A DNA stretch of 64,000 nt. Source: Thermoplasmata archaeon (GTDB lineage: Archaea; Thermoplasmatota; Thermoplasmata; Lutacidiplasmatales; UBA184). Both the position numbers and the translations under genes were made by a program. The stretch spans positions 1 through 64,000 of the forward strand of contig JAKASE010000003.1 in the NCBI GenBank assembly GCA_021819135.1. Reading direction: 5' to 3'. Shown piece by piece: positions 1-64,000 of this stretch (the stretch's first letter is position 1; every line of letters begins with the position of its first letter). Under the pieces are notes generated by a model that worked only from the letters and a program-made list of their open reading frames with translations, did not search any database and was not told the DNA's origin.

Positions 1-107
1 AGTTTGGGGCCGGGAAATCGGTCCGCGAATGGGCGACCCGGCTCACCGAGATACAGGAGGCGATCCTGAAGCCTCTCGGAGCAGAGAAGCTCCTACCTGT
101 TGCCTAA
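1..107 (+). CDS. C-terminal end of an unrecognised protein (5' partial)
   Basis: The frame starting at base 3 is open from the window edge to a TAA at 105-107 and encodes 34 residues (FGAGKSVREWATRL near the start, EKLLPVA at the end). Codon use is GC-rich at third positions and the composition is protein-like, so this looks like the tail of a real gene whose start lies before the window. No domain can be named from so short a piece. Confidence 0.5.
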   Translation, partial: FGAGKSVREWATRLTEIQEAILKPLGAEKLLPVA

Positions 108-201
108 GTCCCCCGAAAGATGGGACGTGTCAAGATCGGGACAGACTCAGTCCCCGTGATTGGGAGGGAAAGCAATAGAACCCGCCGTCCTTGACCAGCT
201 A

Positions 202-711
202 ATGCCGCAGACCCGGAATGCTCCGAATCGGAAGTCCACCCGCGGCCTGGTCTATTTCGAAGACCGGGGGGCCATCTACGACGCACCAATCGAGATGGTG
301 TGGGACTTCATGCACAAGGATGAGGAGTTCCACCCGAAAGCTCACACGAGCACGGTGAGGAACTTCAGGGAGAAGCGGCTCTCCGAGGTCACGATCCTGT
401 TGCGATGGGAGCAGTTGGAGGGTGGTCGCTGGAGGAAGCGGGTCGCCCGTCTGACCGAGATCCGCCCCTCAGTTCGGATCCTTGAGGAGATCGAGGGACC
501 TGACGCGGGCTCGCAGACGGTTCACACCTACATACCCAGGGGAAAGACAACGGTGGTGGACGTTCTGAGCTATCGACGCTCGACGAAGGAGTCGCCCGCC
601 CAAGTCAAGCGGAAGTGGCTTCGACGTTTTGCGCAAGCTTACCGAGAGGATCTCCCGTATTTCCGCAAGTACATTCGAGGGCGGCGTGCTTCGAGCAAGA
701 AGACCGCATAA
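202..711 (+). CDS. START/SRPBCC-like protein, paralog A
   Basis: A 169-residue protein that fits the START-like (SRPBCC) fold by its pattern of amphipathic strands and C-terminal helix; the function is unknown. It is one of three paralogs in this window (others at 20028 and 39668). They share an N-terminal VYFEDxG-like motif, a central block ending G-S-x-x-V, and KTxVDV near the C terminus. The other two copies begin exactly at the residue before VY. Here that codon is CTG at 247-249, so ATG 202 may add a non-homologous leader. The C-terminal helix (KWLRRFAQAYREDLPYF) is intact, unlike paralog C. Confidence 0.6.
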   Translation: MPQTRNAPNRKSTRGLVYFEDRGAIYDAPIEMVWDFMHKDEEFHPKAHTSTVRNFREKRLSEVTILLRWEQLEGGRWRKRVARLTEIRPSVRILEEIEGPDAGSQTVHTYIPRGKTTVVDVLSYRRSTKESPAQVKRKWLRRFAQAYREDLPYFRKYIRGRRASSKKTA

Positions 712-809
712 GAACTGAGCCCGAGCGTGGGTTGACAGCAGACACCACTCACCAGTTTCCCGATCTCCTAGGAGCAACTGTTTGCAGCTGGACGCGAGCA
801 ATCGCCGGA

Positions 810-1358
810 CTACTTCTTGACTTTCTTCTGGAGCTGCTTCAGCAGAGAGGCTGCACCTTCGTACTTCGCCAGTGTCTCGAGATATTCCCAGTCGAGCTTC
901 CGTCCCTCCGCCAGTCTCACGGCCTGACCGAAGAGGGCATCGGATCTCTCACGGTGGGCCCTCGACAGCCGACGGGTTATGAGCGGTTCAACGGCGCTCA
1001 CCCAGACGGGGCCATAGGGGGTCTCGATTCGAGGAGGCCGGAGGCCAGAACGGTCTCCCGCCCCCACGATGTCGACCAGCCCAATCGACTTCTTAAGCCA
1101 GTAGACTCGACGACTTCGCCCCTCCACCTGGCGAAAGTCCCAGCGCCGGAGGACCGGCTCGATCCGATCCCTAGCTCCCACCAAGTCAACGTCCTGAGAA
1201 ATGTACTCTGACGAGGATAGGTAGATCTCGATCGCAGAACCCCCGACGATCTCGACCCGGGTCTGTGACTCCTTCGCGAGCAGGGCGCCGAACCATGCGA
1301 TCCGGTCTTCGCGATTAGGTGCGGACGCGATTACCCTGTCGAACTCGACCGCTTCCAT
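810..1358 (-). CDS. Nucleotidyltransferase-fold protein, putative toxin of a TA pair
   Basis: A 182-residue protein with the signature of minimal or AbiEii/DUF6036-like nucleotidyltransferases: GGSAIEIYLSS around residues 39-49, then a D-x-D pair (SQDVDLVG) at about residues 54-61. Such proteins usually act as the toxin or modifying partner of a wHTH antitoxin. The gene begins inside the end of the upstream wHTH gene (44 nt overlap), which implies translational coupling. Target and chemistry cannot be read from the sequence. Confidence 0.65.
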   Translation of the reverse strand: MEAVEFDRVIASAPNREDRIAWFGALLAKESQTRVEIVGGSAIEIYLSSSEYISQDVDLVGARDRIEPVLRRWDFRQVEGRSRRVYWLKKSIGLVDIVGAGDRSGLRPPRIETPYGPVWVSAVEPLITRRLSRAHRERSDALFGQAVRLAEGRKLDWEYLETLAKYEGAASLLKQLQKKVKK

Positions 1359-1653
1359 GCTTCGACCTTGGCCTCAACCCAAAGTGAACGAGGAGCGCAT
1401 CCTTCTCGAATCGAACCCGAGCCTCCCGGAGAGCCAAGCGGTCCCGGAGAAAGTCACGGAGCAACTCGTTCGTCAGCACCCAGCCCTCGGCGGAGTGCTC
1501 GGTGAGGCCTTCCAGACCCTTCAGAATCCGAATGACCTGAACGGGCTCGGCTCCAACCGCTTGGGCGACCCGATACGCGGACTGGGCACGAGGCGTCGCC
1601 GCCAACTGCTCCAATACTCGTGCACGAGTTTCGCTCCCGAACAGCGGGTCCAT
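1315..1653 (-). CDS. Winged-helix DNA-binding protein, putative antitoxin
   Basis: A 112-residue protein with an N-terminal winged helix (MDPLFGSETRARVLEQLAAT, then AYRVAQAVGAEPVQVIRILK as the recognition region). ATG 1653 is preferred over 1674 because homologous wHTH proteins start directly before helix 1 and the box A/operator lies just upstream. It heads a two-gene operon with the overlapping nucleotidyltransferase-fold gene. A palindrome covering its promoter suggests autorepression. Confidence 0.65.
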   Translation of the reverse strand: MDPLFGSETRARVLEQLAATPRAQSAYRVAQAVGAEPVQVIRILKGLEGLTEHSAEGWVLTNELLRDFLRDRLALREARVRFEKDALLVHFGLRPRSKHGSGRVRQGNRVRT

Positions 1654-1675
1654 GGTCGATACACGGTGCATCAAG

Positions 1676-1697
1676 TATTATACATTTTGTATATTAC
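1676..1697 (-). promoter_or_regulatory. Palindromic operator/box A of the wHTH-nucleotidyltransferase operon
   Basis: TATACA-TTT-TGTATA at 1679-1693 is a perfect 6-bp-arm palindrome, and the longer AT-rich stretch has further partial symmetry. It lies 23-45 nt upstream of ATG 1653 and contains the only good TATA element, so a bound repressor would block TBP. Assignment to the wHTH antitoxin is inferred. Confidence 0.6.
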
Positions 1698-1896
1698 TAG
1701 GAGCCGGGTCTCGTCCGGGCCTTGCCGGGCCGGGGGTGAAACAGTACCGCACCGCGATGGGGGTACAAGGATCGTAACGGCCCGGGTCCGGGGCTGGCCC
1801 CGTCTAACGTCAGTGAAATCTCTCACTGGGGGTGACTAATGGTGCATCACGGACGATGGCCACTCCTTATGGCATGGTGTTGCAGTCCGCCGCGAT

Positions 1897-2184
1897 ATGG
1901 CTGCCATTGCGACGTTGAAGGCGAATCAGAATGCGACAATTGAAGCGAAGATCACGGCGGTCTCTGAGCCGCGTGATGTGTCCACGTCTCGAGGCCCCTC
2001 CAGGGTCGCCGACGCGACCCTGCAAGATGAGAGTGGCACCATCACGTTGACGCTCTGGGGGGATGACATCTCGCGCTACTCGGTGGGTCAAAAGGTCCGC
2101 CTTACCGACGGCTGGGTCAAGGATTTCCGCGGGAAGCTCCAGGTCTCAATGGGCAGATCGGGCCGGATTGAAATCATTCCCTGA
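1897..2184 (+). CDS. Single OB-fold nucleic-acid-binding protein (RPA/SSB-like)
   Basis: A 95-residue protein made of one OB fold: strand 1 (ATIEAKITAVSEP), a loop, then VADATLQDESGTITLTLWGDD and VGQKVRLTDGWVKDFRGKLQV. This is the pattern of the archaeal RPA-like OB domain found in SSB and in tRNA-binding or decay factors. It probably binds single-stranded nucleic acid. A box A-like CTCCTTATGG at about 1864-1873 sits 24-33 nt before the ATG, so the message is probably leaderless. It stands alone between two TA-like modules. Confidence 0.75.
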   Translation: MAAIATLKANQNATIEAKITAVSEPRDVSTSRGPSRVADATLQDESGTITLTLWGDDISRYSVGQKVRLTDGWVKDFRGKLQVSMGRSGRIEIIP

Positions 2185-2508
2185 AACGACCGCCTGGTGG
2201 CCGTCCTGACAGGCGGCCGACGAGAGCTGCGGAGCGCGTGCCTTCTGGTATCTCACCATCGGCGGTCTCCTCTCGAGAATCACGACGGAATCGCATCGAT
2301 AGCCAGGGGTCTTCCGGGACATGTGTCGACCGCAAGCCACAATGGTAGCCCCAACCAGGACTGATCGGTAGTAGCAGTGGCCGTTAGGTCGACTCGCGCC
2401 GGATGGCTGTAATCGGCGTTGCAACGTCACGCAAGCGGAATCACTACTCAAACATCGATTATCGCAGAAATTGATACACAATCACAACGATGGATTGGCA
2501 TTGGTGAC
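2185..2508. other. Intergenic region without a recognisable gene
   Basis: No reading frame with coding character, RNA gene or strong repeat was seen between the convergent OB-fold and Fic genes. It becomes A/T-richer toward the Fic stop codon. Confidence 0.5.
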
Positions 2509-3576
2509 CTACTTCTGTCCCGACTCAATTCGGGCGAGGTAGGAGGGGCTCAGCCGATATCGCCGGCCACGATGTTCTCCCTTCGATTCCAGGACGCCCG
2601 AGTGAACTAGCTTTCGGAGCGCTTGGGTCACCGCCGGAACACTGAAACCATTGAGATTTGGAAAGTCGCCATGGCTGAACCAGTCCCCCGAACCGGCCAG
2701 TGCCCACGTCAGCAGATCTCTCACGACTCGACTTCGGAAGCCCTCGACCGTACTTCTCAGGTCCGTGCGATTGAGCGCCGCACGATAGGCGTCGAGAAGC
2801 TGCCTGACATAGTATCGCAGCCAAAGCCCATACTGGTGTCCTGAGTTGGTGGTCGACAGCATTTCGTAGTACTTTCGGTGGGTCCGGAAGAACATGGAGT
2901 CGACCGGAACTAGGGGTGCATTCTTCAGCCCCAGTTCCGCGAGCACCGAGAGATTGAGTATCCGCCCGACCCGACCGTTGCCATCCGCAAACGGGTGGAT
3001 CGCCTGGAACTCTGCAAAGAAGACTCCCGCGACGACGGGTCCCGGCAACGAGAATCTGGCGTCGTTGAACCACCGGAACAGTGCATCGAGCTCCGCCCTG
3101 ACCCGCTCTGGCGGTGTCGGGACGAAGACGATTCGGCCGCTTCCCGTGTCCACGATGGCGTTTCTCACCGTCTTGATTGCCCCCGATACATCCACTGGAA
3201 GCACACCATCAAAGATCTCGAAGTGAACCGAGCATACGCCCGAGACGGTCCGGGGAATGGACTCGCCTCTCGCAATTCGATCGTAGACCCTGCTCAGTTG
3301 CAGGACCGCCCGCTCGTTTGGGGTGATTGCGTGCCCGGTGTCGAGAACCTCGACCGCTCGACCCAACTCCACGCGCTCACCTTCGATCAACATACTGCTC
3401 ACGATGTTTCTCAGGCGAGTGGAGCGCAAAATGGCCTGTTGAAGTGCGGGAGAGAGGAGGCTAGAGTCGAGCGTCCCGTCGGCACGGACACAGTCGACGG
3501 CCGGTGTGAAGATGTCACTTCGCGCAGAGAGCGCGGGGTGGAAGCCGCCCGAGGTGTCTGGCTTCGTGACCGGCAC
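2509..3576 (-). CDS. Fic family protein with C-terminal winged helix
   Basis: A 355-residue Fic protein. Residues about 95-235 carry the Fic core with the complete active-site loop HPFADGNGRVGR, expected to transfer AMP or another nucleotide moiety onto a hydroxyl of a target protein. The N-terminal helix holds SMLIEG, matching the autoinhibitory S/T-x-x-x-E-G/N motif, so this is a self-inhibited class II-like Fic. The C-terminal ~80 residues look like a winged helix (FSVPAVTQALRKLVHSGVLE). The start is a GTG just downstream of a perfect palindrome, suggesting autoregulation. It stands alone in the TA-rich island. Confidence 0.9.
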   Translation of the reverse strand: MPVTKPDTSGGFHPALSARSDIFTPAVDCVRADGTLDSSLLSPALQQAILRSTRLRNIVSSMLIEGERVELGRAVEVLDTGHAITPNERAVLQLSRVYDRIARGESIPRTVSGVCSVHFEIFDGVLPVDVSGAIKTVRNAIVDTGSGRIVFVPTPPERVRAELDALFRWFNDARFSLPGPVVAGVFFAEFQAIHPFADGNGRVGRILNLSVLAELGLKNAPLVPVDSMFFRTHRKYYEMLSTTNSGHQYGLWLRYYVRQLLDAYRAALNRTDLRSTVEGFRSRVVRDLLTWALAGSGDWFSHGDFPNLNGFSVPAVTQALRKLVHSGVLESKGEHRGRRYRLSPSYLARIESGQK

Positions 3577-3580
3577 ATGA

Positions 3581-3599
3581 TATCAATAAAGTATTGATA
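3581..3599 (-). promoter_or_regulatory. Perfect palindromic operator of the Fic gene
   Basis: TATCAATA-AAG-TATTGATA is an inverted repeat with 8-bp perfect arms and a 3-nt centre, ending 4 nt before the GTG start of the Fic gene. It overlaps the AT-rich promoter. Binding by the winged helix of Fic itself is inferred. Confidence 0.65.
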
Positions 3600-3774
3600 C
3601 TTAAGGCTTGAGAAGTCGGTGGACGATGAACTGTGGATTCGCGGAGGGCGCAAGCTTTGTTCGTCATCGTCGAGACCCTTCAATCGCTGGGCGATCTGCA
3701 ATCGGGAGTTGCAATGACAGGTTGCACCTAGACCCGCAATCCACCCGACCCGCCCTGTGAGCTGAGGATTGGGG

Positions 3775-3790
3775 GTATAAGTTGTTATAC
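3775..3790 (+). promoter_or_regulatory. Palindromic box A/operator of the wHTH-RelE-like pair
   Basis: GTATAA-GTTG-TTATAC is a perfect 6-bp-arm palindrome centred about 31 nt before ATG 3814. It serves as TATA element and probable operator of the downstream small wHTH gene. Confidence 0.6.
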
Positions 3791-3813
3791 GGTGTCAGTT
3801 CTTGTATCTGCCA

Positions 3814-4092
3814 ATGGCAGCGAGCCAAGCCATCCGGCGACCTGACGTCACACTCGGGACTACCGAAGTCGTGATTTCTCTACTGCAAGAGGCCGGAGAT
3901 CCAGTCAGCCGCAACTGGCTCCTTCAGCGTTTGAAGGAATCCGGCCATACGACGAGTCGAGCCCGGCTGAACCGCGTGCTCGTCTTCTGCATAGGTAATG
4001 GCCTAGCGGTCGAGGGATCAAAGGGTGTGCAGTGGACGCACACGACGAGCCCGAGCCTGATGCGATCTCTCTCCAAAGGAAGGCGTCTCTGA
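3814..4092 (+). CDS. Small winged-helix protein, putative antitoxin
   Basis: A 92-residue protein predicted as a single winged helix: an N-terminal helix (VVISLLQEAG), then SRNWLLQRLKESG and a recognition helix (TSRARLNRVLVFCIGNGLA), with a short wing. ATG 3814 is chosen because the palindromic TATA lies 24-39 nt upstream, giving a leaderless mRNA; a TTG at 3802 is less likely. The next gene begins 9 nt after the stop and resembles a RelE-type toxin, so this is the likely antitoxin and autorepressor. Confidence 0.55.
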   Translation: MAASQAIRRPDVTLGTTEVVISLLQEAGDPVSRNWLLQRLKESGHTTSRARLNRVLVFCIGNGLAVEGSKGVQWTHTTSPSLMRSLSKGRRL

Positions 4093-4101
4093 GCTGCCGA
4101 G

Positions 4102-4647
4102 ATGCCTTTCCGGCCGGACGAGATCATCGTTCACCTAGATCTCGAGGCAGTCTATGACTCATGGGGGAGTCTGGCCCGTCAAGGCAAGCAGCCTGCCCGG
4201 GGGGTGTGGAAGAGTCTGCAGACGGCGATTCAGCGTCTTAGGGCGGACGGGCAGGTTGGGGACGTAATCCGCCAGTCGTCTATCCCGACGTACTTTCGAG
4301 ACAGATACGGCGTGTCGAACCTGTGTTGCGTCGACCTGGCTGCGTTCCATCAGCTCTTCTACACGCTTCCGAACCGTACCGTGGTCTTGCTCGATATCGT
4401 TGACCATCCCACCCACGACAAGTGGTTTCCCGGTCGGCGTTCTCGGCAGTTCAGGTACGAGAGAGGAGCTACGGTCGTTGCAGACTACCGACCAACTCGA
4501 CTAGGCGAGCCTGAGGCCGAGGCCCAGTCCGCACTCGGGAATCGGAACTGTCGCAAGACAAACGGATCGAACTCGTGGGCGTATGCTCAAACTGCTAGGC
4601 CGAGAACTCCCTCGCGAACGCCTCGCTCCCGAACGGTCGGCCCGTGA
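4102..4647 (+). CDS. RelE-superfamily-like protein, putative toxin
   Basis: Residues about 55-115 show the RelE-like ending: DRYGVSNLCCVDLAAFHQLF followed by TVVLLDIVDHPTHDKWFPGR, corresponding to the last strands and C-terminal catalytic area of RelE/HigB mRNA interferases. The N-terminal part would form the helical hairpin. The last ~65 residues are low-complexity and overlap the convergent peptidase gene by 53 nt, so the true protein may end near 4450 and the stop may have been lost by mutation. It pairs with the small wHTH gene upstream. The fold call is moderate. Confidence 0.5.
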   Translation: MPFRPDEIIVHLDLEAVYDSWGSLARQGKQPARGVWKSLQTAIQRLRADGQVGDVIRQSSIPTYFRDRYGVSNLCCVDLAAFHQLFYTLPNRTVVLLDIVDHPTHDKWFPGRRSRQFRYERGATVVADYRPTRLGEPEAEAQSALGNRNCRKTNGSNSWAYAQTARPRTPSRTPRSRTVGP

Positions 4648-6157
4648 GCTCCTTCAGACGGGGAACCCAGTCGATGTACGACCCGGGGGCGAACCAGTTC
4701 CGGACCAGCCAGGGTCCGACCTGAGGGTTGGGCCACAGCGGCTCCCCGAAGAGGTCCCGTAATGTGCGGGAAAGCTGGCGTCCGAACAGGATGGCGAGAA
4801 GATAGTTCGGCGCGTAGATCGGGGAGTCCACGAAGAACGTATCGACAAATGACCTCCGAGGGTAGTCGTCGTACCCGAACACCGTCCGCTCGAACCGTTG
4901 GACCACGGGCGCCGGGTCCCGGTCCGGTCGTTCGTAGAGGAGCTGCTCGGCGCGAATCCAGCAGGCGTGCCACGCCGCCCAGATGAGGTTGGCATCCCGC
5001 TGTTGCCGGGCGAACTCCTCGGCGCGCTCCCGCTCCACTCGGGGCATCGACCGGAGCCACTCCACGTTGCTCGGGATATCCTCGAAGAGCCCGCCGATAC
5101 CCTCGTGGTACGCTCCGAATCCCGGGATGTTCTCATGCCAACGGAGAAGGTGTCCCGGCGTCCGGATCGACGCGGACTGGACCGCGTGGCCGACCTCATG
5201 GAAGAGGATCATGTACCGGGTCCAGCCTCCCTGAGGATGCACGAGGATCCGGACGTCCTTCGGTGGATCCGGCGCGAGCGTGAGCCCTCCGAACGGATTG
5301 TCGTGGTAGACCACGCGGAACCGCATCCGCCCGGTGTGGATCCCCCACTGCTGGACCGACCGCAGGATTCTCGAGATCATCTCCCGTCGGGGAAACCATC
5401 GGTCCGGAAGCGGGGCTTGTAGCTCGCGCGCATAGAGGAAGTCCCACGGGTGCCAGCCCGACTGGGATGTGCTCTCCCGAAATCGGTCTCGGAGTTCGCG
5501 CAGGTGGGGGCGTGCGAGCCGGGTCGCGGCCTCGGCGAACGACCTCACGCGCTCCGGCGTGAGATGGTCGAAACTGTGGCGCATCGCCGACATGGTCCGG
5601 TATCCCAGCGCCCGGGCTCGCTCGTTCCGGAGCGTAGCCAGCTCCTGCAGTCGACTCTCGAAGGGGCGGTGGAGCGGCTCGAGTGTGTAGAATGCCTTAC
5701 GGCGGTCGGATTCGCTAGGACTCTTCCGTATCACCTCCGAGACGTCCGCGCGATTGACCCGCCTCCCCTTCCATCGGGGCCGGAACCTTACGATTCGCTC
5801 GGTCATCTCGGACCGGAGACGGACGATCTCGGGGCTCTGCTCCACCGCAGTGTCGAGAAGGATCCGCTCGAGAAGCTCGAGTCGCCGGTGGACAGGACGT
5901 GAGGTGCCACGTCGTAGGGCCGATCGCACCCACGGGAGGAGGCGTTCGTCGTTCAGGAAGCGCGCTCGCCTAAGCTGCCACGATCCGGAACCCCTGCGGG
6001 AGCGTCCTACCTGAAGATCCCAGTCCGCAATGAGGATCTCCCGGTCGAAGCGTTCGAGGCGGCGGTCGAGCTCCCCGACGAACCTCGCCACGTCCCGTGG
6101 ATTCGAGGGTGGCGGAGGCGAAGGGGCTCCCACGGAGTCGACAATGGGGCGGTCCAT
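4595..6157 (-). CDS. M3-like zinc metallopeptidase (oligopeptidase F/thimet type)
   Basis: A 520-residue, mostly helical, cytoplasmic protein with the zinc-peptidase helix HEVGHAVQ (around residue 318) and the downstream glutamate helix YHEGIGGLFEDIPSN supplying the third ligand. This arrangement is that of M2/M3 oligopeptidases, which degrade short peptides; the length is somewhat under the usual ~600. The C-terminal region (SPIYAPNYLLAILFGRQL) is the conserved substrate-channel part. The ATG gives a Pro-rich leader followed by helices, as usual. No signal peptide is seen. Confidence 0.85.
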   Translation of the reverse strand: MDRPIVDSVGAPSPPPPSNPRDVARFVGELDRRLERFDREILIADWDLQVGRSRRGSGSWQLRRARFLNDERLLPWVRSALRRGTSRPVHRRLELLERILLDTAVEQSPEIVRLRSEMTERIVRFRPRWKGRRVNRADVSEVIRKSPSESDRRKAFYTLEPLHRPFESRLQELATLRNERARALGYRTMSAMRHSFDHLTPERVRSFAEAATRLARPHLRELRDRFRESTSQSGWHPWDFLYARELQAPLPDRWFPRREMISRILRSVQQWGIHTGRMRFRVVYHDNPFGGLTLAPDPPKDVRILVHPQGGWTRYMILFHEVGHAVQSASIRTPGHLLRWHENIPGFGAYHEGIGGLFEDIPSNVEWLRSMPRVERERAEEFARQQRDANLIWAAWHACWIRAEQLLYERPDRDPAPVVQRFERTVFGYDDYPRRSFVDTFFVDSPIYAPNYLLAILFGRQLSRTLRDLFGEPLWPNPQVGPWLVRNWFAPGSYIDWVPRLKELTGRPFGSEAFAREFSA

Positions 6158-6487
6158 ATACCAGTAGGCATCCCGGGGTCAGCCCGGCAGCTTCGGATCG
6201 CGATCTGAGGACTGGGCCCAGTAGCAGGGAACGTAGTGCTCAGTTCGAGAGCGCTGGCGGGTCCACGCAGTGCGCGTGGGAGGGGGACAACTCGGTGGAG
6301 CTACGCCCCCACGTGAACCATGTGGACCCGGGAACCTCGAGGCGAAGGGCCCTGACATCTGGGCACTCTTTGCGGAGTTCCGCGGCCGGGAAATTGGGGG
6401 TGGTTCGAGAACGCGGTCGCGGGGGTTCCGTCGGACTACCGTCTCGTGAGCGGGCAAGGACCTGCTGAACCCCCGGGGGCTTGGAGG
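6158..6487. other. Intergenic region without a recognisable gene
   Basis: No convincing frame, RNA or repeat is seen between the peptidase start and the decayed methyltransferase. Confidence 0.45.
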
Positions 6488-7103
6488 TCAGATCGACCCC
6501 GGTGAGGGCTTCTGGGCAATGACCACGTCCATCGCCTTCCGATGGGGAACGCCGCCCGCGTTGGAGATGAACTCCACCTGCCCCGAGTCCAAGATCCGCC
6601 AGTCCCAATAGTAGCCCAGGAGTTCGCCCAAGCGGAACGGGGACGCAAAGGGATTCATCGAGAGGTTGGCGATGTAGGGTTTCGCCACGTCAGCGTTCAT
6701 GGCGTTGATCCCCCCCCGGCCTGGTGTTCGCTTTGAAGTGCTCAAACCGAGTCGCCCGGATTCGACGGGGGAGATTGTTCAGGACACCCGAGCTGAACAC
6801 CACCTCTACGCGACGACTCAGTCAGTAGCTCCGAATGTCCCCAACGCGAAATCGAACGTTGACCCCGAGCCGAGACGCCCGGCGTTCCGCCTTTCGGACT
6901 CCCACACTCGAGATGTCCACGCCTAGGACCCGGTAACCTCGGCGGGCAAAGTAGATCGAGTCTCGGCCCTCGCCGGAGCCCAGGTCGACCAACGTACGGG
7001 GCGAGCGTGGGAGAGAGCGTACGATGCGGGTGAGTTCGCGTGCCAGTCCGCTGGGTTTGCTCCCCCAGTATAGACCGGGCCGGGAGTGCCGTTCATCGTA
7101 TAC
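6488..7103 (-). pseudogene. Decayed TehB-type SAM-dependent methyltransferase
   Basis: The recognisable frame begins near 7103 (VYDERH), then reads YWGSKPSG, the SAM motif LVDLGSGEGRDSIYFARRGY, motif II GVDISSVG and GDIRSY, followed by a TGA at 6822-6824. Homology continues in the same frame (VVFSSGVLNNLPRRIRATRF, HFKANTRPGG) to an 8-C run on the plus strand at 6710-6717. After that run it resumes one frame over (GELLGYYWDWRIL, NAGGVPHRKAMDVVIAQKP). These are the C-terminal blocks of TehB-like methyltransferases. One nonsense change plus one frameshift make this a pseudogene unless the assembly is wrong. Confidence 0.8.
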
Positions 7104-7516
7104 CGGCGTACTCAACGCTAGCGCTCCTCCCAACCCGCGGAGTGACCGACCCCACCTAGGCGAGATACTCCGCGGCGGGCTAAGAACTCGACGGGATTGA
7201 CCCGATGTCGATGTGTCCCGCGGTGGCCACGCCGGGTGCAACGGCTGTTGCACATCACGATGTCATAGCCCGAGGGTCGCCGTAGAACAACGCTGGTGGA
7301 TTCGTCGGCTCTGCTGCCATGCAGACCACTACCCTGCGGATGGCCTGCCCGAGACCGTCAGGGAAGCCGGCCCTAATACGGGCAGGTGATTTGTCGTTGA
7401 CGCCGGAAATCGAACCCAATCGACCGGTCCGCCAGGTACTGCCCGCGCGGTCGATGGGGGAATGAGATGAGCGCTGCCGACCCCCGACCGAGACTAGCGC
7501 GGAGATCTGTGCGCCC

Positions 7517-9115
7517 TCAGAACGGAGACTCCGTGTAGTCGATCGGCACGTCCACCACGGAGGGGGTCTTCGCGCCTATCGCCTCTCGCAGGACGCCAGC
7601 GAACTCACGCGGATTCGACGCCCGGAACCCTCGTGCCCCGAATGACTCGGCCAGTCGGACCAGGTCTGGATTCCCGAACTCCGTACCGAAGGTTCGACCG
7701 GCCTTCTCGAGCTGCTTGAAGCGGATGCTTCCCAGACCGTCATCCCGGAACACGATATTCGTCGTCGGGCATCCTTCGCGGCGAGCCGTTTCGAGCTCTT
7801 GGACATTCATCAGGAATCCTCCGTCGCCGCTGACGGTGACCACGTGGCGGTCGGGGTACAAGATCGCGGCCGCGAGGCCCCCCGGCAACGCGATCCCCAT
7901 CGAGGCGAGCCCGTTCGAAATGACCACGGTATTCGGTCGGAACGCGGGGAAGAAACGGCCGACCCAGAGCTTGTGTGCCCCTACGTCGCTGATGACGATG
8001 TCCTCCGGTGCGAGCACGGCCCGTAGTTCGTGCAAGATACGGCGAGGGTCTGACCGTCCGGCGAGAAGGTCGCGGCCTTCCTCGAGCGCGCGGAGAATAG
8101 GTTGGCGGAGGGTCGAGACCCGGCGGTCGTCCTTGGGTACCGGGATTCGTTCCCGAAGCAGCTGCAGGGACTCGCGGATGTCGGCGACGATCTCGACGGA
8201 AGGAACATAGTGGGAAGAGACCTCGGCGGGAGTAAAGTCGACGTGGATGATTCGCTGGTCCGCTCGAGGGTTCCAATGCTTGGGGTCGTACTCGACCAGG
8301 TCGTAACCCACACAGACGACGAGGTCCGCCTGGTCGAAGCCGAGGGCCCGGTAGTCGAGCTCCGGGCGCGCAATCGCGAAGAGGTTCATCGGGGAATCCC
8401 AGGGGATGCCTCCCTTGCACATCAGCGTGAGCGCCACGGGGATCCGCAGCTTCTCTGCAAACCTTGTTAACTCGGTGGCGGCAACGCCACGGATCACTCC
8501 GTTCCCGGCGAGGATTATGGGCGCGCCGGACCGACGAATGAGTTCGGCAGCCCGGTCCAGACTGGGTCGGTCGGGCGACGGGCGCCGAGCGCGTTCCCAC
8601 GGAATCGGACGGTCTGCCGTCTCCGCCTCGGCGATGTCGGAGGGGAGCTCGAGATGCGTCGGTCCCGGTTTCTCGGTCTGAGCGATCTTGAACCCTTTGC
8701 GGACGGCCTCCCCAGTCACCCGGGGGCTTTCGATCCGAGCGTTCCACTTGGTGATCGGGCTGAACAGCTTGAGCACGTCGATGAACTGATGCGACTCCCG
8801 GTGAATGAGGGAGAGTTCCTCCTGGGCCGTGATCGCAACCATCGGCGCCCGGTCGAGGTACGCGTCCGCCACGCCGGTGACAAGGTTGGTAGCACCCGGC
8901 CCAAGCGTCGAGAGACACACGCCGGCCTGTCGCGCCAGTCGGCCGTACACATCGGCCATGAACGCCGCCCCCTGTTCGTGCCGGGTGAGGACGAACCGGA
9001 TCGAGCTCGAGCCGAGCGCCTCCATCAGCTCGATGTTCTCCTCGCCGGGAATCCCGAACACCGTCGTTACTTGCTCGTTCTCCAGGGCCTTCACGACGAG
9101 TTCCGCGACCTTCAT
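7517..9115 (-). CDS. Acetolactate synthase-like ThDP-dependent enzyme
   Basis: A 532-residue cytoplasmic enzyme with the three-domain ThDP fold. The N-terminal Pyr domain has FGIPGEENIELMEAL and the activating glutamate in TRHEQGAAFMADVYGR; the C-terminal PP domain has the ThDP motif GDGGFLMNVQELETA, ending in RDDGLG, where classical synthases have N-D-N/G. It probably condenses two pyruvates to acetolactate or is a related decarboxylase or carboligase. No regulatory-subunit gene lies nearby, which favours a catabolic or stand-alone role. The start is ATG 9115, with box A GTCTAAAACC about 25 nt upstream. It is divergent from the oxidoreductase gene. Confidence 0.85.
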   Translation of the reverse strand: MKVAELVVKALENEQVTTVFGIPGEENIELMEALGSSSIRFVLTRHEQGAAFMADVYGRLARQAGVCLSTLGPGATNLVTGVADAYLDRAPMVAITAQEELSLIHRESHQFIDVLKLFSPITKWNARIESPRVTGEAVRKGFKIAQTEKPGPTHLELPSDIAEAETADRPIPWERARRPSPDRPSLDRAAELIRRSGAPIILAGNGVIRGVAATELTRFAEKLRIPVALTLMCKGGIPWDSPMNLFAIARPELDYRALGFDQADLVVCVGYDLVEYDPKHWNPRADQRIIHVDFTPAEVSSHYVPSVEIVADIRESLQLLRERIPVPKDDRRVSTLRQPILRALEEGRDLLAGRSDPRRILHELRAVLAPEDIVISDVGAHKLWVGRFFPAFRPNTVVISNGLASMGIALPGGLAAAILYPDRHVVTVSGDGGFLMNVQELETARREGCPTTNIVFRDDGLGSIRFKQLEKAGRTFGTEFGNPDLVRLAESFGARGFRASNPREFAGVLREAIGAKTPSVVDVPIDYTESPF

Positions 9116-9303
9116 CGGACTTCGGCCATCCCCGGTTTTAGACCCGGATGAATCCAGGCTGACCACGGGAGTTTCCGCCGCAACATTAGCAAATCGGGCG
9201 TGGGGTTCCTTCGCGACGGATCCAGGAAAAACCCCTCGACCTCGGTGCGCCTCCCGGTACTCACGAGCGTCAACGCTAAGGACTTTGAGACGAGGAACCG
9301 GTG

Positions 9304-10518
9304 ATGGTGGCCGCGGCGTCTGTTCCCCCCGGGGCTGAGACACCGCCGGCCGTCGTGCTGGGCGCGGGCTATGCCGGGCTCACCATCGCGCACGAGGTCT
9401 ACCGTCGGTCGAAGGGAACAATCCCGGTCGTCCTGATCGACCGAAACCCGGTCCACGTCCTCCGGACCGAACTCTATGAGGTCGGCCGGCTGGCCTCGTC
9501 CGGCGACAGCGATGCGGCCTGGGTGGTGCCGCTCGCTCAAGTGTTCGACCGGACATCCGTCACTATCCGCCAAGGCATTGTCCAGTCGATTGACCTTGCG
9601 ACCCGGACGGTCCTGCTCGACTCGGGCGAGCAACGATTCCGTTCCCTTGCAATCTGCCTCGGCAGCGTGGCGGCGTACTATGGGATCCCCGGGGCGGCCG
9701 AGCATACGCACCAGGTTTACCGCCTTTCGGGAGCGAAGAGGCTCGCCGCAGCGATCCGTGACATCGAGCGCACCTCAAACGCCCTCCCGGGCGAACGGTG
9801 CCCCCGGTTCCTGATCGTCGGCGGCGGATCGACCGGGACCGAGCTCGCGGCCGAGATTGCCACTACGGATTGGAAGGCCATCGCCGACCCAGCCGCGCGA
9901 CCGCCTGCCGTCTTCCTCTTGACGGGCTCGCTCCCATTCCTCGCGGGGTTTCCCCCGAGCATTATCGAACGTGCCCGCAAGGTCCTTGCTCGGTCGGGTG
10001 TCACGATTATCCCCGGGCTCAACGTCACGCGGGTGGAGCCTAGCCGCGTCTACCTCGAGGACGGGTCGGCCCTCGCGTCGGATGCGACGGTATGGTGCGC
10101 GGGCCTCGAGGCCCCCCACGTCGTGCGTCGACTTCCGGTCCCGCACGGGAAGGGAGGCCGCATCGTCGTCGAGCAGACGCTCGAAGTTCCCGGACATACC
10201 GGGGTGTTCGCGGTTGGCGACGTGGCCGACCTCCGAGACCCAAGGACCGGAGCCCAGGTACCGGCGACCGCGCAGGCAGCCCTCGCGGGGGCGGGGACCA
10301 CCGCCCGGAACCTCGTAGCTCGTTGGAACGATAGGCCGCTCGTGAAGTTCCGGTACGAGGAACGGAGGGTCGTCGTCGCGCTCGGACTCGGACAGGCGGC
10401 CGGAGCGGTTCGAAAAGTCCCGATTTGGGGAAGTCCGGCGGCGCTTCTCAAGCAGATTATCCAACGAAACTACGCCCACTCGATCGAGCAGGGAGAAACC
10501 CCCTCCACGCTGATCTAG
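9304..10518 (+). CDS. NDH-2-like FAD-dependent NAD(P)H oxidoreductase
   Basis: A 404-residue flavoprotein of the pyridine-nucleotide-disulfide oxidoreductase class. The N-terminal FAD-binding Rossmann motif is VVLGAGYAGL, the second nucleotide-binding motif is FLIVGGGSTGTELAAEI at about residues 165-182, and the C-terminal FAD motif is GVFAVGDVADL. No redox-active CxxC is present, which separates it from disulfide reductases and fits type II NADH dehydrogenase or sulfide:quinone-like enzymes at the membrane face. A GTG directly before the ATG (9301) is an alternative start. It is divergent from the acetolactate synthase-like gene. Confidence 0.85.
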   Translation: MVAAASVPPGAETPPAVVLGAGYAGLTIAHEVYRRSKGTIPVVLIDRNPVHVLRTELYEVGRLASSGDSDAAWVVPLAQVFDRTSVTIRQGIVQSIDLATRTVLLDSGEQRFRSLAICLGSVAAYYGIPGAAEHTHQVYRLSGAKRLAAAIRDIERTSNALPGERCPRFLIVGGGSTGTELAAEIATTDWKAIADPAARPPAVFLLTGSLPFLAGFPPSIIERARKVLARSGVTIIPGLNVTRVEPSRVYLEDGSALASDATVWCAGLEAPHVVRRLPVPHGKGGRIVVEQTLEVPGHTGVFAVGDVADLRDPRTGAQVPATAQAALAGAGTTARNLVARWNDRPLVKFRYEERRVVVALGLGQAAGAVRKVPIWGSPAALLKQIIQRNYAHSIEQGETPSTLI

Positions 10519-10655
10519 CGTTTCCCTGGGCGGCGAGTTTTCCTGCACAGGCCCCGCGGACCCGGATCGCGGGGCTTCCGGGCCGAAGCACCGCGCGAGA
10601 GGCTGGTCGACTCGACTCAACGAGGTCTTAAGAGAGAGTACTGCGAAACGGCATC

Positions 10656-10997
10656 ATGACCGTCAGACCCAACATTCCCGCTGCAGAGGCGCTCGAACTG
10701 ACCGCACTAATCTCGTACACCGAGAAGGGGATCGCGAGCCGTGTAATCGCCCGGACGGGAGGTGGAAGTGTGACCCTTTTCGCGCTCGATGCTGATCAGG
10801 AACTTAGCGAGCATGCGACACCGTACGACGCGCTCGTCGTGGTTCTCGAAGGCACGCTAATGCTGACCATCGGAGGCACCCTGGTTCGTGCCACCTTGGG
10901 GACAGTGGTCCGCATTCCTGCGAACGTACCGCACGCGCTAGAGTCTCCCAAGCGCTCGAAAATGATGCTGGTCATGCTCCGGGGACGCACCACCTGA
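10656..10997 (+). CDS. Small cupin-domain protein
   Basis: A 113-residue single-domain cupin: beta-barrel core with EHATPYDALVVVLEGTLML (motif 1, one His) and VRIPANVPHALESP (motif 2, His). It is of the short stand-alone type that binds a metal or small ligand; the ligand is unknown. Box A GTCTTAAGAG at about 10623-10632 lies 24-33 nt before the ATG, so it is probably leaderless. It precedes the NnrS-like operon and may belong to the same stress response. Confidence 0.8.
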   Translation: MTVRPNIPAAEALELTALISYTEKGIASRVIARTGGGSVTLFALDADQELSEHATPYDALVVVLEGTLMLTIGGTLVRATLGTVVRIPANVPHALESPKRSKMMLVMLRGRTT

Positions 10998-11133
10998 AAG
11001 AAGCGGTAACCCGGATCCGATTCCTCTCGGCCGGTGGGGCTACCGGCGCCCGCGAGAAGCATGCGAAGGGACCGGAGCCCGGACCTAGATTGTGCATCGG
11101 GGAGAATATAGGTTCACCTGCGTTTCGCGCGAT

Positions 11134-12402
11134 GTGCCGTTCTCCGCCGTTTCCCGTCAGTTTCTCACCGCGGCGCTGGCCCATCTCGCGGCGGCGGGCG
11201 CCGTGCTGCTGCTGGGCTCGGGCGCGGGGGCGCTTACCGTACGCTGGGACTTTCTCGTCTGGCTTCTGCTCGTCGGCTTCGTCGGGTTCACAACCGCTGG
11301 GTTCGCCCTCCACCTCTTTCCGACAATCTCCCGGCGCCCTCAGCCACCCCGATGGGTTGGGCAGGCGGCGTTCCTCCTCGCTGAGGGAGGGCTTGTCATC
11401 GGCGCGGTCGGCCTTTCCGTAGCGACTTCGCCTCCTTTACCGGGATGGGTATTCTCCCTCGGGGCACTGCTCTTCTTGGGAGGCGAGGGGGCCGTTGTAG
11501 GTCTCTTCGCGCGCGATCTCATCGAACCCCGACTGTTGACCCAGGGCCCCGAGACTCGGTCGGGCGATGCCGTGACCGTTCCTCTCTTTCTTGTGTCATG
11601 GGCCTCGGCCGTGGGCTCAGGCGGTTTGTTCGTCCTTTCTGGATTCGCCGAGGGGCCCGGATTCGGCTGGTGGCTCGCGGCGGTGCACCTGTTCGTCCTT
11701 GGGCACGCCGTGCTCCTCATCACGGCGGTCAGCCTCCGTCTCGTGCCTCGCTCGCTTGACGCCGACGTTTCCCGCCCGACGGTCTACCTTCTCGCCAGCC
11801 TCGGTATCGTCGGTGCGATCCTCGTTCCCGTTGGGATGCTCGGGACGTCTCCATCTTCGGCCGCCGACCTCGCCGTCTGGGCCGTGCCCGAGGCGGCCTT
11901 CGCCATCCTGTTCGTTTCCGTACTGATCGTTCTCGTGATTCGGGCTCGGACTCCCCGTGCGGAGGTGGGCCTGCACCTGACGAGCCTCACGTTGTTCCTG
12001 ATCGGTGGCTCGATCGGCCTCTGGATGATCTCCGAGTCGAACTACACCCCAGTGGTGGCCCACGCGCTCGTCAGCGTCCTTGGGTTCGTGGGCATCACAA
12101 TCCTGTTCATGTGGTTCGGCATGATTGCCCCGTTCCAGCGGATTTCCCACGCCTGGACGCGACGCATGCTCTGGGCTCTCTCAGCAACTTGGATTGTGGG
12201 AGTGGTCGCCGTCGCGACGGAGGGCGCCGAGGGCTGGTCAGGCGCCGGATGGTTGTCCTCGCTCTCCGGCGCCCTCCTTCTCGGGGCGACCATCGTGTGG
12301 GGGGCCGGTACAACACCGGTCCTTTATCCGGCACTGAATCCCTTGCCGGGACTGACCAGCGAGGAGATCCGGGTCATCCGGGACCGGTGGAAAGACCGAT
12401 GA
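11134..12402 (+). CDS. Twelve-TM NnrS/heme-copper-oxidase-like membrane protein
   Basis: A 422-residue integral membrane protein with about twelve hydrophobic segments. Conserved-looking histidines occur in membrane context: ALHLFPTISRR after TM2, and VHLFVLGHAVLLITAVSLRL in TM6. This resembles NnrS, a heme protein linked to nitrosative stress, and related subunit-I-like proteins. The GTG at 11134 is chosen because AATATAGG at 11105-11112 is a box A 22-29 nt upstream. The stop overlaps the next start as ATGA, placing it in an operon with hemerythrin and DUF488. The family call is by resemblance only. Confidence 0.6.
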   Translation: MPFSAVSRQFLTAALAHLAAAGAVLLLGSGAGALTVRWDFLVWLLLVGFVGFTTAGFALHLFPTISRRPQPPRWVGQAAFLLAEGGLVIGAVGLSVATSPPLPGWVFSLGALLFLGGEGAVVGLFARDLIEPRLLTQGPETRSGDAVTVPLFLVSWASAVGSGGLFVLSGFAEGPGFGWWLAAVHLFVLGHAVLLITAVSLRLVPRSLDADVSRPTVYLLASLGIVGAILVPVGMLGTSPSSAADLAVWAVPEAAFAILFVSVLIVLVIRARTPRAEVGLHLTSLTLFLIGGSIGLWMISESNYTPVVAHALVSVLGFVGITILFMWFGMIAPFQRISHAWTRRMLWALSATWIVGVVAVATEGAEGWSGAGWLSSLSGALLLGATIVWGAGTTPVLYPALNPLPGLTSEEIRVIRDRWKDR

Positions 12403-12884
12403 ACGATAGTGGGGAGCCGCCTTCCCAGGTGCTTTCGAGCGACCATAGAGAGATCGACCGAACGTTCGAAGAGTTCCAGGCAACCCCTCCGGCCGCGACC
12501 GGCCGGCGCACCGAGCTGTTCGACCGGTTCGCGACTGACCTGCGCCGCCACATCGCAGTCGAAGAGCAGCTTCTGTTCCCCGTCTTCGTGGAAGGGGAAC
12601 CCTCTCGCCGCCTGCTGGTCGACCTCATGCTCGATGAACACCGGCGGATCGAGGAGGTCCTGCAAGAGATTCACCGCCGGCTAGACACGGGACCTGCGTC
12701 GACCGGGGACCTCGAGTCCGAACTTCTCAACGTCCTCTGGGCGCACAATGCTCGCGAGGAGGAATCGGTGTACCCTTGGTTCGATGCGCATCTCTCGTCT
12801 CAGCAGGCCAGGACGGTGAAACGAGGGCTCAGGGAATCCGTTCCGACGAACAATGAACCGCGATTGGAGGAAAGGGACGCATGA
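12399..12884 (+). CDS. Hemerythrin HHE domain protein
   Basis: A 161-residue four-helix hemerythrin-like protein. The diiron ligands appear in order: SSDHREIDRTFEEF (H, E), LRRHIAVEEQLLFP (H, E), MLDEHRRIEEVL (H, E), and LWAHNAREEESVYPWFD (H, E). Such proteins bind O2 or NO, or act in iron and redox stress. The gene is translationally coupled on both sides by ATGA overlaps, between the NnrS-like membrane protein and DUF488. That context suggests defence against NO or reactive oxygen. Confidence 0.85.
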   Translation: MNDSGEPPSQVLSSDHREIDRTFEEFQATPPAATGRRTELFDRFATDLRRHIAVEEQLLFPVFVEGEPSRRLLVDLMLDEHRRIEEVLQEIHRRLDTGPASTGDLESELLNVLWAHNAREEESVYPWFDAHLSSQQARTVKRGLRESVPTNNEPRLEERDA

Positions 12885-13288
12885 CCGTGCGAGTCAAACG
12901 CGTCTACGCGCCACCCTCGAAAACGGACGGACGGCGGTACCTCATCGACCGCCTCTGGCCGCGAGGAGTCAGGAAGGAGGATCTGCTGCTCTCCGAGTGG
13001 CTCAAGGACCTTGCCCCTTCAACAGAACTCCGCTCGTGGTTCGGGCACGATTCCTCGAAGTACCTCGTCTTCCGGCGGCGCTATCGATTGGAGCTCGAAC
13101 GGCACCCGGATCTACTCGATCGCTTAGCGCGGGAGGCGCGCTCGAAAGACGTCACTCTCCTCTTCGCCGCTCACGACGTCGAACACTGCAACGCCACTGT
13201 CCTTCGAGAACTCTTGAACGAAAGACTCCGAGCGACGAACCGGCGCCCTCCGGACCGGAGGAACCGGATCCCTGCCTCGACTCCATGA
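12881..13288 (+). CDS. DUF488 (YeaO-like) protein
   Basis: A 135-residue protein with the DUF488 hallmarks: VKRVYAPPSKTDGRRYLIDR, LWPRGVRKEDLLLSEWLKDL, APSTELRSWFGHD and TLLFAAHDVEHCNATVLREL. The family is small and cytoplasmic, of unknown biochemistry, and often found with stress genes. It is the last gene of the three-gene operon and starts in an ATGA overlap with the hemerythrin gene. The C-terminal ~15 residues are Pro/Arg-rich and probably disordered. Confidence 0.85.
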   Translation: MTVRVKRVYAPPSKTDGRRYLIDRLWPRGVRKEDLLLSEWLKDLAPSTELRSWFGHDSSKYLVFRRRYRLELERHPDLLDRLAREARSKDVTLLFAAHDVEHCNATVLRELLNERLRATNRRPPDRRNRIPASTP

Positions 13289-13585
13289 TCCTTCGTCCGT
13301 TTTCCCGGTGACACCAACATCGTACGAGCTCTTCGAGCCCAACCTAACCCAGAGTAAGCGGGAGTAACCGTACGTGATCGCCGCCCCCCGAAGGTCCACG
13401 ACGACAGCGAAAGTCTCGACGACGATGCAGCCCCTTCCCCAAGAGATACCCCGGTCCCGACATGGCCCGGGGATGCCGATAGACTCAGCACCAAAGATAC
13501 TCGACCCAGCAAGCTTGGGAGCCGTCTTCCTGGAACGCGCCGGCGCGACGCTGGTAGCCGTGGGCCCGGGTCTGCAACCCCCTGG

Positions 13586-13881
13586 CTACGAACGATCGAC
13601 CTCTTGGTAGAACCGTGGGACGGGAGCGCCGTTCATCAGTGGCTTCAACTCAGCCCAAGCGCGATTCCGGTCCGCGCTGTCGTGCATGGCCATGAACGAC
13701 TCTTGGTTCCTGTGCTCGATGAGCTCGACATAGTTTCCTGGCCCTCCAAGAGGACTGAGCAGTCGGCAGGAGAGGAACCCCTCATGTTGCGAATGAATCT
13801 GGTTGTCCGAGCGAACCATTCACAGAGGTCACGGTCCTTCCCCTCTTTCCGGGGAGGAAACTCTTGGATGGCAACGAACAT
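13586..13881 (-). pseudogene. Frameshifted antibiotic-biosynthesis-monooxygenase-like (ABM) protein
   Basis: The first part reads MFVAIQEFPPRKEGKDRDLC, then EWFARTTRFIRNMRG. After a short plus-strand C4 run (13778-13781) the homologous sequence continues one frame over: GFLSCRLLSPLGGPGNYVEL, IEHRNQESFMAMHDS, and PRFYQEV at the end. Joined, this is a ~98-residue ABM (dimeric alpha+beta barrel) protein of usual length. Adding one base to the run would restore it, so this is either recent decay or a homopolymer error. Confidence 0.75.
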
Positions 13882-14307
13882 CTCCTGGCTCCGTTAGTCG
13901 GCCTCTCGCCCGGCCTCCTCGCCAAGGTGAGTCTCATCCACAATCGACGTGTAGACGTTGTGCGACCAGTCCAGCAACGCGAGCACCCGGCTCGGGGCGG
14001 TGGCGGGTTTCCGGTCCTTGAGTTGTAAGGAAGTTGAAACCGAATATCGCCGGCGCGTTTGTGTTGAGTGTCGCTGCTTTCCGGTCGTTCGATGAGAATC
14101 AAGTCGGGACCTTCGACGCACGTCCCCGGTGCACCCTCTGACGGCAAACGGAGCAGGGGGGCGCGTCGTACGTGCGAGCGTGAGCGTCGGAGACCCCTGC
14201 CGCATAGAGAAACGTCCGTCGACATCTCGACGAAAGCCGGCCGACGAGCGAAGCCGAGCCGGCCGACTTGGGGGCGAGGAGGAGCCACGGGAAGGGATGC
14301 GTGAGGC
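13882..14307. other. Intergenic region without a recognisable gene
   Basis: Frames here lack start codons or have unbiased composition. No tRNA, terminator hairpin or clear repeat was identified. Confidence 0.4.
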
Positions 14308-15339
14308 CTATGGGATGGGCGAAGGGACTCCCGGGACGGCCAAGATCAGTTCCTGGCTACTGCGGCCCGGTAGAACCTGTTGGACGTCGAATCCGGCCCG
14401 GTGCAGAAGCTCGCGCCACTCCGCCTCCGTTCGCTCGCGGCCCCCCGTCACCGCCATCATGATGAGATCAAGCCGGGCGCGAGCGGGCGGGAGCGGCCCC
14501 TCACTGAGCACCCCTTCTCGCACGATCAGGATGCCCTCATCACGAATGGCCCTTCGGCAGTTTCGAAGCAACTGGAGCGCCTTCTCATCGGGCCAGTCGT
14601 GCAGGATTCGCGACATCATGTATACGTCCCCTCCCACCGGGACCGAGTCGAACGCGGAGCCGGTGCGTATCTCACAGCGATCCCGGACTCCCCATGAATC
14701 GAGGAACGCCGGCGCATCGGTCACCGCATTCGGTACGTCGAACAGAATCCCCCGGAGGGTGGGCCGGCGTCGAAGCACAGCCGCGAGAAGCGCCCCCCGT
14801 CCCCCTCCGATATCGACCAGGACGTGGCCGTCCCGCAGGTCGCATCCCTCGAGCGGGTCCTCGAGGTCCCCAAGCGAGCTGGTCATCGTACGGTGGAAGG
14901 TCGCGTTCGCTTCGGGGTGTCGGGCGAGGTAATCAAAGTGGCCCATGCCGTAGACGTGGTCGAACGCCGTTTCGCCGGTCCTCACTGTGTGAAGAAGGTC
15001 TCCGAACGCGCGGTAGGACTCTTCCCCTTGGAAGGTCGCGAACGCCGCCAAGGAGCCCGGCACGTCCGAACGAAGGTAACTCCCCATCGGGGCCAGACCA
15101 AAACGTCGTTCCGGGTCCAGGGTGAACACACCGAATGATGCGAGCGCACGCATTACGCGGTAGAGGCGATCCGGATCAACTCCCAGTTCGCGGGCAAGCG
15201 AGCCGGCATCCGCGGGCCCGCCGGCCAGCCGGTCGGCGAGCCCAAGCTTCGCGGCAACATACAGGGCCTGGGTCAAGCGGTTTCCGCTGGCAAGTTGGAA
15301 GAGTCTCTCTCGCGCCAGCTCAGCGCCTTCCTCGGGCAT
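14308..15339 (-). CDS. Class I SAM-dependent O-methyltransferase (family 2, ASMT/COMT-like)
   Basis: A 343-residue protein. The N-terminal winged-helix dimerisation domain (residues ~10-95: LASGNRLTQALYVAAKLGLA, then LARELGVDPDRLYRVMRAL) is followed by a Rossmann methyltransferase domain with VLVDIGGGRGALLAAVL (motif I) and SRILHDWPDEKALQLL, whose His-Asp is typical of the catalytic area of plant-type and polyketide O-methyltransferases. It transfers methyl from SAM to a hydroxyl of a small, probably aromatic, molecule. ATG 15339 is preferred over the first ATG because homology starts there. The neighbouring ABM remnant and terpene-cyclase-like gene hint at small-molecule metabolism. Confidence 0.85.
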   Translation of the reverse strand: MPEEGAELARERLFQLASGNRLTQALYVAAKLGLADRLAGGPADAGSLARELGVDPDRLYRVMRALASFGVFTLDPERRFGLAPMGSYLRSDVPGSLAAFATFQGEESYRAFGDLLHTVRTGETAFDHVYGMGHFDYLARHPEANATFHRTMTSSLGDLEDPLEGCDLRDGHVLVDIGGGRGALLAAVLRRRPTLRGILFDVPNAVTDAPAFLDSWGVRDRCEIRTGSAFDSVPVGGDVYMMSRILHDWPDEKALQLLRNCRRAIRDEGILIVREGVLSEGPLPPARARLDLIMMAVTGGRERTEAEWRELLHRAGFDVQQVLPGRSSQELILAVPGVPSPIP

Positions 15340-15491
15340 ACCGCTCCCTCCCGGCGCGACACGACAGGCGGTGGGCATCAAGTATGCTTTGGCTCGCTCC
15401 CGGTCGGTCCTGGGGCCGTGCTACCCAGGGATTCCTCGGCGATCGATAAGAAGGGGCTCCGCTCGTTGCGGTATCGCGTCCGGCGGGCGGC

Positions 15492-15695
15492 ATGGATCCC
15501 GCGGCGCACTCAAGGACATCCGTCCGATCCCCACGGGAGCAAGCCACCCTCTTGCGGACCGAGGTAACCACCAGTTCAAGTCTTCTGAACGGCGCTATGG
15601 AAACGGTACAGTTTCTCGGCGACTGGTATACGAAGAACGCGAGGGGAAACCTGCGCCCTTCGGGCGCTCACGTCCCGGTACGTGAGGGTCCATAG
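15492..15695 (+). pseudogene. Coding fragment in diverged repeat copy 1
   Basis: The frame encodes QATLLRTEVTTSSSLLNGAM, then ETVQFLGDWYTKNARG and LRPSGAHVP. The same peptide pattern occurs at 18525-18658 (EVTTSPTPLNGAVETIKVLG, DKYAKNVK, LRPPGVQIQ, stop). Third-position substitutions predominate in places (GGT/GGC, GAC/GAC, AAG/ACG), so this was once a coding C terminus. The parent gene, perhaps that of a mobile element, is not recognised. No full-length version is in the window. Confidence 0.4.
15535..15665 (+). repeat. Diverged repeat family R1, copy 1
   Basis: A ~130-nt stretch aligns with 18519-18655. Shared blocks include the nine bases GAGGTAACM, then TCTGAACGGCGCT, GAAACG, TTCTCGG and CGAAGAACG. 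Copy 1 follows the O-methyltransferase start on the opposite side; copy 2 follows the terpene-cyclase-like gene. Confidence 0.6.
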
Positions 15696-15698
15696 CCA

Positions 15699-15727
15699 GA
15701 ATGTCGGAGGGGGAATGGAAACCCCCC
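15699..15727. repeat. tRNA-end-like repeat, third (partial) copy
   Basis: GAATGTCGGAGGGGGAATGG then AAACCCCCC resembles the 3'-terminal 25-30 nt of the tRNA-Met gene at 21788 (on its complementary strand) and the better copy at 19326-19353. It may be an old attachment-site remnant. The surrounding 15340-16100 region has no intact gene. Confidence 0.45.
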
Positions 15728-16100
15728 GGGGATCCAAGAACTGACAACTTCCGACCATTCCATTACCGGACGGTGCACGAAAGAGAACTCCTTCGAACAT
15801 TCCCGACCATAGAAATCGGTCCATGTGTTCGAACCGACTCCACCGGCTACAGAACCCGCCGATTGCCGACATGTCCGAAGTCCTCCTTGATTGCGCATGA
15901 CTAGTTCCTTCTGCTCGCCCACGCTGCCGGACCAAAGTCCTCCACGTGGGCTCACCCGGTCAAGCCACCCTCCGGTTCCGGAAAGCCATCGTCTTTAGTG
16001 CCAGGCGGGGGAACGCGACCTGCAATGCGAGTTGATGTCCGCCGACTCGCGAGCCGAAGCGACGGTCACGGCGCGTGGTGATGGCTCCACGGCAGGTACG

Positions 16101-17345
16101 TCAGTGAAGCGCATTCCTCCACTCGGAGGGCACTCGATCGGAGTAGACCACGGTCTCGGCACCGAGGAACACGGCCAGTTGTTCGATCCTTTCGGCAAGG
16201 TGAGCGGAGACGCTCCTTCCGCGGGGAGCACCGGGCTCGGCATGCACGGCCTTGATCTCCAGCCGCTTCGCGGCTCGGTCCAGGCGCGGGTCGATCCGAC
16301 CGATGAAGCGGTCCCCCCAGAGAATCGGGAGCACGTAGGTCCCGAATCTCCGCTTCCTCTCGGGCAGGAACTGTTCGCGGACGTAGTCGAATCCATACAG
16401 CTCCTTCGTCCGAGCTTGGTGGAACACCATGTTGTCGAAGGGCGGGATCAGGGAGATTTCCTCAGCCCAGTCCTCGGACTCGATCCTCCGTAGCGTATCG
16501 ATGTCGGAAGCGAGCGCGTAACGGGTCCCGCGAAGACCCTCGATCTGCACGCGGCAGACAATGGACTGCTCAATGAGCCGATCGAGCACACCCTTGAGGT
16601 CGAGATAGCGGCCTCGCAGAAGATACCGGTTGATTTCGGTCTGGGTCGCGACACCGATCGCACGCAGGGTTCGCTGCACTCCCGCGGTTTCGGCCTCGGA
16701 TTGGGAGAGTTCCGTGCGATCGACCCAGTCCGGCAGGAAGTTCGAAGCAAGCCCGTAGAGATTCTGGGCGCCCTGGTGACCGACGACCATCACCTCCCCG
16801 CTGAACTGTAGGTGTACGAGCATCGTGGCGAGCTCGCTGCTCTCCGACCAGGCATTCGTGCTGCGCCGTCCCCTCCCGCGATCCCCGAAGTCCTTCAGCA
16901 GGTGAGGCCCAGTTTCCAGTTCCCGCAGGATCTCCTTCCGCAGCTTGGCGTGAGCGGGGATCCATCTCTTCGCTTCGGCCTTCTGGTATCCCCAGGATCT
17001 CGATAGGGAATCCGGATACCGTCGCATGATCGCGGAGTGGATAGGAAAGTCCTCGGTGGGAACGAACGAGGCGGCGTGGGTCCAGCACTCGAAGAGGGTG
17101 CGATCCTTCCACAGCAGCCGGTCTAGGTCCGACGTCGAGAAAGGGCCGATCCGGGCCCATAGCGAGAGCCGATGGGAAGGTGCGACGACGGTCACCGGAT
17201 CGATCTGAACGTAGCTGAGATCGCGAGTAACGTCGAGAATGTTCGCCCGACTCCCCCGTGACGGCCGGGTTCCTTCGAGATGTTGTCTCCGAAGTTCTAG
17301 GCGACACGCAGCCTGTCTGGAGATGGAAACCGGTTTCGTGATCAC
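16101..17345 (-). CDS. Winged-helix AlkZ/YcaQ-like DNA glycosylase family protein
   Basis: A 414-residue protein of the HTH_42 (AlkZ/YcaQ) family, which unhooks DNA crosslinks or bulky alkyl adducts. Features seen are the N-terminal RQAACRLELRRQHLEG and the catalytic-site stretch YVQIDPVTVVAPSHRLSLWAR, carrying the Q-x-D motif. These are followed by tandem winged helices (ELATMLVHLQFSGEVMVV; YGLASNFLPDWV) and a C-terminal RFGTYVLPILWGDRFIGRID. GTG 17345 is chosen because homology begins right after it; an upstream start at 17411 would add a low-complexity leader. It lies next to, and divergent from, the terpene-cyclase-like gene. Confidence 0.85.
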   Translation of the reverse strand: MITKPVSISRQAACRLELRRQHLEGTRPSRGSRANILDVTRDLSYVQIDPVTVVAPSHRLSLWARIGPFSTSDLDRLLWKDRTLFECWTHAASFVPTEDFPIHSAIMRRYPDSLSRSWGYQKAEAKRWIPAHAKLRKEILRELETGPHLLKDFGDRGRGRRSTNAWSESSELATMLVHLQFSGEVMVVGHQGAQNLYGLASNFLPDWVDRTELSQSEAETAGVQRTLRAIGVATQTEINRYLLRGRYLDLKGVLDRLIEQSIVCRVQIEGLRGTRYALASDIDTLRRIESEDWAEEISLIPPFDNMVFHQARTKELYGFDYVREQFLPERKRRFGTYVLPILWGDRFIGRIDPRLDRAAKRLEIKAVHAEPGAPRGRSVSAHLAERIEQLAVFLGAETVVYSDRVPSEWRNALH

Positions 17346-17506
17346 AGACGCACTCCCCCGAGGGGGAGTACGACCGGGTGTATGTCCTGAGCGGACAGGA
17401 ACTCCCGACAAGAGGCAGGGGGAGGGCCTGCCGCCAGGAGGTGGCGAGCCAAGTGTGTCGTCGCTGGGGGACGACGGACGTGGGAGGCGACCCCAAGTAG
17501 GAAAGG

Positions 17507-18484
17507 GTGGTACGCGGAGTCGTGCTGGATGCCAAGACCCGCAGGTTCTTGCTCCAAAGGACCGACCCGTCGATCCGGTACTTGGCCCTGAAGGACCTAT
17601 GCGCCCGGCCCGAGGACGATTCGCAAGTCAAGGCTGCGCGTTCGGAGATCGGGCGGAAGGGGTGGGCCTGGGAGATCCTCAGCCTCCAGGAGCCCTCCGG
17701 CAAGTGGGCGACCTATCGAGATGAGCCCGCGAATCTATACCTCCCAAAGTACACCTCGACGAACTTCCTTCTCATCGTTCTCTCAGAGCTCGGGATGACC
17801 CGGAAGGACCCTCGAGTCGCAAGAGCGGCGAACCTACTTCTCGACAATTGGTCCGACCCGAAGGAGGGTGTCTGGGGGGAGGCCGGCGCGGAGACCTGTA
17901 TCACGGGGAACGGCGTCCGTATGATGGTCCGCTTGGGGTTCCTGGAAGACCCGCGCATCCAGCGGGCAATCGATTGGCTGGTCTCGGCCCAGAAATCCGA
18001 CGGGGGGTGGCACTGCTGGAAATCCCGGACCGGCACGCTCGCCGCTTGGGAAGCCATGGCGGCGTTCGCGGTCATTCCCCCGAAGGCCCGAGTGGCACCG
18101 GTGGTTCGTGCGATCGAACGTGGAGCGGAATTCTTCCTGGAGCGAGGACTCTTGCACGAGACCGACGGATCCAGCTACAAGCCGTGGTGGCGCATTCATT
18201 ATCCGAACCACTACTACTACGATTTCTTGGTCGGGCTGGACTTCCTCACCGCCCTCGGCTACGGCTCGGACCGGCGGCTGGGTCCGGCCCTCCGGTTGCT
18301 CGAGCGTAAGCGTGACAAGGACGGTTGGTGGAGGCTCGACTCCGTCCAACCGGATCTCGAGGCCTCGGACCCCTATCATCATCCCCCACCTGTCTATCCG
18401 GTGATGCTAGAGTACCCGGGGGAACCGAGTCGATGGGCGACCCTCGTCGCTCTCCGCGTCCTACGTCGGGCAGGGCGTTGCTGA
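17507..18484 (+). CDS. Prenyltransferase/squalene-oxidase-repeat (terpenoid cyclase-like alpha-barrel) protein
   Basis: A 325-residue, helix-rich protein with repeats of the squalene-hopene-cyclase and protein-prenyltransferase superfamily: WLVSAQKSDGGWHCWKSRTG is a QW-like repeat, preceded by ANLLLDNWSDPKEGVWGEAG and followed by LLERKRDKDGWWRLDS. It is about half the size of true cyclases and shows no DxDD catalytic motif, so cyclase activity is not supported. Proteins of this size are common and uncharacterised in archaea. Diverged repeat R1 copy 2 follows directly. Confidence 0.65.
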   Translation: MVRGVVLDAKTRRFLLQRTDPSIRYLALKDLCARPEDDSQVKAARSEIGRKGWAWEILSLQEPSGKWATYRDEPANLYLPKYTSTNFLLIVLSELGMTRKDPRVARAANLLLDNWSDPKEGVWGEAGAETCITGNGVRMMVRLGFLEDPRIQRAIDWLVSAQKSDGGWHCWKSRTGTLAAWEAMAAFAVIPPKARVAPVVRAIERGAEFFLERGLLHETDGSSYKPWWRIHYPNHYYYDFLVGLDFLTALGYGSDRRLGPALRLLERKRDKDGWWRLDSVQPDLEASDPYHHPPPVYPVMLEYPGEPSRWATLVALRVLRRAGRC

Positions 18485-18518
18485 GAACTTCCTCGGGACA
18501 TCTGACCCGCCCCCGCGG

Positions 18519-18658
18519 GGGCAGGCCGCCCTCTTATGGAGAGAGGTAACAACCAGCCCAACTCCTCTGAACGGCGCTGTTGAAACGATTAAGGTTCTCG
18601 GTGACAAGTATGCGAAGAACGTCAAGGATCTGCGCCCTCCGGGGGTTCAGATCCAGTG
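18519..18658 (+). repeat. Diverged repeat family R1, copy 2 (with coding fragment)
   Basis: This copy is homologous to 15535-15665. In frame it reads EVTTSPTPLNGAVETIKVLG, DKYAKNVKDLRPPG and a TGA at the end, so it preserves a C-terminal coding fragment. It starts about 35 nt after the preceding gene's stop. Confidence 0.6.
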
Positions 18659-18679
18659 AAGAGCCGGGCCGGACAGGGT

Positions 18680-18937
18680 CTAGCGTTGGTAGACCCTACG
18701 GCAATGGTCGACCCTTTCCACTGTGATCACTTGCTCCGAGGGCGAGAGCGCCGCGAGCAGGCGATAGTCCCCTACACGGAGTTTGCGTTCGTCGGAGTCC
18801 ACTAGCTTCTCGAAATAGTGATCCGGGTCGGTCGCAGCCCGCTCCACGCGGTCGGCGATCCGGCGCGCGACGGCTCGATCCAGCGACCTCAGGTCACGAA
18901 TTGCCGTGTCGGTCCACTGGATTCTCCAAGGCGTCAG
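18680..18937 (-). CDS. RelE/ParE-type toxin with apparent CTG start
   Basis: An 85-residue RelE-type mRNA interferase: PWRIQWTDTAIRDLRSLDRA forms the N-terminal strand and helix, followed by ARRIADRVERAATDP, ERKLRVGDYRLLAAL, and the catalytic C-terminal strand VERVDHCRRVYQR, the usual R-V-x-H-R-R-x-V-Y pattern. The frame has no ATG, GTG or TTG in the ~17 codons examined upstream. CTG 18937-18935 overlaps the antitoxin stop as CTGA, where an ATGA junction would be expected. Length from this codon is normal for the family. It acts on ribosome-bound mRNA, neutralised by the upstream RHH-like partner. Confidence 0.75.
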   Translation of the reverse strand: MTPWRIQWTDTAIRDLRSLDRAVARRIADRVERAATDPDHYFEKLVDSDERKLRVGDYRLLAALSPSEQVITVERVDHCRRVYQR

Positions 18938-19170
18938 AGACCCAACCGCTTCTTGACAAGATCGTGGTCCGTCACTCGGCTCGCACGAATGTCAAGTCGG
19001 GCACCGAGGAACCCGATTCGGAACGAGTCGGTATACACTCCCTCGTCATCCCCCTCCGGAACCAGAGCGATCAACCGGTTCAGCAACTCGTCGTAGGTCT
19101 CTCGAGGGGTTGTCTTGAGGGCCGCCAGCTTTTGCCGAGTAGAAGACGACAGCTGGATCGTCGTGATCAT
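18934..19170 (-). CDS. RHH-like antitoxin
   Basis: A 78-residue protein starting with a short beta strand and helices (MITTIQLSSSTRQKLAALKT, then TYDELLNRLIAL), the ribbon-helix-helix layout of RelB/VapB-like antitoxins. A charged C-terminal part (DIRASRVTDHDLVKKRLGL) would wrap the toxin. It overlaps the RelE-type toxin gene by 4 nt. Two 9-nt direct repeats 11 bp apart lie just upstream, matching how RHH repressors bind along one DNA face. Confidence 0.75.
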   Translation of the reverse strand: MITTIQLSSSTRQKLAALKTTPRETYDELLNRLIALVPEGDDEGVYTDSFRIGFLGARLDIRASRVTDHDLVKKRLGL

Positions 19171-19184
19171 CGGCTATGTGATGC

Positions 19185-19204
19185 CATATAGCTCACATAT
19201 AGCT
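19185..19204 (-). promoter_or_regulatory. Tandem operator and box A of the RHH-RelE operon
   Basis: CATATAGCT occurs at 19185-19193 and again at 19196-19204, that is, with an 11-bp period. On the minus strand this gives AGCTATATG twice, 15-34 nt before the antitoxin ATG, and it includes the TATA element. The helical-turn spacing suits a ribbon-helix-helix autorepressor. Confidence 0.6.
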
Positions 19205-19258
19205 TTGCATACCACGGAGCGGTGAGCGACGCGCCCCGAAATGAACGGCCCCATGCAT

Positions 19259-19353
19259 CGGGACGTGCCGGTACCCGCCCCCGAAACTCCCGTGGGGTAT
19301 CCGAACTCTCCGGGGATTCCAATCCGAATGTCGGAGGGGGTATTCGAACCTCC
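19259..19353. repeat. 95-nt direct repeat D1, left copy (tRNA-Met 3'-end-like)
   Basis: The stretch aligns over its length with 21718-21812. Shared blocks are GTGCCGGTRCC, GGGGRTTCMAATCCG and TGTCGGAGGGGG, followed by ATTYGAACCYCC. Its right end mimics the 3' end of the tRNA-Met gene. It also contains a palindrome (ATTCGAACC...GGTTCGAAT) at 19342-19366. The two copies bracket a 2.4-kb segment holding the HxlR, START-like and HEPN-MNT genes. Confidence 0.6.
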
Positions 19354-19453
19354 GGGGGTTCGAATCCGTCTCGTCCGAAACCATAGAGTGTATTCCCGAT
19401 GCCCCGGACTTGGCCCAAAGCCGGTGCAACGACCGCTTGCATCCAGATCCCGT

Positions 19454-19951
19454 TCATCGGCCCTTTGCCCGACGAGCTTTCGTGCGGTGTCCGGATCGCG
19501 ATTCTGCTTCTTCACCTGCTATCGTAGTCTTCGAAGACAGCGTCCGGTGAACGCTGACTTCGAAGTCCTTCCCCCAGGCGAAGCTCGTTTCGCCAGAAGG
19601 GCCCCCGGCTCCTCGCCACTTGGAGGCAAAGTGGATGAGAGTCAGCAAGACCGGAAGTACGTCTGTACCCTTGGATGTGAGCTGCCAACGAATGTACCCA
19701 CGGCGCTGCTGCGCGCGCGCGATGAACCCGCCCTGTTCCAGCTCCCGTAATCGCATCGCGAGGATCCGTTTGCTCATTCCGGGCGAATTTCGAAGCAGGT
19801 CGTTGAATCTCTGAGCCTGACCCAGTGCGATGTTCATCAAGATGAGAAGGGCCCACTTGCGACCCAGGACACCGAGGCTGGATTGCAGGGGGTACGCCAG
19901 AAAGTTCAGACGAATTCGGATGCGTGTCTGGTCCCGTACAGTTGGGGTCAC
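19454..19951 (-). CDS. HxlR-family winged-helix transcriptional regulator
   Basis: A 165-residue regulator with the HxlR winged helix: LGVLGRKWALLILMNIALGQ, then RFNDLLRNSPGMSKRILAMR, LRELEQGGFIARAQQ, and wing YIRWQLTSKGTDVLPVL. HxlR proteins respond to small or redox-active ligands, but no conserved cysteine is present here. The C-terminal 40 residues are basic and low-complexity. It is divergent from START-like paralog B (76 nt between starts), which it may regulate. Confidence 0.8.
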   Translation of the reverse strand: MTPTVRDQTRIRIRLNFLAYPLQSSLGVLGRKWALLILMNIALGQAQRFNDLLRNSPGMSKRILAMRLRELEQGGFIARAQQRRGYIRWQLTSKGTDVLPVLLTLIHFASKWRGAGGPSGETSFAWGKDFEVSVHRTLSSKTTIAGEEAESRSGHRTKARRAKGR

Positions 19952-20027
19952 GACCGTCCTACTTTCTTTCGCCTACTGAGCCAAATAGCCCACGGTAGAT
20001 GGGGACACCACCGGACGGTCGATAGCC

Positions 20028-20477
20028 ATGGTCTATGTGAAGGATGAGGGAAGTGAATTCGAGGCTCCGATCGGCTTCGTATGGAAGTACATTTTCGGGG
20101 GCGCGAATCATGATTCCGCCCACAAGACCACCCGGAATCCGACATTCAAGAAGGTCTCGGACATCACCATCGAGTACGGGTCAGAAAGGTTCCTTCGGGG
20201 AAAGTGGGCCCCGGATCGGCTGCGGATTACGATGGTCGAGCCCATCTCAGTCACGACGGAGTGGCTCGACGGGGCGCTTGCTGGGTCCAAGTTCGTCTAT
20301 GTGTATTCGCCCAAGGGGGAGAAGACCCGAATCGATGTCTACGGCGAATTCACGTCCAAGACCCTGCCTCCGGATGAGGTGGAAGCCGCCGCCCGAGAGT
20401 TTCTCGAGTCCGAGTTCAGTGCGGACGCTCCGACAATTGAAGCCGAGTATCAAAAAGTGAAGTCGGCCCGGCACTGA
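20028..20477 (+). CDS. START/SRPBCC-like protein, paralog B
   Basis: A 149-residue protein, second member of the local family: MVYVKDEGSEFEAPIGFVWK at the start, ALAGSKFVYVYSPKGEKTRI and DVYGEF near residues 85-110, and a C-terminal helix (EVEAAAREFLESEFSADAP). It is the shortest intact version and defines the N terminus. A ligand-binding or polyketide-cyclase-like cavity is expected from the fold, but no catalytic residues are recognisable. It is divergently paired with an HxlR regulator and lies inside the segment bracketed by repeat D1. Confidence 0.6.
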   Translation: MVYVKDEGSEFEAPIGFVWKYIFGGANHDSAHKTTRNPTFKKVSDITIEYGSERFLRGKWAPDRLRITMVEPISVTTEWLDGALAGSKFVYVYSPKGEKTRIDVYGEFTSKTLPPDEVEAAAREFLESEFSADAPTIEAEYQKVKSARH

Positions 20478-20637
20478 TCCGGATAGTTGCGATCGGTAGT
20501 GGTACGTCGCTCGGGCCAGGGTATTCGAACCCTCGGGGGGTTCAAACCCACTCTCACAGGGCAGCTGTTGAGGTGGTCGTTCCCCTGCCCGACCGAGCGA
20601 GAAGAGGTCCGTCAGCAAACCCGGTGGTCCGCCAACG

Positions 20638-21033
20638 TTACGAGGAGAGTGCAGACTCGATCCAATGGAGGACGCGCGTTGATTGCTGACGGATTTCCTC
20701 GGCCTCCTTCTCGGTAAACTCTCGCGCCTCGTACTCGACGCGGTTCTTCCGGTCGAGCACTTGAGCCATTTGTCGGAGCACGACGTCCGATTTCGGCAGA
20801 TGAAGCGAGCCGACCATTCCCAGCACTCCGGCATGGTCTTGACCGCTCCAGCGCTGCCCCGTCCGCTGGACCGTCAGGGCATCGCACGAGGATATCACGC
20901 AATGGACGCCGAGTAGCCCTACGGAGTTCCAGGCTCGGTCGACGGCTGCCCGATCCATCTGACGGGCGAACTCTCGTGCACGTCCCAGGTAGACGGTATA
21001 CCGTGCCTTCGGCAGAACCTCGGTACGGGCCAT
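20638..21033 (-). CDS. HEPN-domain protein, toxin of the MNT-HEPN pair
   Basis: A 131-residue all-helical protein: ARYTVYLGRAREFARQMDRA, then VGLLGVHCVISSCDAL, RWSGQDHAGVLGMV, and a C-terminal helix (EAEEIRQQSTRVLHWIES). RWSGQDH matches the R-x(4-6)-H ribonuclease motif of HEPN toxins. The gene starts 3 nt after the stop of the HTH-MNT gene, the classic operon layout in which the nucleotidyltransferase AMPylates or binds the HEPN partner to silence it. Confidence 0.75.
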   Translation of the reverse strand: MARTEVLPKARYTVYLGRAREFARQMDRAAVDRAWNSVGLLGVHCVISSCDALTVQRTGQRWSGQDHAGVLGMVGSLHLPKSDVVLRQMAQVLDRKNRVEYEAREFTEKEAEEIRQQSTRVLHWIESALSS

Positions 21034-21036
21034 GCT

Positions 21037-21633
21037 CTAACCAACCCCGGTCTGCACATCGATACCCTCTCTCTCGATCGATTCGAGCAAGGCAGGGTTT
21101 TTCGGTCGCGCCGCTTCGGCTCGAGTGTACACGAGCGCGGAGACGGGATTCCCGAATCGATTCCAGACACGGAACCGGATTCGCTGTACAGCCTCTTCGA
21201 CGGCGGGCCGGTCCGCCGGGGTCCGAACCTGCAGGAATAGGTCCACATCACTATCCGGACGCTCCTCCCCCCGGGGGATGGAGCCAAAGAGCCGAGCCCT
21301 TTCGGCCTTCACAGATTGGAGCTCCTCCGAGAGTTCGTGGAGCAGATCCGATCTCAGACCCGCCTCCTTTGCGAAGAGCCTGGTGAGCATAGCGAACAGG
21401 GCGTGAGACGAGTTCAATCGCCAGGAGTACGACCGTCCTACCACATCGCGAAGAACAACGGACGCCTCCGCCAGCGCGGTAAGGTCACGCGCGGCCTGGG
21501 CGGCCGACACACCCGTGGACCGTGCGAGTTCTCGGCCCGTCCATCGACGATCGGGAAACGCGAACATCGAGCGGAGCAGTTCCAACTTCGTCGCTGTGCC
21601 GAGAATGGAATCCAGGGCATGGTGCAACCGCAT
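21037..21633 (-). CDS. HTH-MNT fusion: minimal nucleotidyltransferase antitoxin with N-terminal winged helix
   Basis: A 198-residue protein. Residues 1-80 are a winged helix (ALDSILGTATKLELLRSMFA, RELARSTGVSAAQAARDLTA). Residues ~100-190 are a MNT domain with the complete catalytic signature FGSIPRGEERPDSDVDLFL (G-S-x10-D-x-D). It is expected to neutralise the HEPN partner by adenylylation or binding. ATG 21633 is preferred to 21651 because an inverted repeat begins there and homology starts at MRLHHAL. The built-in DNA-binding domain explains the operator upstream. Confidence 0.8.
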   Translation of the reverse strand: MRLHHALDSILGTATKLELLRSMFAFPDRRWTGRELARSTGVSAAQAARDLTALAEASVVLRDVVGRSYSWRLNSSHALFAMLTRLFAKEAGLRSDLLHELSEELQSVKAERARLFGSIPRGEERPDSDVDLFLQVRTPADRPAVEEAVQRIRFRVWNRFGNPVSALVYTRAEAARPKNPALLESIEREGIDVQTGVG

Positions 21634-21676
21634 GTATCTTATCTGACACACACATCGCAGATGAGATACATAAACT
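21633..21676 (-). promoter_or_regulatory. Inverted-repeat operator and box A of the HTH-MNT/HEPN operon
   Basis: TGTATCTTATCTG at 21633-21645 (one mismatch) pairs with CAGATGAGATACA at 21658-21670, 12 nt apart. On the minus strand a TTTATGTA box A overlaps the distal arm, and the proximal arm reaches the start codon. A repressor bound here would block both TBP and the transcription start. Confidence 0.65.
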
Positions 21677-21717
21677 CACCCTGTGAATCTCTGTAACCTG
21701 GTCACGGGCGGGTCGTT

Positions 21718-21812
21718 CGGGGATGTGCCGGTGCCGCCCCTTGCCGCAAGGGTTCAAGTTTCGGAGCTCGGGGGTTCAAATCCGGAGTGTCGGAGGGGGG
21801 ATTTGAACCCCC
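21718..21812. repeat. 95-nt direct repeat D1, right copy, reaching into tRNA-Met
   Basis: This is the counterpart of 19259-19353. Its last 25 nt are the 3' end of the tRNA-Met gene, so the left copy looks like a displaced tRNA end, as left by integrases that use tRNA 3' ends as attB. No integrase gene is in the window. Confidence 0.6.
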
Positions 21813-21890
21813 GGCCCCAGGATCTCTCCCGGGACGCGCGTGCGCGTCCCGCTATGAGTCCCGTGCTCTACCGGGCTGAGCCACTCCGAC
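21788..21890 (-). tRNA. tRNA-Met (CAT anticodon), 29-nt intron
   Basis: Acceptor stem GTCGGAG/CTCCGAC, D arm GCTCAGCCCGGTAGAGC, anticodon stem CGGGA/TCCTG with loop CTCATA plus A, and T arm GGGGGTTCAAATCCCCC form a full cloverleaf once 29 nt (21824-21852) between positions 37 and 38 are removed. That is the canonical archaeal intron site. The CAT anticodon means elongator Met, or tRNA-Ile2 if lysidine/agmatidine-modified. No CCA is encoded. This gene marks the boundary between the accessory island and the core genome. Confidence 0.93.
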
Positions 21891-21929
21891 AGGAACGACG
21901 ACAGGACGCGCCATCGGCGTCCTCCCGGA

Positions 21930-22652
21930 CTAGGCCGCGGGGGCGCCGCCCGCGTCCGCCATCGGGACGACCGATTCCGCCGGGGGCTCTTCGGACGGAG
22001 CCGCGGACGTCGGTTCCGGCGGGGCGACCTCTTCCGAGATCGTGCCCAGCACCTCGGACCGCCGGATCTCGATCTTCTTGAGGGGGTAGAGGGTCTTGAG
22101 GCCGTGCGCGAGGACCTTCGTGAGGTCCCCCGCGAGCATCTCCCGGACGAACTCCGGGGAGGTCCGGAGCTGGGCCTCCTCGTTCAGGATCGAGACGATC
22201 TTGTGGCGGAGCTCGGCCCGCAGCCGTGTCTGAAGCCGTTGTTCGCCGACGGCGACCGGCTTGAGCACGATCCGGACCCCGTCCTTGGTCGTGACCGTGA
22301 GCGAGGTGTCGATCTTCGAGCGCTTGCGGCGGGCCAGGCGCCGGACGAAGTCCGAGGTGAGGTCATGGCCGATGAACCGCGCCTCCGCGACCCCCTCGCC
22401 CGAGATCCGCTCCACGCGGAACCGGAGCTTGACATGCGCCTTCGCCGCGTCCGCGGCGCCAGAGAGCTCGGGCAGGGTCGTCTCTAGCGTCCGGCCGACC
22501 ACCTGCTCCGGCTCGCTCGCGACCGTCTCGCCGAGGTCGACGTGCTGGAAGAGGCCGGGGGCCCGGACCTTGAACCAGCGCTTCGCCCGCCACTTGTCCT
22601 TGACCGTCCGGGCCAGCGTGGTCTTCTTCGCCGGGGTCTCCTTCTCCGCCAT
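21930..22652 (-). CDS. rps3ae: 30S ribosomal protein S3Ae
   Basis: A 240-residue archaeal/eukaryotic S1e (S3Ae) protein. Diagnostic blocks are VKDKWRAKRWFKVRAPGLFQ, VGRTLETTLPEL, HVKLRFRVERISG, ARFIGHDLTSDFVRRLARRK, and TKDGVRIVLKPVAV, then the KIEIRRSEVL ending. It sits on the small subunit near the mRNA exit. The ~35-residue acidic Pro/Ala tail is longer than usual. Box A (GTTTAAGTAG on the minus strand, about 22683-22692) lies 31-40 nt upstream. It directly follows tRNA-Met on the same strand. Confidence 0.95.
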   Translation of the reverse strand: MAEKETPAKKTTLARTVKDKWRAKRWFKVRAPGLFQHVDLGETVASEPEQVVGRTLETTLPELSGAADAAKAHVKLRFRVERISGEGVAEARFIGHDLTSDFVRRLARRKRSKIDTSLTVTTKDGVRIVLKPVAVGEQRLQTRLRAELRHKIVSILNEEAQLRTSPEFVREMLAGDLTKVLAHGLKTLYPLKKIEIRRSEVLGTISEEVAPPEPTSAAPSEEPPAESVVPMADAGGAPAA

Positions 22653-22776
22653 GCTCGCGCGGGGGCGGCGACCCGGGAGCCCTACTTAAACGTGTCGTGA
22701 CCGGGGGCCGGGCGGGTACGTCCGGGGTCCGGCGAGGGGCCCGAGCCGCATCGACCGGCGGTCCGGCCCGGGAAGC

Positions 22777-22784
22777 TACTTAAC
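22777..22784 (+). promoter_or_regulatory. Box A of the AAA+/VWA operon
   Basis: TACTTAAC lies 22-29 nt before GTG 22806, the spacing of a leaderless archaeal transcript, which supports that GTG as the start. Confidence 0.55.
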
Positions 22785-22805
22785 CCAATCCCGGCTGCGC
22801 GCCGC

Positions 22806-24341
22806 GTGGCGGCGAAGGCGAGCGACATGGCCCGACCGGGGACGCGTGCGACCGCGGCCGATCTGCGTGCCTCGGGGGTGACGGTCCAGAGCCCGGGGGA
22901 CCGCTTCCGGGGCGAGATCCTCCGGACCCTGGAAGGCCTTCGGAAGAAGGGGCTCGACCGTGCCGAGGCGATCCGGGCGCTGTTCCCGCGGACCGTCCTT
23001 CCCGACCGGACCTACGAGGACGTCGTCGCGGGGATCGTCTCGGGCTCGCACCTGCTGTTCTTCGGCCCTTCCGGAGCCGGCAAGACGAGCCTTGCCAAGG
23101 ACCTCTGGGGTCTCTTCCCGAAGGGGGTCTGGGTCGTAGACGATTGCCCGGTGCTCGACCACCCGCTCTCCCTCGTCGACCGGGCGGCCGCGGAGCGGTT
23201 CCCGCCCTGCCCGATCTGCCAGCGGCGCTTCGCCCCCGACTCCGATCCGGCCCGCTTCGACCCGTCGTCGGTCGACCCGGCCCGGGTGCCGGCGGAGTTC
23301 CTCCTCCTGCGCGAGGGGTTCGGGTTCGCCCGGCTGCAGGGCAGCTCCGAGGTGTTTCCGGACCACCTCACGGGAAACATCAACCTCCGAAAGCTCGAGG
23401 AGATCGGCGACCCGATGAGCCCGCTCGTCCTCGAGCCGGGCAAGCTCCTCCAGGCGAACCGTGGGTTCCTGCTCGTTGACGAGATCGGCAAGCTCCCGCT
23501 CGGCACTCAGAACGTGCTGCTCCAGGCGCTCCAGGAGGGGACGGTCACGCCGTCGAAGTCCCGGGAGAGCTTCCCGGGCTCGTTCGTCGCGGTCTGCACG
23601 TCGAACCTCTCCGACCTCGACAACATCAATGACCCGCTCTCCGACCGCCTGACGAGCCTCCACGTGGGGTACAACGACCGCCATGCGGACAACCGCCAGA
23701 TCGTCGCGCTCGGCCGCCCTGCGGACCCCGAGACCTACGTGCCGGAGATCCTCGTCGACGCGGGGGTCCGGGTCGTCGAGTCCTGGCGCCTACGGATGAG
23801 CGACGAGAACCCCGACATCGGGGAGGTCGGGTCGAACCGGACCCTGCTCGACGTTGCGGCGCGCACCGCGGCGATCGCGGCGATGGACGGCCGGGCCATC
23901 GCGGCCAGCGCGGACCTAAAGAGCGGTCTGCTCCACGCGATGCGGGGCCGGATCCGGGCGCGGAGCGGCGACTCGTTCCGCCAGAACGAGCGGCGGATCT
24001 CGGAGTTCGTCGATCAGTATCTCACCCCGGCGCTCAAGCGGAGCGCGGGGGTCTACTGGTGCCGGTACTACCGCGGCCCCCTCCGCGAGAACTCGGGCGA
24101 GGCCGAGTCACTCGTCGGCGAAGGCCGGCGGCTGAAGGACGACGCCGAGCTGCGGGGGAAGGCCTCGGGGGATCCGACGCTCTTCCCGAAGTTCCGATCG
24201 TTCGCCGGCTACGTCGGGGAGCGCGAGCCCGCGGGGGCGGGCCCGAACCCCCTGGACGTCGCCGTCGGCGTCTTCCGGCTGCTCGAGGAGTTCTCCCTCT
24301 TCTCCTGCCGGGAGGAAGACGACGACAACGCCCCCCTCTAG
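22806..24341 (+). CDS. MoxR/ChlI-like AAA+ ATPase with an inserted zinc-knuckle
   Basis: A 511-residue AAA+ ATPase. Walker A is LLFFGPSGAGKTSLAKDLW (~residue 77); Walker B is GFLLVDEIGKLPLGTQN (~residue 220), followed by the Mg-chelatase-like helix-2 insert region (HLTGNINLRKLEEIGDP) and sensor/arginine-finger area (DPLSDRLTSL). A short insert has CPICQRRF, a possible zinc knuckle half. This family remodels protein complexes together with VWA-domain partners, and the next gene is such a partner, so they likely act as a chelatase-like pair. The target is unknown. Confidence 0.8.
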   Translation: MAAKASDMARPGTRATAADLRASGVTVQSPGDRFRGEILRTLEGLRKKGLDRAEAIRALFPRTVLPDRTYEDVVAGIVSGSHLLFFGPSGAGKTSLAKDLWGLFPKGVWVVDDCPVLDHPLSLVDRAAAERFPPCPICQRRFAPDSDPARFDPSSVDPARVPAEFLLLREGFGFARLQGSSEVFPDHLTGNINLRKLEEIGDPMSPLVLEPGKLLQANRGFLLVDEIGKLPLGTQNVLLQALQEGTVTPSKSRESFPGSFVAVCTSNLSDLDNINDPLSDRLTSLHVGYNDRHADNRQIVALGRPADPETYVPEILVDAGVRVVESWRLRMSDENPDIGEVGSNRTLLDVAARTAAIAAMDGRAIAASADLKSGLLHAMRGRIRARSGDSFRQNERRISEFVDQYLTPALKRSAGVYWCRYYRGPLRENSGEAESLVGEGRRLKDDAELRGKASGDPTLFPKFRSFAGYVGEREPAGAGPNPLDVAVGVFRLLEEFSLFSCREEDDDNAPL

Positions 24342-24429
24342 CGCCGAGTTCGCCCTTCCGGACTGCTCGGAGTACTCGGACGACGTCACCTCGGACGACC
24401 TCCTCGACACGGTCGACACCCAAGCCCTC

Positions 24430-26136
24430 GTGCGGCGCCTCGCCGAGGAGGGGGTCGCCGGCGCCCAGGCGCTCGTCCGGGAGGAGCGGGAACGGAACGC
24501 CGACCTGCGGGAGCGGCTCGAACGCCTGAGGGAGCGCCTGCGCCGCCAGGACCGTCGCCGGATCGAGCGGGTCGCCGGGGAGTACGACCGGCGGATCACC
24601 GAGCTCGACCGGACCACGCAGAAGAGCGACGAGGAGGTCGCGGCGGAGATCGCCGACCTTGAGGCACGGATACGGGCCTCTCGGGCGATCGACTGGACGA
24701 AGCTCCCGCCGTCGGACCTGCTCGAAGAGGTCCGCGCGGCGATCCTGCTTCCGACCGCCTCGTGGAACCGACCCGTGCGGCCGAACCTGTGGAGCCGCCT
24801 CAAGGCGGCGTTCGCCCGGCTCGCGGCGTGGTTCCGGGGCCTGTTCCGCCGAAAGAGCGGCCGCCCGCGCGCGCGGGCGCCGGCTCGCCGTATCCCGATC
24901 GCGGTCCCGAGCGCGACCGGCCGGTCGTTCGGACCTTCGGAACTGGGCGATGCCCTGGCCCGCCTCTCCTCCTCCGAGCGGCAGGAGCTCTCGGATTCCG
25001 TGGGCCGGTCGCTGCAGGCAAAGGAGTCCGACCTCCGACGCGAGGCCGAGGAGAAGCGTCGGGCGGCGGAGGCCCAGCGGCGTCGGCTCGAGGAGGAGCG
25101 CGAGGAGGCCCGGCGACGGGGCGAGATCGATACCGAGCGGCGCGTCCGGGAGGCGGAAACGCATCGGCTCGAGCGCGAGCTCAAGGAGCGCGGGTTCGTC
25201 GCGGAGCGGGCCGGGGAGCTTGTCGTCACCTACGGCCTCGTCGAACGGTTCGCGCGGCTCCTGCTTGAGGAGGAATCCCGCCGTCTGCCGGGGGACATCC
25301 GCCTTTCGGCCCGAGGCGGGGGGTCGACCGGGGTCTACGAGAAGGCGCGTCTGCGCCGCCCCGAGGAGGTCGCCCACCTCGACCTACCGGGTTCGCTGCT
25401 CGCCGCCCGCCTCGCCGGGCTCCGTCACATCGACGAGTCGGTGAGCTACGTCTACCGCGAGGTGACGAGCGAGCGGGTACACGTCGTTCTCGCCTTCGAC
25501 CGGTCGGGCAGCATGTCGGAGGGCGGGAAGCTCGATGCGGCGAAGAAAGCGCTCCTCGCGCTCTATGTCGCGATCCGCCGGCGATACCCGGACGCGACGA
25601 TCGATGTCCTCGCCTTCGACAACGAGGTCTCCCCGCTCGACCTGGTCGAGCTCTGGGAGTGCCGGGCCGGGGCGTTCACGAACACCGCCGAGGCGATCCG
25701 GGCCGCCCATCTCTTGCTGGACGCCTCCCGGGCGTCCCGGCGGGAGCTCTACCTGATCACGGACGGCCTTCCCGAGGCGTATACCGACGAGGAGGGGAAG
25801 GTCCGCAGCGGCCAGCTGGACGAGGCGATGGAGCGGGCGCTCGAGCGGGCCCGGGAGCTCGCGACCGTGACCCCGCTCAAGACCACCGTGATCCTCCTCA
25901 AGTCCGACCACCCGGAGTACGAGACCGCCGCGCGCCTCCTGACGCGTACCTTGGGCGGCGAGCTGGTCGTGACCGAGCCGGCCCACCTCGGGGTCGAGCT
26001 GCTCGTCCGGTGGGCCCACGGCACCGAGACCGAGCGCCGGGTCTCGCCACCGGCCGAGCCGTCCCCCGCCACGATACCCCCGTCCCCCCGCGGCCGGGGG
26101 CGCCGGCGTCGGGCCGACCGTCGGATGGGTGGCTGA
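24430..26136 (+). CDS. VWA-domain protein, partner of the AAA+ ATPase
   Basis: About 568 residues: an N-terminal coiled-coil region (Arg/Glu-rich, residues 10-80 and 190-250), a short basic linker, and a C-terminal von Willebrand A domain with a complete MIDAS (VVLAFDRSGSMSEGGKLDAA; later NTAEAI and LITDGLP). Such proteins bind Mg2+ at the MIDAS and present substrates to MoxR/ChlI ATPases. The frame is open with coding character upstream of GTG 24430 (DCSEYSDDVTSDDLLDTVDT) back past the ATPase stop, yet no usual start codon was found there. The true N terminus is therefore uncertain. Confidence 0.8.
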   Translation: MRRLAEEGVAGAQALVREERERNADLRERLERLRERLRRQDRRRIERVAGEYDRRITELDRTTQKSDEEVAAEIADLEARIRASRAIDWTKLPPSDLLEEVRAAILLPTASWNRPVRPNLWSRLKAAFARLAAWFRGLFRRKSGRPRARAPARRIPIAVPSATGRSFGPSELGDALARLSSSERQELSDSVGRSLQAKESDLRREAEEKRRAAEAQRRRLEEEREEARRRGEIDTERRVREAETHRLERELKERGFVAERAGELVVTYGLVERFARLLLEEESRRLPGDIRLSARGGGSTGVYEKARLRRPEEVAHLDLPGSLLAARLAGLRHIDESVSYVYREVTSERVHVVLAFDRSGSMSEGGKLDAAKKALLALYVAIRRRYPDATIDVLAFDNEVSPLDLVELWECRAGAFTNTAEAIRAAHLLLDASRASRRELYLITDGLPEAYTDEEGKVRSGQLDEAMERALERARELATVTPLKTTVILLKSDHPEYETAARLLTRTLGGELVVTEPAHLGVELLVRWAHGTETERRVSPPAEPSPATIPPSPRGRGRRRRADRRMGG

Positions 26137-26199
26137 CCCCCGTTTCCGCTGGCGGTGAACCTTTATCTCCCGACCCTCGGGTACTTCGCCGAGGATCCC

Positions 26200-26649
26200 A
26201 TGTCCGACAGCCGCGAACAGGCCCAGTTCCGGCAGCACCTGGCCGAGATGCGAAGCGCTGCCGCCGGGCTCGGCAGCGATTTTGCCCGTGAGTTCACCGA
26301 CCTCGACCAGAAGATCGAGCGCCTTGGCCGCGTGACCGGCCAGGCGGCGTGGAACCTCGGCGGCGAGATCCAGGACGAGTTCACCTACCTCGGGAAGCGT
26401 ATGGACACCGAGATGCGGCGCCTTCCGGGGCGCATCGCGAACGCGGGGGTCGCCATCGGCTCCGGCACCGCCCGGGCCGCGGGCGCCGCCCGGGACGCGA
26501 TGGTCACGGCCGGCCACCGGGCCAAGGTCGGGACCCGCAACGCCCTCGCCACGGCCGCCGGAGTGCGGCGCACGCCGATGCGCGAGTGGAGCCCGCCCTC
26601 GACGGGGGACGCCGCGGAGGCGTCGCCGCCGGACGAGCGCGAGGCCTAG
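26200..26649 (+). CDS. Uncharacterised Ala/Arg-rich helical protein
   Basis: A 149-residue protein with no recognised domain. Residues 5-75 are amphipathic helix with heptad character (FAREFTDLDQKIERLGRVTG), then a basic Ala-rich stretch and a disordered acidic end. Box A CCTTTATC at about 26160-26167 lies 33-40 nt before ATG 26200. Its stop codon TAG is part of the CTAG at which the IS701-type element inserted, so the reading frame is preserved by luck. Confidence 0.6.
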   Translation: MSDSREQAQFRQHLAEMRSAAAGLGSDFAREFTDLDQKIERLGRVTGQAAWNLGGEIQDEFTYLGKRMDTEMRRLPGRIANAGVAIGSGTARAAGAARDAMVTAGHRAKVGTRNALATAAGVRRTPMREWSPPSTGDAAEASPPDEREA

Positions 26650-28227
26650 CACTACTCCCGCCATTATGAGGTGAGGCCGAGCCACTTCGGCAACTCTTCG
26701 AGGGAGAGGCCGCGGTAGCCACCCTCCTCCGCTCGAATCGGAAGATCCAGCATCTGGAAGAGGTAGGCCAGCAACCTTCGTCGCTCTTCCGGTGTCGGCG
26801 CCTCATCCGCCATCCTCAGGATCCGGATCGCCACCGCCACCTGCAACCAGATCCGGACCTGAGGGATCGTCGGCAGTTGCCGACCCTTCGTCGTCCCTTT
26901 GCCCGAGATCGCTCGCTGCGCTCGTTCCTTCCTCAGGAACGCGTAGGCCATCATCACCATCGTCACATGGTGGTGCCATCCGAGCCAGCTGCGCCCCTCG
27001 AAGTGATCGAGGCCGAGTTCCTCCTTCATCTGCTCGTAGCTCTGCTCGATCGGCCACCGCCCTCGGATCAGTCGGACGTGGCCTTGCACCGTCAGGTCAT
27101 CCACGCCCCACGCCAGGTACGCCTTCGTCTCGTTGTCCCGCCGTTCGAAGACCACCCATACCTCCTCGTCGGTCGGTTCTCCGTCCTCGCAGACCACCGC
27201 ACGAGTGTGGTTCGCCTCCACATACATCGGGCCGTCCGCCCCCGTGCTCCAGTAGACTCGCTGCCACTGCGAGGGAGGGACCTTTCGGGCGATCTCCGCG
27301 CAGCTCCTCGGAGTCAGCATCTGTCCCTGCTGGCCGCGCCATCCCTCGCCCAGCGGCAGCACCTGACAGTTCTCCGGCTGCACCCCGAGGACGTACTTCT
27401 CGTCCCAAGTCCGAAGCTGCCGACGGAACTCCCCGGACCGACCGTAGTCGGCATCGGCCACGATGGCGAGGTGAGGCACCTGCAGCCGGCGGACCCGCTC
27501 GATGAGGCCGAGGGCGATCCTCCACTTTTCCTGGAACTCGATCTCCGGAGGGACGCCGCACTTCTCTCGATGAGCGGGGTCTTCCGCTCGTTCCTTCGGC
27601 AGGTACAGGCGCATGCCGAGGGGGAAGCTCGACAGGTCGGGGGAGAACAACACCCCGGGCTGGATGTACTGGGCGTTCACCCCGACCTGGCAGTTGGCCG
27701 TCTTTCCCCGGGTCCCGCACCACTGGGAGGCGACACCGACGGATTCGCTGCCTTGCTTGGGGAAGGCCGTATCGTCCAGGGCGATCAGACCCCAGGGGTC
27801 GGCGAAGAGCGGGGCCATGAGGGCGATGGTGCGCTCTTGGACCGCTTCCCAGTCCCACGGAGAGTAGGTGATGAAGTTCTGGAACCGATCCGGGCCACTG
27901 TCGGGCACCCGGCGGGCGAGGGGCTCCATGCTCTTGCGCTCGCCTTTGAGAAAGAGGCTGTGGACGTACGACCGAGCGTTGTCTTGGGTGTCGGCGGAGC
28001 GGACCCCGACGTCAAACAGGTCGTCGTAGTCGGCGAAGAAGGAGCGCACCCCGGGGATCCAGAGATGGCCATTGGGCCCGAAGATCGAGCGAGTGGTTCG
28101 TCGGCGGGGGGCTCCCATGGAGGTCGAGGGCGGCATCCGTTGGCTCTGCTCGGCCCGGCATGAGCCTATCGGCCTCCAGTGGAAGCAGCCCGACCGCCTG
28201 GTTCACCTCAAAAGCGCGGGAGTAGTG
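26650..28227 (-). mobile_element. IS701-family insertion sequence, complete
   Basis: The element is about 1.58 kb and is bounded by imperfect inverted repeats. The left end starts CACTACTCCCGCCATTATGA; the right end, read inward on the complementary strand, starts CACTACTCCCGCGCTTTTGA. Both are followed by GGTGA. Each end is flanked by CTAG (26646-26649 and 28228-28231), consistent with a 4-bp target duplication. It contains one transposase gene on the minus strand. Confidence 0.85.
26664..28136 (-). CDS. IS701-family DDE transposase
   Basis: A 490-residue DDE transposase with the IS701/DUF4277-like pattern. First Asp: LIALDDTAFPKQGSESVGVA. Then CGTRGKTANCQVGVNAQYIQ. Second Asp: AIVADADYGRSGEFR. 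Catalytic Glu: IEQSYEQMKEELGLDHFEGR. The frame is full length and unbroken, so the element may be active. A second ATG at 28118 is possible. It lies entirely between the inverted repeats. Confidence 0.93.
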   Translation of the reverse strand: MPPSTSMGAPRRRTTRSIFGPNGHLWIPGVRSFFADYDDLFDVGVRSADTQDNARSYVHSLFLKGERKSMEPLARRVPDSGPDRFQNFITYSPWDWEAVQERTIALMAPLFADPWGLIALDDTAFPKQGSESVGVASQWCGTRGKTANCQVGVNAQYIQPGVLFSPDLSSFPLGMRLYLPKERAEDPAHREKCGVPPEIEFQEKWRIALGLIERVRRLQVPHLAIVADADYGRSGEFRRQLRTWDEKYVLGVQPENCQVLPLGEGWRGQQGQMLTPRSCAEIARKVPPSQWQRVYWSTGADGPMYVEANHTRAVVCEDGEPTDEEVWVVFERRDNETKAYLAWGVDDLTVQGHVRLIRGRWPIEQSYEQMKEELGLDHFEGRSWLGWHHHVTMVMMAYAFLRKERAQRAISGKGTTKGRQLPTIPQVRIWLQVAVAIRILRMADEAPTPEERRRLLAYLFQMLDLPIRAEEGGYRGLSLEELPKWLGLTS

Positions 28228-28231
28228 CTAG

Positions 28232-28433
28232 TCGCCTATGCGTACTACTACACGAAGGTGCATCGCATCCCTCTCTCCGAGAACGAGATCGCCGCGTTCC
28301 TCGGAGTCTACGGCCCCTCCAACCCCAGATGATCGTCGGTCTCGAGGCGAGAGGCGTTCTCGCCCGGATACCGGGGCAACCCCGAACACTCTGGATGATG
28401 CTGGTTCGTCTGGAGATTCTTGGCCTGAAGTAG
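28232..28433 (+). pseudogene. Truncated LexA/MarR-like winged-helix gene
   Basis: Directly after the IS right end the sequence encodes AYAYYYTKVHRIPLSENEIA and AFLGVYGPSNP; then, after a one-base shift within short C runs (28313-28326), QMIVGLEARGVLARIPGQPR and TLWMML. This is the winged helix of a widespread small regulator family usually starting before a YYYTK-type helix. The 5' part is missing at the IS junction, and the frame is broken, so it is a double remnant. Confidence 0.6.
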
Positions 28434-28728
28434 CGACTTCTCAAGTCAACCCTGAGTAGTCATCATGTGTGGGTGCAAGAGCAGGACACCTTTCAGGGAG
28501 GATGCGGAACCCGTCACTCTACACTTGATGAGGGACCAGCCGCAATTTCGCCAGGAGCGCCATCGTCGGATTGCGCCTTCGCACAGTGGGCCCATTACCA
28601 ATCCCCCCGCGAAACAGGCTCCCAGCTGGATCCACAGAAAGCTGAGAATTGTAAGGATGTACACGTGTAAATGCGCATCAAATAGACCGAGGACGCGGCC
28701 CCCTGGTCGGGCTAAGTCTTAATTAAGG
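28434..28728. other. Intergenic region; A/T content rises
   Basis: No convincing gene is present. A 72-residue minus-strand frame (28446-28664) has one hydrophobic segment but no support. AATTAA-type box A elements appear at 28717-28727. Confidence 0.4.
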
Positions 28729-30204
28729 TTGGTCAACCGGGAACTTCGCACGAAGTTTCGGAATCGAAAGTCAAATCGTATAAAGAGGGACCACGGCTCA
28801 ACCAAAATCGGTTCCCGGTCTCGAGATAGCCGGACGCGTAGTCTCTGTCTCGCGTCGATTACGGGTGCCATGGCACTAAGCCTGATCATGGTGCTTTCCG
28901 CAGTTCTCCCTTTGGGGGTACCTGCAGCTGCATCAGGGAGTCCACTCTCCAACGCGCCGAAGTCGAGCGGGCCTTCTGCTCCGCGGTTCAGTCTTCATAG
29001 CCACCCGCACTTGCCGGCATCCCCCAGCTTTGCTGCGTTCAATCAGACAGGAAAGCTCAACACTCCATCTCCCCAATCCAGCTCTATGCATTGGTGGTTC
29101 ACGAATCTCGTGGCAAGCGGATTTACCGAGAACGCGTACAGTGTCATCTTGAACGTGACCACACCCGATGCTTATAGCGGGGGGGACATGGTCTACGCTG
29201 CCGCGTCCATTTTCGATTCGCTCAGCAATTACGATCAAGAGGGCATCGCGGTGGGCTCCTCATGGGTCGGGGAACAGGCTCCGTGCACGGGCGGCCGCGA
29301 CTGGTGCGCATACTTTTCAGTTTGCGTCCCGAGCAGCTTGAACAACTACTGCGGTGGCCCTAGCGCTATAGGGTTTACAACCTACAACTATGACCTTCAA
29401 CCCAACACTGAGTACCAAGAACAGATGTCGGTTGATTCAATCTATGACGGCTTAATCTGGCTAGACGAACTGAAGATGTCAATCTCTTCCGTGGATCTCA
29501 ACACGGGGGGCACGACTTTGCTGGACTCGTGGACGTACACCAACTATGCCCTCGAGGGATTCCATTTCGTTCTCACTCAGTCCTATTGTGATGGCGCTAG
29601 CACTTGTCCGCTCGACTTTACTGACTACGAGGAGGTATATGCTTTGAATTCGGTTGAAGGCTGGCCTGCATTCAATTTCCACACCGCCATCCAAGTTAGT
29701 GCTAGCGTCAACTGCGTGCCTTGGCAAGGAACAGAACAACTCGGGAGCGGTTTTCCTGGCTACAACTCACCGCTTCAGATGGTGATGGGTTGCACGGGAG
29801 GTAGGTACGCCTGGAATACTGTAAGCATCGATAACAATCCCTTTGATGTCTGGGCCGGACAACCTTGGGGTTATGGGTTCGATACCCAGTACGTGTTCAA
29901 TTCGAAAGGATCTAGCTTTTCAGTGGCAGAATCACTCAATGCACTAGCGGATCCAAGGGCTGGGGACTCCTTGGAGTATCAGGTTGATTACTGCTCGAAT
30001 CTCCCGTGTAGCGACTTTAGCTATCAGCCCTGGATTACCTGGGTTCAGTCTGCCAACTTCTATTGGAGCCCGAACGGACTAATGTGGGTGAACGGAACCG
30101 TTCCAACGGCTGGGACTTACACGATTTCGGCATATGCGGTGGACCTAGGTTACGCGAACCTTCCTACTGACATATCCCAGTGGAACATTGTATTCGAGTA
30201 CTAG
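28729..30204 (+). CDS. Exported protein of unknown function, Cys-containing beta-rich
   Basis: Up to 491 residues. A basic region is followed by a hydrophobic segment (ASITGAMALSLIMVLSAVLP) and an A-x-A-like cleavage region (VPAAASG), a Sec signal or anchor. The mature part is Trp/Tyr/Ser/Asn-rich and beta-like, with several Cys pairs (APCTGGRDWCAYFSVCVPSS; YCDGASTCPLDF) suggesting disulfides, as in surface proteins of acid-tolerant archaea. The start is uncertain: the TTG at 28729 precedes a good TATAAAG at 28779-28785, while ATG 28870 would lose the basic n-region. Codon use is clearly more A/T-rich than in neighbours, suggesting transfer together with the IS. Confidence 0.65.
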   Translation: MVNRELRTKFRNRKSNRIKRDHGSTKIGSRSRDSRTRSLCLASITGAMALSLIMVLSAVLPLGVPAAASGSPLSNAPKSSGPSAPRFSLHSHPHLPASPSFAAFNQTGKLNTPSPQSSSMHWWFTNLVASGFTENAYSVILNVTTPDAYSGGDMVYAAASIFDSLSNYDQEGIAVGSSWVGEQAPCTGGRDWCAYFSVCVPSSLNNYCGGPSAIGFTTYNYDLQPNTEYQEQMSVDSIYDGLIWLDELKMSISSVDLNTGGTTLLDSWTYTNYALEGFHFVLTQSYCDGASTCPLDFTDYEEVYALNSVEGWPAFNFHTAIQVSASVNCVPWQGTEQLGSGFPGYNSPLQMVMGCTGGRYAWNTVSIDNNPFDVWAGQPWGYGFDTQYVFNSKGSSFSVAESLNALADPRAGDSLEYQVDYCSNLPCSDFSYQPWITWVQSANFYWSPNGLMWVNGTVPTAGTYTISAYAVDLGYANLPTDISQWNIVFEY

Positions 30205-30292
30205 GTGTGCACAGAGTTCGGCCGTCGAGAGGTGATCGACTGTGAGTGTTCGTTTGTCAGGCGCACCACCTGATTTTCCTGAGACTTCTACG

Positions 30293-30781
30293 ATGAAGGG
30301 GGTGCAAACACCGAACCGTCTTGCACGAATGGGCAAGGGACGTCGTATAGCCCGAGTAGCAACTGTGATTGCAATCGTGTCTGCGGCAATTCTGGCTGCC
30401 ATTCTCTACTATCAGGTCATGACAGGCCACCCGTCGCCGGTCGAACAGTCTGGAGAGATTAGCTCTGTCAACTATACAATCGATGGCGCTTCGCAGTGCT
30501 GGAGTTCACACGCGGGTACCGGGTTCCCACTTCCAAAGGGCGGGGGGGTTGTGACATTCTTTGATTCCCTTACCTACGTGGGAGGAGCCGGAAAACCTGC
30601 CAGCTGCAGCGTCATTTCTGTGGCCATTTCGACAGTAGGCTTTGACTTTGTTCGATCGAATACACCACTCGAAGTCAGCTCAGGGTCTTCCGCTCAGCTC
30701 AATATAACCATGGTTACACCGAGCGAGCCACCCTCGTTTTCCACAGTGTTAAGCGTTGACCTAAACGTAACGGCAACGTGA
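30293..30781 (+). CDS. Membrane-anchored secreted protein of unknown function
   Basis: A 162-residue protein with a basic N terminus (MGKGRRIARV) and one TM segment (ATVIAIVSAAILAAILYYQV), followed by a Ser/Thr-rich extracellular domain with two Cys (SQCWSS, PASCSV) that could pair. The layout resembles small pilin-like or anchored surface proteins, though no class III cleavage site is obvious. It lies 88 nt after the larger exported protein and shares its A/T-richer codon use. GTG 30242 is an alternative start. Confidence 0.6.
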   Translation: MKGVQTPNRLARMGKGRRIARVATVIAIVSAAILAAILYYQVMTGHPSPVEQSGEISSVNYTIDGASQCWSSHAGTGFPLPKGGGVVTFFDSLTYVGGAGKPASCSVISVAISTVGFDFVRSNTPLEVSSGSSAQLNITMVTPSEPPSFSTVLSVDLNVTAT

Positions 30782-30803
30782 AACGGAGTCGACTAGTTTG
30801 GAC

Positions 30804-30849
30804 GCCCGACCGCCTGGTTCACCTCAAAAGCGCGGGAGTAGTGCTAGTC
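30804..30849 (+). repeat. Second copy of the IS701 right end
   Basis: These 46 nt are identical to 28188-28233, including the terminal CTAG and the following TC. No left end is attached. Together with the intact IS, this second end brackets the exported-protein genes, as expected after one-ended transposition or deletion of a second IS copy. Confidence 0.85.
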
Positions 30850-30859
30850 CGAGACCGGG

Positions 30860-31762
30860 TCAGCGACCCTCTTCCCGCTCCGGGACCTTCCGAAGTCGGG
30901 CCCGCTCCGCCCGGACCCGGGTCGCGGCGACCGCGAGATACTCGCGGTCGATGTCGAAACCCACGAAGTCGACCCCGAGGCGGACCGCGGCGACGGCGCT
31001 CGAGCCGATCCCCACGAACGGATCGACCAGGCGTCGGGTCCGAGCGGCCCCGTGGAGACGAACGCACCACTCGGGAAGCTCGGGCGGGAACGTCGCCGGA
31101 TGCGGCCGGTCGGTCGCCCGGACCCGGATCGTCGGGTACGGGAGGAACCAGGTGTTGCCCCGGCACCGCAGGTCCTGGCCCGCCCCCTTCCACCGACGGA
31201 CGTTCGACTTGTCCTGGTAGGGGACCCCGATCGCGAGGCGGTCGAGCGGGACCGTGCCGTCGTGCGAGAAGTGAAAGACGTACTCGTGGGCCCCGTGGAG
31301 GTACCGGTCGGAGACGACCGGCTTATAGTGGCCGACCGCGAGGTCGTGGGCGAGGCCGACCGAGCGGCCGGCGGCCTTCCGGGCGATCGCGATCGACTTC
31401 ACCCAGTGGATGACGTTCTGGAGCACGAGGGAGCGCCCGACCTCGCGGGCGACGTCCCACGGAAGCCACGGGTCCTTCGGGCTCCCGCCGACGTTGAGGA
31501 AGAACGAGCCGCGGGGCGCGAGGACCCCGGCGACCGCGCGTCCGGTCTCGCCGATCCAGGCGAGGTACTCCCCCCGGGGGCGCCGGTCCGAGTAGGTGGC
31601 GTACGGGACCCCGCGGTTGTACGGAGGGCTCGTGACGACGACATCGGCCCCCCCGGGTCCCACACGCGCCGGCAGGCCCTCCAGCGCGTCCTCTCCGTAG
31701 AGGACCACCGCCCGGCCGGGACCGATCGGGATCCGTGCGACGGGGCCGGCCCGTCCGGTCAT
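30860..31762 (-). CDS. N4-cytosine/N6-adenine-type DNA methyltransferase (TSPPY)
   Basis: A 300-residue methyltransferase of the beta arrangement: catalytic motif VVVTSPPYNRGVPYATYSD near residue 45, target-recognition region in the middle, and the SAM-binding motif DPFVGIGSSAVAAVRLGVDF near residue 245. S-P-P-Y favours N4-cytosine methylation. No restriction endonuclease is adjacent, so it is an orphan or regulatory methylase. Its stop lies 13 nt from the IS right-end remnant. The specificity is not readable; archaeal CTAG methylases belong to this class. Confidence 0.85.
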   Translation of the reverse strand: MTGRAGPVARIPIGPGRAVVLYGEDALEGLPARVGPGGADVVVTSPPYNRGVPYATYSDRRPRGEYLAWIGETGRAVAGVLAPRGSFFLNVGGSPKDPWLPWDVAREVGRSLVLQNVIHWVKSIAIARKAAGRSVGLAHDLAVGHYKPVVSDRYLHGAHEYVFHFSHDGTVPLDRLAIGVPYQDKSNVRRWKGAGQDLRCRGNTWFLPYPTIRVRATDRPHPATFPPELPEWCVRLHGAARTRRLVDPFVGIGSSAVAAVRLGVDFVGFDIDREYLAVAATRVRAERARLRKVPEREEGR

Positions 31763-31793
31763 GCGGGGCGGGCGAGGCGTGGGGACGGATAGC

Positions 31794-33551
31794 CTACCGG
31801 GCGGCCGTCGCGGGCGCCGCCTTGAGCCGGGCGAGCTCGTTTCGCGCCTCGGCGAGCGCCTTCTCGGGCTCCTTGTAGTAGAACGAGACGAGCTGGCCCA
31901 CGTCGCGGTGCGTGAACGGCCGCTGGCGGGTCGCCCGGGCGTCCTTCGCGACCATGTAGTCGAGGAGCTCGACCCGGCCGCGGACCTCCTTCTCGATGTC
32001 CTTCATCGAGAGGTTCTTCATCATCGCGACGCGCTCGTAGATGTAGGAGTGGCCCGAGTAGAGGAACGTGTCGTCCGAGGGGTTCCAGGAGTAGACCGAG
32101 TTCGTGATCAGCTCGTTGGTCTCGGGGTCGAGGCCGACGATCTCGGTCAGCGACTGCACGCGCCGGGTCATCTTCGTCCCGACCTTCACCTGGCGCTGGA
32201 GGAGGACGAGGTTGAGCGCCGAGACGAGCGAGCGCGGCAGGGTGATCGGCGGGTTCTCCATCCGGTGCACCATCGCGCTCACGCTCTCCGCGTGGAACGT
32301 CGTGTAGCAGGTCTTCCCCGTCGCCATCGCCTGGAAGACGATGAACGCCTCGGCGCCGCGCACCTCTCCGACCATCAGGTACTGCGGGCGCTGGCGGAGG
32401 GCCGCCGCCAATAGGTCGAACATGTCGATCTCCCCGGGGGCCTTGCCGCTGACGATGTTCTTCGCGCCGAACCCGGCCCGGGTCAGCGACGGGACCCAGT
32501 TCTCGTGCGGGAGGTTCAGCTCGCGCGTGTCCTCGATGGAGACGATCTTCATCTGGGGCGGGATGAACAGTAATGTCGCGTTGAGCGTGGTCGTCTTCCC
32601 GCTCGCCGTCCCTCCGCAGACCATCATCGACTGCCCGTTCTCGATGGCGATCCAGAGGTACGCCATCATCTCCGGGCTCATCGTCTTGAACTTGAGGAGG
32701 TCGACCGGCGTGAACGGATTGTCGCGGAAGCGACGGATCGTGAACGAGCTCCCGCGCTTCGTCACGTGGGTACCGAGGGTCGCCTGGAGACGCGAGCCAT
32801 CCGGCACGGTGGCATCGAGCATCGGGGTCGCGACGGAGATGTGCTTCCCCGACCGCTGGGCGATCCAGACGACGTAGTCGTCGAGCTCCTTCGCGCTCCC
32901 GAACTTCAAGTTCGAGCGGATCGAGCCGTACTTCCGGTGGTAGATGTAGAGCGGGATCCCGACCCCGTCGCAGGAGATGTCCTCCACCTCGGAGTCGGTC
33001 ATCGGGACCTCGACGATGCCGTAGCCGACGAAGTCCCGCTCGAGGTAGTACAGGATCCGCGCCTTCGTGGTCGGCCCGGGGGCGAGCTCCCAGGCCTGGA
33101 GCAGGCCGTCGACCATGCGGCGGAGCTCGCGGCGCTTCGTCTCGGGGTCATGCTCGGGGAGCGGCTGGAAGTCGTCCACGAGGCGGACGCGCAACCGCTC
33201 GGTGAGCTCCCCCTCGATCTTCGAGAGCGGCGGCTCGATCACCTCGTAGAGGTACTCGTTGCGGACGTTGTGGTAGGTGATGCGGACGTAGGAGAGGTCC
33301 GGGCGGATCGGGGCCAGGTCGAGCTCCTTGAGGCCCGGGTCGGTCAGTGGCGGGACGGGGGTGATCTCTCCCACGCTCCCCTGGCCCGAGACGCCGAGGC
33401 GTGCGAGCTTCACCGGCCGGGGGTCCTCGAGACCCTTCCGGAGGCTCGCGCCCAGGCTGAGCCAGGGCGAGAAGTGCCGGCGGCGCTCCGCCCGGGTCGG
33501 GACCCGCGCGCCCTCGCCCGCATCGTCCGGGCCCAGTGCTTCGCCTGCCAT
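31794..33551 (-). CDS. Archaeal type IV pilus/secretion ATPase 2 (GspE/TadA-like)
   Basis: A 585-residue secretion ATPase: an N-terminal domain with YVRITYHNVRNEYLYEVIEP, then the RecA-like core with Walker A MMVCGGTASGKTTTLNATLL, Asp box IVSIEDTRELNLPHENW, Walker B QYLMVGEVRGAEAFIVFQAM, and His box TTFHAESVSAMVHRMENP. It powers pilin assembly at the cytoplasmic membrane. ATG 33551 is chosen because upstream sequence overlaps the preceding gene and has no homology. It is the last gene of the five-gene operon and a paralog of the ATPase at 35528. Confidence 0.92.
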   Translation of the reverse strand: MAGEALGPDDAGEGARVPTRAERRRHFSPWLSLGASLRKGLEDPRPVKLARLGVSGQGSVGEITPVPPLTDPGLKELDLAPIRPDLSYVRITYHNVRNEYLYEVIEPPLSKIEGELTERLRVRLVDDFQPLPEHDPETKRRELRRMVDGLLQAWELAPGPTTKARILYYLERDFVGYGIVEVPMTDSEVEDISCDGVGIPLYIYHRKYGSIRSNLKFGSAKELDDYVVWIAQRSGKHISVATPMLDATVPDGSRLQATLGTHVTKRGSSFTIRRFRDNPFTPVDLLKFKTMSPEMMAYLWIAIENGQSMMVCGGTASGKTTTLNATLLFIPPQMKIVSIEDTRELNLPHENWVPSLTRAGFGAKNIVSGKAPGEIDMFDLLAAALRQRPQYLMVGEVRGAEAFIVFQAMATGKTCYTTFHAESVSAMVHRMENPPITLPRSLVSALNLVLLQRQVKVGTKMTRRVQSLTEIVGLDPETNELITNSVYSWNPSDDTFLYSGHSYIYERVAMMKNLSMKDIEKEVRGRVELLDYMVAKDARATRQRPFTHRDVGQLVSFYYKEPEKALAEARNELARLKAAPATAAR

Positions 33552-33571
33552 CGTGTCCTCCTCCTCGCTCC

Positions 33572-34543
33572 TCAGCCGGTGTTCAGGATCGGTACGACGA
33601 ACCGCATGATGAGCCAGCCGGTGATCAGCATCGTGGTCGCGAAGACCATCCCGTCCGCGATCCGCCCGTTGTAGAGGACCCCCGCCATGATCCCGTCGCC
33701 GACGGCGTGGACGATGACCGCGACCATGAACGCGAGGAACAGGATCGGGACGAAGTTGAACGCGAGCGAGACCCCTCCGGCCCCCGACAGGGAGGAGGAG
33801 GCGACCCCCTGGCCCGCGGTGATCATCTGCGGCAGGAAGACCGCCGCCATGATGTAGATCGTGACCAGGAAGACGAAGAACGCGATGTAGATGACCGTCA
33901 CGTAGGTGAGCATCGAGATCTGCCGCGCCTGCGCGGAGAGCTGCGACTCCCGGGTATCGTGGGCGACCATCGTGAGGACGTCCGCGACGTTCCCGCCGGC
34001 CTCGTTCGCCCGGGTGACGATCGAGACGACCCGCTGGACAAGCGGCGTCGGCACGCGTTCCTCGAAGAGGCGGAGCGCCGTCGCGACCGGGACGCCCCAC
34101 TCGAGCTGGCTCGCCATCTTCTTGATCTCGTCCGTCAGGAGCCCGTAGCGCCCCGTGCTCGCGACCACGATCGCGTCCGGGAGCGTCATGCCGAACCGGC
34201 CGGCCTCGGCGACGTCCCGCAGGAAGTCGGGGAGGCGCTCCTCGATCTTGCCGATCCGCCGCAGCTTCGCGCTCATCGCGAAGCCGTACGGGGCCATCAG
34301 CGCGAGCAGGCCGAGCACGAGGAAGTCGATCGCCGGGTTCGCGCCGGTCCCTTCGCCCGGACGGAGGACGATGTTCACGGTGCCGAAGTAGTTGAGCGCG
34401 CCGATCGCCCAGAGAGCGACCGCGACGATCGCGCCGACGATGAGGATCAGGGTCTCGCGGTCGAGGCCCTCCTCCTCCGTCGAGAGCGAAGCCGCGAGGG
34501 CCCGCACCTTCCGGACCGAGGCCGGAGCGTCCGCCCCCGCCAT
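33572..34543 (-). CDS. Pilus platform membrane protein 2 (TadC/type II secretion F family)
   Basis: A 323-residue membrane protein with an N-terminal TM pair (LILIVGAIVAVALWAIGAL; FLVLGLLALMAPYGFAM), a cytoplasmic helical domain (IGKIEERLPDFLRDVAEAGR, the T2SSF signature), and C-terminal TM segments (VIYIAFFVFLVTIYIMAAVF; NFVPILFLAFMVAVIVHAVG). It forms the assembly platform with the neighbouring 326-residue protein. It lies 1 nt after that gene's stop and 20 nt before ATPase 2. Confidence 0.88.
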   Translation of the reverse strand: MAGADAPASVRKVRALAASLSTEEEGLDRETLILIVGAIVAVALWAIGALNYFGTVNIVLRPGEGTGANPAIDFLVLGLLALMAPYGFAMSAKLRRIGKIEERLPDFLRDVAEAGRFGMTLPDAIVVASTGRYGLLTDEIKKMASQLEWGVPVATALRLFEERVPTPLVQRVVSIVTRANEAGGNVADVLTMVAHDTRESQLSAQARQISMLTYVTVIYIAFFVFLVTIYIMAAVFLPQMITAGQGVASSSLSGAGGVSLAFNFVPILFLAFMVAVIVHAVGDGIMAGVLYNGRIADGMVFATTMLITGWLIMRFVVPILNTG

Positions 34544-34544
34544 C

Positions 34545-35525
34545 CTAGGCCATCTCCTGCGCGATCGAATACATGAAGAAAATGAACCCGAACTGGGCGA
34601 GCGGGATCAACGCGGCGACGATCCCCCAGAGGATGTCGATCATGAACGTCCCGCCGCCGCCGATGACGGCGAAGATCGCGATGATGATCACGAGGAAGAG
34701 GGGGAACGCGACCACGACGGTGACGAACGTCTCCGCGAGGAGCCCCATCGTCTCGACGCGCTGGAGCTGCTCGAGCTTGTTCTCCCGCTCGTACTGCTCG
34801 GCCTTGAGCAGGAAGTACGGCTTCAGCTGGCCGCCGCTCGTCGCGGTCGTCACGACCCCCTGGAGGAAGTCCTGGAAGCGCTTCGACGGGCTGCGCTGCG
34901 CCCCGTTGCGGATCGCGGTCAGGATGTCGACGCCGAGGAGCTCGGTGTCGCGCGTGATCCACGCCGCCTCTTCCGCGACCTCTCCGTAGATCTTCTGGCG
35001 GCCCAGCTCCCGGAAGATCTGGTCGATGTTCACGTCGGCGGAGCTCATCGCCGAGACGAAGCTCATCGACGGGGAGATCTTGCGGTCGATCTTCCGCCCC
35101 CGCTCCTTCGCCTTAGACCCGGGCGTGCTTTGGAGGACAAAGAAGGTGCCGATGGTGCCGAGGACCGGCAGGAGGATCCCGATGAGGAGCCCGATCGCGA
35201 GGTTTCCGGAGAGGACGAACAGGAGGCCGACCACGATGCCCGCGACCAGGGTCACGATCCCGGCGACGACGGTCGCTCCCCAGACCGTCGCCATGTACTC
35301 GTCGGCGCGCACGCGCATGTGCGCCTTGATGAGGTTCTCCTCGAGGGTCGGGTCCGGGGGCTTCGCCTGCACGCGCGCGCGGAACGTCCGCCAGGACCAC
35401 CGCTGGAACGGCGTGAGGGCGGTGTGGGACGGGTGCTCGCCGCGCTTGAAGCGGACCGCGCGGACCTGTCCTCCCCTCGTGGCGGTGGCGGTCGTCGGTA
35501 CCTCGACGGTGGGGGTGGCGGGCAT
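34545..35525 (-). CDS. Pilus platform membrane protein 1 (TadB-like/type II secretion F family)
   Basis: A 326-residue membrane protein: soluble N terminus, TM pair (VVAGIVTLVAGIVVGLLFVL and LIGILLPVLGTIGTFFVL), cytoplasmic T2SSF domain (SFVSAMSSADVNIDQIFREL), and C-terminal TM segments (FVTVVVAFPLFLVIIIAIFA; LIPLAQFGFIFFMYSIAQEM). The pair of T2SSF proteins is typical of archaeal systems with split platforms. It is spaced 1-2 nt from both neighbours, so it is surely co-transcribed. Confidence 0.88.
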   Translation of the reverse strand: MPATPTVEVPTTATATRGGQVRAVRFKRGEHPSHTALTPFQRWSWRTFRARVQAKPPDPTLEENLIKAHMRVRADEYMATVWGATVVAGIVTLVAGIVVGLLFVLSGNLAIGLLIGILLPVLGTIGTFFVLQSTPGSKAKERGRKIDRKISPSMSFVSAMSSADVNIDQIFRELGRQKIYGEVAEEAAWITRDTELLGVDILTAIRNGAQRSPSKRFQDFLQGVVTTATSGGQLKPYFLLKAEQYERENKLEQLQRVETMGLLAETFVTVVVAFPLFLVIIIAIFAVIGGGGTFMIDILWGIVAALIPLAQFGFIFFMYSIAQEMA

Positions 35526-35527
35526 GG

Positions 35528-37195
35528 TTACGTCGGTGAAGCCGGCTTCGGCGCCGGGGCAGAGGCCTCGACCCGCTTCATCACCTCCTTCGGGTCCTTG
35601 TAATACTGCGCGATCGTCCGCCAGAGCTGCCGGTAGTCGGTCGTCTGGCTGCGGACGAGGTACTGGATCACCTGGGTCCGGCGCTGGAACTCGGCGTCCA
35701 TCTCCTCGGTGGTGAAGTTCTTCAAGTCCATGATCTTGTCAAACAGGAACGAGTGGCCCTTGAACACGAACTTGTCCGTCGCCGGGTCCCACTCGTAGAC
35801 GGTGTTCGTGATCAGCTCGTTCGTCTCGGGCTCGAAGCCGACGATCTCGAGGACCTGCTTCAGGCGCCGCACGACCCCCTTCTCGGTCCGGGCCTGGATC
35901 TGAATGATCACGTTGTTGAGGGCCGACAGGAGGATACGCGGGGTGTTGATCGGCGGGTTCTCGAGCCGGTTGACCATCGACTTCACGCTGTCGGCGTGCA
36001 TCGTCGAGTAGGTCGTGTGGCCCGTCGCCATCGCCTGGAACATCGTGTAGGTCTCGCGTCCCCGGACCTCTCCCACGATGATGTAGTTCGGGCGCTGCCG
36101 TAGCGCCGCGCGCACGAGGTCGAACATGTCGACCTCCCCGGCGGCCTTGCCGTCCGCGCCGCGGTCCCCGGTACCGCTCCGGGTCGCGCCCGGAATCCAG
36201 TTCTCGTGCGGGAGGTTCACCTCGCGCGTGTCCTCGATCGAGACGACCTTCGCGGTCGGGGGGATGAACAGCGCGATGGCGTTGAGCGTGCTGGTCTTTC
36301 CGGCAGCCGGCCCCCCGCAGACGATCACCGACTCGCCCTGCTCCGCCGCGAGCCAGAAGTAGGCGACCATCTCCTCGCTCGCCGTTCCCATCATCACGAG
36401 GTCGACGGGCGTGAAGGGGCGTTCCTTGAACCGACGGATCGTGAAGCTCGCGCCGCGGGTCGTGACCTCCCGCGCGTAGGTCGCCTGGACGCGGTGGCCC
36501 TCGGGCGTCGTCCCGTCCAGGATCGGGGAGGCCACGCTGACGGCCTTCGCGCACCGCTGGCCGAGCATGACGATGAACGAGTTGAGCGAGTCCTCGTCGG
36601 GGAAGACCACGTTCGTCTTCACCGACTCGAACTTCCCGTGGAAGATGAAGATCGGCACCTCGACGCCGTCGCACGAGATGTCCTCGACCTCCGGGTCGAA
36701 GATCAGGGCATCGATCGGGCCGTACCCGACGAAGTCCCGGAGCACGTAGTAGATGATCCGCTCCATCGAGAGCGGGCCGAGCGTGATCCCGCGGGTCCGG
36801 AAGTACTCCTCCGATTCGTTGCGGAGGTACGCCCGCTTGTCCGCGGTCGACAGGTTCGCGACGTCACTGCCGAGGATCCGGGTCAGCGTCGCCTTGAGGT
36901 GCTCGACCAGCTGCTTCTCGTGCGCGGTGAGCTGCGGCTCGATCACCTCGTAGAGGAACTCCTTCGTGCGGTCGTTGTAGGTGACCCGGGAGTAGGAGTA
37001 GGGCGGGTTGACCGCCTTCACCTCGAGCTCCCGCATCGTCGGCTCGGGGAGCGGAGGGAGGGCCGTGATGAACGTCCCGGGAACGTCCGTCGGCGCCTCG
37101 AGCGGGCGCGCCGCCCCCGGGGGAGCGGTCGGGGCGCCTTCGGGGCCGGCTGCCGGGGTGCGCGGGATCTTCACGCGGAAGTGGCTCGTGGCCAT
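35528..37195 (-). CDS. Archaeal type IV pilus/secretion ATPase 1 (GspE/TadA-like)
   Basis: A 555-residue ATPase: YSRVTYNDRTKEFLYEVIEP in the N-terminal domain, Walker A VIVCGGPAAGKTSTLNAIAL, Asp box VVSIEDTREVNLPHENW, Walker B NYIIVGEVRGRETYTMFQAM, and His box STMHADSVKSMVNRLENPPI. It is colinear with ATPase 2, implying duplication, though the two have diverged over the whole length. Two ATPases in one operon could divide extension and retraction, or act on different substrates. It starts 5 nt after the stop of the pilin-like gene. Confidence 0.92.
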   Translation of the reverse strand: MATSHFRVKIPRTPAAGPEGAPTAPPGAARPLEAPTDVPGTFITALPPLPEPTMRELEVKAVNPPYSYSRVTYNDRTKEFLYEVIEPQLTAHEKQLVEHLKATLTRILGSDVANLSTADKRAYLRNESEEYFRTRGITLGPLSMERIIYYVLRDFVGYGPIDALIFDPEVEDISCDGVEVPIFIFHGKFESVKTNVVFPDEDSLNSFIVMLGQRCAKAVSVASPILDGTTPEGHRVQATYAREVTTRGASFTIRRFKERPFTPVDLVMMGTASEEMVAYFWLAAEQGESVIVCGGPAAGKTSTLNAIALFIPPTAKVVSIEDTREVNLPHENWIPGATRSGTGDRGADGKAAGEVDMFDLVRAALRQRPNYIIVGEVRGRETYTMFQAMATGHTTYSTMHADSVKSMVNRLENPPINTPRILLSALNNVIIQIQARTEKGVVRRLKQVLEIVGFEPETNELITNTVYEWDPATDKFVFKGHSFLFDKIMDLKNFTTEEMDAEFQRRTQVIQYLVRSQTTDYRQLWRTIAQYYKDPKEVMKRVEASAPAPKPASPT

Positions 37196-37200
37196 GGGGA

Positions 37201-38307
37201 CTAGGTACCTCCTACGCCCAGGGTAAGCTGCGTGCCGGCGTAGAAGACGGTCGCGTAGCTGACGTCCACGACGTTAAGCGCCACGATGTAGGTGTTGGAG
37301 GCCGAGAAGCAGGCCGAGGCCGGCACCGGGATCGTCGCCGCATGGGTGAGGGGGCTCCCCCAGTTATACGAGGTCGCCGGGTAGGCGGTCGGGGTCGCCG
37401 CGTACGGCACCCCGCTCGAGTTCATCATCGACCGCAGGAACCCCTGCCAGGCGCAGGGGTACTGGGTCCCGATCTCGAAGGTCAGGTTGAGCAGGGAGCG
37501 CGGACCGACGCGCGCACCGTTCGACGTCACGACCTGCGCGTAGCGGAGGTGGCTGAACACCTGCTGGGAGCCCTGGCCGATCACGGTCGACGCGTTGCCG
37601 ATGAGGTTGAGGAAGCTCGTGGTCACGCTCGTGTTCCCACCCGCGGTGGAGACGTTCAGGGGAGGCGCCAGGGACATGATCTGCTGGAGGCCGCCCTGGC
37701 TCTCGATCACCGCGTCGTCCTCGAAGTAGAACGTCTGTGCGCTATAGTACCGGTTCGGCAGGCCCATCTCGAGGACCCCGCTCGCGATGTGCTGCGAATA
37801 CAGGCCGGAGCCCCCGGGCCCCGCGCTCAGCGTGATGTTCTCGAAGACACAGTAGGAGGAGCTCACCGGCTGGCCGGCCACGCTCGAGCCCGCGGTCTTC
37901 GTCGCGAAGCCGTTCGGGCACGTCGTCGGGAGGAAGACGAGCGTCCCCTGGGTCGGCTGGGCGATCAGCGGGACCCCGTTCGAGCTCATCGTGAACGTCG
38001 TGCCGATCGACGGCGGGCCGGCGAGCACGTACTGCAGGTCGACGCCCGCCTTGAACTGGGCGAACGACGACGATGCCTGGCTGGTGAACTGCGACTCGTT
38101 ATCGGTCATCCACAACGGAACGTACTGCGTGAGGAAGATCCCGAAGAGGGCGAAGAACACCAGCAGGGCGAGGAGCGTGCCGACGACGGCGACGACCCCT
38201 CGTCGGCTGCTGTGGAGCCGTCGCGTCCGACGGAAACGTCGTCGCGCATTCGACCTCGAAGTTCCCCCCATCAGACGGACCGTCGTGAGGTCCGAGACCT
38301 CACGCAC
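37201..38307 (-). CDS. Pilin-like surface protein with class III signal
   Basis: A 368-residue protein. A basic leader (RTRRLHSSRRG) is directly followed by a hydrophobic helix (VVAVVGTLLALLVFFALFGI), the layout of archaeal type IV pilins cleaved by PibD after Gly. The ectodomain is Ser/Thr/Gly-rich and beta-like, larger than a major pilin, with a few Cys. GTG 38307 lies 22-31 nt from a minus-strand box A (TTTTTATACC, about 38329-38338); ATG 38271 is an alternative. It heads the operon with two ATPases and two platform proteins. Confidence 0.75.
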   Translation of the reverse strand: MREVSDLTTVRLMGGTSRSNARRRFRRTRRLHSSRRGVVAVVGTLLALLVFFALFGIFLTQYVPLWMTDNESQFTSQASSSFAQFKAGVDLQYVLAGPPSIGTTFTMSSNGVPLIAQPTQGTLVFLPTTCPNGFATKTAGSSVAGQPVSSSYCVFENITLSAGPGGSGLYSQHIASGVLEMGLPNRYYSAQTFYFEDDAVIESQGGLQQIMSLAPPLNVSTAGGNTSVTTSFLNLIGNASTVIGQGSQQVFSHLRYAQVVTSNGARVGPRSLLNLTFEIGTQYPCAWQGFLRSMMNSSGVPYAATPTAYPATSYNWGSPLTHAATIPVPASACFSASNTYIVALNVVDVSYATVFYAGTQLTLGVGGT

Positions 38308-38413
38308 GCAGAATTAGGTCCGAATCGGGTATAAAAACATGCGCGGAATGGGAAACGGAGGCCCCCTCCAACCGAGAGACTTTAGCCGTGGGCTTTCCTC
38401 TCCGCCGGTCGAT

Positions 38414-38902
38414 ATGGCGCTCCGCGAGATCCTTCTCTCGCTCCCGAACCGGCCCGGCACCCTAGCCCGGGTCGCCCGCCTCCTCGCCAAGGACCGCATC
38501 AACGTCGCCGCCCTCAGCGTCGACTCGGCCGCCGGGAAGGGCCGGGTCCGCCTCATCGTCAGCGACCCGGACCGGGCGACCGCCCGTCTCCGGAACGGGG
38601 GGTACGAGGTCGAGCTCCGGGAGATGCTCGCCGTCCGGCTCGAGGACCGCGCGGGGAGCTTTTTGCGGGTGCTGGACGCCCTCGACAGTGCCCGCATCAA
38701 CATCCAGAGCGTGGCGATCCTCGTGACCCGCGAGGGGAGCCAGCCCCTCGTCGCCCTCGCGGCGAACGACCTCGCCAAGGCCCGGAAGGTCCTCCAGCGG
38801 GCAGGGTTCGAGAGCCCCGGCGCCGAACGGCTGGTGTCGAACGAGGAGCTCCTCGCGGCCTCCCCGACGATCCCCTCCGAGTCGGTCGCCCTCCATCTCT
38901 GA
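38414..38902 (+). CDS. Tandem ACT-domain protein
   Basis: A 162-residue protein. ACT domain 1 has ILLSLPNRPGTLARVARLLA and domain 2 has LAVRLEDRAGSFLRVLDALD with NIQSVAILVTREGS; both show the ligand-turn N/D-R-P/A-G. Such small ACT proteins sense amino acids and regulate enzymes or transcription. ATG 38414 is preferred because a box A (ACTTTAGC, 38380-38387) lies 27-34 nt upstream; upstream frame has no homology. It is divergent from the pilus operon. Confidence 0.8.
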   Translation: MALREILLSLPNRPGTLARVARLLAKDRINVAALSVDSAAGKGRVRLIVSDPDRATARLRNGGYEVELREMLAVRLEDRAGSFLRVLDALDSARINIQSVAILVTREGSQPLVALAANDLAKARKVLQRAGFESPGAERLVSNEELLAASPTIPSESVALHL

Positions 38903-39035
38903 GGGCCGGCCGGCGCAGGGGGACGCCCTCCGGGACCGCGGTCGGGGGGCTCAGACCCCGGCGACGCCCGGGCGCCGCCGAGCCCCCCTCCCTCGCACAA
39001 AGGGTAAGAATCACGCCCCTTCCGGGTCCGGTCGC

Positions 39036-39107
39036 GCGGTTGTGGTCTAGTGGTTAGGACGGTAGCTTCCCAAGCTACCTACTCGGGTTCGAATCCCGAC
39101 AACCGCA
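39036..39107 (+). tRNA. tRNA-Gly (CCC)
   Basis: Acceptor GCGGTTG/CAACCGC with A73, D arm GTCTAGTGGTTAGGAC, anticodon arm GTAGC-TTCCCAA-GCTAC (anticodon CCC), and T arm TCGGG-TTCGAAT-CCCGA. It has no intron and no encoded CCA. Confidence 0.95.
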
Positions 39108-39667
39108 TTCTGCTACTCGCTCGCATCTGCGTCAAACCCCCCATTCAGAGCACAGCAACGGCAAACTGATGGCGGACTCCGACACGGGAAGGGGCCGCCC
39201 GCCGAGTCGCCTATCGAGAACCGGTGGGCGAGCCTAACACTGGGCGCATCCTGTGTACCGCTGGGCCCGCAAGCGGGGAGCTCCAGAGCTCAGTCTGCGA
39301 TTCAATCGAACTACCGAAGGATGTCGTTCCGACCTCTAGGGGCCGACCCGAGACCCGACCCGGGTCTGAAGGGATCCCCCTTGACCCCCTCCGGTCCCCG
39401 AAGGTCCCCTCCCATCCGGGGATGCCAGTAGGGACCGTCGCGTCGATCGATCGCGCCCACGTCCATCGAAAGCAGTTCCGGGCAAGGTGGGCGTGAATCC
39501 GGCCCGTTAGAGCTCTCCTGGAGAGCGCCCTACGTTAGCCGATGCCCGACGGGTGACCGGGTAGCCTTCGCCAAGGACGAGAGAATAGCTCGGGGTGCGT
39601 GGAACTCACGCTCGCGGGGAGAACGGTGCTAAATGTCGAAAAGGAGTGCGCGCCGTGGGAGCCGGCC
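39108..39667. other. Intergenic region after tRNA-Gly
   Basis: No gene, RNA or repeat was recognised. A box A-like GCTAAATG at about 39628-39635 near its end serves the START-like paralog C. Confidence 0.45.
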
Positions 39668-40102
39668 ATGGTGTACTTCGAGGATATGGGCTCGACGATA
39701 GACCTCTCGCTCGACGAGCTGCAGTCGTTTCTTGATTCGGACGAGCACGGCTCCGTTCACGCTGACGATGTCCGGAATTTCGAGATGGTGGAGAACGTCG
39801 TCCCGACGATCGTTGTCAACTTCGAACGGATGTTCGAGGGGCAGTGGAAGAAATCGAGAACTCGGATGACGTCATTCCGTCCGTACTGCAACTGCGTCGA
39901 GGAACTCGAAGGGGTCTTCGCCGGCTCACGGTTCGTCGTCGTCCATCGCCCCGACGGACCGAAGACCCGGGTCGACGTGTTCGGGGACATCCAATGCAAA
40001 GCGAAGAGCGGGGAGTCGCTCCGGTAGCTCTGGATTGATGTCCTCGCCAAATCCCACGACGAAGACTTGGCGGCGTTGCGGAGGTTCCGAGCCCGAACGT
40101 AG
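39668..40102 (+). pseudogene. START/SRPBCC-like protein, paralog C, interrupted by in-frame TAG
   Basis: The third family member starts MVYFEDMGSTIDLSLDELQS and carries NFERMFEGQWKKSRTRMTSF and VFAGSRFVVVHRPDGPKTRV. TAG at 40025-40027 ends the frame after GESLR. Without any frame change the sequence continues LWIDVLAKSHDEDLAALRRF and a TAG at 40100-40102, which aligns with the C-terminal helix of paralog A. So one amber codon truncates an otherwise colinear gene. It is either a fresh nonsense mutation, a shortened functional protein of 119 residues, or readthrough. Readthrough via pyrrolysine has no support elsewhere in the window. Confidence 0.65.
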
Positions 40103-40217
40103 GGGTCCGCCCGAGAGGCCGGGGCCGTGGTGATCCCTGGCTGTACGGTCGACAACGACAATTGCCGACGTAACAATGTTGAAAAACGCGAAGCCGCTGC
40201 GCTCCCGAGGGGACGAC

Positions 40218-40712
40218 ATGTCGGTCACCGACAACCTGCTGAAGAACAACGAGTCGTATGCCCAGAAGTTCAACAAGGGAGCGCTTCCGATGCCACCCGG
40301 GAAGAAGGTCGCGATCCTGGCGTGCATGGATGCGCGGCTGAATCCCTACGGGATGCTGGGGCTCGCCGAAGGGGATGCTCACGTGATCCGGAACGCCGGT
40401 GGGGTGGCCACGGATGACGCGATCCGTTCTCTCGTGATCTCCCAACGACTGTTGGGCACCCAGGAGATCGTGCTCGTGCATCATACCGACTGCGGCATGC
40501 TCACCTTCAAGGACGATGAGGTGAAGAAGCAGATCGAAGCGGAAACCGGGATCCGGCCGTCCTTCGCCCTGGAAGCCTTCCCCGATTCCGACAAGGATGT
40601 GCGCCAGTCGATGGCGCGGATCAAGGCCAGTCCGTTCATCCCGCACAAGGACCACGTGCGAGGCTTCGTCTACGACGTGAAGACCGGGCGGCTCCGAGAG
40701 GTCAAACCGTAA
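40218..40712 (+). CDS. Beta-class carbonic anhydrase
   Basis: A 164-residue enzyme that interconverts CO2 and bicarbonate using a zinc bound by Cys-His-Cys: ILACMDARLNPYGMLGL supplies the first Cys plus the Asp-Arg dyad, and VLVHHTDCGMLTF supplies His and Cys. The C-terminal FIPHKDHVRGFVYDVKTGRL is typical of the short (~165-residue) plant/archaeal-type subfamily. ATG 40218 fits the family start; earlier ATG 40176 adds an unrelated leader. Confidence 0.93.
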   Translation: MSVTDNLLKNNESYAQKFNKGALPMPPGKKVAILACMDARLNPYGMLGLAEGDAHVIRNAGGVATDDAIRSLVISQRLLGTQEIVLVHHTDCGMLTFKDDEVKKQIEAETGIRPSFALEAFPDSDKDVRQSMARIKASPFIPHKDHVRGFVYDVKTGRLREVKP

Positions 40713-41053
40713 TCTCGAGCCATAGGATCGGCCCGGCCGGTGGGGGGGATCGCTGGAAGGGGCGCCGGCTTGTTGACTCCGTCCTCGCGATCGGTCGCCG
40801 AGCCCGCGGTTCTGCCGGGACCGGCAAGACCACCGTCCCTCTCCCGTTCCGGAGCGCCTTTCCGGCTCCTCGTTGCCGCCGACCGTGCGGTCGTCACAGA
40901 ATGCGACGACCCGTTTCGGTTCCGGGAACTCGCGGGGCCGAGGCAAGGACCGGGCCGGCGTCTCCGTAGGGGGGAGTGAGGAGCGAGCCAACCCGTGCTT
41001 TCCACGATGAGATCCGTCTTTCCGGTCGCGTCGACTCGATGGGTCCTCCGCGG
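40713..41053. other. Intergenic region without a recognisable gene
   Basis: GC-rich spacer between convergent genes; nothing supported was found. Confidence 0.45.
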
Positions 41054-41509
41054 TCAGTGGGGGCGGGGGGCCGGTGGGAGCTCTCCCGGGGCGGTCTCCT
41101 TCTCGAAGTCCCGGTCCTCCCACATGTCGAAGGCGATCGCGACAGCACTGGCCTGCGTGATGATCGCGAGCCCCACCATGAGCTCGAGGAGGAAGAGAAG
41201 GGAGTCCGGGGTCGCGCCTAGGATCGTCCATGTCGCCGCCCAGTGGAAGGTCGCTTGAAGGGCCCGGAGCGCCGCCAAGACCGCGAGAAAGACCGCGAGG
41301 CCGTAGGAGGCGCTCGCGGTCCGCTTCACGCGGCCGGGGACCCGGGTCTCCCGCAGGTGCACGAAGTCGCTCCGGGCCAAGGCCGCCACGGCGATGACCG
41401 CGAGGAGCGCGATCCACGGCACGGCCCACGGAGGGTTCGGCCAGGCCAGCACGACGATTGTGACGAAGGCGAGCCAGATCATCCCGTAGAGCGCACCCCA
41501 GAGCTTCAT
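41054..41509 (-). CDS. Small four-TM membrane protein of unknown function
   Basis: A 151-residue protein with about four hydrophobic helices: ALYGMIWLAFVTIVVLAW, VPWIALLAVIAVAALA, ASYGLAVFLAVLAALRAL and LLFLLELMVGLAIITQASAV. A short charged C-terminal tail is cytoplasmic or extracellular. No family is recognised. ATG 41509 is chosen because the upstream extension (from 41563) is Pro/Gly-rich and lacks membrane character. Confidence 0.65.
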   Translation of the reverse strand: MKLWGALYGMIWLAFVTIVVLAWPNPPWAVPWIALLAVIAVAALARSDFVHLRETRVPGRVKRTASASYGLAVFLAVLAALRALQATFHWAATWTILGATPDSLLFLLELMVGLAIITQASAVAIAFDMWEDRDFEKETAPGELPPAPRPH

Positions 41510-41639
41510 CGGCGTCCCCGCGCCCCCGAGGGGGGTGACCCGCGTATCGGGCACGGGGGGCAACTACCCTCGGTCAACCGGGCTCCACGGTCGGCCCGTC
41601 GGTGGCGAGGCACGCCCCGTCACCCGGGGGTTCCTCAGG

Positions 41640-41746
41640 TCCCGGCTGCCTGACTCGAACAGGCGACCTGAGGATGTCCACGGGGGCCGCCGGTGGCCCG
41701 GCAGTCTCGCCTACAGTCCCCCGCTCTACCACTGAGCTAAGCCGGG
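41640..41746 (-). tRNA. tRNA-Tyr (GTA), 35-nt intron
   Basis: Acceptor CCCGGCT/AGCCGGG, D arm GCTCAGTGGTAGAGC, anticodon stem GGGGA/TCCTC with loop CTGTAG plus A, and T arm GCCTG-TTCGAGT-CAGGC. Removing 35 nt (41676-41710) between positions 37 and 38 completes the fold, the canonical archaeal intron position. Confidence 0.93.
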
Positions 41747-41809
41747 ACGACGGTCGGAGCGGCGAACGGACTATAAAACATGCGATGGGTTCGCGCCGTA
41801 CCCCCGATG

Positions 41810-42334
41810 CGGATATTCGAGGTCCGGCGGCACAGTCACCGCGACCCGCTCAGCGAGCACCTGAGCGAGGAAGGGGTCGCGCTCGCCCGGCGCGTCGCCC
41901 CCGCCCTGGGGCCCATCGATCGCGTGGTCTCCTCGAGGAAGGTCCGGGCGATCGAGACCGTCGAGGCGCTGGGGCTCTCGCCGGACGCGATCCGGGAGGC
42001 GCTCACGCGTCTCCCCGACGAGGTCGAGGCCCGGGTCGACGAGGCGGCTCCCCGCTCGTTCCCCGACTATCTACGGATGGTGGAGTCGAGCGATCTCGTG
42101 GGGCCGTACGCCCAGCGACTCGCCACGCAATGGCGGGAGGAGCTCGACGCCTTGCCCGACCCGGGTCATCTCCTCGCGGTCTCCCATGGGCACCTGATCG
42201 AGCTCGGGGTCGCCGCGGCGCTGCCCGCGGTCGCTCGCTCGGGCGGTCGGCCGCTCGCCCCCCTCGAGGGGGTCCGGCTCGTCGACGACGGGGAACGGTG
42301 GGTCCGCGGCGAGATCCTCCGGATCGTCCGCTGA
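41810..42334 (+). CDS. Histidine phosphatase superfamily protein with atypical R-H motif
   Basis: A 174-residue protein of the phosphoglycerate-mutase-like fold: MRIFEVRRHSHRDP replaces the usual LxRHGE/Q, keeping R-H but with Ser in place of Gly; the second His lies in LLAVSHGHLIEL. The intermediate VVSSRKVRAIETVEALG matches the helix bearing the phosphate-binding Arg. It probably removes phosphate from a small molecule or protein. Box A CTATAAAAC at 41771-41779 lies 31-39 nt upstream of ATG 41810. Confidence 0.78.
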   Translation, partial: RIFEVRRHSHRDPLSEHLSEEGVALARRVAPALGPIDRVVSSRKVRAIETVEALGLSPDAIREALTRLPDEVEARVDEAAPRSFPDYLRMVESSDLVGPYAQRLATQWREELDALPDPGHLLAVSHGHLIELGVAAALPAVARSGGRPLAPLEGVRLVDDGERWVRGEILRIVR

Positions 42335-42341
42335 CGGCAGG

Positions 42342-42971
42342 TCAGCGGAGCGCGTCCCGGATCCGCTTCGCGACCGCCTCCGGGGTCCCGCTCCCGTTGA
42401 CCGGGGCGAGGAGCTTTCGCTGGCGGTAGAAGTCGAGCAACGGGGCCGTCTGCTTCGCATAGACCCGGAGACGTTCGGCCACGGCCTCCGGCCGGTCGTC
42501 CGGCCGCTGGAGGAGCGCGGTCCCGTCGCGATCGCACTTGCCCGCGGCCTTCGGAGGCTGGAACGTGAGGTGGTAGGTCGCCTGGCACTTCGGACAGGTC
42601 CGTCGCTCGGAGAGGCGCCGGACGAGCTCCTCCGGCTCGACCTCGAAGGAGATGACGCGGTCGATCGGGGTGAGGCGTTCGAGGGTCTCGGCCTGGGCGA
42701 GATTGCGCGGGAACCCGTCGAAGAGGAACCCCGACCGCGTGTCGGGTCGGGCGAGGCGCTCCCCCACGATCTTGAAGATGAGCTCGTCCGGCACGAGCTT
42801 ACCGGCCCGCATGTAGCCGTCCGCCTCCTGGCCGAGCGGCGAGCCCGAGGCGACGGCCGCTCTCAGGATGTCGCCGGTCGAGAGATGAGGGATGCCGAGC
42901 TCGCGGGCGACGCCCGCGGCCTGGGTGCCCTTTCCGGCTCCGGGGGGCCCGAGAAAGACGATCCGCTTCAC
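42342..42971 (-). CDS. adk: Adenylate kinase (long, zinc-LID type)
   Basis: A 209-residue enzyme catalysing ATP + AMP = 2 ADP. P-loop VFLGPPGAGKGTQAAGVA at the N terminus, AMP-binding HLSTGDILR, FLFDGFPRNLAQAETLE, and the LID with CPKCQATYHLTF and CDRDGTALLQRPDDRPE, giving a Cys3-Asp zinc site. This is the bacterial-type monomeric kinase rather than the trimeric archaeal AdkA. The start is GTG 42971, with CCAAATAGC on the minus strand about 20-30 nt upstream as box A. Confidence 0.95.
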   Translation of the reverse strand: MKRIVFLGPPGAGKGTQAAGVARELGIPHLSTGDILRAAVASGSPLGQEADGYMRAGKLVPDELIFKIVGERLARPDTRSGFLFDGFPRNLAQAETLERLTPIDRVISFEVEPEELVRRLSERRTCPKCQATYHLTFQPPKAAGKCDRDGTALLQRPDDRPEAVAERLRVYAKQTAPLLDFYRQRKLLAPVNGSGTPEAVAKRIRDALR

Positions 42972-43026
42972 GGACGCGACAGCCGTAGAATGCTATTTGG
43001 GGTTCTCGCCGGAGGCAAAGAATCGC

Positions 43027-43737
43027 TCACTCGCCGATCCGGCTGCCTCGGAAGGGAGATCCCTCGATCGCCCCCCGAAGGTCGGCGAGGCTCCGGCCGT
43101 CGACGACGTATAGCGGCAGGTGGGCGCGCGCGAGCAGCTCCGCCCCGAACCGGTCGAAGACGAAGTGCTGCCCGGCCTCCGTCGAGGTCGCGGCGGCGAT
43201 CATGGCCCGGAACTCCGTCCAGGAGAGCGAGTCGAGCCGGCGCGCTCCGGAGGACGCGTGGGGGTCCCGGTCGTAGACCCCGTCCACGTCCGTCGCGTTG
43301 ACGAGCCGGGCGGCCCGGAGGCGGACCGCGGCCATCGCGGCGACGCCGTCGGTCGTGTGCCCGGGCTCGGTGCCTCCCATCACGACCGGGGAGGCATGCC
43401 GCGACTCGTGAACCGCCTCCGCGACCGTCCCCGGGATGCGGGACGGGCAGGGGTGGCCGATTCGGGCCGCCAGGAGCCGGGCGTGGAGCCGGGTGACATC
43501 GATCCCGATCTCGTCGAGCTCGACCTCGGTGAGGCCGAGCTCGCGGCCGAGGTGGATGTAGGTACGGGCCGTGCGTCCTCCGCCGGCAGTGACGATCAAC
43601 GGACGGGTACGTCCGGCCTCCCGCAGGAGGTCGGCGAGCTCCTCGAGGTAGCGCCGGTCCGAGTCGTCCCGGAACAGGACCGAGCCGCCCATCGACACCA
43701 CGACCGGCCGGGGGTCCCGCGAGGCCCGTGTCGGCAT
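43027..43737 (-). CDS. pyrH: UMP kinase, archaeal type
   Basis: A 236-residue amino-acid-kinase-fold enzyme phosphorylating UMP to UDP: VVVSMGGSVLFRD (N-terminal nucleotide loop), LIVTAGGGRTARTYIHLGRE, VVMGGTEPGHTTDGVAAMAA, ARLVNATDVDGVYDRDP, and FDRFGAELLARAHLPLYVVD. ATG 43737 gives the usual length. It lies just downstream of adk on the same strand's opposite side of 43.0 kb and is divergent from rpiA. Confidence 0.9.
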   Translation of the reverse strand: MPTRASRDPRPVVVSMGGSVLFRDDSDRRYLEELADLLREAGRTRPLIVTAGGGRTARTYIHLGRELGLTEVELDEIGIDVTRLHARLLAARIGHPCPSRIPGTVAEAVHESRHASPVVMGGTEPGHTTDGVAAMAAVRLRAARLVNATDVDGVYDRDPHASSGARRLDSLSWTEFRAMIAAATSTEAGQHFVFDRFGAELLARAHLPLYVVDGRSLADLRGAIEGSPFRGSRIGE

Positions 43738-43821
43738 CACGGGGGCGAGCGCCCTCCGACCATATGGGTATCGCCGCCCCCGCTCCGCCGGGTTCAAGAG
43801 CCGACAGTCCTCCCCCGGGAC

Positions 43822-44526
43822 GTGGCGAACGACCTCGATGCGGCGAAGGCGGCCGCGGCGGAGCAGGCGGTCCGCGATCGGGTCCGCAAGGGGCAGCGGC
43901 TGGCGCTCGGCACGGGCTCGACGGCGAGCTTCGCCGTCCGCGCGATCGCGCACCGCTTCCCCGGAGCCCGCTTCGACTGCGTCGCGAGCTCCCGGGAGAC
44001 CGAGGAGCTGGCGCGGTCCCTCGGCATCCCGGTGCGGCCGCTCCGCGGCGACGATCGGTTCGACCTCATGCTCGACGGGGCGGACGAGGTCTCTCCGGCG
44101 CTCGACCTCACGAAAGGCGGCGGGGGGGCCCTCTTCCGCGAGAAGCTCCTGGCCCGGCTCTCCGACGAGCTGGTGATCCTGGTCGACGAGACGAAGCTCG
44201 TCCGGGCGCTCGGCGAGCGCCACCGGATCCCGATCGAGGTGGTCCCGTTCGCCCGACCGGTCGTCGAGGCCGCGGTCGCCCGACGGGGGTACCGGCCGAG
44301 CGTCCGTCCGGGTCCGGGGGGGCGACCGTACCGAACCGACAACGGCAACGAGGTCCTCGACCTGGCCCCGAAGGTCCCGCTCACCGACCCGGGGGCCGAG
44401 GAGCGGGCGCTGCGGGAGATCTCGGGGGTGGTCGAGACCGGCCTCTTCATCGGTCTTGCCCAGCGCGTGCTCGTCGGGCACGCCGACGGCCGGGTCGAGG
44501 AACGCCTCCGGCCCGCTCCGGGGTGA
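43822..44526 (+). CDS. rpiA: Ribose-5-phosphate isomerase A
   Basis: A 234-residue enzyme interconverting ribose 5-phosphate and ribulose 5-phosphate. Motifs: LALGTGSTASFAVRAIAHRF (phosphate loop), FDLMLDGADEVSPALDLTKG with GGGGALFREKL (catalytic Asp, Lys and Glu), LVILVDETKLVRALG, and TDNGNEVLDLAPKVPLTDPG. The GTG start at 43822 matches the family N terminus (AAKAAAAEQAV). With transketolase and transaldolase in this window it supplies the non-oxidative pentose phosphate route. Confidence 0.93.
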   Translation: MANDLDAAKAAAAEQAVRDRVRKGQRLALGTGSTASFAVRAIAHRFPGARFDCVASSRETEELARSLGIPVRPLRGDDRFDLMLDGADEVSPALDLTKGGGGALFREKLLARLSDELVILVDETKLVRALGERHRIPIEVVPFARPVVEAAVARRGYRPSVRPGPGGRPYRTDNGNEVLDLAPKVPLTDPGAEERALREISGVVETGLFIGLAQRVLVGHADGRVEERLRPAPG

Positions 44527-44603
44527 TCCCGTCCTCCGGCCGGTCGCCGGAGTTATCCCCACCGGCGGGTGAGGGGCCCCGCCCACCGGGGGATTACGGG
44601 ACC

Positions 44604-45386
44604 ATGCAGGGGAACTTCATCCGGACCCACGTCGAGGACCACGTCGGGACCATCGAGATCGGGAAGCCGAAGGCGAACACCTACGACCTCGCGATGATGC
44701 GCGAGCTCGACCAGGCGGTCGAGGAGCTTCGCTTCGACGACCAGACCCGCGTGATCGTGCTCGGGAGCGCGGTCCCCGGCTTCTTCAGCGCCGGCGCCGA
44801 CATCGAGATGCTGAAGAAGAGCGAACCGGACTTCAAGGCGATGTTCTGTCTCCACTGCCAGGAGACCCTCGACAAGTTCGCGAAGACCCCGAAGATCGTG
44901 ATCGCCGCCATCAACGGGCACTGCGTCGGGGGCGGGCTCGAGATCGCCCTCGCCTGCGATCTCCGCATGATGGCGAAGGACTCCGGTCGGATCGGCCTTC
45001 CCGAGGTGACGCTCGGCGTCCTCCCCGGTACCGGGGGGACGCAGCGTCTCCCGAGGCTCATCGGCGCCTCCCGCGCGCTCGACCTCATGGTCACCGGCTC
45101 GCTCCTCACCCCGGACGAGGCGCTCGCGGTCGGCCTCGTCAACCGGGTCTTCCCGAAGGAGACGTTCGCGAAGGACGTCCAGGGGTACGCCAGCGCCCTC
45201 GCGCACGGCCCGTCGCGCGCGGTGAGCCTCATCAAGCGCTCCGTGATCGAGGGGATCGAGATGCCGCTCACCGCGGGGCTCGCCCTCGAGCGGGAGCTCC
45301 AGAACCGCCTGTTCGTCACCGAGGACGCGAAAGAGGGACTGAGCGCGTTCGTCGAAAAGCGAAAGCCCACCTTTAAGGGAAGGTAG
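44604..45386 (+). CDS. Enoyl-CoA hydratase/isomerase
   Basis: A 260-residue crotonase-fold enzyme: FFSAGADIEMLKKSEPDFKA forms the CoA and oxyanion-hole region, and INGHCVGGGLEIALACDLRM and IGLPEVTLGVLPGTGGTQRL contain the two catalytic-position Glu. It hydrates trans-2-enoyl-CoA or isomerises the double bond in fatty-acid or aromatic-acid breakdown. The PaaA-like diiron oxygenase gene follows 26 nt later, suggesting a shared role in CoA-thioester catabolism. Confidence 0.9.
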   Translation: MQGNFIRTHVEDHVGTIEIGKPKANTYDLAMMRELDQAVEELRFDDQTRVIVLGSAVPGFFSAGADIEMLKKSEPDFKAMFCLHCQETLDKFAKTPKIVIAAINGHCVGGGLEIALACDLRMMAKDSGRIGLPEVTLGVLPGTGGTQRLPRLIGASRALDLMVTGSLLTPDEALAVGLVNRVFPKETFAKDVQGYASALAHGPSRAVSLIKRSVIEGIEMPLTAGLALERELQNRLFVTEDAKEGLSAFVEKRKPTFKGR

Positions 45387-45412
45387 CCCCTGAGAACCGT
45401 CGGAAGGACGCG

Positions 45413-46246
45413 ATGTCTCCTCCCCCTCCCGAGCCCCCATCGTCGGCCCCGACCGGAAAGAGCCTCAAGGACGGCGGGACGATCGAGCCGGTGCGCGAGA
45501 TCCTCTGGGGGACCTCCGCCGGGGCCCGGAAGTACGAGACGGCGGAAGAGCTGCCCGGCGACATGCGCAAGCTGGTCGTCCGGCTGATGGTCGTCCAGGC
45601 CGACACCGAGTTCGCCTCGATCCAGCAGCACCGCCCCTGGCTCGACCGCGCGCCGACCCTCGAGGACCGGTGGATCGAGTCGCGGATCGTCGCCGACGAG
45701 GCCCGCCACGGCCTCCAGGCGTGCCGGATCCTCCGCGACTTCGGCGAGGAGGGCCAGCGGTACATCGACGAGCTGCTCGCGAAGCGCGAAGGGCAGCACA
45801 AGCTCGACGCGTTCAACATGACGTTCGACCGGTGGAGCGACGTCGGCGCCTTCACCTGCTTCGTCGACCGCGTCGGGGTCTACCAGCTCCGCGCCTTCCA
45901 GGAGTGCTCGTATGGGCCGCTCGCCCGCGCGATGCCGCTCATGCTCAGCGAGGAGCAGCTGCACCTCAACTTCGGTCTCAGCGTCCTCCGCCGCATGGTC
46001 CAGGACGGCCCGAAATACTCCGGCTCGAAGGAGGAGGCCGAGGCCGCGGTGCGCAAGTGGTACCCCCGGGCGCTCGACATGTTCGGCCACTCCCACTCCG
46101 ACACGAGCCGCCGGGCGATCGAGTACGGCCTCAAGCGGTGGACGAACGAGGAGGCCCGCGCCCGCTACATCCAGGAGGTCGAGGGTCTGATGCACCCCCT
46201 GGGTCTCGCCCTGCCGCCGGAGGACTTCGACCGGCACGTGCTCTAG
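45413..46246 (+). CDS. PaaA/BoxB-like diiron oxygenase subunit
   Basis: A 277-residue ferritin-fold protein with paired metal motifs: QADTEFASIQQHRPW (Glu and His), IVADEARHGLQACR (ExxH), then MLSEEQLHLNFGLSVL (second ExxH), and helix SHSDTSRRAIEYGLKRW. This matches the catalytic subunit of phenylacetyl-CoA epoxidase or benzoyl-CoA epoxidase, which insert oxygen into a CoA-bound ring. None of the other multicomponent Paa genes (reductase, structural subunit) is adjacent. Box A CCTTTAAGG lies at about 45371-45379. The substrate is unknown. Confidence 0.78.
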   Translation: MSPPPPEPPSSAPTGKSLKDGGTIEPVREILWGTSAGARKYETAEELPGDMRKLVVRLMVVQADTEFASIQQHRPWLDRAPTLEDRWIESRIVADEARHGLQACRILRDFGEEGQRYIDELLAKREGQHKLDAFNMTFDRWSDVGAFTCFVDRVGVYQLRAFQECSYGPLARAMPLMLSEEQLHLNFGLSVLRRMVQDGPKYSGSKEEAEAAVRKWYPRALDMFGHSHSDTSRRAIEYGLKRWTNEEARARYIQEVEGLMHPLGLALPPEDFDRHVL

Positions 46247-46307
46247 TCCCCGTTCCTGCGCCGCCCCCCTTTGGGGCCCCGGGACAACCGCGAGGCGTGC
46301 CCGGACG

Positions 46308-47318
46308 CTAGGGGCGAACGAGCCGTCCGCCCGCTCCCGGCCGGATCGCCCGGGTCTCGAGGACCCCCGGCAGGTGGGCGAGACGGGCCCGGACCTTCGG
46401 GAGGGACCGCTCGAGCGTGAAGACGTGGACGTGCGCCCCGGCATCGTGGGTGTACGCCGCGATCGGCCTCCCCGCCTCCCGGTTGAGCGCGCGGACCTCG
46501 CCGAGGATGGCCCGGGAGGTCACGGTGAGGTAGTCGAGGCTCGGCCGGGTCGTCTCGCAGGCCTCGCGGAAGCTGTCACACTCCTCCATGATCGGCGGGA
46601 ACAGTCGGCCGGCGTCCCGGTCCGCGAGGGCCCGTCGGATCCGCGCGAAGCGCCGGGGGAGCTCCGCTAGGCGACGGCGGAACATCGGGCTCGTGCGGAC
46701 CGTCGATTGCATCGCCTCCATGCTCCGCACCGTCTTCACCGGGGCGCGTTCGACGATCACGACCAGGTCGACGAGCGCCGGCCAGTGGTCCGGCCCGAAC
46801 AGCGGCCGCGCGTAGCAGTCCCGCCCGTCCGCCCGGCGTCCGGCGCGCCACTCGACGAACCCCCCGAACACCGAGCGCGAGGCGCTTCCCGAGCCGAACC
46901 GGGCGAGCTGGGAGAGGGCCCGAGGCGTCAGGGACAGGCCGGCGGCGTTCGACGCCGCCCCCGCGAGGGCGGCGAAGCCGCTTGCGCTCGAGGCGAGCCC
47001 GCTCGCCGTGGGGAAGTTGTTCTCCGACCGCACCTCCGCCCGATCCGGTCGACCGGCGAGCGCCCGGACCCGGTCGAGGAGGCCGACCACGTCCTCCCGG
47101 GGTCCCGGGTCGGCGGGCCGTCCGTTGAGCACGACCGAGTCCTCATCGAGCGCCGGGTCGAACCGCACGGTTGTCCGCGAGCGGAACCGCGCGAGCGTGA
47201 CGGAGAGGGAGGAGTTGGTGGGGAGGACGCGCTCGGGGTCGCGGAGGCCCCAGTACTTCACGAGCGCGATGTTCGGGGCGGCCTCATAGGTCGCCGCACG
47301 GACTCTCGAAGACGCCAT
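46308..47318 (-). CDS. mvaD: Mevalonate-pathway decarboxylase (MvaD family)
   Basis: A 336-residue GHMP-fold enzyme: ALVKYWGLRDPERVLPTNSS at the N terminus, FPTASGLASSASGFAALAGA phosphate loop, GSGSASRSVFGGFVEW, and AAYTHDAGAHVHVF with the catalytic-position Asp. The family removes CO2 from a (di)phosphomevalonate in isopentenyl-PP synthesis. Thermoplasmata use modified routes with mevalonate-3-kinase or 3,5-bisphosphate decarboxylase paralogs, so the exact substrate is unresolved. The start ATG lies near TACTTATCC, a possible shared promoter with the divergent thioesterase. Confidence 0.85.
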   Translation of the reverse strand: MASSRVRAATYEAAPNIALVKYWGLRDPERVLPTNSSLSVTLARFRSRTTVRFDPALDEDSVVLNGRPADPGPREDVVGLLDRVRALAGRPDRAEVRSENNFPTASGLASSASGFAALAGAASNAAGLSLTPRALSQLARFGSGSASRSVFGGFVEWRAGRRADGRDCYARPLFGPDHWPALVDLVVIVERAPVKTVRSMEAMQSTVRTSPMFRRRLAELPRRFARIRRALADRDAGRLFPPIMEECDSFREACETTRPSLDYLTVTSRAILGEVRALNREAGRPIAAYTHDAGAHVHVFTLERSLPKVRARLAHLPGVLETRAIRPGAGGRLVRP

Positions 47319-47377
47319 CCGGACCGACCGGGCCGGAGCGGGGGAGTACTTATCCGCGCCGACCCCTCCGCGGGCCG

Positions 47378-47866
47378 GTGGCGCGTCTCCCCCCTGACGG
47401 CGAGCCGCATCCGATCCGACCGCTCCCGGACCTGTGGCACGCCGCCCGCCGCACCGGATTCCATACCGCGGTCGGGTTCCACATCGATCCGAAGCGCAGC
47501 GGCCGGGGGGTCTGCACGGTCACCGGGGTCGTGGAGCCGAAGCATCTCAACATCAACGGGGTCGTGCATGGGGGCGTCTACGCGACGATCCTCGACACCG
47601 CGATGGGGGCGGCCGTCGTCTCGCTCCTGCGGGAGAACGAGACGACCGCGACCACGTCGCTCTACGTCGAGTTCCTCCGCTCGGCCCGCCAGGGCGACAC
47701 GCTGACGGCCCGGGGCGAGGTCCTGCGGCGGGGACACCATATCGCGTTCGCCGAGGGGAACCTGTTCGACGCCGAGGACCGCCGGCTGAGCCAGGCCCGC
47801 GGCACGTGGTACATCTGGTCGAACGGCGACGCTCCGCCCCGCCCGAAGGCGGCGCCCCGTCCCTAA
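47378..47866 (+). CDS. PaaI-type hotdog thioesterase
   Basis: A 162-residue hotdog-fold protein: INGVVHGGVYATILDTAMGA is the catalytic loop and helix with the H-G-G and Asp, followed by TTSLYVEFLRSARQGDTL and GRRxxxAEG-like strands (RGHHIAFAEGNLFDAEDRRL). It hydrolyses acyl- or aryl-CoA thioesters. A GTG starts the frame at 47378. The last residues overlap the convergent aminopeptidase gene by 4 nt. Confidence 0.88.
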   Translation: MARLPPDGEPHPIRPLPDLWHAARRTGFHTAVGFHIDPKRSGRGVCTVTGVVEPKHLNINGVVHGGVYATILDTAMGAAVVSLLRENETTATTSLYVEFLRSARQGDTLTARGEVLRRGHHIAFAEGNLFDAEDRRLSQARGTWYIWSNGDAPPRPKAAPRP

Positions 47867-50304
47867 CCGGGCAGCCGGGTCCGCAGGCGCTCGAGCAGCT
47901 CGAGCGATTCGAGTCCCTTCGCGAGGCCGATCGAGCCTTCCGGGTACGGGTGCGCGGCGAAGAACGCCTGCGCCTCCGCCCGCCGGCCGAGGGCGGCCCA
48001 GGGGATTACGTTCTCGAAGAGGGTGGTGAGTTCCCCCGATCCCCGGTAGCTCGCGTCGAGCGCCGGCAGGTTCTCCTCGAGCCAGGGGAGGACGAGCGGC
48101 CGGCCGACCGGGTTCTTCGCGAGCTGGATGAGGACGTTCCGCGTGTTCCACGTCCGGATCGTCCCGTTGCGGACGAGCTCGAGCGTTTCGCGGAGGAGAC
48201 CTGCCTCCGGCGCCCAGGCGAGGGCGCGCTCGAAGCGCAGGCGTTCGTTCTCTGTGGGAGCGCGTTCGAGCGCCCGGAGCATCTCGTGGAACGCGGTCGG
48301 CCCATCCGTCCGGACCCGTGCGATGGCCACGGCGTCCCGGAGGTCGGCATCCAGATGGGGCCACTCGAGGAACTTCTCGGCGAGCGCTTGCGCAAAGCCG
48401 GCATCGACCCGGGCCCGGGCGGCGAGCAGCGTCTCCCGAAGGATGCCCGTGTCCGGAGGTTCGTCGGGCCGCCGGCCGATCCCGATCGCGTCGAGGCGAT
48501 CGGCGAGGAACCGGCGGGCGAGCTCCTGGAGCGGGGCGACGGACGGGAAGGCGATCGCCCAGTCCCTCAGCGGTCGGACGATCTCCTCGACGACAAGGCG
48601 ATCGGTGGTCTTCCCGAGCGTCTCCACGACCCGCACGTACGTCGTCCAGTCGATGTCCCCCGAGACCAGGAACGCCGTGAGGTCGTTGAGGACCGCCCAT
48701 CGGTCGGTGGCCGGTCGCGCCGGGAGGACCTTCAGGAGCCGGTCGAGGAGCCCAGGGTCGTAGCGGACCCGGTAGAACCCGAGGGCCTCCGGATTGAGGA
48801 GGACCGTCGCGGACGCCGGGACCGGGACCGTCCGCTCGCGGGTATCGAACAGGATCGGGGTACGGTGGCCGTCGACGTCGACCCAGAGCGGGATCGGCCA
48901 GGGATCCTCCCGCGGGGACGGGCCGTAGAAGGAGAACCGGTCCTGGGCGAGCCGGAGTCGGTCCCCCTCGAGCCGGGCGGAGACGACCGGCAGGCCGGGT
49001 CGGTCGATCCAGGGATGCATCAGCCGGGAGACCGGTTCCCCCGAGTGGCGTTCGAGCGCCGCCCAGAGGTCCTCGGTCTCGGCGTTCCCGTAGCGGAAGC
49101 GGTTCAGGTAGTCGGTGACGCCGGCGCGGAACCGCTCCGCGCCGAGGTACGCCTCGAGCATCCGGAGGACGCTCGAGCCCTTGCCGTAGCTGATCCCATC
49201 GAAGACCTGGCTGATCTCCTCGGGGCGCTCGACCGGGGACCGGACGGGGTGCGTCGCGCGGAGCGAGTCGCCGTGCCGCGCCCCGATCACCCCCCACGGG
49301 TGAAGGATGAACTCCTCGATCGGCGCGTACTCGGGACGGAGCCGCTCGGTCATCTTGAGCTCGAGGAAGGTCGCGAAGCTCTCGTTGAGCCAGACGTCGG
49401 TCCACCCGCGCATCGTGACGAGGTTGCCGAACCACTGGTGCGCGACCTCGTGCGCGATCGTCTCGAAGACGTCCCGGCGCGCGAAGGAGGAGGAGCTCTC
49501 GTCGACCAGGAGGCGGGTGGTGAGGAAGGTGATCGCGCCCCAGTTCTCCATCGCGCCGAACGCCTCCTCGGCGACGGCGATGAGGTCGAGCTTCGGGAGC
49601 GGGTAGGGGATGCCGTAGTATTCCGCGTAGGCGGCGAGGATCTCCGCGGCGCTCTCGGCGGCGAAGCGGCCCGAGGGCCCCCGGCCGGGGGCGGTCAGGG
49701 CCCGGACCCGGGTCCCGCGGGGGGCCGCCTCGGCCCGGTCGAAATGTCCCACGCCGAGGTAGAACAGGTAGGTCGCCATCGGGGGGGTCGGGGCGAAGAC
49801 CCACTCGCGGCGCCCGTCCACGGCGCGGACCGACTCGGCGTCGGTGTTCGCGATGACCTCGAGGTCGGGGTCGGTCCGCACGGTGAGGCGGAGGCGGGCC
49901 TTGCGGTCCGGCCGATCGACGCACGGGAAGATCCTTCGGGCCCCGATCGGCTCGCACTGGCTCGTCCACAGGACGCCGTCGCCCTGCGGGCAGCGGTAGA
50001 AGCCGGTGAGCGCGCGTTCGGGGATACGGCCGGCGAACCGGACCCGGAGCGGGGCGCTCTCGGACGGGTCGAGGTCGACCTCGACCCGCTGCTCCTGCGG
50101 GAGGGAACGGAACGGTGCCGCCTGCCCGCCCTGCTGGACCTCCCGGATCTCGAGCCCATCGGCGTCGAGATCGATGCGGAACGGGCCGCGCGCGATGTCA
50201 AGCTCGACGGTACCCGTCCAGGAGCCCTCCTTCGGGTCGATGTCCAGCGTGATCCGGTACTCGCCGACCGCGGGGGCGCCTGGAGCAGGATCCGACACCG
50301 ACAT
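47863..50304 (-). CDS. M1 family zinc aminopeptidase (tricorn interacting factor F2/F3-like)
   Basis: An 813-residue peptidase. N-terminal beta domain; catalytic domain with the exopeptidase motif AFGAMENWGAITFLTTRLLV, zinc site TIAHEVAHQWFGNLVTMRGW plus WLNESFATF (HExxH-x18-E); C-terminal helical domain of ~300 residues. It trims N-terminal residues from peptides released by the proteasome or tricorn protease, as for Thermoplasma factors F2/F3. No signal peptide, so cytoplasmic. ATG 50304 is the second codon of two possible starts 3 nt apart. Confidence 0.95.
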   Translation of the reverse strand: MSVSDPAPGAPAVGEYRITLDIDPKEGSWTGTVELDIARGPFRIDLDADGLEIREVQQGGQAAPFRSLPQEQRVEVDLDPSESAPLRVRFAGRIPERALTGFYRCPQGDGVLWTSQCEPIGARRIFPCVDRPDRKARLRLTVRTDPDLEVIANTDAESVRAVDGRREWVFAPTPPMATYLFYLGVGHFDRAEAAPRGTRVRALTAPGRGPSGRFAAESAAEILAAYAEYYGIPYPLPKLDLIAVAEEAFGAMENWGAITFLTTRLLVDESSSSFARRDVFETIAHEVAHQWFGNLVTMRGWTDVWLNESFATFLELKMTERLRPEYAPIEEFILHPWGVIGARHGDSLRATHPVRSPVERPEEISQVFDGISYGKGSSVLRMLEAYLGAERFRAGVTDYLNRFRYGNAETEDLWAALERHSGEPVSRLMHPWIDRPGLPVVSARLEGDRLRLAQDRFSFYGPSPREDPWPIPLWVDVDGHRTPILFDTRERTVPVPASATVLLNPEALGFYRVRYDPGLLDRLLKVLPARPATDRWAVLNDLTAFLVSGDIDWTTYVRVVETLGKTTDRLVVEEIVRPLRDWAIAFPSVAPLQELARRFLADRLDAIGIGRRPDEPPDTGILRETLLAARARVDAGFAQALAEKFLEWPHLDADLRDAVAIARVRTDGPTAFHEMLRALERAPTENERLRFERALAWAPEAGLLRETLELVRNGTIRTWNTRNVLIQLAKNPVGRPLVLPWLEENLPALDASYRGSGELTTLFENVIPWAALGRRAEAQAFFAAHPYPEGSIGLAKGLESLELLERLRTRLPG

Positions 50305-50418
50305 CATCCCTCGCCGGCGGGCGAAGACCTCACCGGTCGCCGAAGGCGAGGCGGCTGCCGAGATGACGTCTTCCGGACGGAGCCCGCGTACGGGTCCGGG
50401 GTGCCGAGGAAACCAACG

Positions 50419-50426
50419 TTAAATAT
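50419..50426 (+). promoter_or_regulatory. Box A of the 5S rRNA gene
   Basis: TTAAATAT lies 22-29 nt before the first base of the 5S rRNA, the ideal spacing for archaeal TBP-dependent initiation. Confidence 0.7.
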
Positions 50427-50447
50427 CGGCCGCCTGTCGCACCCCCT

Positions 50448-50570
50448 GGCTGACGGCCAAAGCGGTGGGGAAACACCCGGTCTCATTCCGAACCCGGCAG
50501 TTAAGCCCACTGGCGTTCCGCGCGGTACTGAAGTGCGCGAGCCTACGGGAAACGCGGAAAGCTGTCAGCC
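50448..50570 (+). rRNA. rrf: 5S ribosomal RNA, unlinked
   Basis: About 123 nt. Terminal stem GGCTGAC/GTCAGCC and the conserved loops are present: AAACACCCGGTCTCATTCCG, then AACCCGGCAGTTAAGCCC (loops B/C), and the 3' domain GCGCGGTACTGAAGTGCGCG and CGGGAAACGCGG. It stands alone with its own box A; no 16S or 23S is near, as in Thermoplasma-type genomes where rRNA genes are scattered. Confidence 0.95.
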
Positions 50571-50641
50571 TCTCCTTCTGTCCGGGTAGGGTGCCCGCGT
50601 CCTCGCGATAGGTTATCCGCGGCGGTCCTGTCGGGCCGGCG

Positions 50642-51562
50642 ATGTACCTCGGGGCCCACGTCGGGATCGCGGACGGGCTTGCCGAAGCGGCGCGGACCGG
50701 CCGGAGCATCGGCTGCGAGGCGATCCAGATCTTCGCGAAGAGCCCCCAGATGTGGGCCGGCCCTCCGATCCCGAAGGAGTCGGCCGAAGCGTTCCGGGCC
50801 GCGGTCGCCTCCGAGGGGCTCCGCGCGACCGCGATCCACCACGGGTACCTGCTCAATCTCGCGAGCCCCAAGCCCGCGATGCTGGCCCGGTCCCGGAAGG
50901 CGTTCCGGGACGAGATGCACCGGGCCGAGCTGCTCGGGGTGGATGCGCTGATCTTCCATCCCGGTGCCCACCTCGACAGCCCGCGCGAGACCGGGCTCAC
51001 GGTCATCGCCGAGAGCCTGCGCGCGGCGATCGACGCGACGCCGGACGGCACGGTCCGGCTGCTGCTCGAGAACGCCGCGGGTCAGGGGACGACCCTCTGC
51101 GCCACCCTCGAGGAGCTCGCGACCGTGATCTCCGCGGTGGGAGAGCCCGACCGGGTCGGCGTGGCGCTCGACACCTGTCACCTCTTCGCCGCCGGCATCG
51201 ACTTCCGCTCCGAGGAGGGATACGGGTCCCTGATGGACGCGGTCGACCGGACGGTAGGGCGATCGCTCGTCCGCGCGTTCCACCTGAACGACGCGAAGGC
51301 GCCGCTCGGTTCGCACCTCGACCGTCACGAGAACATCGGCAAGGGCGAGATCGGTCTCGACGGCTTCCGCCGCCTCGTCAACGACCCCCGGTGGGCGGTG
51401 ACCCCGGGGTACCTCGAGACGCCGCTCGACGAGCACGACTACGTCCGATACATCGAGGACCTGGGAGCGCTGCGCGGCTTGCTATCCACCGGTCCGTCCC
51501 CCGTCGCCCAACCGCCGTCCCGGGCCCCGGCTCGCGGCCGCCGCTCCTCAACCGTAAAATAG
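50642..51562 (+). CDS. nfo: Endonuclease IV (AP endonuclease)
   Basis: A 306-residue TIM-barrel trinuclear-zinc enzyme that cuts at abasic sites in base-excision repair: MYLGAHVGIADGLAEAARTG, EAIQIFAKSPQMW, TAIHHGYLLNLASP, ALIFHPGAHLD, RLLLENAAGQGTTLC, VGVALDTCHLFAAGIDF, AFHLNDAKAPLGSHLDRHEN and GYLETP contain the His/Glu/Asp ligands. The C-terminal ~25 residues are low-complexity extra. It lies 71 nt after the 5S gene. Confidence 0.95.
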   Translation: MYLGAHVGIADGLAEAARTGRSIGCEAIQIFAKSPQMWAGPPIPKESAEAFRAAVASEGLRATAIHHGYLLNLASPKPAMLARSRKAFRDEMHRAELLGVDALIFHPGAHLDSPRETGLTVIAESLRAAIDATPDGTVRLLLENAAGQGTTLCATLEELATVISAVGEPDRVGVALDTCHLFAAGIDFRSEEGYGSLMDAVDRTVGRSLVRAFHLNDAKAPLGSHLDRHENIGKGEIGLDGFRRLVNDPRWAVTPGYLETPLDEHDYVRYIEDLGALRGLLSTGPSPVAQPPSRAPARGRRSSTVK

Positions 51563-51587
51563 AGACCCCATCCTCGCCGCGCCGGCC

Positions 51588-52442
51588 ATGACGGAGGAGG
51601 CTCCGGCGGAGCTTGTCGCCACGCTCCGGGACGCCGCCGTCAAGATCCGCCGCGAGATCATCCGGATGACCTACGCCGCCGGCAGCGGCCACCCGGGCGG
51701 GAGCCTTTCCGTCACGGACCTCGTCACCGCGCTCCTGTTCCACGAGCTCCGCTACGATCCCCAGCGGCCCGACTGGCCGGATCGGGACCGGCTCGTGATG
51801 TCGAAGGGCCACGCCGCGCCGGCCTTCTATGCCGCCCTCGCGATCCGCGGGATCCTGCCCCCGGAGGAGCTCCTCACGCTCCGGAAGCTCGGGAGCCGCC
51901 TGCAGGGCCACGTGGACCGCAACAAGCTCCCGTGGGTCGAAGCATCGACCGGGTGCCTCGGCCAGGGGATCGGCATGGCGGTCGGCATGGCGCTCGATGC
52001 GCGCCTCGCGAAGCGCCCGAGCCGCGTCTACGCGGTGCTCGGCGACGGCGAGTGCCAGTCCGGCTGGACCTGGGAGGCGCTGATGGCCGGCGGACACTAC
52101 CGGCTCGGCAACCTCGTCGCGATCCTCGACCGCAACGGGATCGAGACCGACGGGCCCACGGAGTCGATCATGGGGATCGAGCCGATCGCCGACAAGTTCC
52201 GGGCGTTCCGCTACCACACGCTCGAGATCGACGGGCACGACTTCCCCGCGATCCTGCGCGCGCTCGCCGAGGCCCGGACCGTGACGGACAAACCGACGGC
52301 GATCGTCGCCCGCACGGTCAAGGGCAAGGGGGTCTCGTTCATGGAAGGCCAGCATTCCTGGCACGGGAAGGCCCCCTCCGCGGCGGAGGCCGAGAAGGCG
52401 CTCCGCGAGCTCGGGGACCCGCGGGGGGTGCCCTCCCGATGA
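51588..52442 (+). CDS. Transketolase, N-terminal subunit
   Basis: A 284-residue ThDP-binding half of a split archaeal transketolase: YAAGSGHPGGSLSVTDLVTA, LVMSKGHAAPAFYAALA, STGCLGQGIGMAVGMAL, and the ThDP/Mg site VLGDGECQSGWTWEALM with LVAILDRNGIETDG. It transfers two-carbon units between sugar phosphates together with the C-terminal subunit. Box A GTAAAATAG (about 51551-51559) lies 29-37 nt upstream. The stop overlaps the next start as ATGA. Confidence 0.95.
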   Translation: MTEEAPAELVATLRDAAVKIRREIIRMTYAAGSGHPGGSLSVTDLVTALLFHELRYDPQRPDWPDRDRLVMSKGHAAPAFYAALAIRGILPPEELLTLRKLGSRLQGHVDRNKLPWVEASTGCLGQGIGMAVGMALDARLAKRPSRVYAVLGDGECQSGWTWEALMAGGHYRLGNLVAILDRNGIETDGPTESIMGIEPIADKFRAFRYHTLEIDGHDFPAILRALAEARTVTDKPTAIVARTVKGKGVSFMEGQHSWHGKAPSAAEAEKALRELGDPRGVPSR

Positions 52443-53392
52443 GCGCCGCCCGCCCGACCGAGAGCCTGCGGGATGCCTACGGCCAGACGCTGGTCGAGCT
52501 CGGGGAGCGCGACCCGAACCTGGTCGCCCTGGACGCCGACCTCTCCGGGTCGACGCGGACGGTCCTCTTCGGACGGAAGTTCCCGGAGCGGTTCTTCAAC
52601 GTCGGCGTGATGGAGCCGTCGATGATGACGATCGCGAGCGGGCTCGCGCTCGGCGGGCGCACCGTCTTCGCGAGCACGTTCGCGGTCTTCGCCGCCGGCC
52701 AGGCGTACAACGCGGTCCGGCAGTCGATCTGCTACAACCGCGCGAACGTCAAGATCGTCGCGACGCACGGGGGCCTCCTGGTGGGGGCCGACGGGGGGAC
52801 CCACCAGATCATCGAGGACATCGGCCTGATGCAGGGTCTCCCGGGCATGACCGTGATCGTCCCGGCGGACGCCCCGACGACCCGGGCGGCGGTCCGGGCG
52901 GTCGCCGAGCGGTCCGGGCCCGCGTACCTCCGCCTCACCCGGGAGAACCTCCCGGTCGTGACGGACGGCACGTTCCGTCTCGGAACGGCGGCGGAGCTCC
53001 GGGCGGGGAACGACCTCACGATCATCGCGGTCGGGGCCCTCGTCGCGCGGGCGCTCGAGGTCGCCGAGGAGCTCGGCGAGGTCGGGATCTCGACGCGCGT
53101 GCTCGATCTCGCCTCGGTCAAGCCGTTCGACGCCCCGACGGTCCTCCGGGCCGCCCGGGAGACCGGCGCGATCCTGGTCCTCGAGGAGCACACGGTCGTC
53201 ACCGGCGTGGGGGCATTGGTCGCGTCGGTCACGAGCGAGAACTACCCGGTGCCGGTCCACCGGGTCGGCGTCCCGGACGTCTTCGGCGAGTCCGGCGAGC
53301 CGTGGGCGCTCCTCGACCGCTTCGGCCTGTCGAAGGAGCGGATCCGGTCCGAGGCCTGGGAGCTCCTCCGGATCCGGGGCAAAGTTCAGTAA
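52439..53392 (+). CDS. Transketolase, C-terminal subunit
   Basis: A 317-residue partner carrying the pyrimidine-binding and C-terminal domains: [40 protein letters not shown] (activating Glu), [32 protein letters not shown] and the [20 protein letters not shown]-terminal domain. It starts in an ATGA overlap with the N-terminal subunit and is followed 25 nt later by transaldolase. Confidence 0.95.
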
Positions 53393-53417
53393 GCCCCACG
53401 GTCTCCCCGAGGTCGCG

Positions 53418-54065
53418 ATGCACCTGTTCCTCGATACCGCGAGCGTGGCCGAGATCCGAACGATGTGGGACGTCGGCATCTTGGACGGCGTGACCACGAA
53501 CCCGACCCTGGTCGCGAAGGAGGGGCGGAAGTTCGAGGACGTCCTCCGCGAGATCTGCGCCCTCGGCGTCCCCTCGGTCTCGGCCGAGGTCGTCGCGACC
53601 GACACGGAGGGGATGGTGCGCGAGGGCCGGCACCTGCGCGACATCCACCCGGCGATCTACGTCAAGGTCCCGATGACGCCGGCCGGCCTCACCGCCACGA
53701 AGGTCCTCGCGAAGGAGAAGACCCGCGTCAACATGACCCTCGTCTTCAGCGCGACCCAGGCGCTCCTCGCGGCGAAGGTCGGCGCCGCGTACGTGAGCCC
53801 GTTCATCGGCCGCCTCGACGACCAGAGCGAGGTCGGGATGGACCTCATCCGGGACATCGTGCAGATCTACCGCAACTACCACTTCCCGACGCAGGTCCTG
53901 GTCGCGAGCGTCCGCCACCCGGTCCACGTCCTCGAGGCGGCGAAGCTGGGGGCCGACATCTGCACGATGCCGTTCGCGGTGATGCAGAAGCTGAGCCAGC
54001 ATCCCCTCACGGACCTCGGGCTCGCCCGGTTCCTCAAGGACTGGGAGAAGGTCCCGAAGGGGTGA
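53418..54065 (+). CDS. tal: Transaldolase, short (TalC/MipB-like)
   Basis: A 215-residue TIM-barrel Schiff-base enzyme: [56 protein letters not shown] (Lys as Schiff-base position), [31 protein letters not shown], and [20 protein letters not shown]. It exchanges three-carbon units in the pentose phosphate pathway; some members are fructose-6-phosphate aldolases. It is the third gene of the transketolase operon. Confidence 0.95.
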
Positions 54066-54093
54066 CCCCGCCGGCGGCCTTCGCCACGGGCCA

Positions 54094-54101
54094 TTATAAT
54101 A
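54094..54101 (+). promoter_or_regulatory. Box A of the DUF357-translin-MTAP operon
   Basis: TTATAATA lies 27-34 nt before GTG 54128, consistent with a leaderless or near-leaderless mRNA starting at the DUF357 gene. Confidence 0.55.
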
Positions 54102-54127
54102 TCGGGTCCCCGGCTACGGAGGCCTTC

Positions 54128-54412
54128 GTGTCCGACCCTCCGCTCTACGACAAGTACCTCCGCCTCACGCGCGAGGCGCTCGACCGGGTCCGCCCGGCCA
54201 CTCCCGAGCGGTCGTTCCTCCGGGGGGCCTCCGACGATTTCCTCTCCATGGCCCGTGCGTACCTCGCGGACGCCGAGCATTTCGCCGGGGCGGGCGACCG
54301 GGACCGGGCGCTCGCCGCGGTCAGCTACGCGCACGGATGGATCGATGCCGGGGTCCGCCTCGGCCTCCTGGACGGTGGGAACGATGACCGGCGGTTCACC
54401 CTCTTCCAGTGA
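54128..54412 (+). CDS. DUF357 family archaeal protein
   Basis: A 94-residue helical protein: LYDKYLRLTREALDRVRPAT, FLSMARAYLADAEHFAGAGD and RALAAVSYAHGWIDAGVRLG. These three helices are the archaeal DUF357 signature, often found beside translin and archaeal tRNA or DNA-metabolism genes. The function is unknown. GTG start; its end overlaps the translin gene by 29 nt. Confidence 0.85.
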   Translation: MSDPPLYDKYLRLTREALDRVRPATPERSFLRGASDDFLSMARAYLADAEHFAGAGDRDRALAAVSYAHGWIDAGVRLGLLDGGNDDRRFTLFQ

Positions 54413-55046
54413 GGGCCGGCCCCGGGCCCCCGACGGGGTCCCGGAGGGGGTCCTCGCGACGATCGAGGCGCACCTGCGCCAGCGGGAGCTCCGACGGGAG
54501 GACCTCTACCAGCGGGCGCGGCGGCTCCGTCGGCTCGCCCAGGGGACGATGGCCCGCCTGCACAGCGAGGGGGCCGCCCCGGCCGACCTCGCCGAGATCC
54601 GCCGCGCGATGGCGGAGACCTCCGACTGGCTACGGCGGGAGGGCCGCGGGGATGAGCCGATCGCGCTCGATGCCTTCCAGGAGGCCGTCGAGGCGGTCCT
54701 CCTCGGCACGATCGTGGCCGGCACCCCGATGCCCGGGCCGGCGGAGCTCGGGGTCGACCCGGAGCCGTACCTCCTCGGTCTCGGGGACGTGGTCGGGGAG
54801 GTGCGCCGGCTCACGCTCGACCGCCTCTCTCACGACGATCTTCCCGGGGCCGAGGCGTCGCTCGCCCTGATGGAGCGCCTCACGCGCGCCCTGCTCCGGT
54901 TCGACACGACCCGGGCGATCGTCCAGCTGAAGCCGAAGCAGGACACGGCCCGGGCCCTCCTCGAGCGGACCCGGGGAGAGGTCGTCATGGCCCGATTCCT
55001 CACCCGGGCGCGGCCCGGCGGCCCCGGCGCCCCGGAGGATCCCTGA
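54384..55046 (+). CDS. Translin family protein
   Basis: A 220-residue all-helical protein of the translin/TRAX family, which forms octameric barrels binding or cutting RNA: LRREDLYQRARRLRRLAQGT, ARLHSEGAAPADLAEIRRAM, DAFQEAVEAVLLGTIVAGTP, YLLGLGDVVGEVRRLTLDRL, and DTTRAIVQLKPKQDTARALL near the end. It overlaps DUF357 by 29 nt and meets the next gene in a CTGA overlap, so three genes are coupled. Confidence 0.85.
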   Translation: MTGGSPSSSEGRPRAPDGVPEGVLATIEAHLRQRELRREDLYQRARRLRRLAQGTMARLHSEGAAPADLAEIRRAMAETSDWLRREGRGDEPIALDAFQEAVEAVLLGTIVAGTPMPGPAELGVDPEPYLLGLGDVVGEVRRLTLDRLSHDDLPGAEASLALMERLTRALLRFDTTRAIVQLKPKQDTARALLERTRGEVVMARFLTRARPGGPGAPEDP

Positions 55047-55840
55047 GCGACCTCCCGGCCCGTCGGACGATCGCCGTCATCGGAGGGTCCGGGGTGACCG
55101 GGATCTTCGAGGGCGGGCCGAAGCGGACCCACCGCGTGGCGACCCCGTGGGGGGCCCCGTCGGGGCCGATCGAGGAGGGGGAGGTCGGCGGGGTCCGGGT
55201 GTTGTTCCTGCCCCGCCACGGTCCCGGCCACACCATCCCGCCGCACCGGGTGAACTACCGGGCGAACATCGACGCCCTCCGCTCCCTCGGTGCGGAGGCG
55301 ATCGTCACGGTGAGCTCCGTCGGTTCGCTGAAGGAGTCGCTCCCGCCCGGCACGTTCGTCCTGCCGGACCAGTTCGTCGACCTCACGAAGCAGCGGCCGA
55401 CCACGTTCTACGACGGGGGGCGGGTCTACCACGTGTCGCTCGCCGATCCGTTCTGCCCCGACCTCACCGAGGGGGCGGCCTCCGTCGGGCGGGAGATCGG
55501 CATCCCGTTCGTCGAGAAGGCGACGTACGTCTGCGTCGAGGGACCGCGGTTCTCCACCCGGGCGGAGTCGGCCTACTTCCGCACGTTCGCCGACGTGATC
55601 GGCATGACGCTCGTGCCCGAGGTCACGCTCGCCCGGGAGCGCGCGCTTTGCTACCTCTCCCTCGCGATGGTCACCGACTTCGATGTCTGGGCGGACCGTC
55701 CGGTCGAGGCGAAGGAGATCGTCGAGACGATGCACCGGAACGTCGACCGGATGGCCCGGGTCCTCTCCCGGCTCCTTCCGCGCGTCGCCCGCCCTCCGAG
55801 CTGCGCCTGCGCCCGCGCGCTCGATGACGCGGGGGTATAG
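55043..55840 (+). CDS. S-methyl-5'-thioadenosine (or thioinosine) phosphorylase, apparent CTG start
   Basis: A 265-residue nucleoside phosphorylase cleaving MTA or MTI with phosphate: LPARRTIAVIGGSGVTGIFE (phosphate loop), RHGPGHTIPPHRVNYRANID, VTVSSVGSLKESLPPGTFVL, YVCVEGPRFSTRAESAYFRT, and VTDFDVW. The conserved N-terminal strand lies before the first GTG (55094), so the true start must be upstream. The frame holds no ATG, GTG or TTG in the 28 codons checked, while CTG 55043 overlaps the translin stop as CTGA and gives the expected length. Confidence 0.88.
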   Translation: MSDLPARRTIAVIGGSGVTGIFEGGPKRTHRVATPWGAPSGPIEEGEVGGVRVLFLPRHGPGHTIPPHRVNYRANIDALRSLGAEAIVTVSSVGSLKESLPPGTFVLPDQFVDLTKQRPTTFYDGGRVYHVSLADPFCPDLTEGAASVGREIGIPFVEKATYVCVEGPRFSTRAESAYFRTFADVIGMTLVPEVTLARERALCYLSLAMVTDFDVWADRPVEAKEIVETMHRNVDRMARVLSRLLPRVARPPSCACARALDDAGV

Positions 55841-55865
55841 CTCCGCCCGCCGGGCGCCGGCCTGC

Positions 55866-56081
55866 CTACGCAGCGGTCCCGCGGCGCACGGTGATCGGGA
55901 TCCGGTGCGCGGCGAACTCGCGCTCCGCGATCTCGACCGGGTCGACCAGATCGGACGGTACCTCGATCAGGATCGGGGCGCCGAGGGAGACCTGGAGGGC
56001 CCGCGCCCCAAGGATGCGGGCCCGCTCGAAGCGAGTGAACTGATCCTGCCCGAGAGGCGGGGAGACCGGTCGCTCGCTCAC
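55866..56081 (-). CDS. rpoK: DNA-directed RNA polymerase subunit K (Rpb6/omega homolog)
   Basis: A 71-residue subunit of archaeal RNA polymerase: [40 protein letters not shown] and HRIPITVRR are the full RpoK signature; it helps assemble and stabilise the RpoA' clamp region. GTG 56081 gives a usual length (SERPVSPP leader); an upstream GTG near 56135 is possible. It is divergent from the K+ channel gene. Confidence 0.93.
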
Positions 56082-56228
56082 GTCACCCAACTCTGGGGCC
56101 GCGAGGGTCGCTGCGGCCGTCAAGGGGTCGGCCACTCGAGGCACCGTATTTACCGTTTGCTCCGGAGGCACGGGGGCCCGGTCCGGTCCACCGCAAGGGT
56201 AACGGCCCGATAGGGCTACCGCCGCACC

Positions 56229-57281
56229 GTGCCCGGGGTCCGCCGCCGGTACGCGATCGACCTGATCCGCCAGGTGTCCCCGTTCCTCGTCCTGTTCGCC
56301 GGCGTCTACGTCACGATCTCGGTCCTGTTCTTCTTCCTCGAGCCCGGGCCGGGCCTCTTCGCCTCGTTCTACTGGGCGATCACCACGCTCTCGACCGTCG
56401 GCTACGGGGACATCGTGCCCGGCAACACGGACGCCCGCCTCGTGGCGATGGCCGCCATGTTCATCCAGATATTCCTCCTGGGGTACCTGATCAGCGTGAT
56501 CACCACGGCCGTCACCACCGAACAGGAGAAGCGGGCCACCGGCATCCTCGGGACCGACATGAAGGACCATGTCGTCGTCCTCGGCTACGGGGGGGTCGGC
56601 CGGGCCGCCGTCCGCGAGCTCCTGGCCCAGGACCAGACGGTCGCGGTCGTGGCGGAGCGGGCGGACGACGTGCCGAACGTGCGCGCCCTCGCCCCGGAGT
56701 CGAAGCTCTACGTGACCTACGGCCCCCCGGCGGAGCGGGACGTCCTCAACCGGGCGAACGTCCCGGTCGCGCACTCCGTCATCGCCTGCACCGACGACGA
56801 TGCCGTGAACATGATCGCGGCGCTCAACGTACGGGCGATCGCGCCCCACGTCCGGGTGGTCGTCTCGATCTCCCGGTCCGAGCTGCGGGACACGCTGCGC
56901 ACCGCGGGGGTGACGTTCGTCGCGAGCCCGGCCGACATGGGCGGACGGCTCTGCGCCTCGGCCGCGTTCGAGCCGGACGTGGCGGACGCGCTCGACGACC
57001 TCACGCAGGGGGACGTGCGGGCGGACTTCCAGGAGTACCGCCTCACGGAGCACACGCCGGTCTCGACGCAGACCTTCGGGGAGGCCGAGCGCCTGGTCCG
57101 CGACGCGAGCGGATGCCTTCTCGTCGGGTACGCCCGTCCGGACGCGGCCGGGGAGTTCGTCGCCGCGGTGAACCCCGACGCGTCGGTGAGGCTCCGGCCC
57201 GGCGACGCCCTCCTCGTGATCGGGACGCTCGCGAACACGCACCGGTTCCGCAAGTGGTACGGGATCGAGCAGGGTCGCTGA
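56229..57281 (+). CDS. Two-TM potassium channel with RCK (TrkA-N/C) domains, MthK-like
   Basis: A 350-residue protein: TM1 ([20 protein letters not shown]), pore helix with selectivity filter [16 protein letters not shown]2 ([20 protein letters not shown]), then a cytoplasmic Rossmann domain ([20 protein letters not shown], later [20 protein letters not shown]) and a TrkA-C-like end. It conducts K+ gated by a cytoplasmic ligand. A GTG starts the frame. The adjacent cation/proton antiporter suggests a joint role in ion balance. Confidence 0.93.
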
Positions 57282-57318
57282 CGGTCGGGGTGGCGATCGA
57301 CGGACCTTTTCGACGACG

Positions 57319-58572
57319 ATGCCGAACCTCGTGGAGCCGGCCTATTACGCCCTGCTCGAGGTGTTCATCTTCCTCGCGGTCGCCGAGCTCCTCCACTCGT
57401 TCGCCGAGAAGGTCGGCCTCCCGAACCTCGTCTCCGACCTTTTGCTCGGGATCATCCTCTCGAGCTTCGCCGTCGGCGGGGTCCTGAACGGCCTGTTCGG
57501 CGTGTCGATCTTCACGATCAACAGCTACGTCCTCATCTTCGCCGACTTCTCGGTCGTCCTCCTCCTCTTCGCCGCCGGGCTCGAGAGCGGGTTCGGGGGA
57601 CTGCGTCGGGCGGGACGGAACGCCGTCTTCGCCGCCGTCGCGGGGGACCTCGTGCCGTTCGTCATCGCGTTCGAGGTCTTCCAGCGGTTCTATGCGACGA
57701 ACGTCGCCCTATTGATGGGGGTCGCCGCCGCGGCCACCAGCTCCGCGGTCGTCGCCTCGCTCGTCCAGAGCGAGCGGGTCTCCGGGACCGAGGTGGGCTC
57801 GTTCCACATCAACGTCGCGGCGCTCGACGACGTCGTCGCCCTGATCCTGCTCTCCGTCGTCCTCACGATCGTCGGCGGCCAGTTCGACATCCTGGCCGCC
57901 ACCGGGAGCATCGTCGGGCTCGTCATCGCGTGGATCATCCTCCTGCTCGCCTCGGTCGTGATCGTCCCGCGGCTCCTCCACCGGCCGACGCTACGCGAGG
58001 TCCGGGGGATGCCGTTCCTGTTCCTGTTCGTCCTCGTGGTGATCGTCATCGCCCTCGGGTTCTCCGCGGTGATCGGCGCGTTCATCGCGGGCCTCGCGGT
58101 CGCCGAGAGCCTGGTCGCGAGCCGGACCCGGGAGATCACCGACCTCCTGCTGCTCCTCTTCGGCGCGCTCTTCTTCGTCGTCACGGGCGCCGAGTTCGAC
58201 TTCCATGCCCTCCTCGACCCCCGGCTGCTCGTCCTCGCGCTCGTCCTCACGGCCGTGGCGACGGCGGGAAAGGTCGCGGCGGTATACCCGTTCGCCCGTC
58301 ACCGGCTCGGGGACGATGGGGGGTGGGCGGTCTCCGTCGGGATGATCCCGAGGGGGGAGATCGGCCTGATCGTCGGCGCGATCGGGTTCTCGAACGGCAC
58401 CCTCGACCAGACGATGCTCGGCGAGATCCTCCTGATGTCGATCCTGACGACGCTGATCGGGGCGATCCTCTATCGGCGAGCGGTCCCCTCCTTCCGGACG
58501 AACGGCCCCGCGGCCCCCGCGCCCAGGGCGGCCTCGGATAACAGTCGGTCGAACGGTCGGATCGGTCCGTAG
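57319..58572 (+). CDS. CPA2-family cation/proton antiporter (KefB/NapA-like)
   Basis: A 417-residue membrane protein with about 12-13 TM segments: [60 protein letters not shown], then the ion-binding region [20 protein letters not shown], where adjacent Asp residues act as carboxylates. The end ([19 protein letters not shown]) has the conserved R-G-E. It exchanges Na+ or K+ for H+. It starts 37 nt after the channel gene, likely in one operon. Confidence 0.92.
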
Positions 58573-58677
58573 CCCAAGGTCTACCGCGGGGACCCCGTGG
58601 TCTGATGACCGCCGCCCCGGGCGGGCAGGGGTCGTCAACGCTTTGCCGCCGTTCGGGGTCCGGGGATCGGTCGTACC

Positions 58678-58821
58678 GTGACCGAAGAGCTCTGCCCGAA
58701 GTGCGGTCGGCCGGTCGCCCACTACGAGGACCGGGAGATCCGGGTCCGCTGGTGCGGCTTTCCCGACGCGCACTACTGGGTCTGGACCCTCAAGGTCCCG
58801 AAGCTCACGATGCGTCCCTAG
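58678..58821 (+). CDS. 47-residue zinc-ribbon protein
   Basis: A short frame from GTG 58678: VTEELCPKCGRPVAHYEDRE, IRVRWCGFPDAHYWVWTLKV, PKLTMRP. One CxxC pair plus a single later Cys and a His give a half zinc ribbon. GC-rich third positions and a clean family-like layout support a real gene. Its stop overlaps that of a convergent small gene. The function is unknown. Confidence 0.6.
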   Translation: MTEELCPKCGRPVAHYEDREIRVRWCGFPDAHYWVWTLKVPKLTMRP

Positions 58822-59056
58822 CGGGACGGTAGGGGGCGGCGGGCCCGCACGTCGATCACGAACCGGAGTACCTCGCGGGCGCCCGCCGCGTCGATGTCGG
58901 GACGGTCGGGGAACGCCCCGGAGAGGACCGCGGTGACGAACGCCCGGGCGGCGCGCCGCGTCTCCCGCAGGGTCCGGCCCTCGACGGTGCCGAGGCCGTC
59001 GATCCAGGCGAGGTAGCCGGACGGAGTGCGGAAGACCCGGACCTGGAAGGCGGACG
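58818..59056 (-). CDS. Small HicB-like protein, start unresolved
   Basis: The frame encodes FQVRVFRTPSGYLAWIDGLG, TVEGRTLRETRRAARAFVTA, VLSGAFPDRPDID, and AAGAREVLRFVIDVRARRPL. The first half (strand, G-Y-x-A, G-L-G-T, helix) resembles HicB antitoxin cores. Strong third-position GC bias supports coding. No ATG, GTG, TTG or CTG precedes the domain; ACG 59056 is the nearest plausible codon, and a TCTTTACC box A lies at about 59085-59092. A lost start or sequencing error is possible. Confidence 0.5.
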
Positions 59057-59130
59057 TACGGGGCCGGTGGGGCCCCGGTAAAGATGGGAGCGGCGGGAAG
59101 GTGGCGAAACGGCTCCCGCCGCGGCCGGTC

Positions 59131-59826
59131 TCACGCCGACGCGGGGGCCGTCGTCTTCCGCGCGAGGAAGAGGGTATGGCGGCCGCTCCCCTCCGGGATC
59201 TCCGCGCGCCGGAGGACCTCGAGGCCGACGCCCGTGAGCCACCGCCGGTAGGTGTCCCGGTCGGCGTGGCTCCAGTACATCTTTGCGTTCGAGCCGAGCC
59301 AGTTCTCCTCCGTCCCCTCGTAGGCGCTCGTGCCCGCGATGAGGAGCAGGATCCCCCCGGGGCGCAGCCAGCGGTGGATCCGCTCGAGCAGACGCCGGTG
59401 CTCTTCCAGCGGCACGTGGATCAGCGAGTACAGGCAGAGCACGCCCCCGAACGTCTCGGGGCGGAACCGGACCTCGGTCATGTCGGCCCGGACGAACCGG
59501 GCCCCGGGGACGAGCCGCCGGGCCCGATCGATCTGGACGTCCGAGATATCGATCCCCGTCACGCGGAACCGCTCGGAAAGGAGCCGCGCGTCCGGCACGC
59601 CGCATCCGCAGCCGAGATCGAGGACCGGCGCCCCCCGCGGGACCTCCCGGAAGAACGGGCGCAGCCAGTCCTCGTGGTCCCGAGCGCTGTGGCCGAAGAC
59701 GTCGGCGTTCGCGTCGTTCGGGCGATAGATCGTGGAGGCGAGGTTCCATCCCCGGCGGACGATCTCCCTCGGTACCTCCGGGCCCTCCGAATCCGTACGG
59801 GCGAACGTGGTCCTTCGCTCCTCCAA
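59131..59826 (-). CDS. Class I SAM-dependent methyltransferase
   Basis: A 231-residue methyltransferase: PVLDLGCGCGVPDARLLSER (motif I), VTGIDISDVQIDRARRLVP (motif II), FVRADMTEVRFRPETFGGVL, and LYSLIHVPLEEHRRLLERIH with LRPGGILLLIAGTS. The C-terminal WSHADRDTYRRWLTGVGLEV matches small-molecule methyltransferases of the UbiE/Methyltransf_11 type. The start is TTG 59826, the first start codon before homology. The substrate is unknown. Confidence 0.85.
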   Translation of the reverse strand: MEERRTTFARTDSEGPEVPREIVRRGWNLASTIYRPNDANADVFGHSARDHEDWLRPFFREVPRGAPVLDLGCGCGVPDARLLSERFRVTGIDISDVQIDRARRLVPGARFVRADMTEVRFRPETFGGVLCLYSLIHVPLEEHRRLLERIHRWLRPGGILLLIAGTSAYEGTEENWLGSNAKMYWSHADRDTYRRWLTGVGLEVLRRAEIPEGSGRHTLFLARKTTAPASA

Positions 59827-59891
59827 CGCGCGAGAATAGCGCGGTCCGAGGGCAATAAGGTTCGGTCGCCGACGGCGACCGCGGGCCGGAT

Positions 59892-60629
59892 TCAGGCGTA
59901 CCCGAACTGGCGGCGGGCGAAATCGCTCATCCGCTCGGGGGTCCACGGCGGCTCCCAGACGATGTCGACCTTCACGTCGGAGAGGCCCGACGCCTCCCGC
60001 GCCGTCCGGGTGACCTCCTCGGCGAACGCCTCGACCGCGGGGCATCCCGGGCTCGTGAGCGTCATCCGGATCGTGAGCGCGCTCGGCCCCGTCCACTCCA
60101 TGCCGTAGATGAGCCCGAGGTCGATGACGTTCATCGGGATCTCGGGGTCGTAGACGTTCTTGAGGGCCAGGCGTACCTTCTCCTCGATCGCCGGATCTCC
60201 GGACGCTGGGCGAGCGGTCGAGGGCGCCGCCGCCGCTTCCTTCTTCGCGCCGGGAGTAGGGGCGCCGGACGCCGGGAGCGGGACCGCCGACGGGAGGAAC
60301 GGGCCGACGACCTCGAACCCGGGCGGGTCCTGGTCGGTCCGGTACCGGATCTCGGCGTCCCGGAGGAAGCGGAGGCTTCCCTCGTCCAGGAGGAGCGGGA
60401 TCCCCTCGAGCTCGAGCGGGATGTCCCGGTGAGAGGCATGATCGATCATCATCTGCGCGTGCGGCCGCATGCCCCGCTCCACCCAGAGCCGGACGCCCGA
60501 GCCCGGCGCGCGTCCTCCGAGCGCCGACGCGAGCGCCGACCGTGCCTCGGGGGAGAGTCGGAGACGGATCGAATCGGTGCGAGGGTCCGACGCCGGTGCA
60601 GTTGCGTCCTTCGCCGGTCGCTCGGTCAT
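59892..60629 (-). CDS. Fe-S assembly protein: HesB/IscA-like domain fused to MIP18/DUF59 (SufT/PaaD-like)
   Basis: A 245-residue, two-domain protein. Residues ~20-110 (GVRLWVERGMRPHAQMMIDH, then IPLELEGIPLLLDEGSLRFL) follow the A-type Fe-S carrier fold but lack its cysteines. A Pro/Ala linker leads to a DUF59 domain (VRLALKNVYDPEIPMNVIDL, GLIYGMEW, LTIRMTLTSPGCPAVEAFAE) with the single conserved Cys. MIP18/SufT and PaaD proteins deliver Fe-S clusters to targets. A PaaA-like oxygenase is in the same window at 45.4 kb but not adjacent. Confidence 0.85.
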   Translation of the reverse strand: MTERPAKDATAPASDPRTDSIRLRLSPEARSALASALGGRAPGSGVRLWVERGMRPHAQMMIDHASHRDIPLELEGIPLLLDEGSLRFLRDAEIRYRTDQDPPGFEVVGPFLPSAVPLPASGAPTPGAKKEAAAAPSTARPASGDPAIEEKVRLALKNVYDPEIPMNVIDLGLIYGMEWTGPSALTIRMTLTSPGCPAVEAFAEEVTRTAREASGLSDVKVDIVWEPPWTPERMSDFARRQFGYA

Positions 60630-60691
60630 CGCGCGATCGATCCCTCGCCCGACCAGCGCGCCGGGCCACTTACGGCTAGCGGAGGGGCCGA

Positions 60692-61564
60692 TCAGCCGCC
60701 GGTCACGTCCTGCAGGAACTCCCGGAGGGTGCCGAGGAACTCCCGGGGCTGCTCGAGGACCTCCATGTGGCTCGAGTGCGGCAGGACACGCAGGTGGGCC
60801 GGCTCGATCCGCTGGGCCATGTCGAGCGAGGGCTCGAGGAAGAAGTCGTACTTCCCGACGACCACGACGCTCGGCGTCTCGATCTTCGAATAGTACGGCC
60901 GCCCGTCCCAGGACGCCATCGTCCCGTCGACCACGAACTCGTCGCCCGTCCGCGCCATCATGGCTCGGTAGACCGTGGGACTGGAGCGGGTCGCCTTCCA
61001 GTCGAGGGGATCGGTCGCGAGGAAGCGGGTCGAGAACGGTCGCGTGATCTCCGCGGCGAGCTTCGTGTACTCGGGGGACTCGAACGCCCGGGCCCGCGTG
61101 AGCTCCCGCAGGCGGGTGCGCTGGCGTGGCGAGGCGGCGGAGATCATCATCCGGTTCGAGGCGCGGACCTCCTCGGCGCTGCCGGCGGTCGCGCAGAGCA
61201 AGAGCGAGGTCAGCCGCCGTTCGTACCGGCGGGCGTACTCGAGGGCGACGAACCCGCCCGCGGAGTACCCGAGGAGATGGAGCTCCCGGATCTTCAGGGC
61301 CCGCCGGATCGCCTCGACGTCCTCGGCGAGGTTCGGGATCGTGTACTCGCTCCGGTTCTTCGGGGCCCAGCTATGGCCGACGCCGCGGGGATTGAACAGG
61401 ACCACGCGGAGGTTCGCGTTGGCGAGCTTGAGGAGACCCCGCAGGTAGTGGTAGGTCAGTCCGGGGCCGCCCGGATGGACGAGAAGGGTCGCCGGCCCCC
61501 TTCCCTGGGCCACGTACTCGAACGCCCGGCCTCCCGGGACGGTCACCGTGCGCACACGCGCCAT
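60692..61564 (-). CDS. Alpha/beta hydrolase (proline iminopeptidase-like)
   Basis: A 290-residue alpha/beta hydrolase: LLVHPGGPGLTYHYLRGLLK (oxyanion HGGPG variant), VVLFNPRGVGHSWAP (D-Q/R-x-G-x-G-x-S), nucleophile elbow HLLGYSAGGFVALEYARRYE, late Asp (VVVGKYDFFLEPS) and His (LPHSSHMEVLEQP). It resembles proline iminopeptidases and related esterases; the substrate is not readable. ATG 61564 is chosen because homology starts at MARVRTVTVPGG. Confidence 0.88.
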   Translation of the reverse strand: MARVRTVTVPGGRAFEYVAQGRGPATLLVHPGGPGLTYHYLRGLLKLANANLRVVLFNPRGVGHSWAPKNRSEYTIPNLAEDVEAIRRALKIRELHLLGYSAGGFVALEYARRYERRLTSLLLCATAGSAEEVRASNRMMISAASPRQRTRLRELTRARAFESPEYTKLAAEITRPFSTRFLATDPLDWKATRSSPTVYRAMMARTGDEFVVDGTMASWDGRPYYSKIETPSVVVVGKYDFFLEPSLDMAQRIEPAHLRVLPHSSHMEVLEQPREFLGTLREFLQDVTGG

Positions 61565-61678
61565 GCGAGAGCGGTAGCGCTCCACGGCCAAAAGCGTCGC
61601 GACAGAAGTCCCGGTTCCGCCCGCGTCGGGCCCGGTCGCCCGGGACGCCGTGGCACGGCCCGATCGGCCGTGCCGCGA

Positions 61679-63202
61679 TCAGGGCACGCTCCCCGGAACG
61701 TCGAGCAGCGCGTCCCCCCGGGGATCGAGCCCGATCTCGACCGTCTCCCCGATCCGGATCCCGTGGGCATGGCCGAAGAGATCGGGGTCGTCGCTCGGTC
61801 GGAAGCGACCCGAAAGGGCGAGCCCCCGCTCGGCGAACCGGTCCGCGGTCCCGTAGATCGTCGAGGGCTCGGCGAACCGGGGGGCCCGGATCGCCGCGGA
61901 GAGGTTCTCACCCCGGTCGATGGCGCGGGTGAGGATCTGTACGTTCGTCTGGGGTTGCACGTCCCCGCCCATCGTCCCCAGCAGGATCGTATCCGTCGGG
62001 CTCTCCGCCAGCAGGGCCATCAGGGTGTGGAAGGTCCGCTTTCCGGGACGGAGGACGTTGTGGTGGGCGGCATCGAGCGTGAAGTACGATCCGCGATTGT
62101 TGAGGTTGATCCCGGTCCCGCGCACCGTCCCACCGCTTCCGAAGCCCATGAAGTTGCTCTGGATCGCGCTCACGTGGATCGCCCCGTCAGTGACCGAGAA
62201 CGCGGTCGTGTCGCCCCCGCCCGGAGGAGCCGCCCCGGTGGAAGGGGCCGACGGATCGCGATCGGGGCGGGCGAGCAGCTCCGTCGGGAACCGGACGCTC
62301 GCCGGGTCGCCGATGTACCTCGCCCGGTGGGCGTAGGCGACCGGCATCGTGCGGACGAGGGAGGCGACGTACTCGGCCTCGGGGACACCGGTCAGGTCCG
62401 AAGGCTCGAGGAGCCGCAGCCAGAGGAGCGCGGTCGCTCCCTGGCTGTTGGGAGGGGTCGTGAGGACCTCATAGCCGCGGTACCGGATTCGATACGGCTC
62501 GGTCCACTCGGCCCGGTAGCCATCGAGGTCCTCGAAGCGGAGGAGCCCGCCCTTATCCCGCATGTCCCGGTCGATCGCCCGGGCGAGCGCTCCGTGATAG
62601 AATCCGTCGCCGCCGTCGTTCCCGATCGTCTCGAGGGTCCGGGCGAGCTCTGGCTGGCGGAGGACCGTCCCCGGTCGGACCGTCGCGTAGATCCGCTTCC
62701 AGTCGTCGTCGGCCCGGGACACGGTACCGGTCGCGACCCGGATGAGGCCGGAACTCGCGGGAAATCCCTCCCGCGCATAGCGGACCGCCGGTGCGAGCAG
62801 ATCGCGTAGGGGCATCGTCGTCCGGTCGGCGAGGAGCTGCCAGGAGGCGACGAGGCCGGGTACCATGAACGAGGAGAGCGGTCCGAACATCGGGATCGCG
62901 CCTAGATGTCTTCGCCGGAAGAGATCGGGGTCAGCCGCGGCGGCCGCCCATCCGCTCCCGTTGACCGACCGCCGGCCGCCGTCCCGTACGACGGCGAAGA
63001 AGTCCGAGCCGAGCCCGTTCGCGTGAGGCTGCACCACGGTGAGCGCAGCACTGACGGCGATCGCGGCATCGTAGGCGTTCCCGCCCCGGTCGAGAACCGC
63101 GCGACCGACCCGCGAGCTCAGCGGGTGACCGGACGCGACCGCGCCCCGTTCTCCGGCGCGCCCCGTCGTTCCGTTCGATTTCGTGGGAGCAGAGCGGTCC
63201 AT
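61679..63202 (-). CDS. ggt: Gamma-glutamyltransferase family protein
   Basis: A 507-residue Ntn-hydrolase: ASGHPLSSRVGRAVLDRGGN and AYDAAIAVSAALTVVQPHAN at the N terminus, GPLSSFMVPGLVASWQLLAD, then the autoprocessing Thr in GGGDTTAFSVTDGAIHVSAI (about residue 332), and FGSGG plus LNNRGSYFTLDAAHHNVLRP. It cleaves gamma-glutamyl amides. No signal peptide is visible, so it may be cytoplasmic, as for many archaeal homologs. It ends close to the alpha/beta hydrolase gene on the same strand. Confidence 0.9.
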   Translation of the reverse strand: MDRSAPTKSNGTTGRAGERGAVASGHPLSSRVGRAVLDRGGNAYDAAIAVSAALTVVQPHANGLGSDFFAVVRDGGRRSVNGSGWAAAAADPDLFRRRHLGAIPMFGPLSSFMVPGLVASWQLLADRTTMPLRDLLAPAVRYAREGFPASSGLIRVATGTVSRADDDWKRIYATVRPGTVLRQPELARTLETIGNDGGDGFYHGALARAIDRDMRDKGGLLRFEDLDGYRAEWTEPYRIRYRGYEVLTTPPNSQGATALLWLRLLEPSDLTGVPEAEYVASLVRTMPVAYAHRARYIGDPASVRFPTELLARPDRDPSAPSTGAAPPGGGDTTAFSVTDGAIHVSAIQSNFMGFGSGGTVRGTGINLNNRGSYFTLDAAHHNVLRPGKRTFHTLMALLAESPTDTILLGTMGGDVQPQTNVQILTRAIDRGENLSAAIRAPRFAEPSTIYGTADRFAERGLALSGRFRPSDDPDLFGHAHGIRIGETVEIGLDPRGDALLDVPGSVP

Positions 63203-63223
63203 CGATCGCGGATCGGAGAGGAG

Positions 63224-63297
63224 TGCGGGCACCGGGATTTGAACCCGGGTTATAGGCTTGGCAAGCCTATGTGATAACCAGACTACACTATGCCCGC
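63224..63297 (-). tRNA. tRNA-Gly (GCC)
   Basis: Acceptor GCGGGCA/TGCCCGC with A73, D arm GTGTAGTCTGGTTATCAC, anticodon arm TAGGC-TTGCCAA-GCCTA (anticodon GCC), and T arm CCGGG-TTCAAAT-CCCGG. No intron. It is the second glycine tRNA in the window. Confidence 0.95.
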
Positions 63298-63324
63298 AGC
63301 GACGGGGGCCATCCGCCGGTCTAT

Positions 63325-63471
63325 CTAAAGCCGCTGGCGGGAACTCATCGTGCGAGGTGTCGTGGACCCGGGGCACGTCGAACAGCAGTCCGCTCCCACC
63401 GAGCAGCAGGCGCAGCACTTGCAACACGACGTACACTGGCAGCAGGCACAGGCCGGGCCGACCGCGACCAT
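63325..63471 (-). CDS. Cysteine-rich 48-residue protein (metallothionein-like)
   Basis: The frame from ATG 63471 encodes 13 Cys in 48 residues, all between positions 8 and 33: ACACCQCTSCCKCCACC, then two more CC/C groups after SVGAD and ST, and a Ser/Thr/Arg tail. The CC and CxC pattern with few other residues is that of metal-cluster proteins such as metallothioneins. Box A TTTACGTA (minus strand, 63494-63501) lies 23-30 nt before the ATG, fitting a leaderless mRNA. The opposite strand reads only a Gln/His-rich frame. No homolog is recalled, so the function is inferred. Confidence 0.6.
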   Translation of the reverse strand: MVAVGPACACCQCTSCCKCCACCSVGADCCSTCPGSTTPRTMSSRQRL

Positions 63472-63493
63472 GAGGGGCGGAAGGGCGGACCGC

Positions 63494-63501
63494 TACGTAA
63501 A
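63494..63501 (-). promoter_or_regulatory. Box A of the Cys-rich protein gene
   Basis: TTTACGTA on the minus strand, 23-30 nt upstream of ATG 63471, supports expression of the short frame. Confidence 0.5.
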
Positions 63502-63576
63502 GCTCGCTCCGCCGGTCGCCTCGGTTCCCATTATTACCGCCGAAGGGTCGTAGTCGGCTTCGGCCGAGGGGGCCCG

Positions 63577-64000
63577 TTGGACGAAGTCTGGAAGGCCGGC
63601 GACACCGGCGTGCTGAAACGCGCCGGGCACCCCGCGCGTCTCGTCCGTCTGGCGGAGGGACCACAGCCGGTCGGCGAGGAGGGGGTCATCGATCTCACCG
63701 CGCAGATCGGGCGGACGCCGGGCGAGAGCGTCGTCTGGTCGGGGACCCCGTTCGCGCTCCTGCGGCCGTCGCTCTCCGACCTTCTGGCCGGGGTGCGACG
63801 GGGCGCGCAGATCATCACCCCGAAGGACGCGGTGCGCCTCCTCTATCTCGCCGGGGTTGGACCCGGAGGTCACGTCGCGGAGGCCGGCAGTGGGAGCGGC
63901 GCCCTGACGATCGCCCTCGCGTACGCGGTCGGACCGAGCGGTCATGTGACCTCGTTCGATCGCCGACGGGAGTTCCTTGCCGCCGCCCGGTCGAACGTCG
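63577..64000 (+). CDS. trmI: tRNA (adenine-58-N1)-methyltransferase TrmI, 3' partial
   Basis: From TTG 63577 the frame runs to the window edge (141 residues): a small N-terminal beta domain (HPARLVRLAEGPQ, VVWSGTPFALLRPSLSDLLA), the family stretch GAQIITPKDAVRLLYLAGVG and SAM motif VAEAGSGSGALTIALAYAVG, followed by GHVTSFDRRREFLAAA. Archaeal TrmI methylates A57/A58 of the tRNA T loop. A TTATTA-type box A is present at about 63530-63537. The C-terminal part lies beyond the window. Confidence 0.9.
   Translation, partial: MDEVWKAGDTGVLKRAGHPARLVRLAEGPQPVGEEGVIDLTAQIGRTPGESVVWSGTPFALLRPSLSDLLAGVRRGAQIITPKDAVRLLYLAGVGPGGHVAEAGSGSGALTIALAYAVGPSGHVTSFDRRREFLAAARSNV

Follow-up and report, generated by a model that had tools for sequence, protein, structure and literature searches.

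The window analysed here, a stretch of 64,000 nucleotides, belongs to a 2.2-Mb archaeal draft genome in 47 contigs. The relatives of this genome are Thermoplasmata MAGs, and one of these carries the name Candidatus Lutacidiplasma. On the plus strand, a gene for the methionine-salvage enzyme S-methyl-5'-thioadenosine phosphorylase (MTAP) follows a translin-like gene, and the two are joined at the sequence GGAGGA TCC CTGA GCG (55034-55049). The features of this locus are as follows.

54384..55046, plus strand: translin-like upstream gene of 220 amino acids, an open frame from ATG with its TGA at 55044-55046
55034..55039, plus strand: GGAGGA, a Shine-Dalgarno-like motif lying 3 nt 5' of the CTG
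55043..55046, plus strand: CTGA overlap, a proposed CTG start fused with the upstream TGA stop
55043..55840 including the stop, plus strand: MTAP, 265 codons and TAG (PDB 1wta, E value 2e-87)
55079..55093, plus strand: codons of the IGGSG phosphate loop, which are lost if the gene starts at GTG 55094

The translin-like gene matched Translin weakly, with an E value of 3.8e-4 that fell short of the Pfam cut-off. MTAP exceeded the cut-off of its family model TIGR01694 (293.7 bits versus 274.85) and scored 343.4 against the narrower model NF006334, under the 382 set for that model. IGGSG, the phosphate loop of the MTAP family, occupies codons 13-17 near the N terminus when CTG is counted as codon 1.

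The original prediction that MTAP starts at this CTG had pointed to 28 upstream codons free of ATG, GTG and TTG. The 130 codons between the in-frame stop at 54653 and 55043 proved to include no ATG, GTG, TTG or other CTG; a single ATT at 54995 was the only alternative among them. The first canonical codon 3' of the CTG is GTG 55094 (codon 18), directly after IGGSG, so the phosphate-loop strand does lie upstream of the first usable GTG, as had been argued. When codon usage was scored without any start-codon constraint, the onset of coding fell exactly at 55043. Comparison of 65 distinct orthologues from the lineage, counting this genome, placed GTG (33) or ATG (30) at the start aligned with the CTG, and nearly all of these 63 starts sit in a GTGA or ATGA overlap at the junction orthologous to CTGA 55043-55046; the start position is thus conserved. 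In the NCBIfam model NF006334, MTAP residue 8 aligns with position 8, again counting from CTG as codon 1. The aligned orthologue starts and the model numbering together identify the CTG position as the start codon, with only its first base differing here. MTAP therefore combines the lack of a usable canonical start with a non-AUG codon aligned to the starts of its orthologues. Plain CTG at this junction was confined to this genome among the 65; the other CTGA, in L030, reads CTGATG, in which ATG is the likely start.

Initiation elsewhere, at GTG 55094 to give a shorter protein, at ATT 54995 or at ATC 55070 or 55079, is very improbable. Standard gene finders would accept GTG 55094 first, but its use removes the IGGSG that is conserved throughout the orthologues, and the relatives' start position aligns with the CTG, whereas the ATT and ATC codons align with no relative's start. 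It is scarcely credible that the start codon was lost and that the gene is a fresh pseudogene or untranslated. Such a loss would fit the presence of nothing but CTG where relatives carry ATG or GTG; against it, the 265-codon frame is intact and shares up to 86% identity with the relatives, the MTAP cut-off is passed, and the gene is the sole copy in this genome. The earlier judgement that MTAP is unlikely to be dead was thereby borne out. The conservation of a CTG start in a toxin gene of 12 genomes, described below, also speaks against the pseudogene.

The MTAP junction had been likened to a 'RelE case', and a CTGA was indeed located at 18937 on the minus strand, with the following features.

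18934..19170, minus strand: small DUF7557 gene (MITTIQ...KKRLGL), presumed antitoxin, upstream of the toxin
18934..18937, minus strand: second CTGA junction in the window, toxin start
18680..18937, minus strand: ParE/RelE-type toxin, 85 codons and stop (PF05016, E value 4.3e-11)

The gene, classed as a toxin by its sequence, matched PF05016 over the full length of the profile (positions 1-89 of 89) and has the small gene directly upstream. CTG was present in 12 of 12 homologues with at least 56% identity, and in all 12 genomes (this one included; toxins 56-100% identical) the gene ahead of the toxin ended in CTGA. No canonical start was found near the CTG in these 12 genomes: on the downstream side the closest is at codon +18 or beyond, and in two genomes one lies over 80 codons upstream. 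Whereas the CTG is invariant, the codon after it can be ACG, AGG or AAG. In a thirteenth homologue (52% identity) CTA takes the place of the CTG and a GTG follows two codons later; two distant homologues read TGATG, with ATG. Judged from these alignments, the toxin is the strongest candidate for a CTG start.

To survey other junctions, about 1.07 Mb of this genome (G000), 0.8 Mb of G018 and 0.4 Mb of G022 were sampled. Genes were called by a simple codon model, and those ending in TGA were examined if this stop overlapped the start of the following gene; as the calls were automatic, the counts are approximate. The called junction starts in the ~1.07 Mb of G000 comprised 76 ATGA, 50 GTGA and no TTGA. 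CTGA junctions without a usable canonical start numbered four in the same ~1.07 Mb, namely those of MTAP, the ParE/RelE-type toxin, a GH57 hydrolase and a thiolase. A full listing of genes without a nearby canonical start was too noisy to serve as sole evidence, and the pattern GGAGGNNNCTGAGCGA, whose spacer is one base short, cannot match the MTAP site, which makes its zero matches uninformative. The candidates beyond the window are listed below.

C12:65103, minus strand: CTGA junction of the GH57 hydrolase, no usable canonical start
C7:75550, plus strand: CTGA junction of the thiolase, no usable canonical start
C13:25190, plus strand: probable CTG start of aspartyl-tRNA ligase (aspS), AAGGAGGT preceding the CTG by 8 nt both here and in G018

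In 29 other genomes, the GH57 gene starts with GTG or ATG, mostly as GTGA or ATGA; the exceptions are CTGA in G032, TTGA in G018 and two further genomes in which the aligned codon is shifted beside GTG. Of 29 relatives, nearly all have ATGA or GTGA at the thiolase junction, and G022 shares the CTGA. The recurrence of CTGA in separate assemblies for both genes argues against sequencing error. A single-base assembly or sequencing error at 55043, which would have turned GTG or ATG into CTG and left the position right and the codon ordinary, is accordingly improbable. Such an error would suit a draft in 47 contigs and a CTG that is unique to this assembly among the 65 MTAP orthologues, but it would have to hit the very codon class found elsewhere, and CTG at conserved junctions of other genes, here and in separate assemblies, makes an error unnecessary.

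In aspS, the upstream gene ends further inside and there is no 4-nt overlap. Canonical codons lie upstream at 35 codons (TTG, this genome) and 50 codons (ATG, G018), and downstream at +33 and +13, respectively; on neither side do the positions in the two genomes coincide. Residue 5 aligns with position 5 of NF003483. CTG is thus probably also used as a start outside 4-nt overlaps, as the aligned sequences of the two genomes suggest.

Several other sites were noted. An XPD-like helicase at G000:C9:22805 (minus strand) has no ATG, GTG or TTG from the upstream stop to ~113 codons in and carries a CTG directly before a conserved FPYRVRPGQ; it is a candidate CTG start that is not a stop-start overlap. 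A HAD-like gene at C13:93481 is a further candidate, neither accepted nor rejected. CTGA junctions were set aside at window position 60695 (minus strand), with an ATG 22 codons on, and at C9:18307, C7:11456, C7:41118 and C4:94717, each with a canonical start close by. TTGA junction starts numbered five in the 0.8 Mb of G018 and none in the 1.07 Mb of G000.

Base usage indicates how such starts are treated by selection. Third codon positions in this genome are C in 49% of cases, and C precedes 228 of 438 non-junction TGA stops, a figure that includes the four CTG starts, as the gene caller was unable to accept them. Of ~130 junction starts, only four open with C. With C so common before other TGA stops and so rare at junction starts, CTG appears strongly selected against, yet tolerated. 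The ATGA overlaps cited for comparison at 12399, 12881 and 52439 are real; the last (52439..52442, plus strand), before a transketolase C-terminal subunit, is mainly ATGA or GTGA across 30 loci of the genus, one of which reads CTGACGATG with ATG two codons on. The original prediction had also proposed that CTG initiation be judged by an excess of CTGA junctions. CTGA starts do recur, but there is no excess: four against 126 ATGA and GTGA junctions amount to a strong depletion. The missing excess is the wrong yardstick for refutation, since depletion is what a weak but tolerated start is expected to show. CTG initiation in stop-start overlaps is supported for the organism and its genus by the comparative evidence from MTAP, the toxin and the two further genes.

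GGAGG was found at most 20 nt from 44 of the 126 ATGA/GTGA junction starts, compared with 4.6% of random coding 20-mers, and at four of five CTG starts (Fisher P 0.06 against the 44/126). The archaeal 16S model gave no match in this assembly, and the 16S 3' end with the anti-Shine-Dalgarno was not found. GGAGG before junction starts was commoner in G000 than in G018 (11/95).

The start position, the absence of alternatives and the recurrence of CTG across other genes and genomes are established. We consider it probable (roughly 0.86) that CTG 55043 is the real MTAP start, reached by termination-reinitiation, and that CTG is a rare, weak and tolerated start of this archaeal lineage; the observation of MTAP's own CTG in a single assembly, the absence of a 16S match and the P of 0.06 for the GGAGG enrichment at CTG starts count against this. 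Ribosomes would terminate the translin-like gene at the overlapping TGA, aided by the adjacent upstream GGAGGA, and the initiator tRNA would be placed on CTG at reinitiation, so that MTAP presumably begins with Met; the output of the CTG start is likely to be weak. At an NTGA junction, the base that opens the start codon doubles as the wobble base of the codon that ends the upstream gene, and because this base is shared and the GC-rich genome favours C and G there, CTG arises easily. Selection may mostly hold A or G at this base, with C surviving where low output or strong coupling suffices. A broader reading, to which we give even odds, holds both that the lineage has in CTG a genuine fourth start codon, used on several long conserved genes, including aspartyl-tRNA ligase, and that across at least 12 genomes the toxin gene has retained its CTG as an inherent brake on output, keeping the toxin scarcer than the antitoxin. 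A weak start would benefit the toxin pair in this way.

Such genes would be cut short, extended or overlooked by gene finders limited to ATG, GTG and TTG: the MTAP call would lack the phosphate loop, the toxin would go unannotated or be ~30 codons too short, and the GH57 and thiolase genes would be over-extended. Where orthologues fix the start, CTG cases allow non-AUG initiation to be tested cleanly by comparison in archaea that have not been cultured. The toxin gene suggests that selection can act on a weak start codon as a means of regulation. Two other places in the window were noted. At 24325-24345 (plus strand), coding in a 568-codon VWA-domain-like frame sets in at ~24337 without an NTG start there. 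The preceding AAA-type gene ends in ...GCCCCCCTCTAG, and G018 retains the C6-TCTAG stretch; the two frames may be joined by a +1 frameshift, or the start may be unusual in another way. At 58820-59051 (minus strand), a short frame resembling HicB (IDGLGTVEG...) was scored as coding, but no canonical start was called for it.

CTG initiation and NTGA coupling are each already known. A set of CTG starts such as this one was not found described in the open-licence papers searched. CTG was a poor initiator in M. smegmatis reporters (PMC4633059), which counts against the preferred reading of MTAP, although the reporters represent a bacterium and an uncoupled context. Haloferax and E. coli have been shown to use termination-reinitiation at ATGA and TGATG overlaps (Huber et al. 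2019, PMC6728339; PMC10666635), and the junctions described here share the 4-nt stop-start overlap and, often, a Shine-Dalgarno motif within the upstream gene; those works cover ATG and other annotated starts, the term CTG being absent from PMC6728339, whereas here the start is CTG and coupling is proposed from the arrangement. Ribo-seq in Methanosarcina mazei assigned a CTG start to 5% of unannotated small ORFs (PMC11456600). That is likewise CTG initiation in an archaeon, but it concerns profiled small ORFs, while the present cases are long conserved enzymes and a toxin recognised by orthologue alignment across species. In Salmonella, Rhs toxin ORFs are read from an internal CTG (PMC7043789), which resembles the toxin reported here in yielding a low-level toxin product from CTG beside an immunity gene; the toxin and the arrangement are unrelated, and translation of the ParE/RelE-type toxin here would begin at the stop codon of its upstream neighbour. 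What is new is a group of long conserved archaeal genes whose putative CTG starts are fixed by comparison with orthologues; in one of these genes the CTG is unchanged in twelve genomes.
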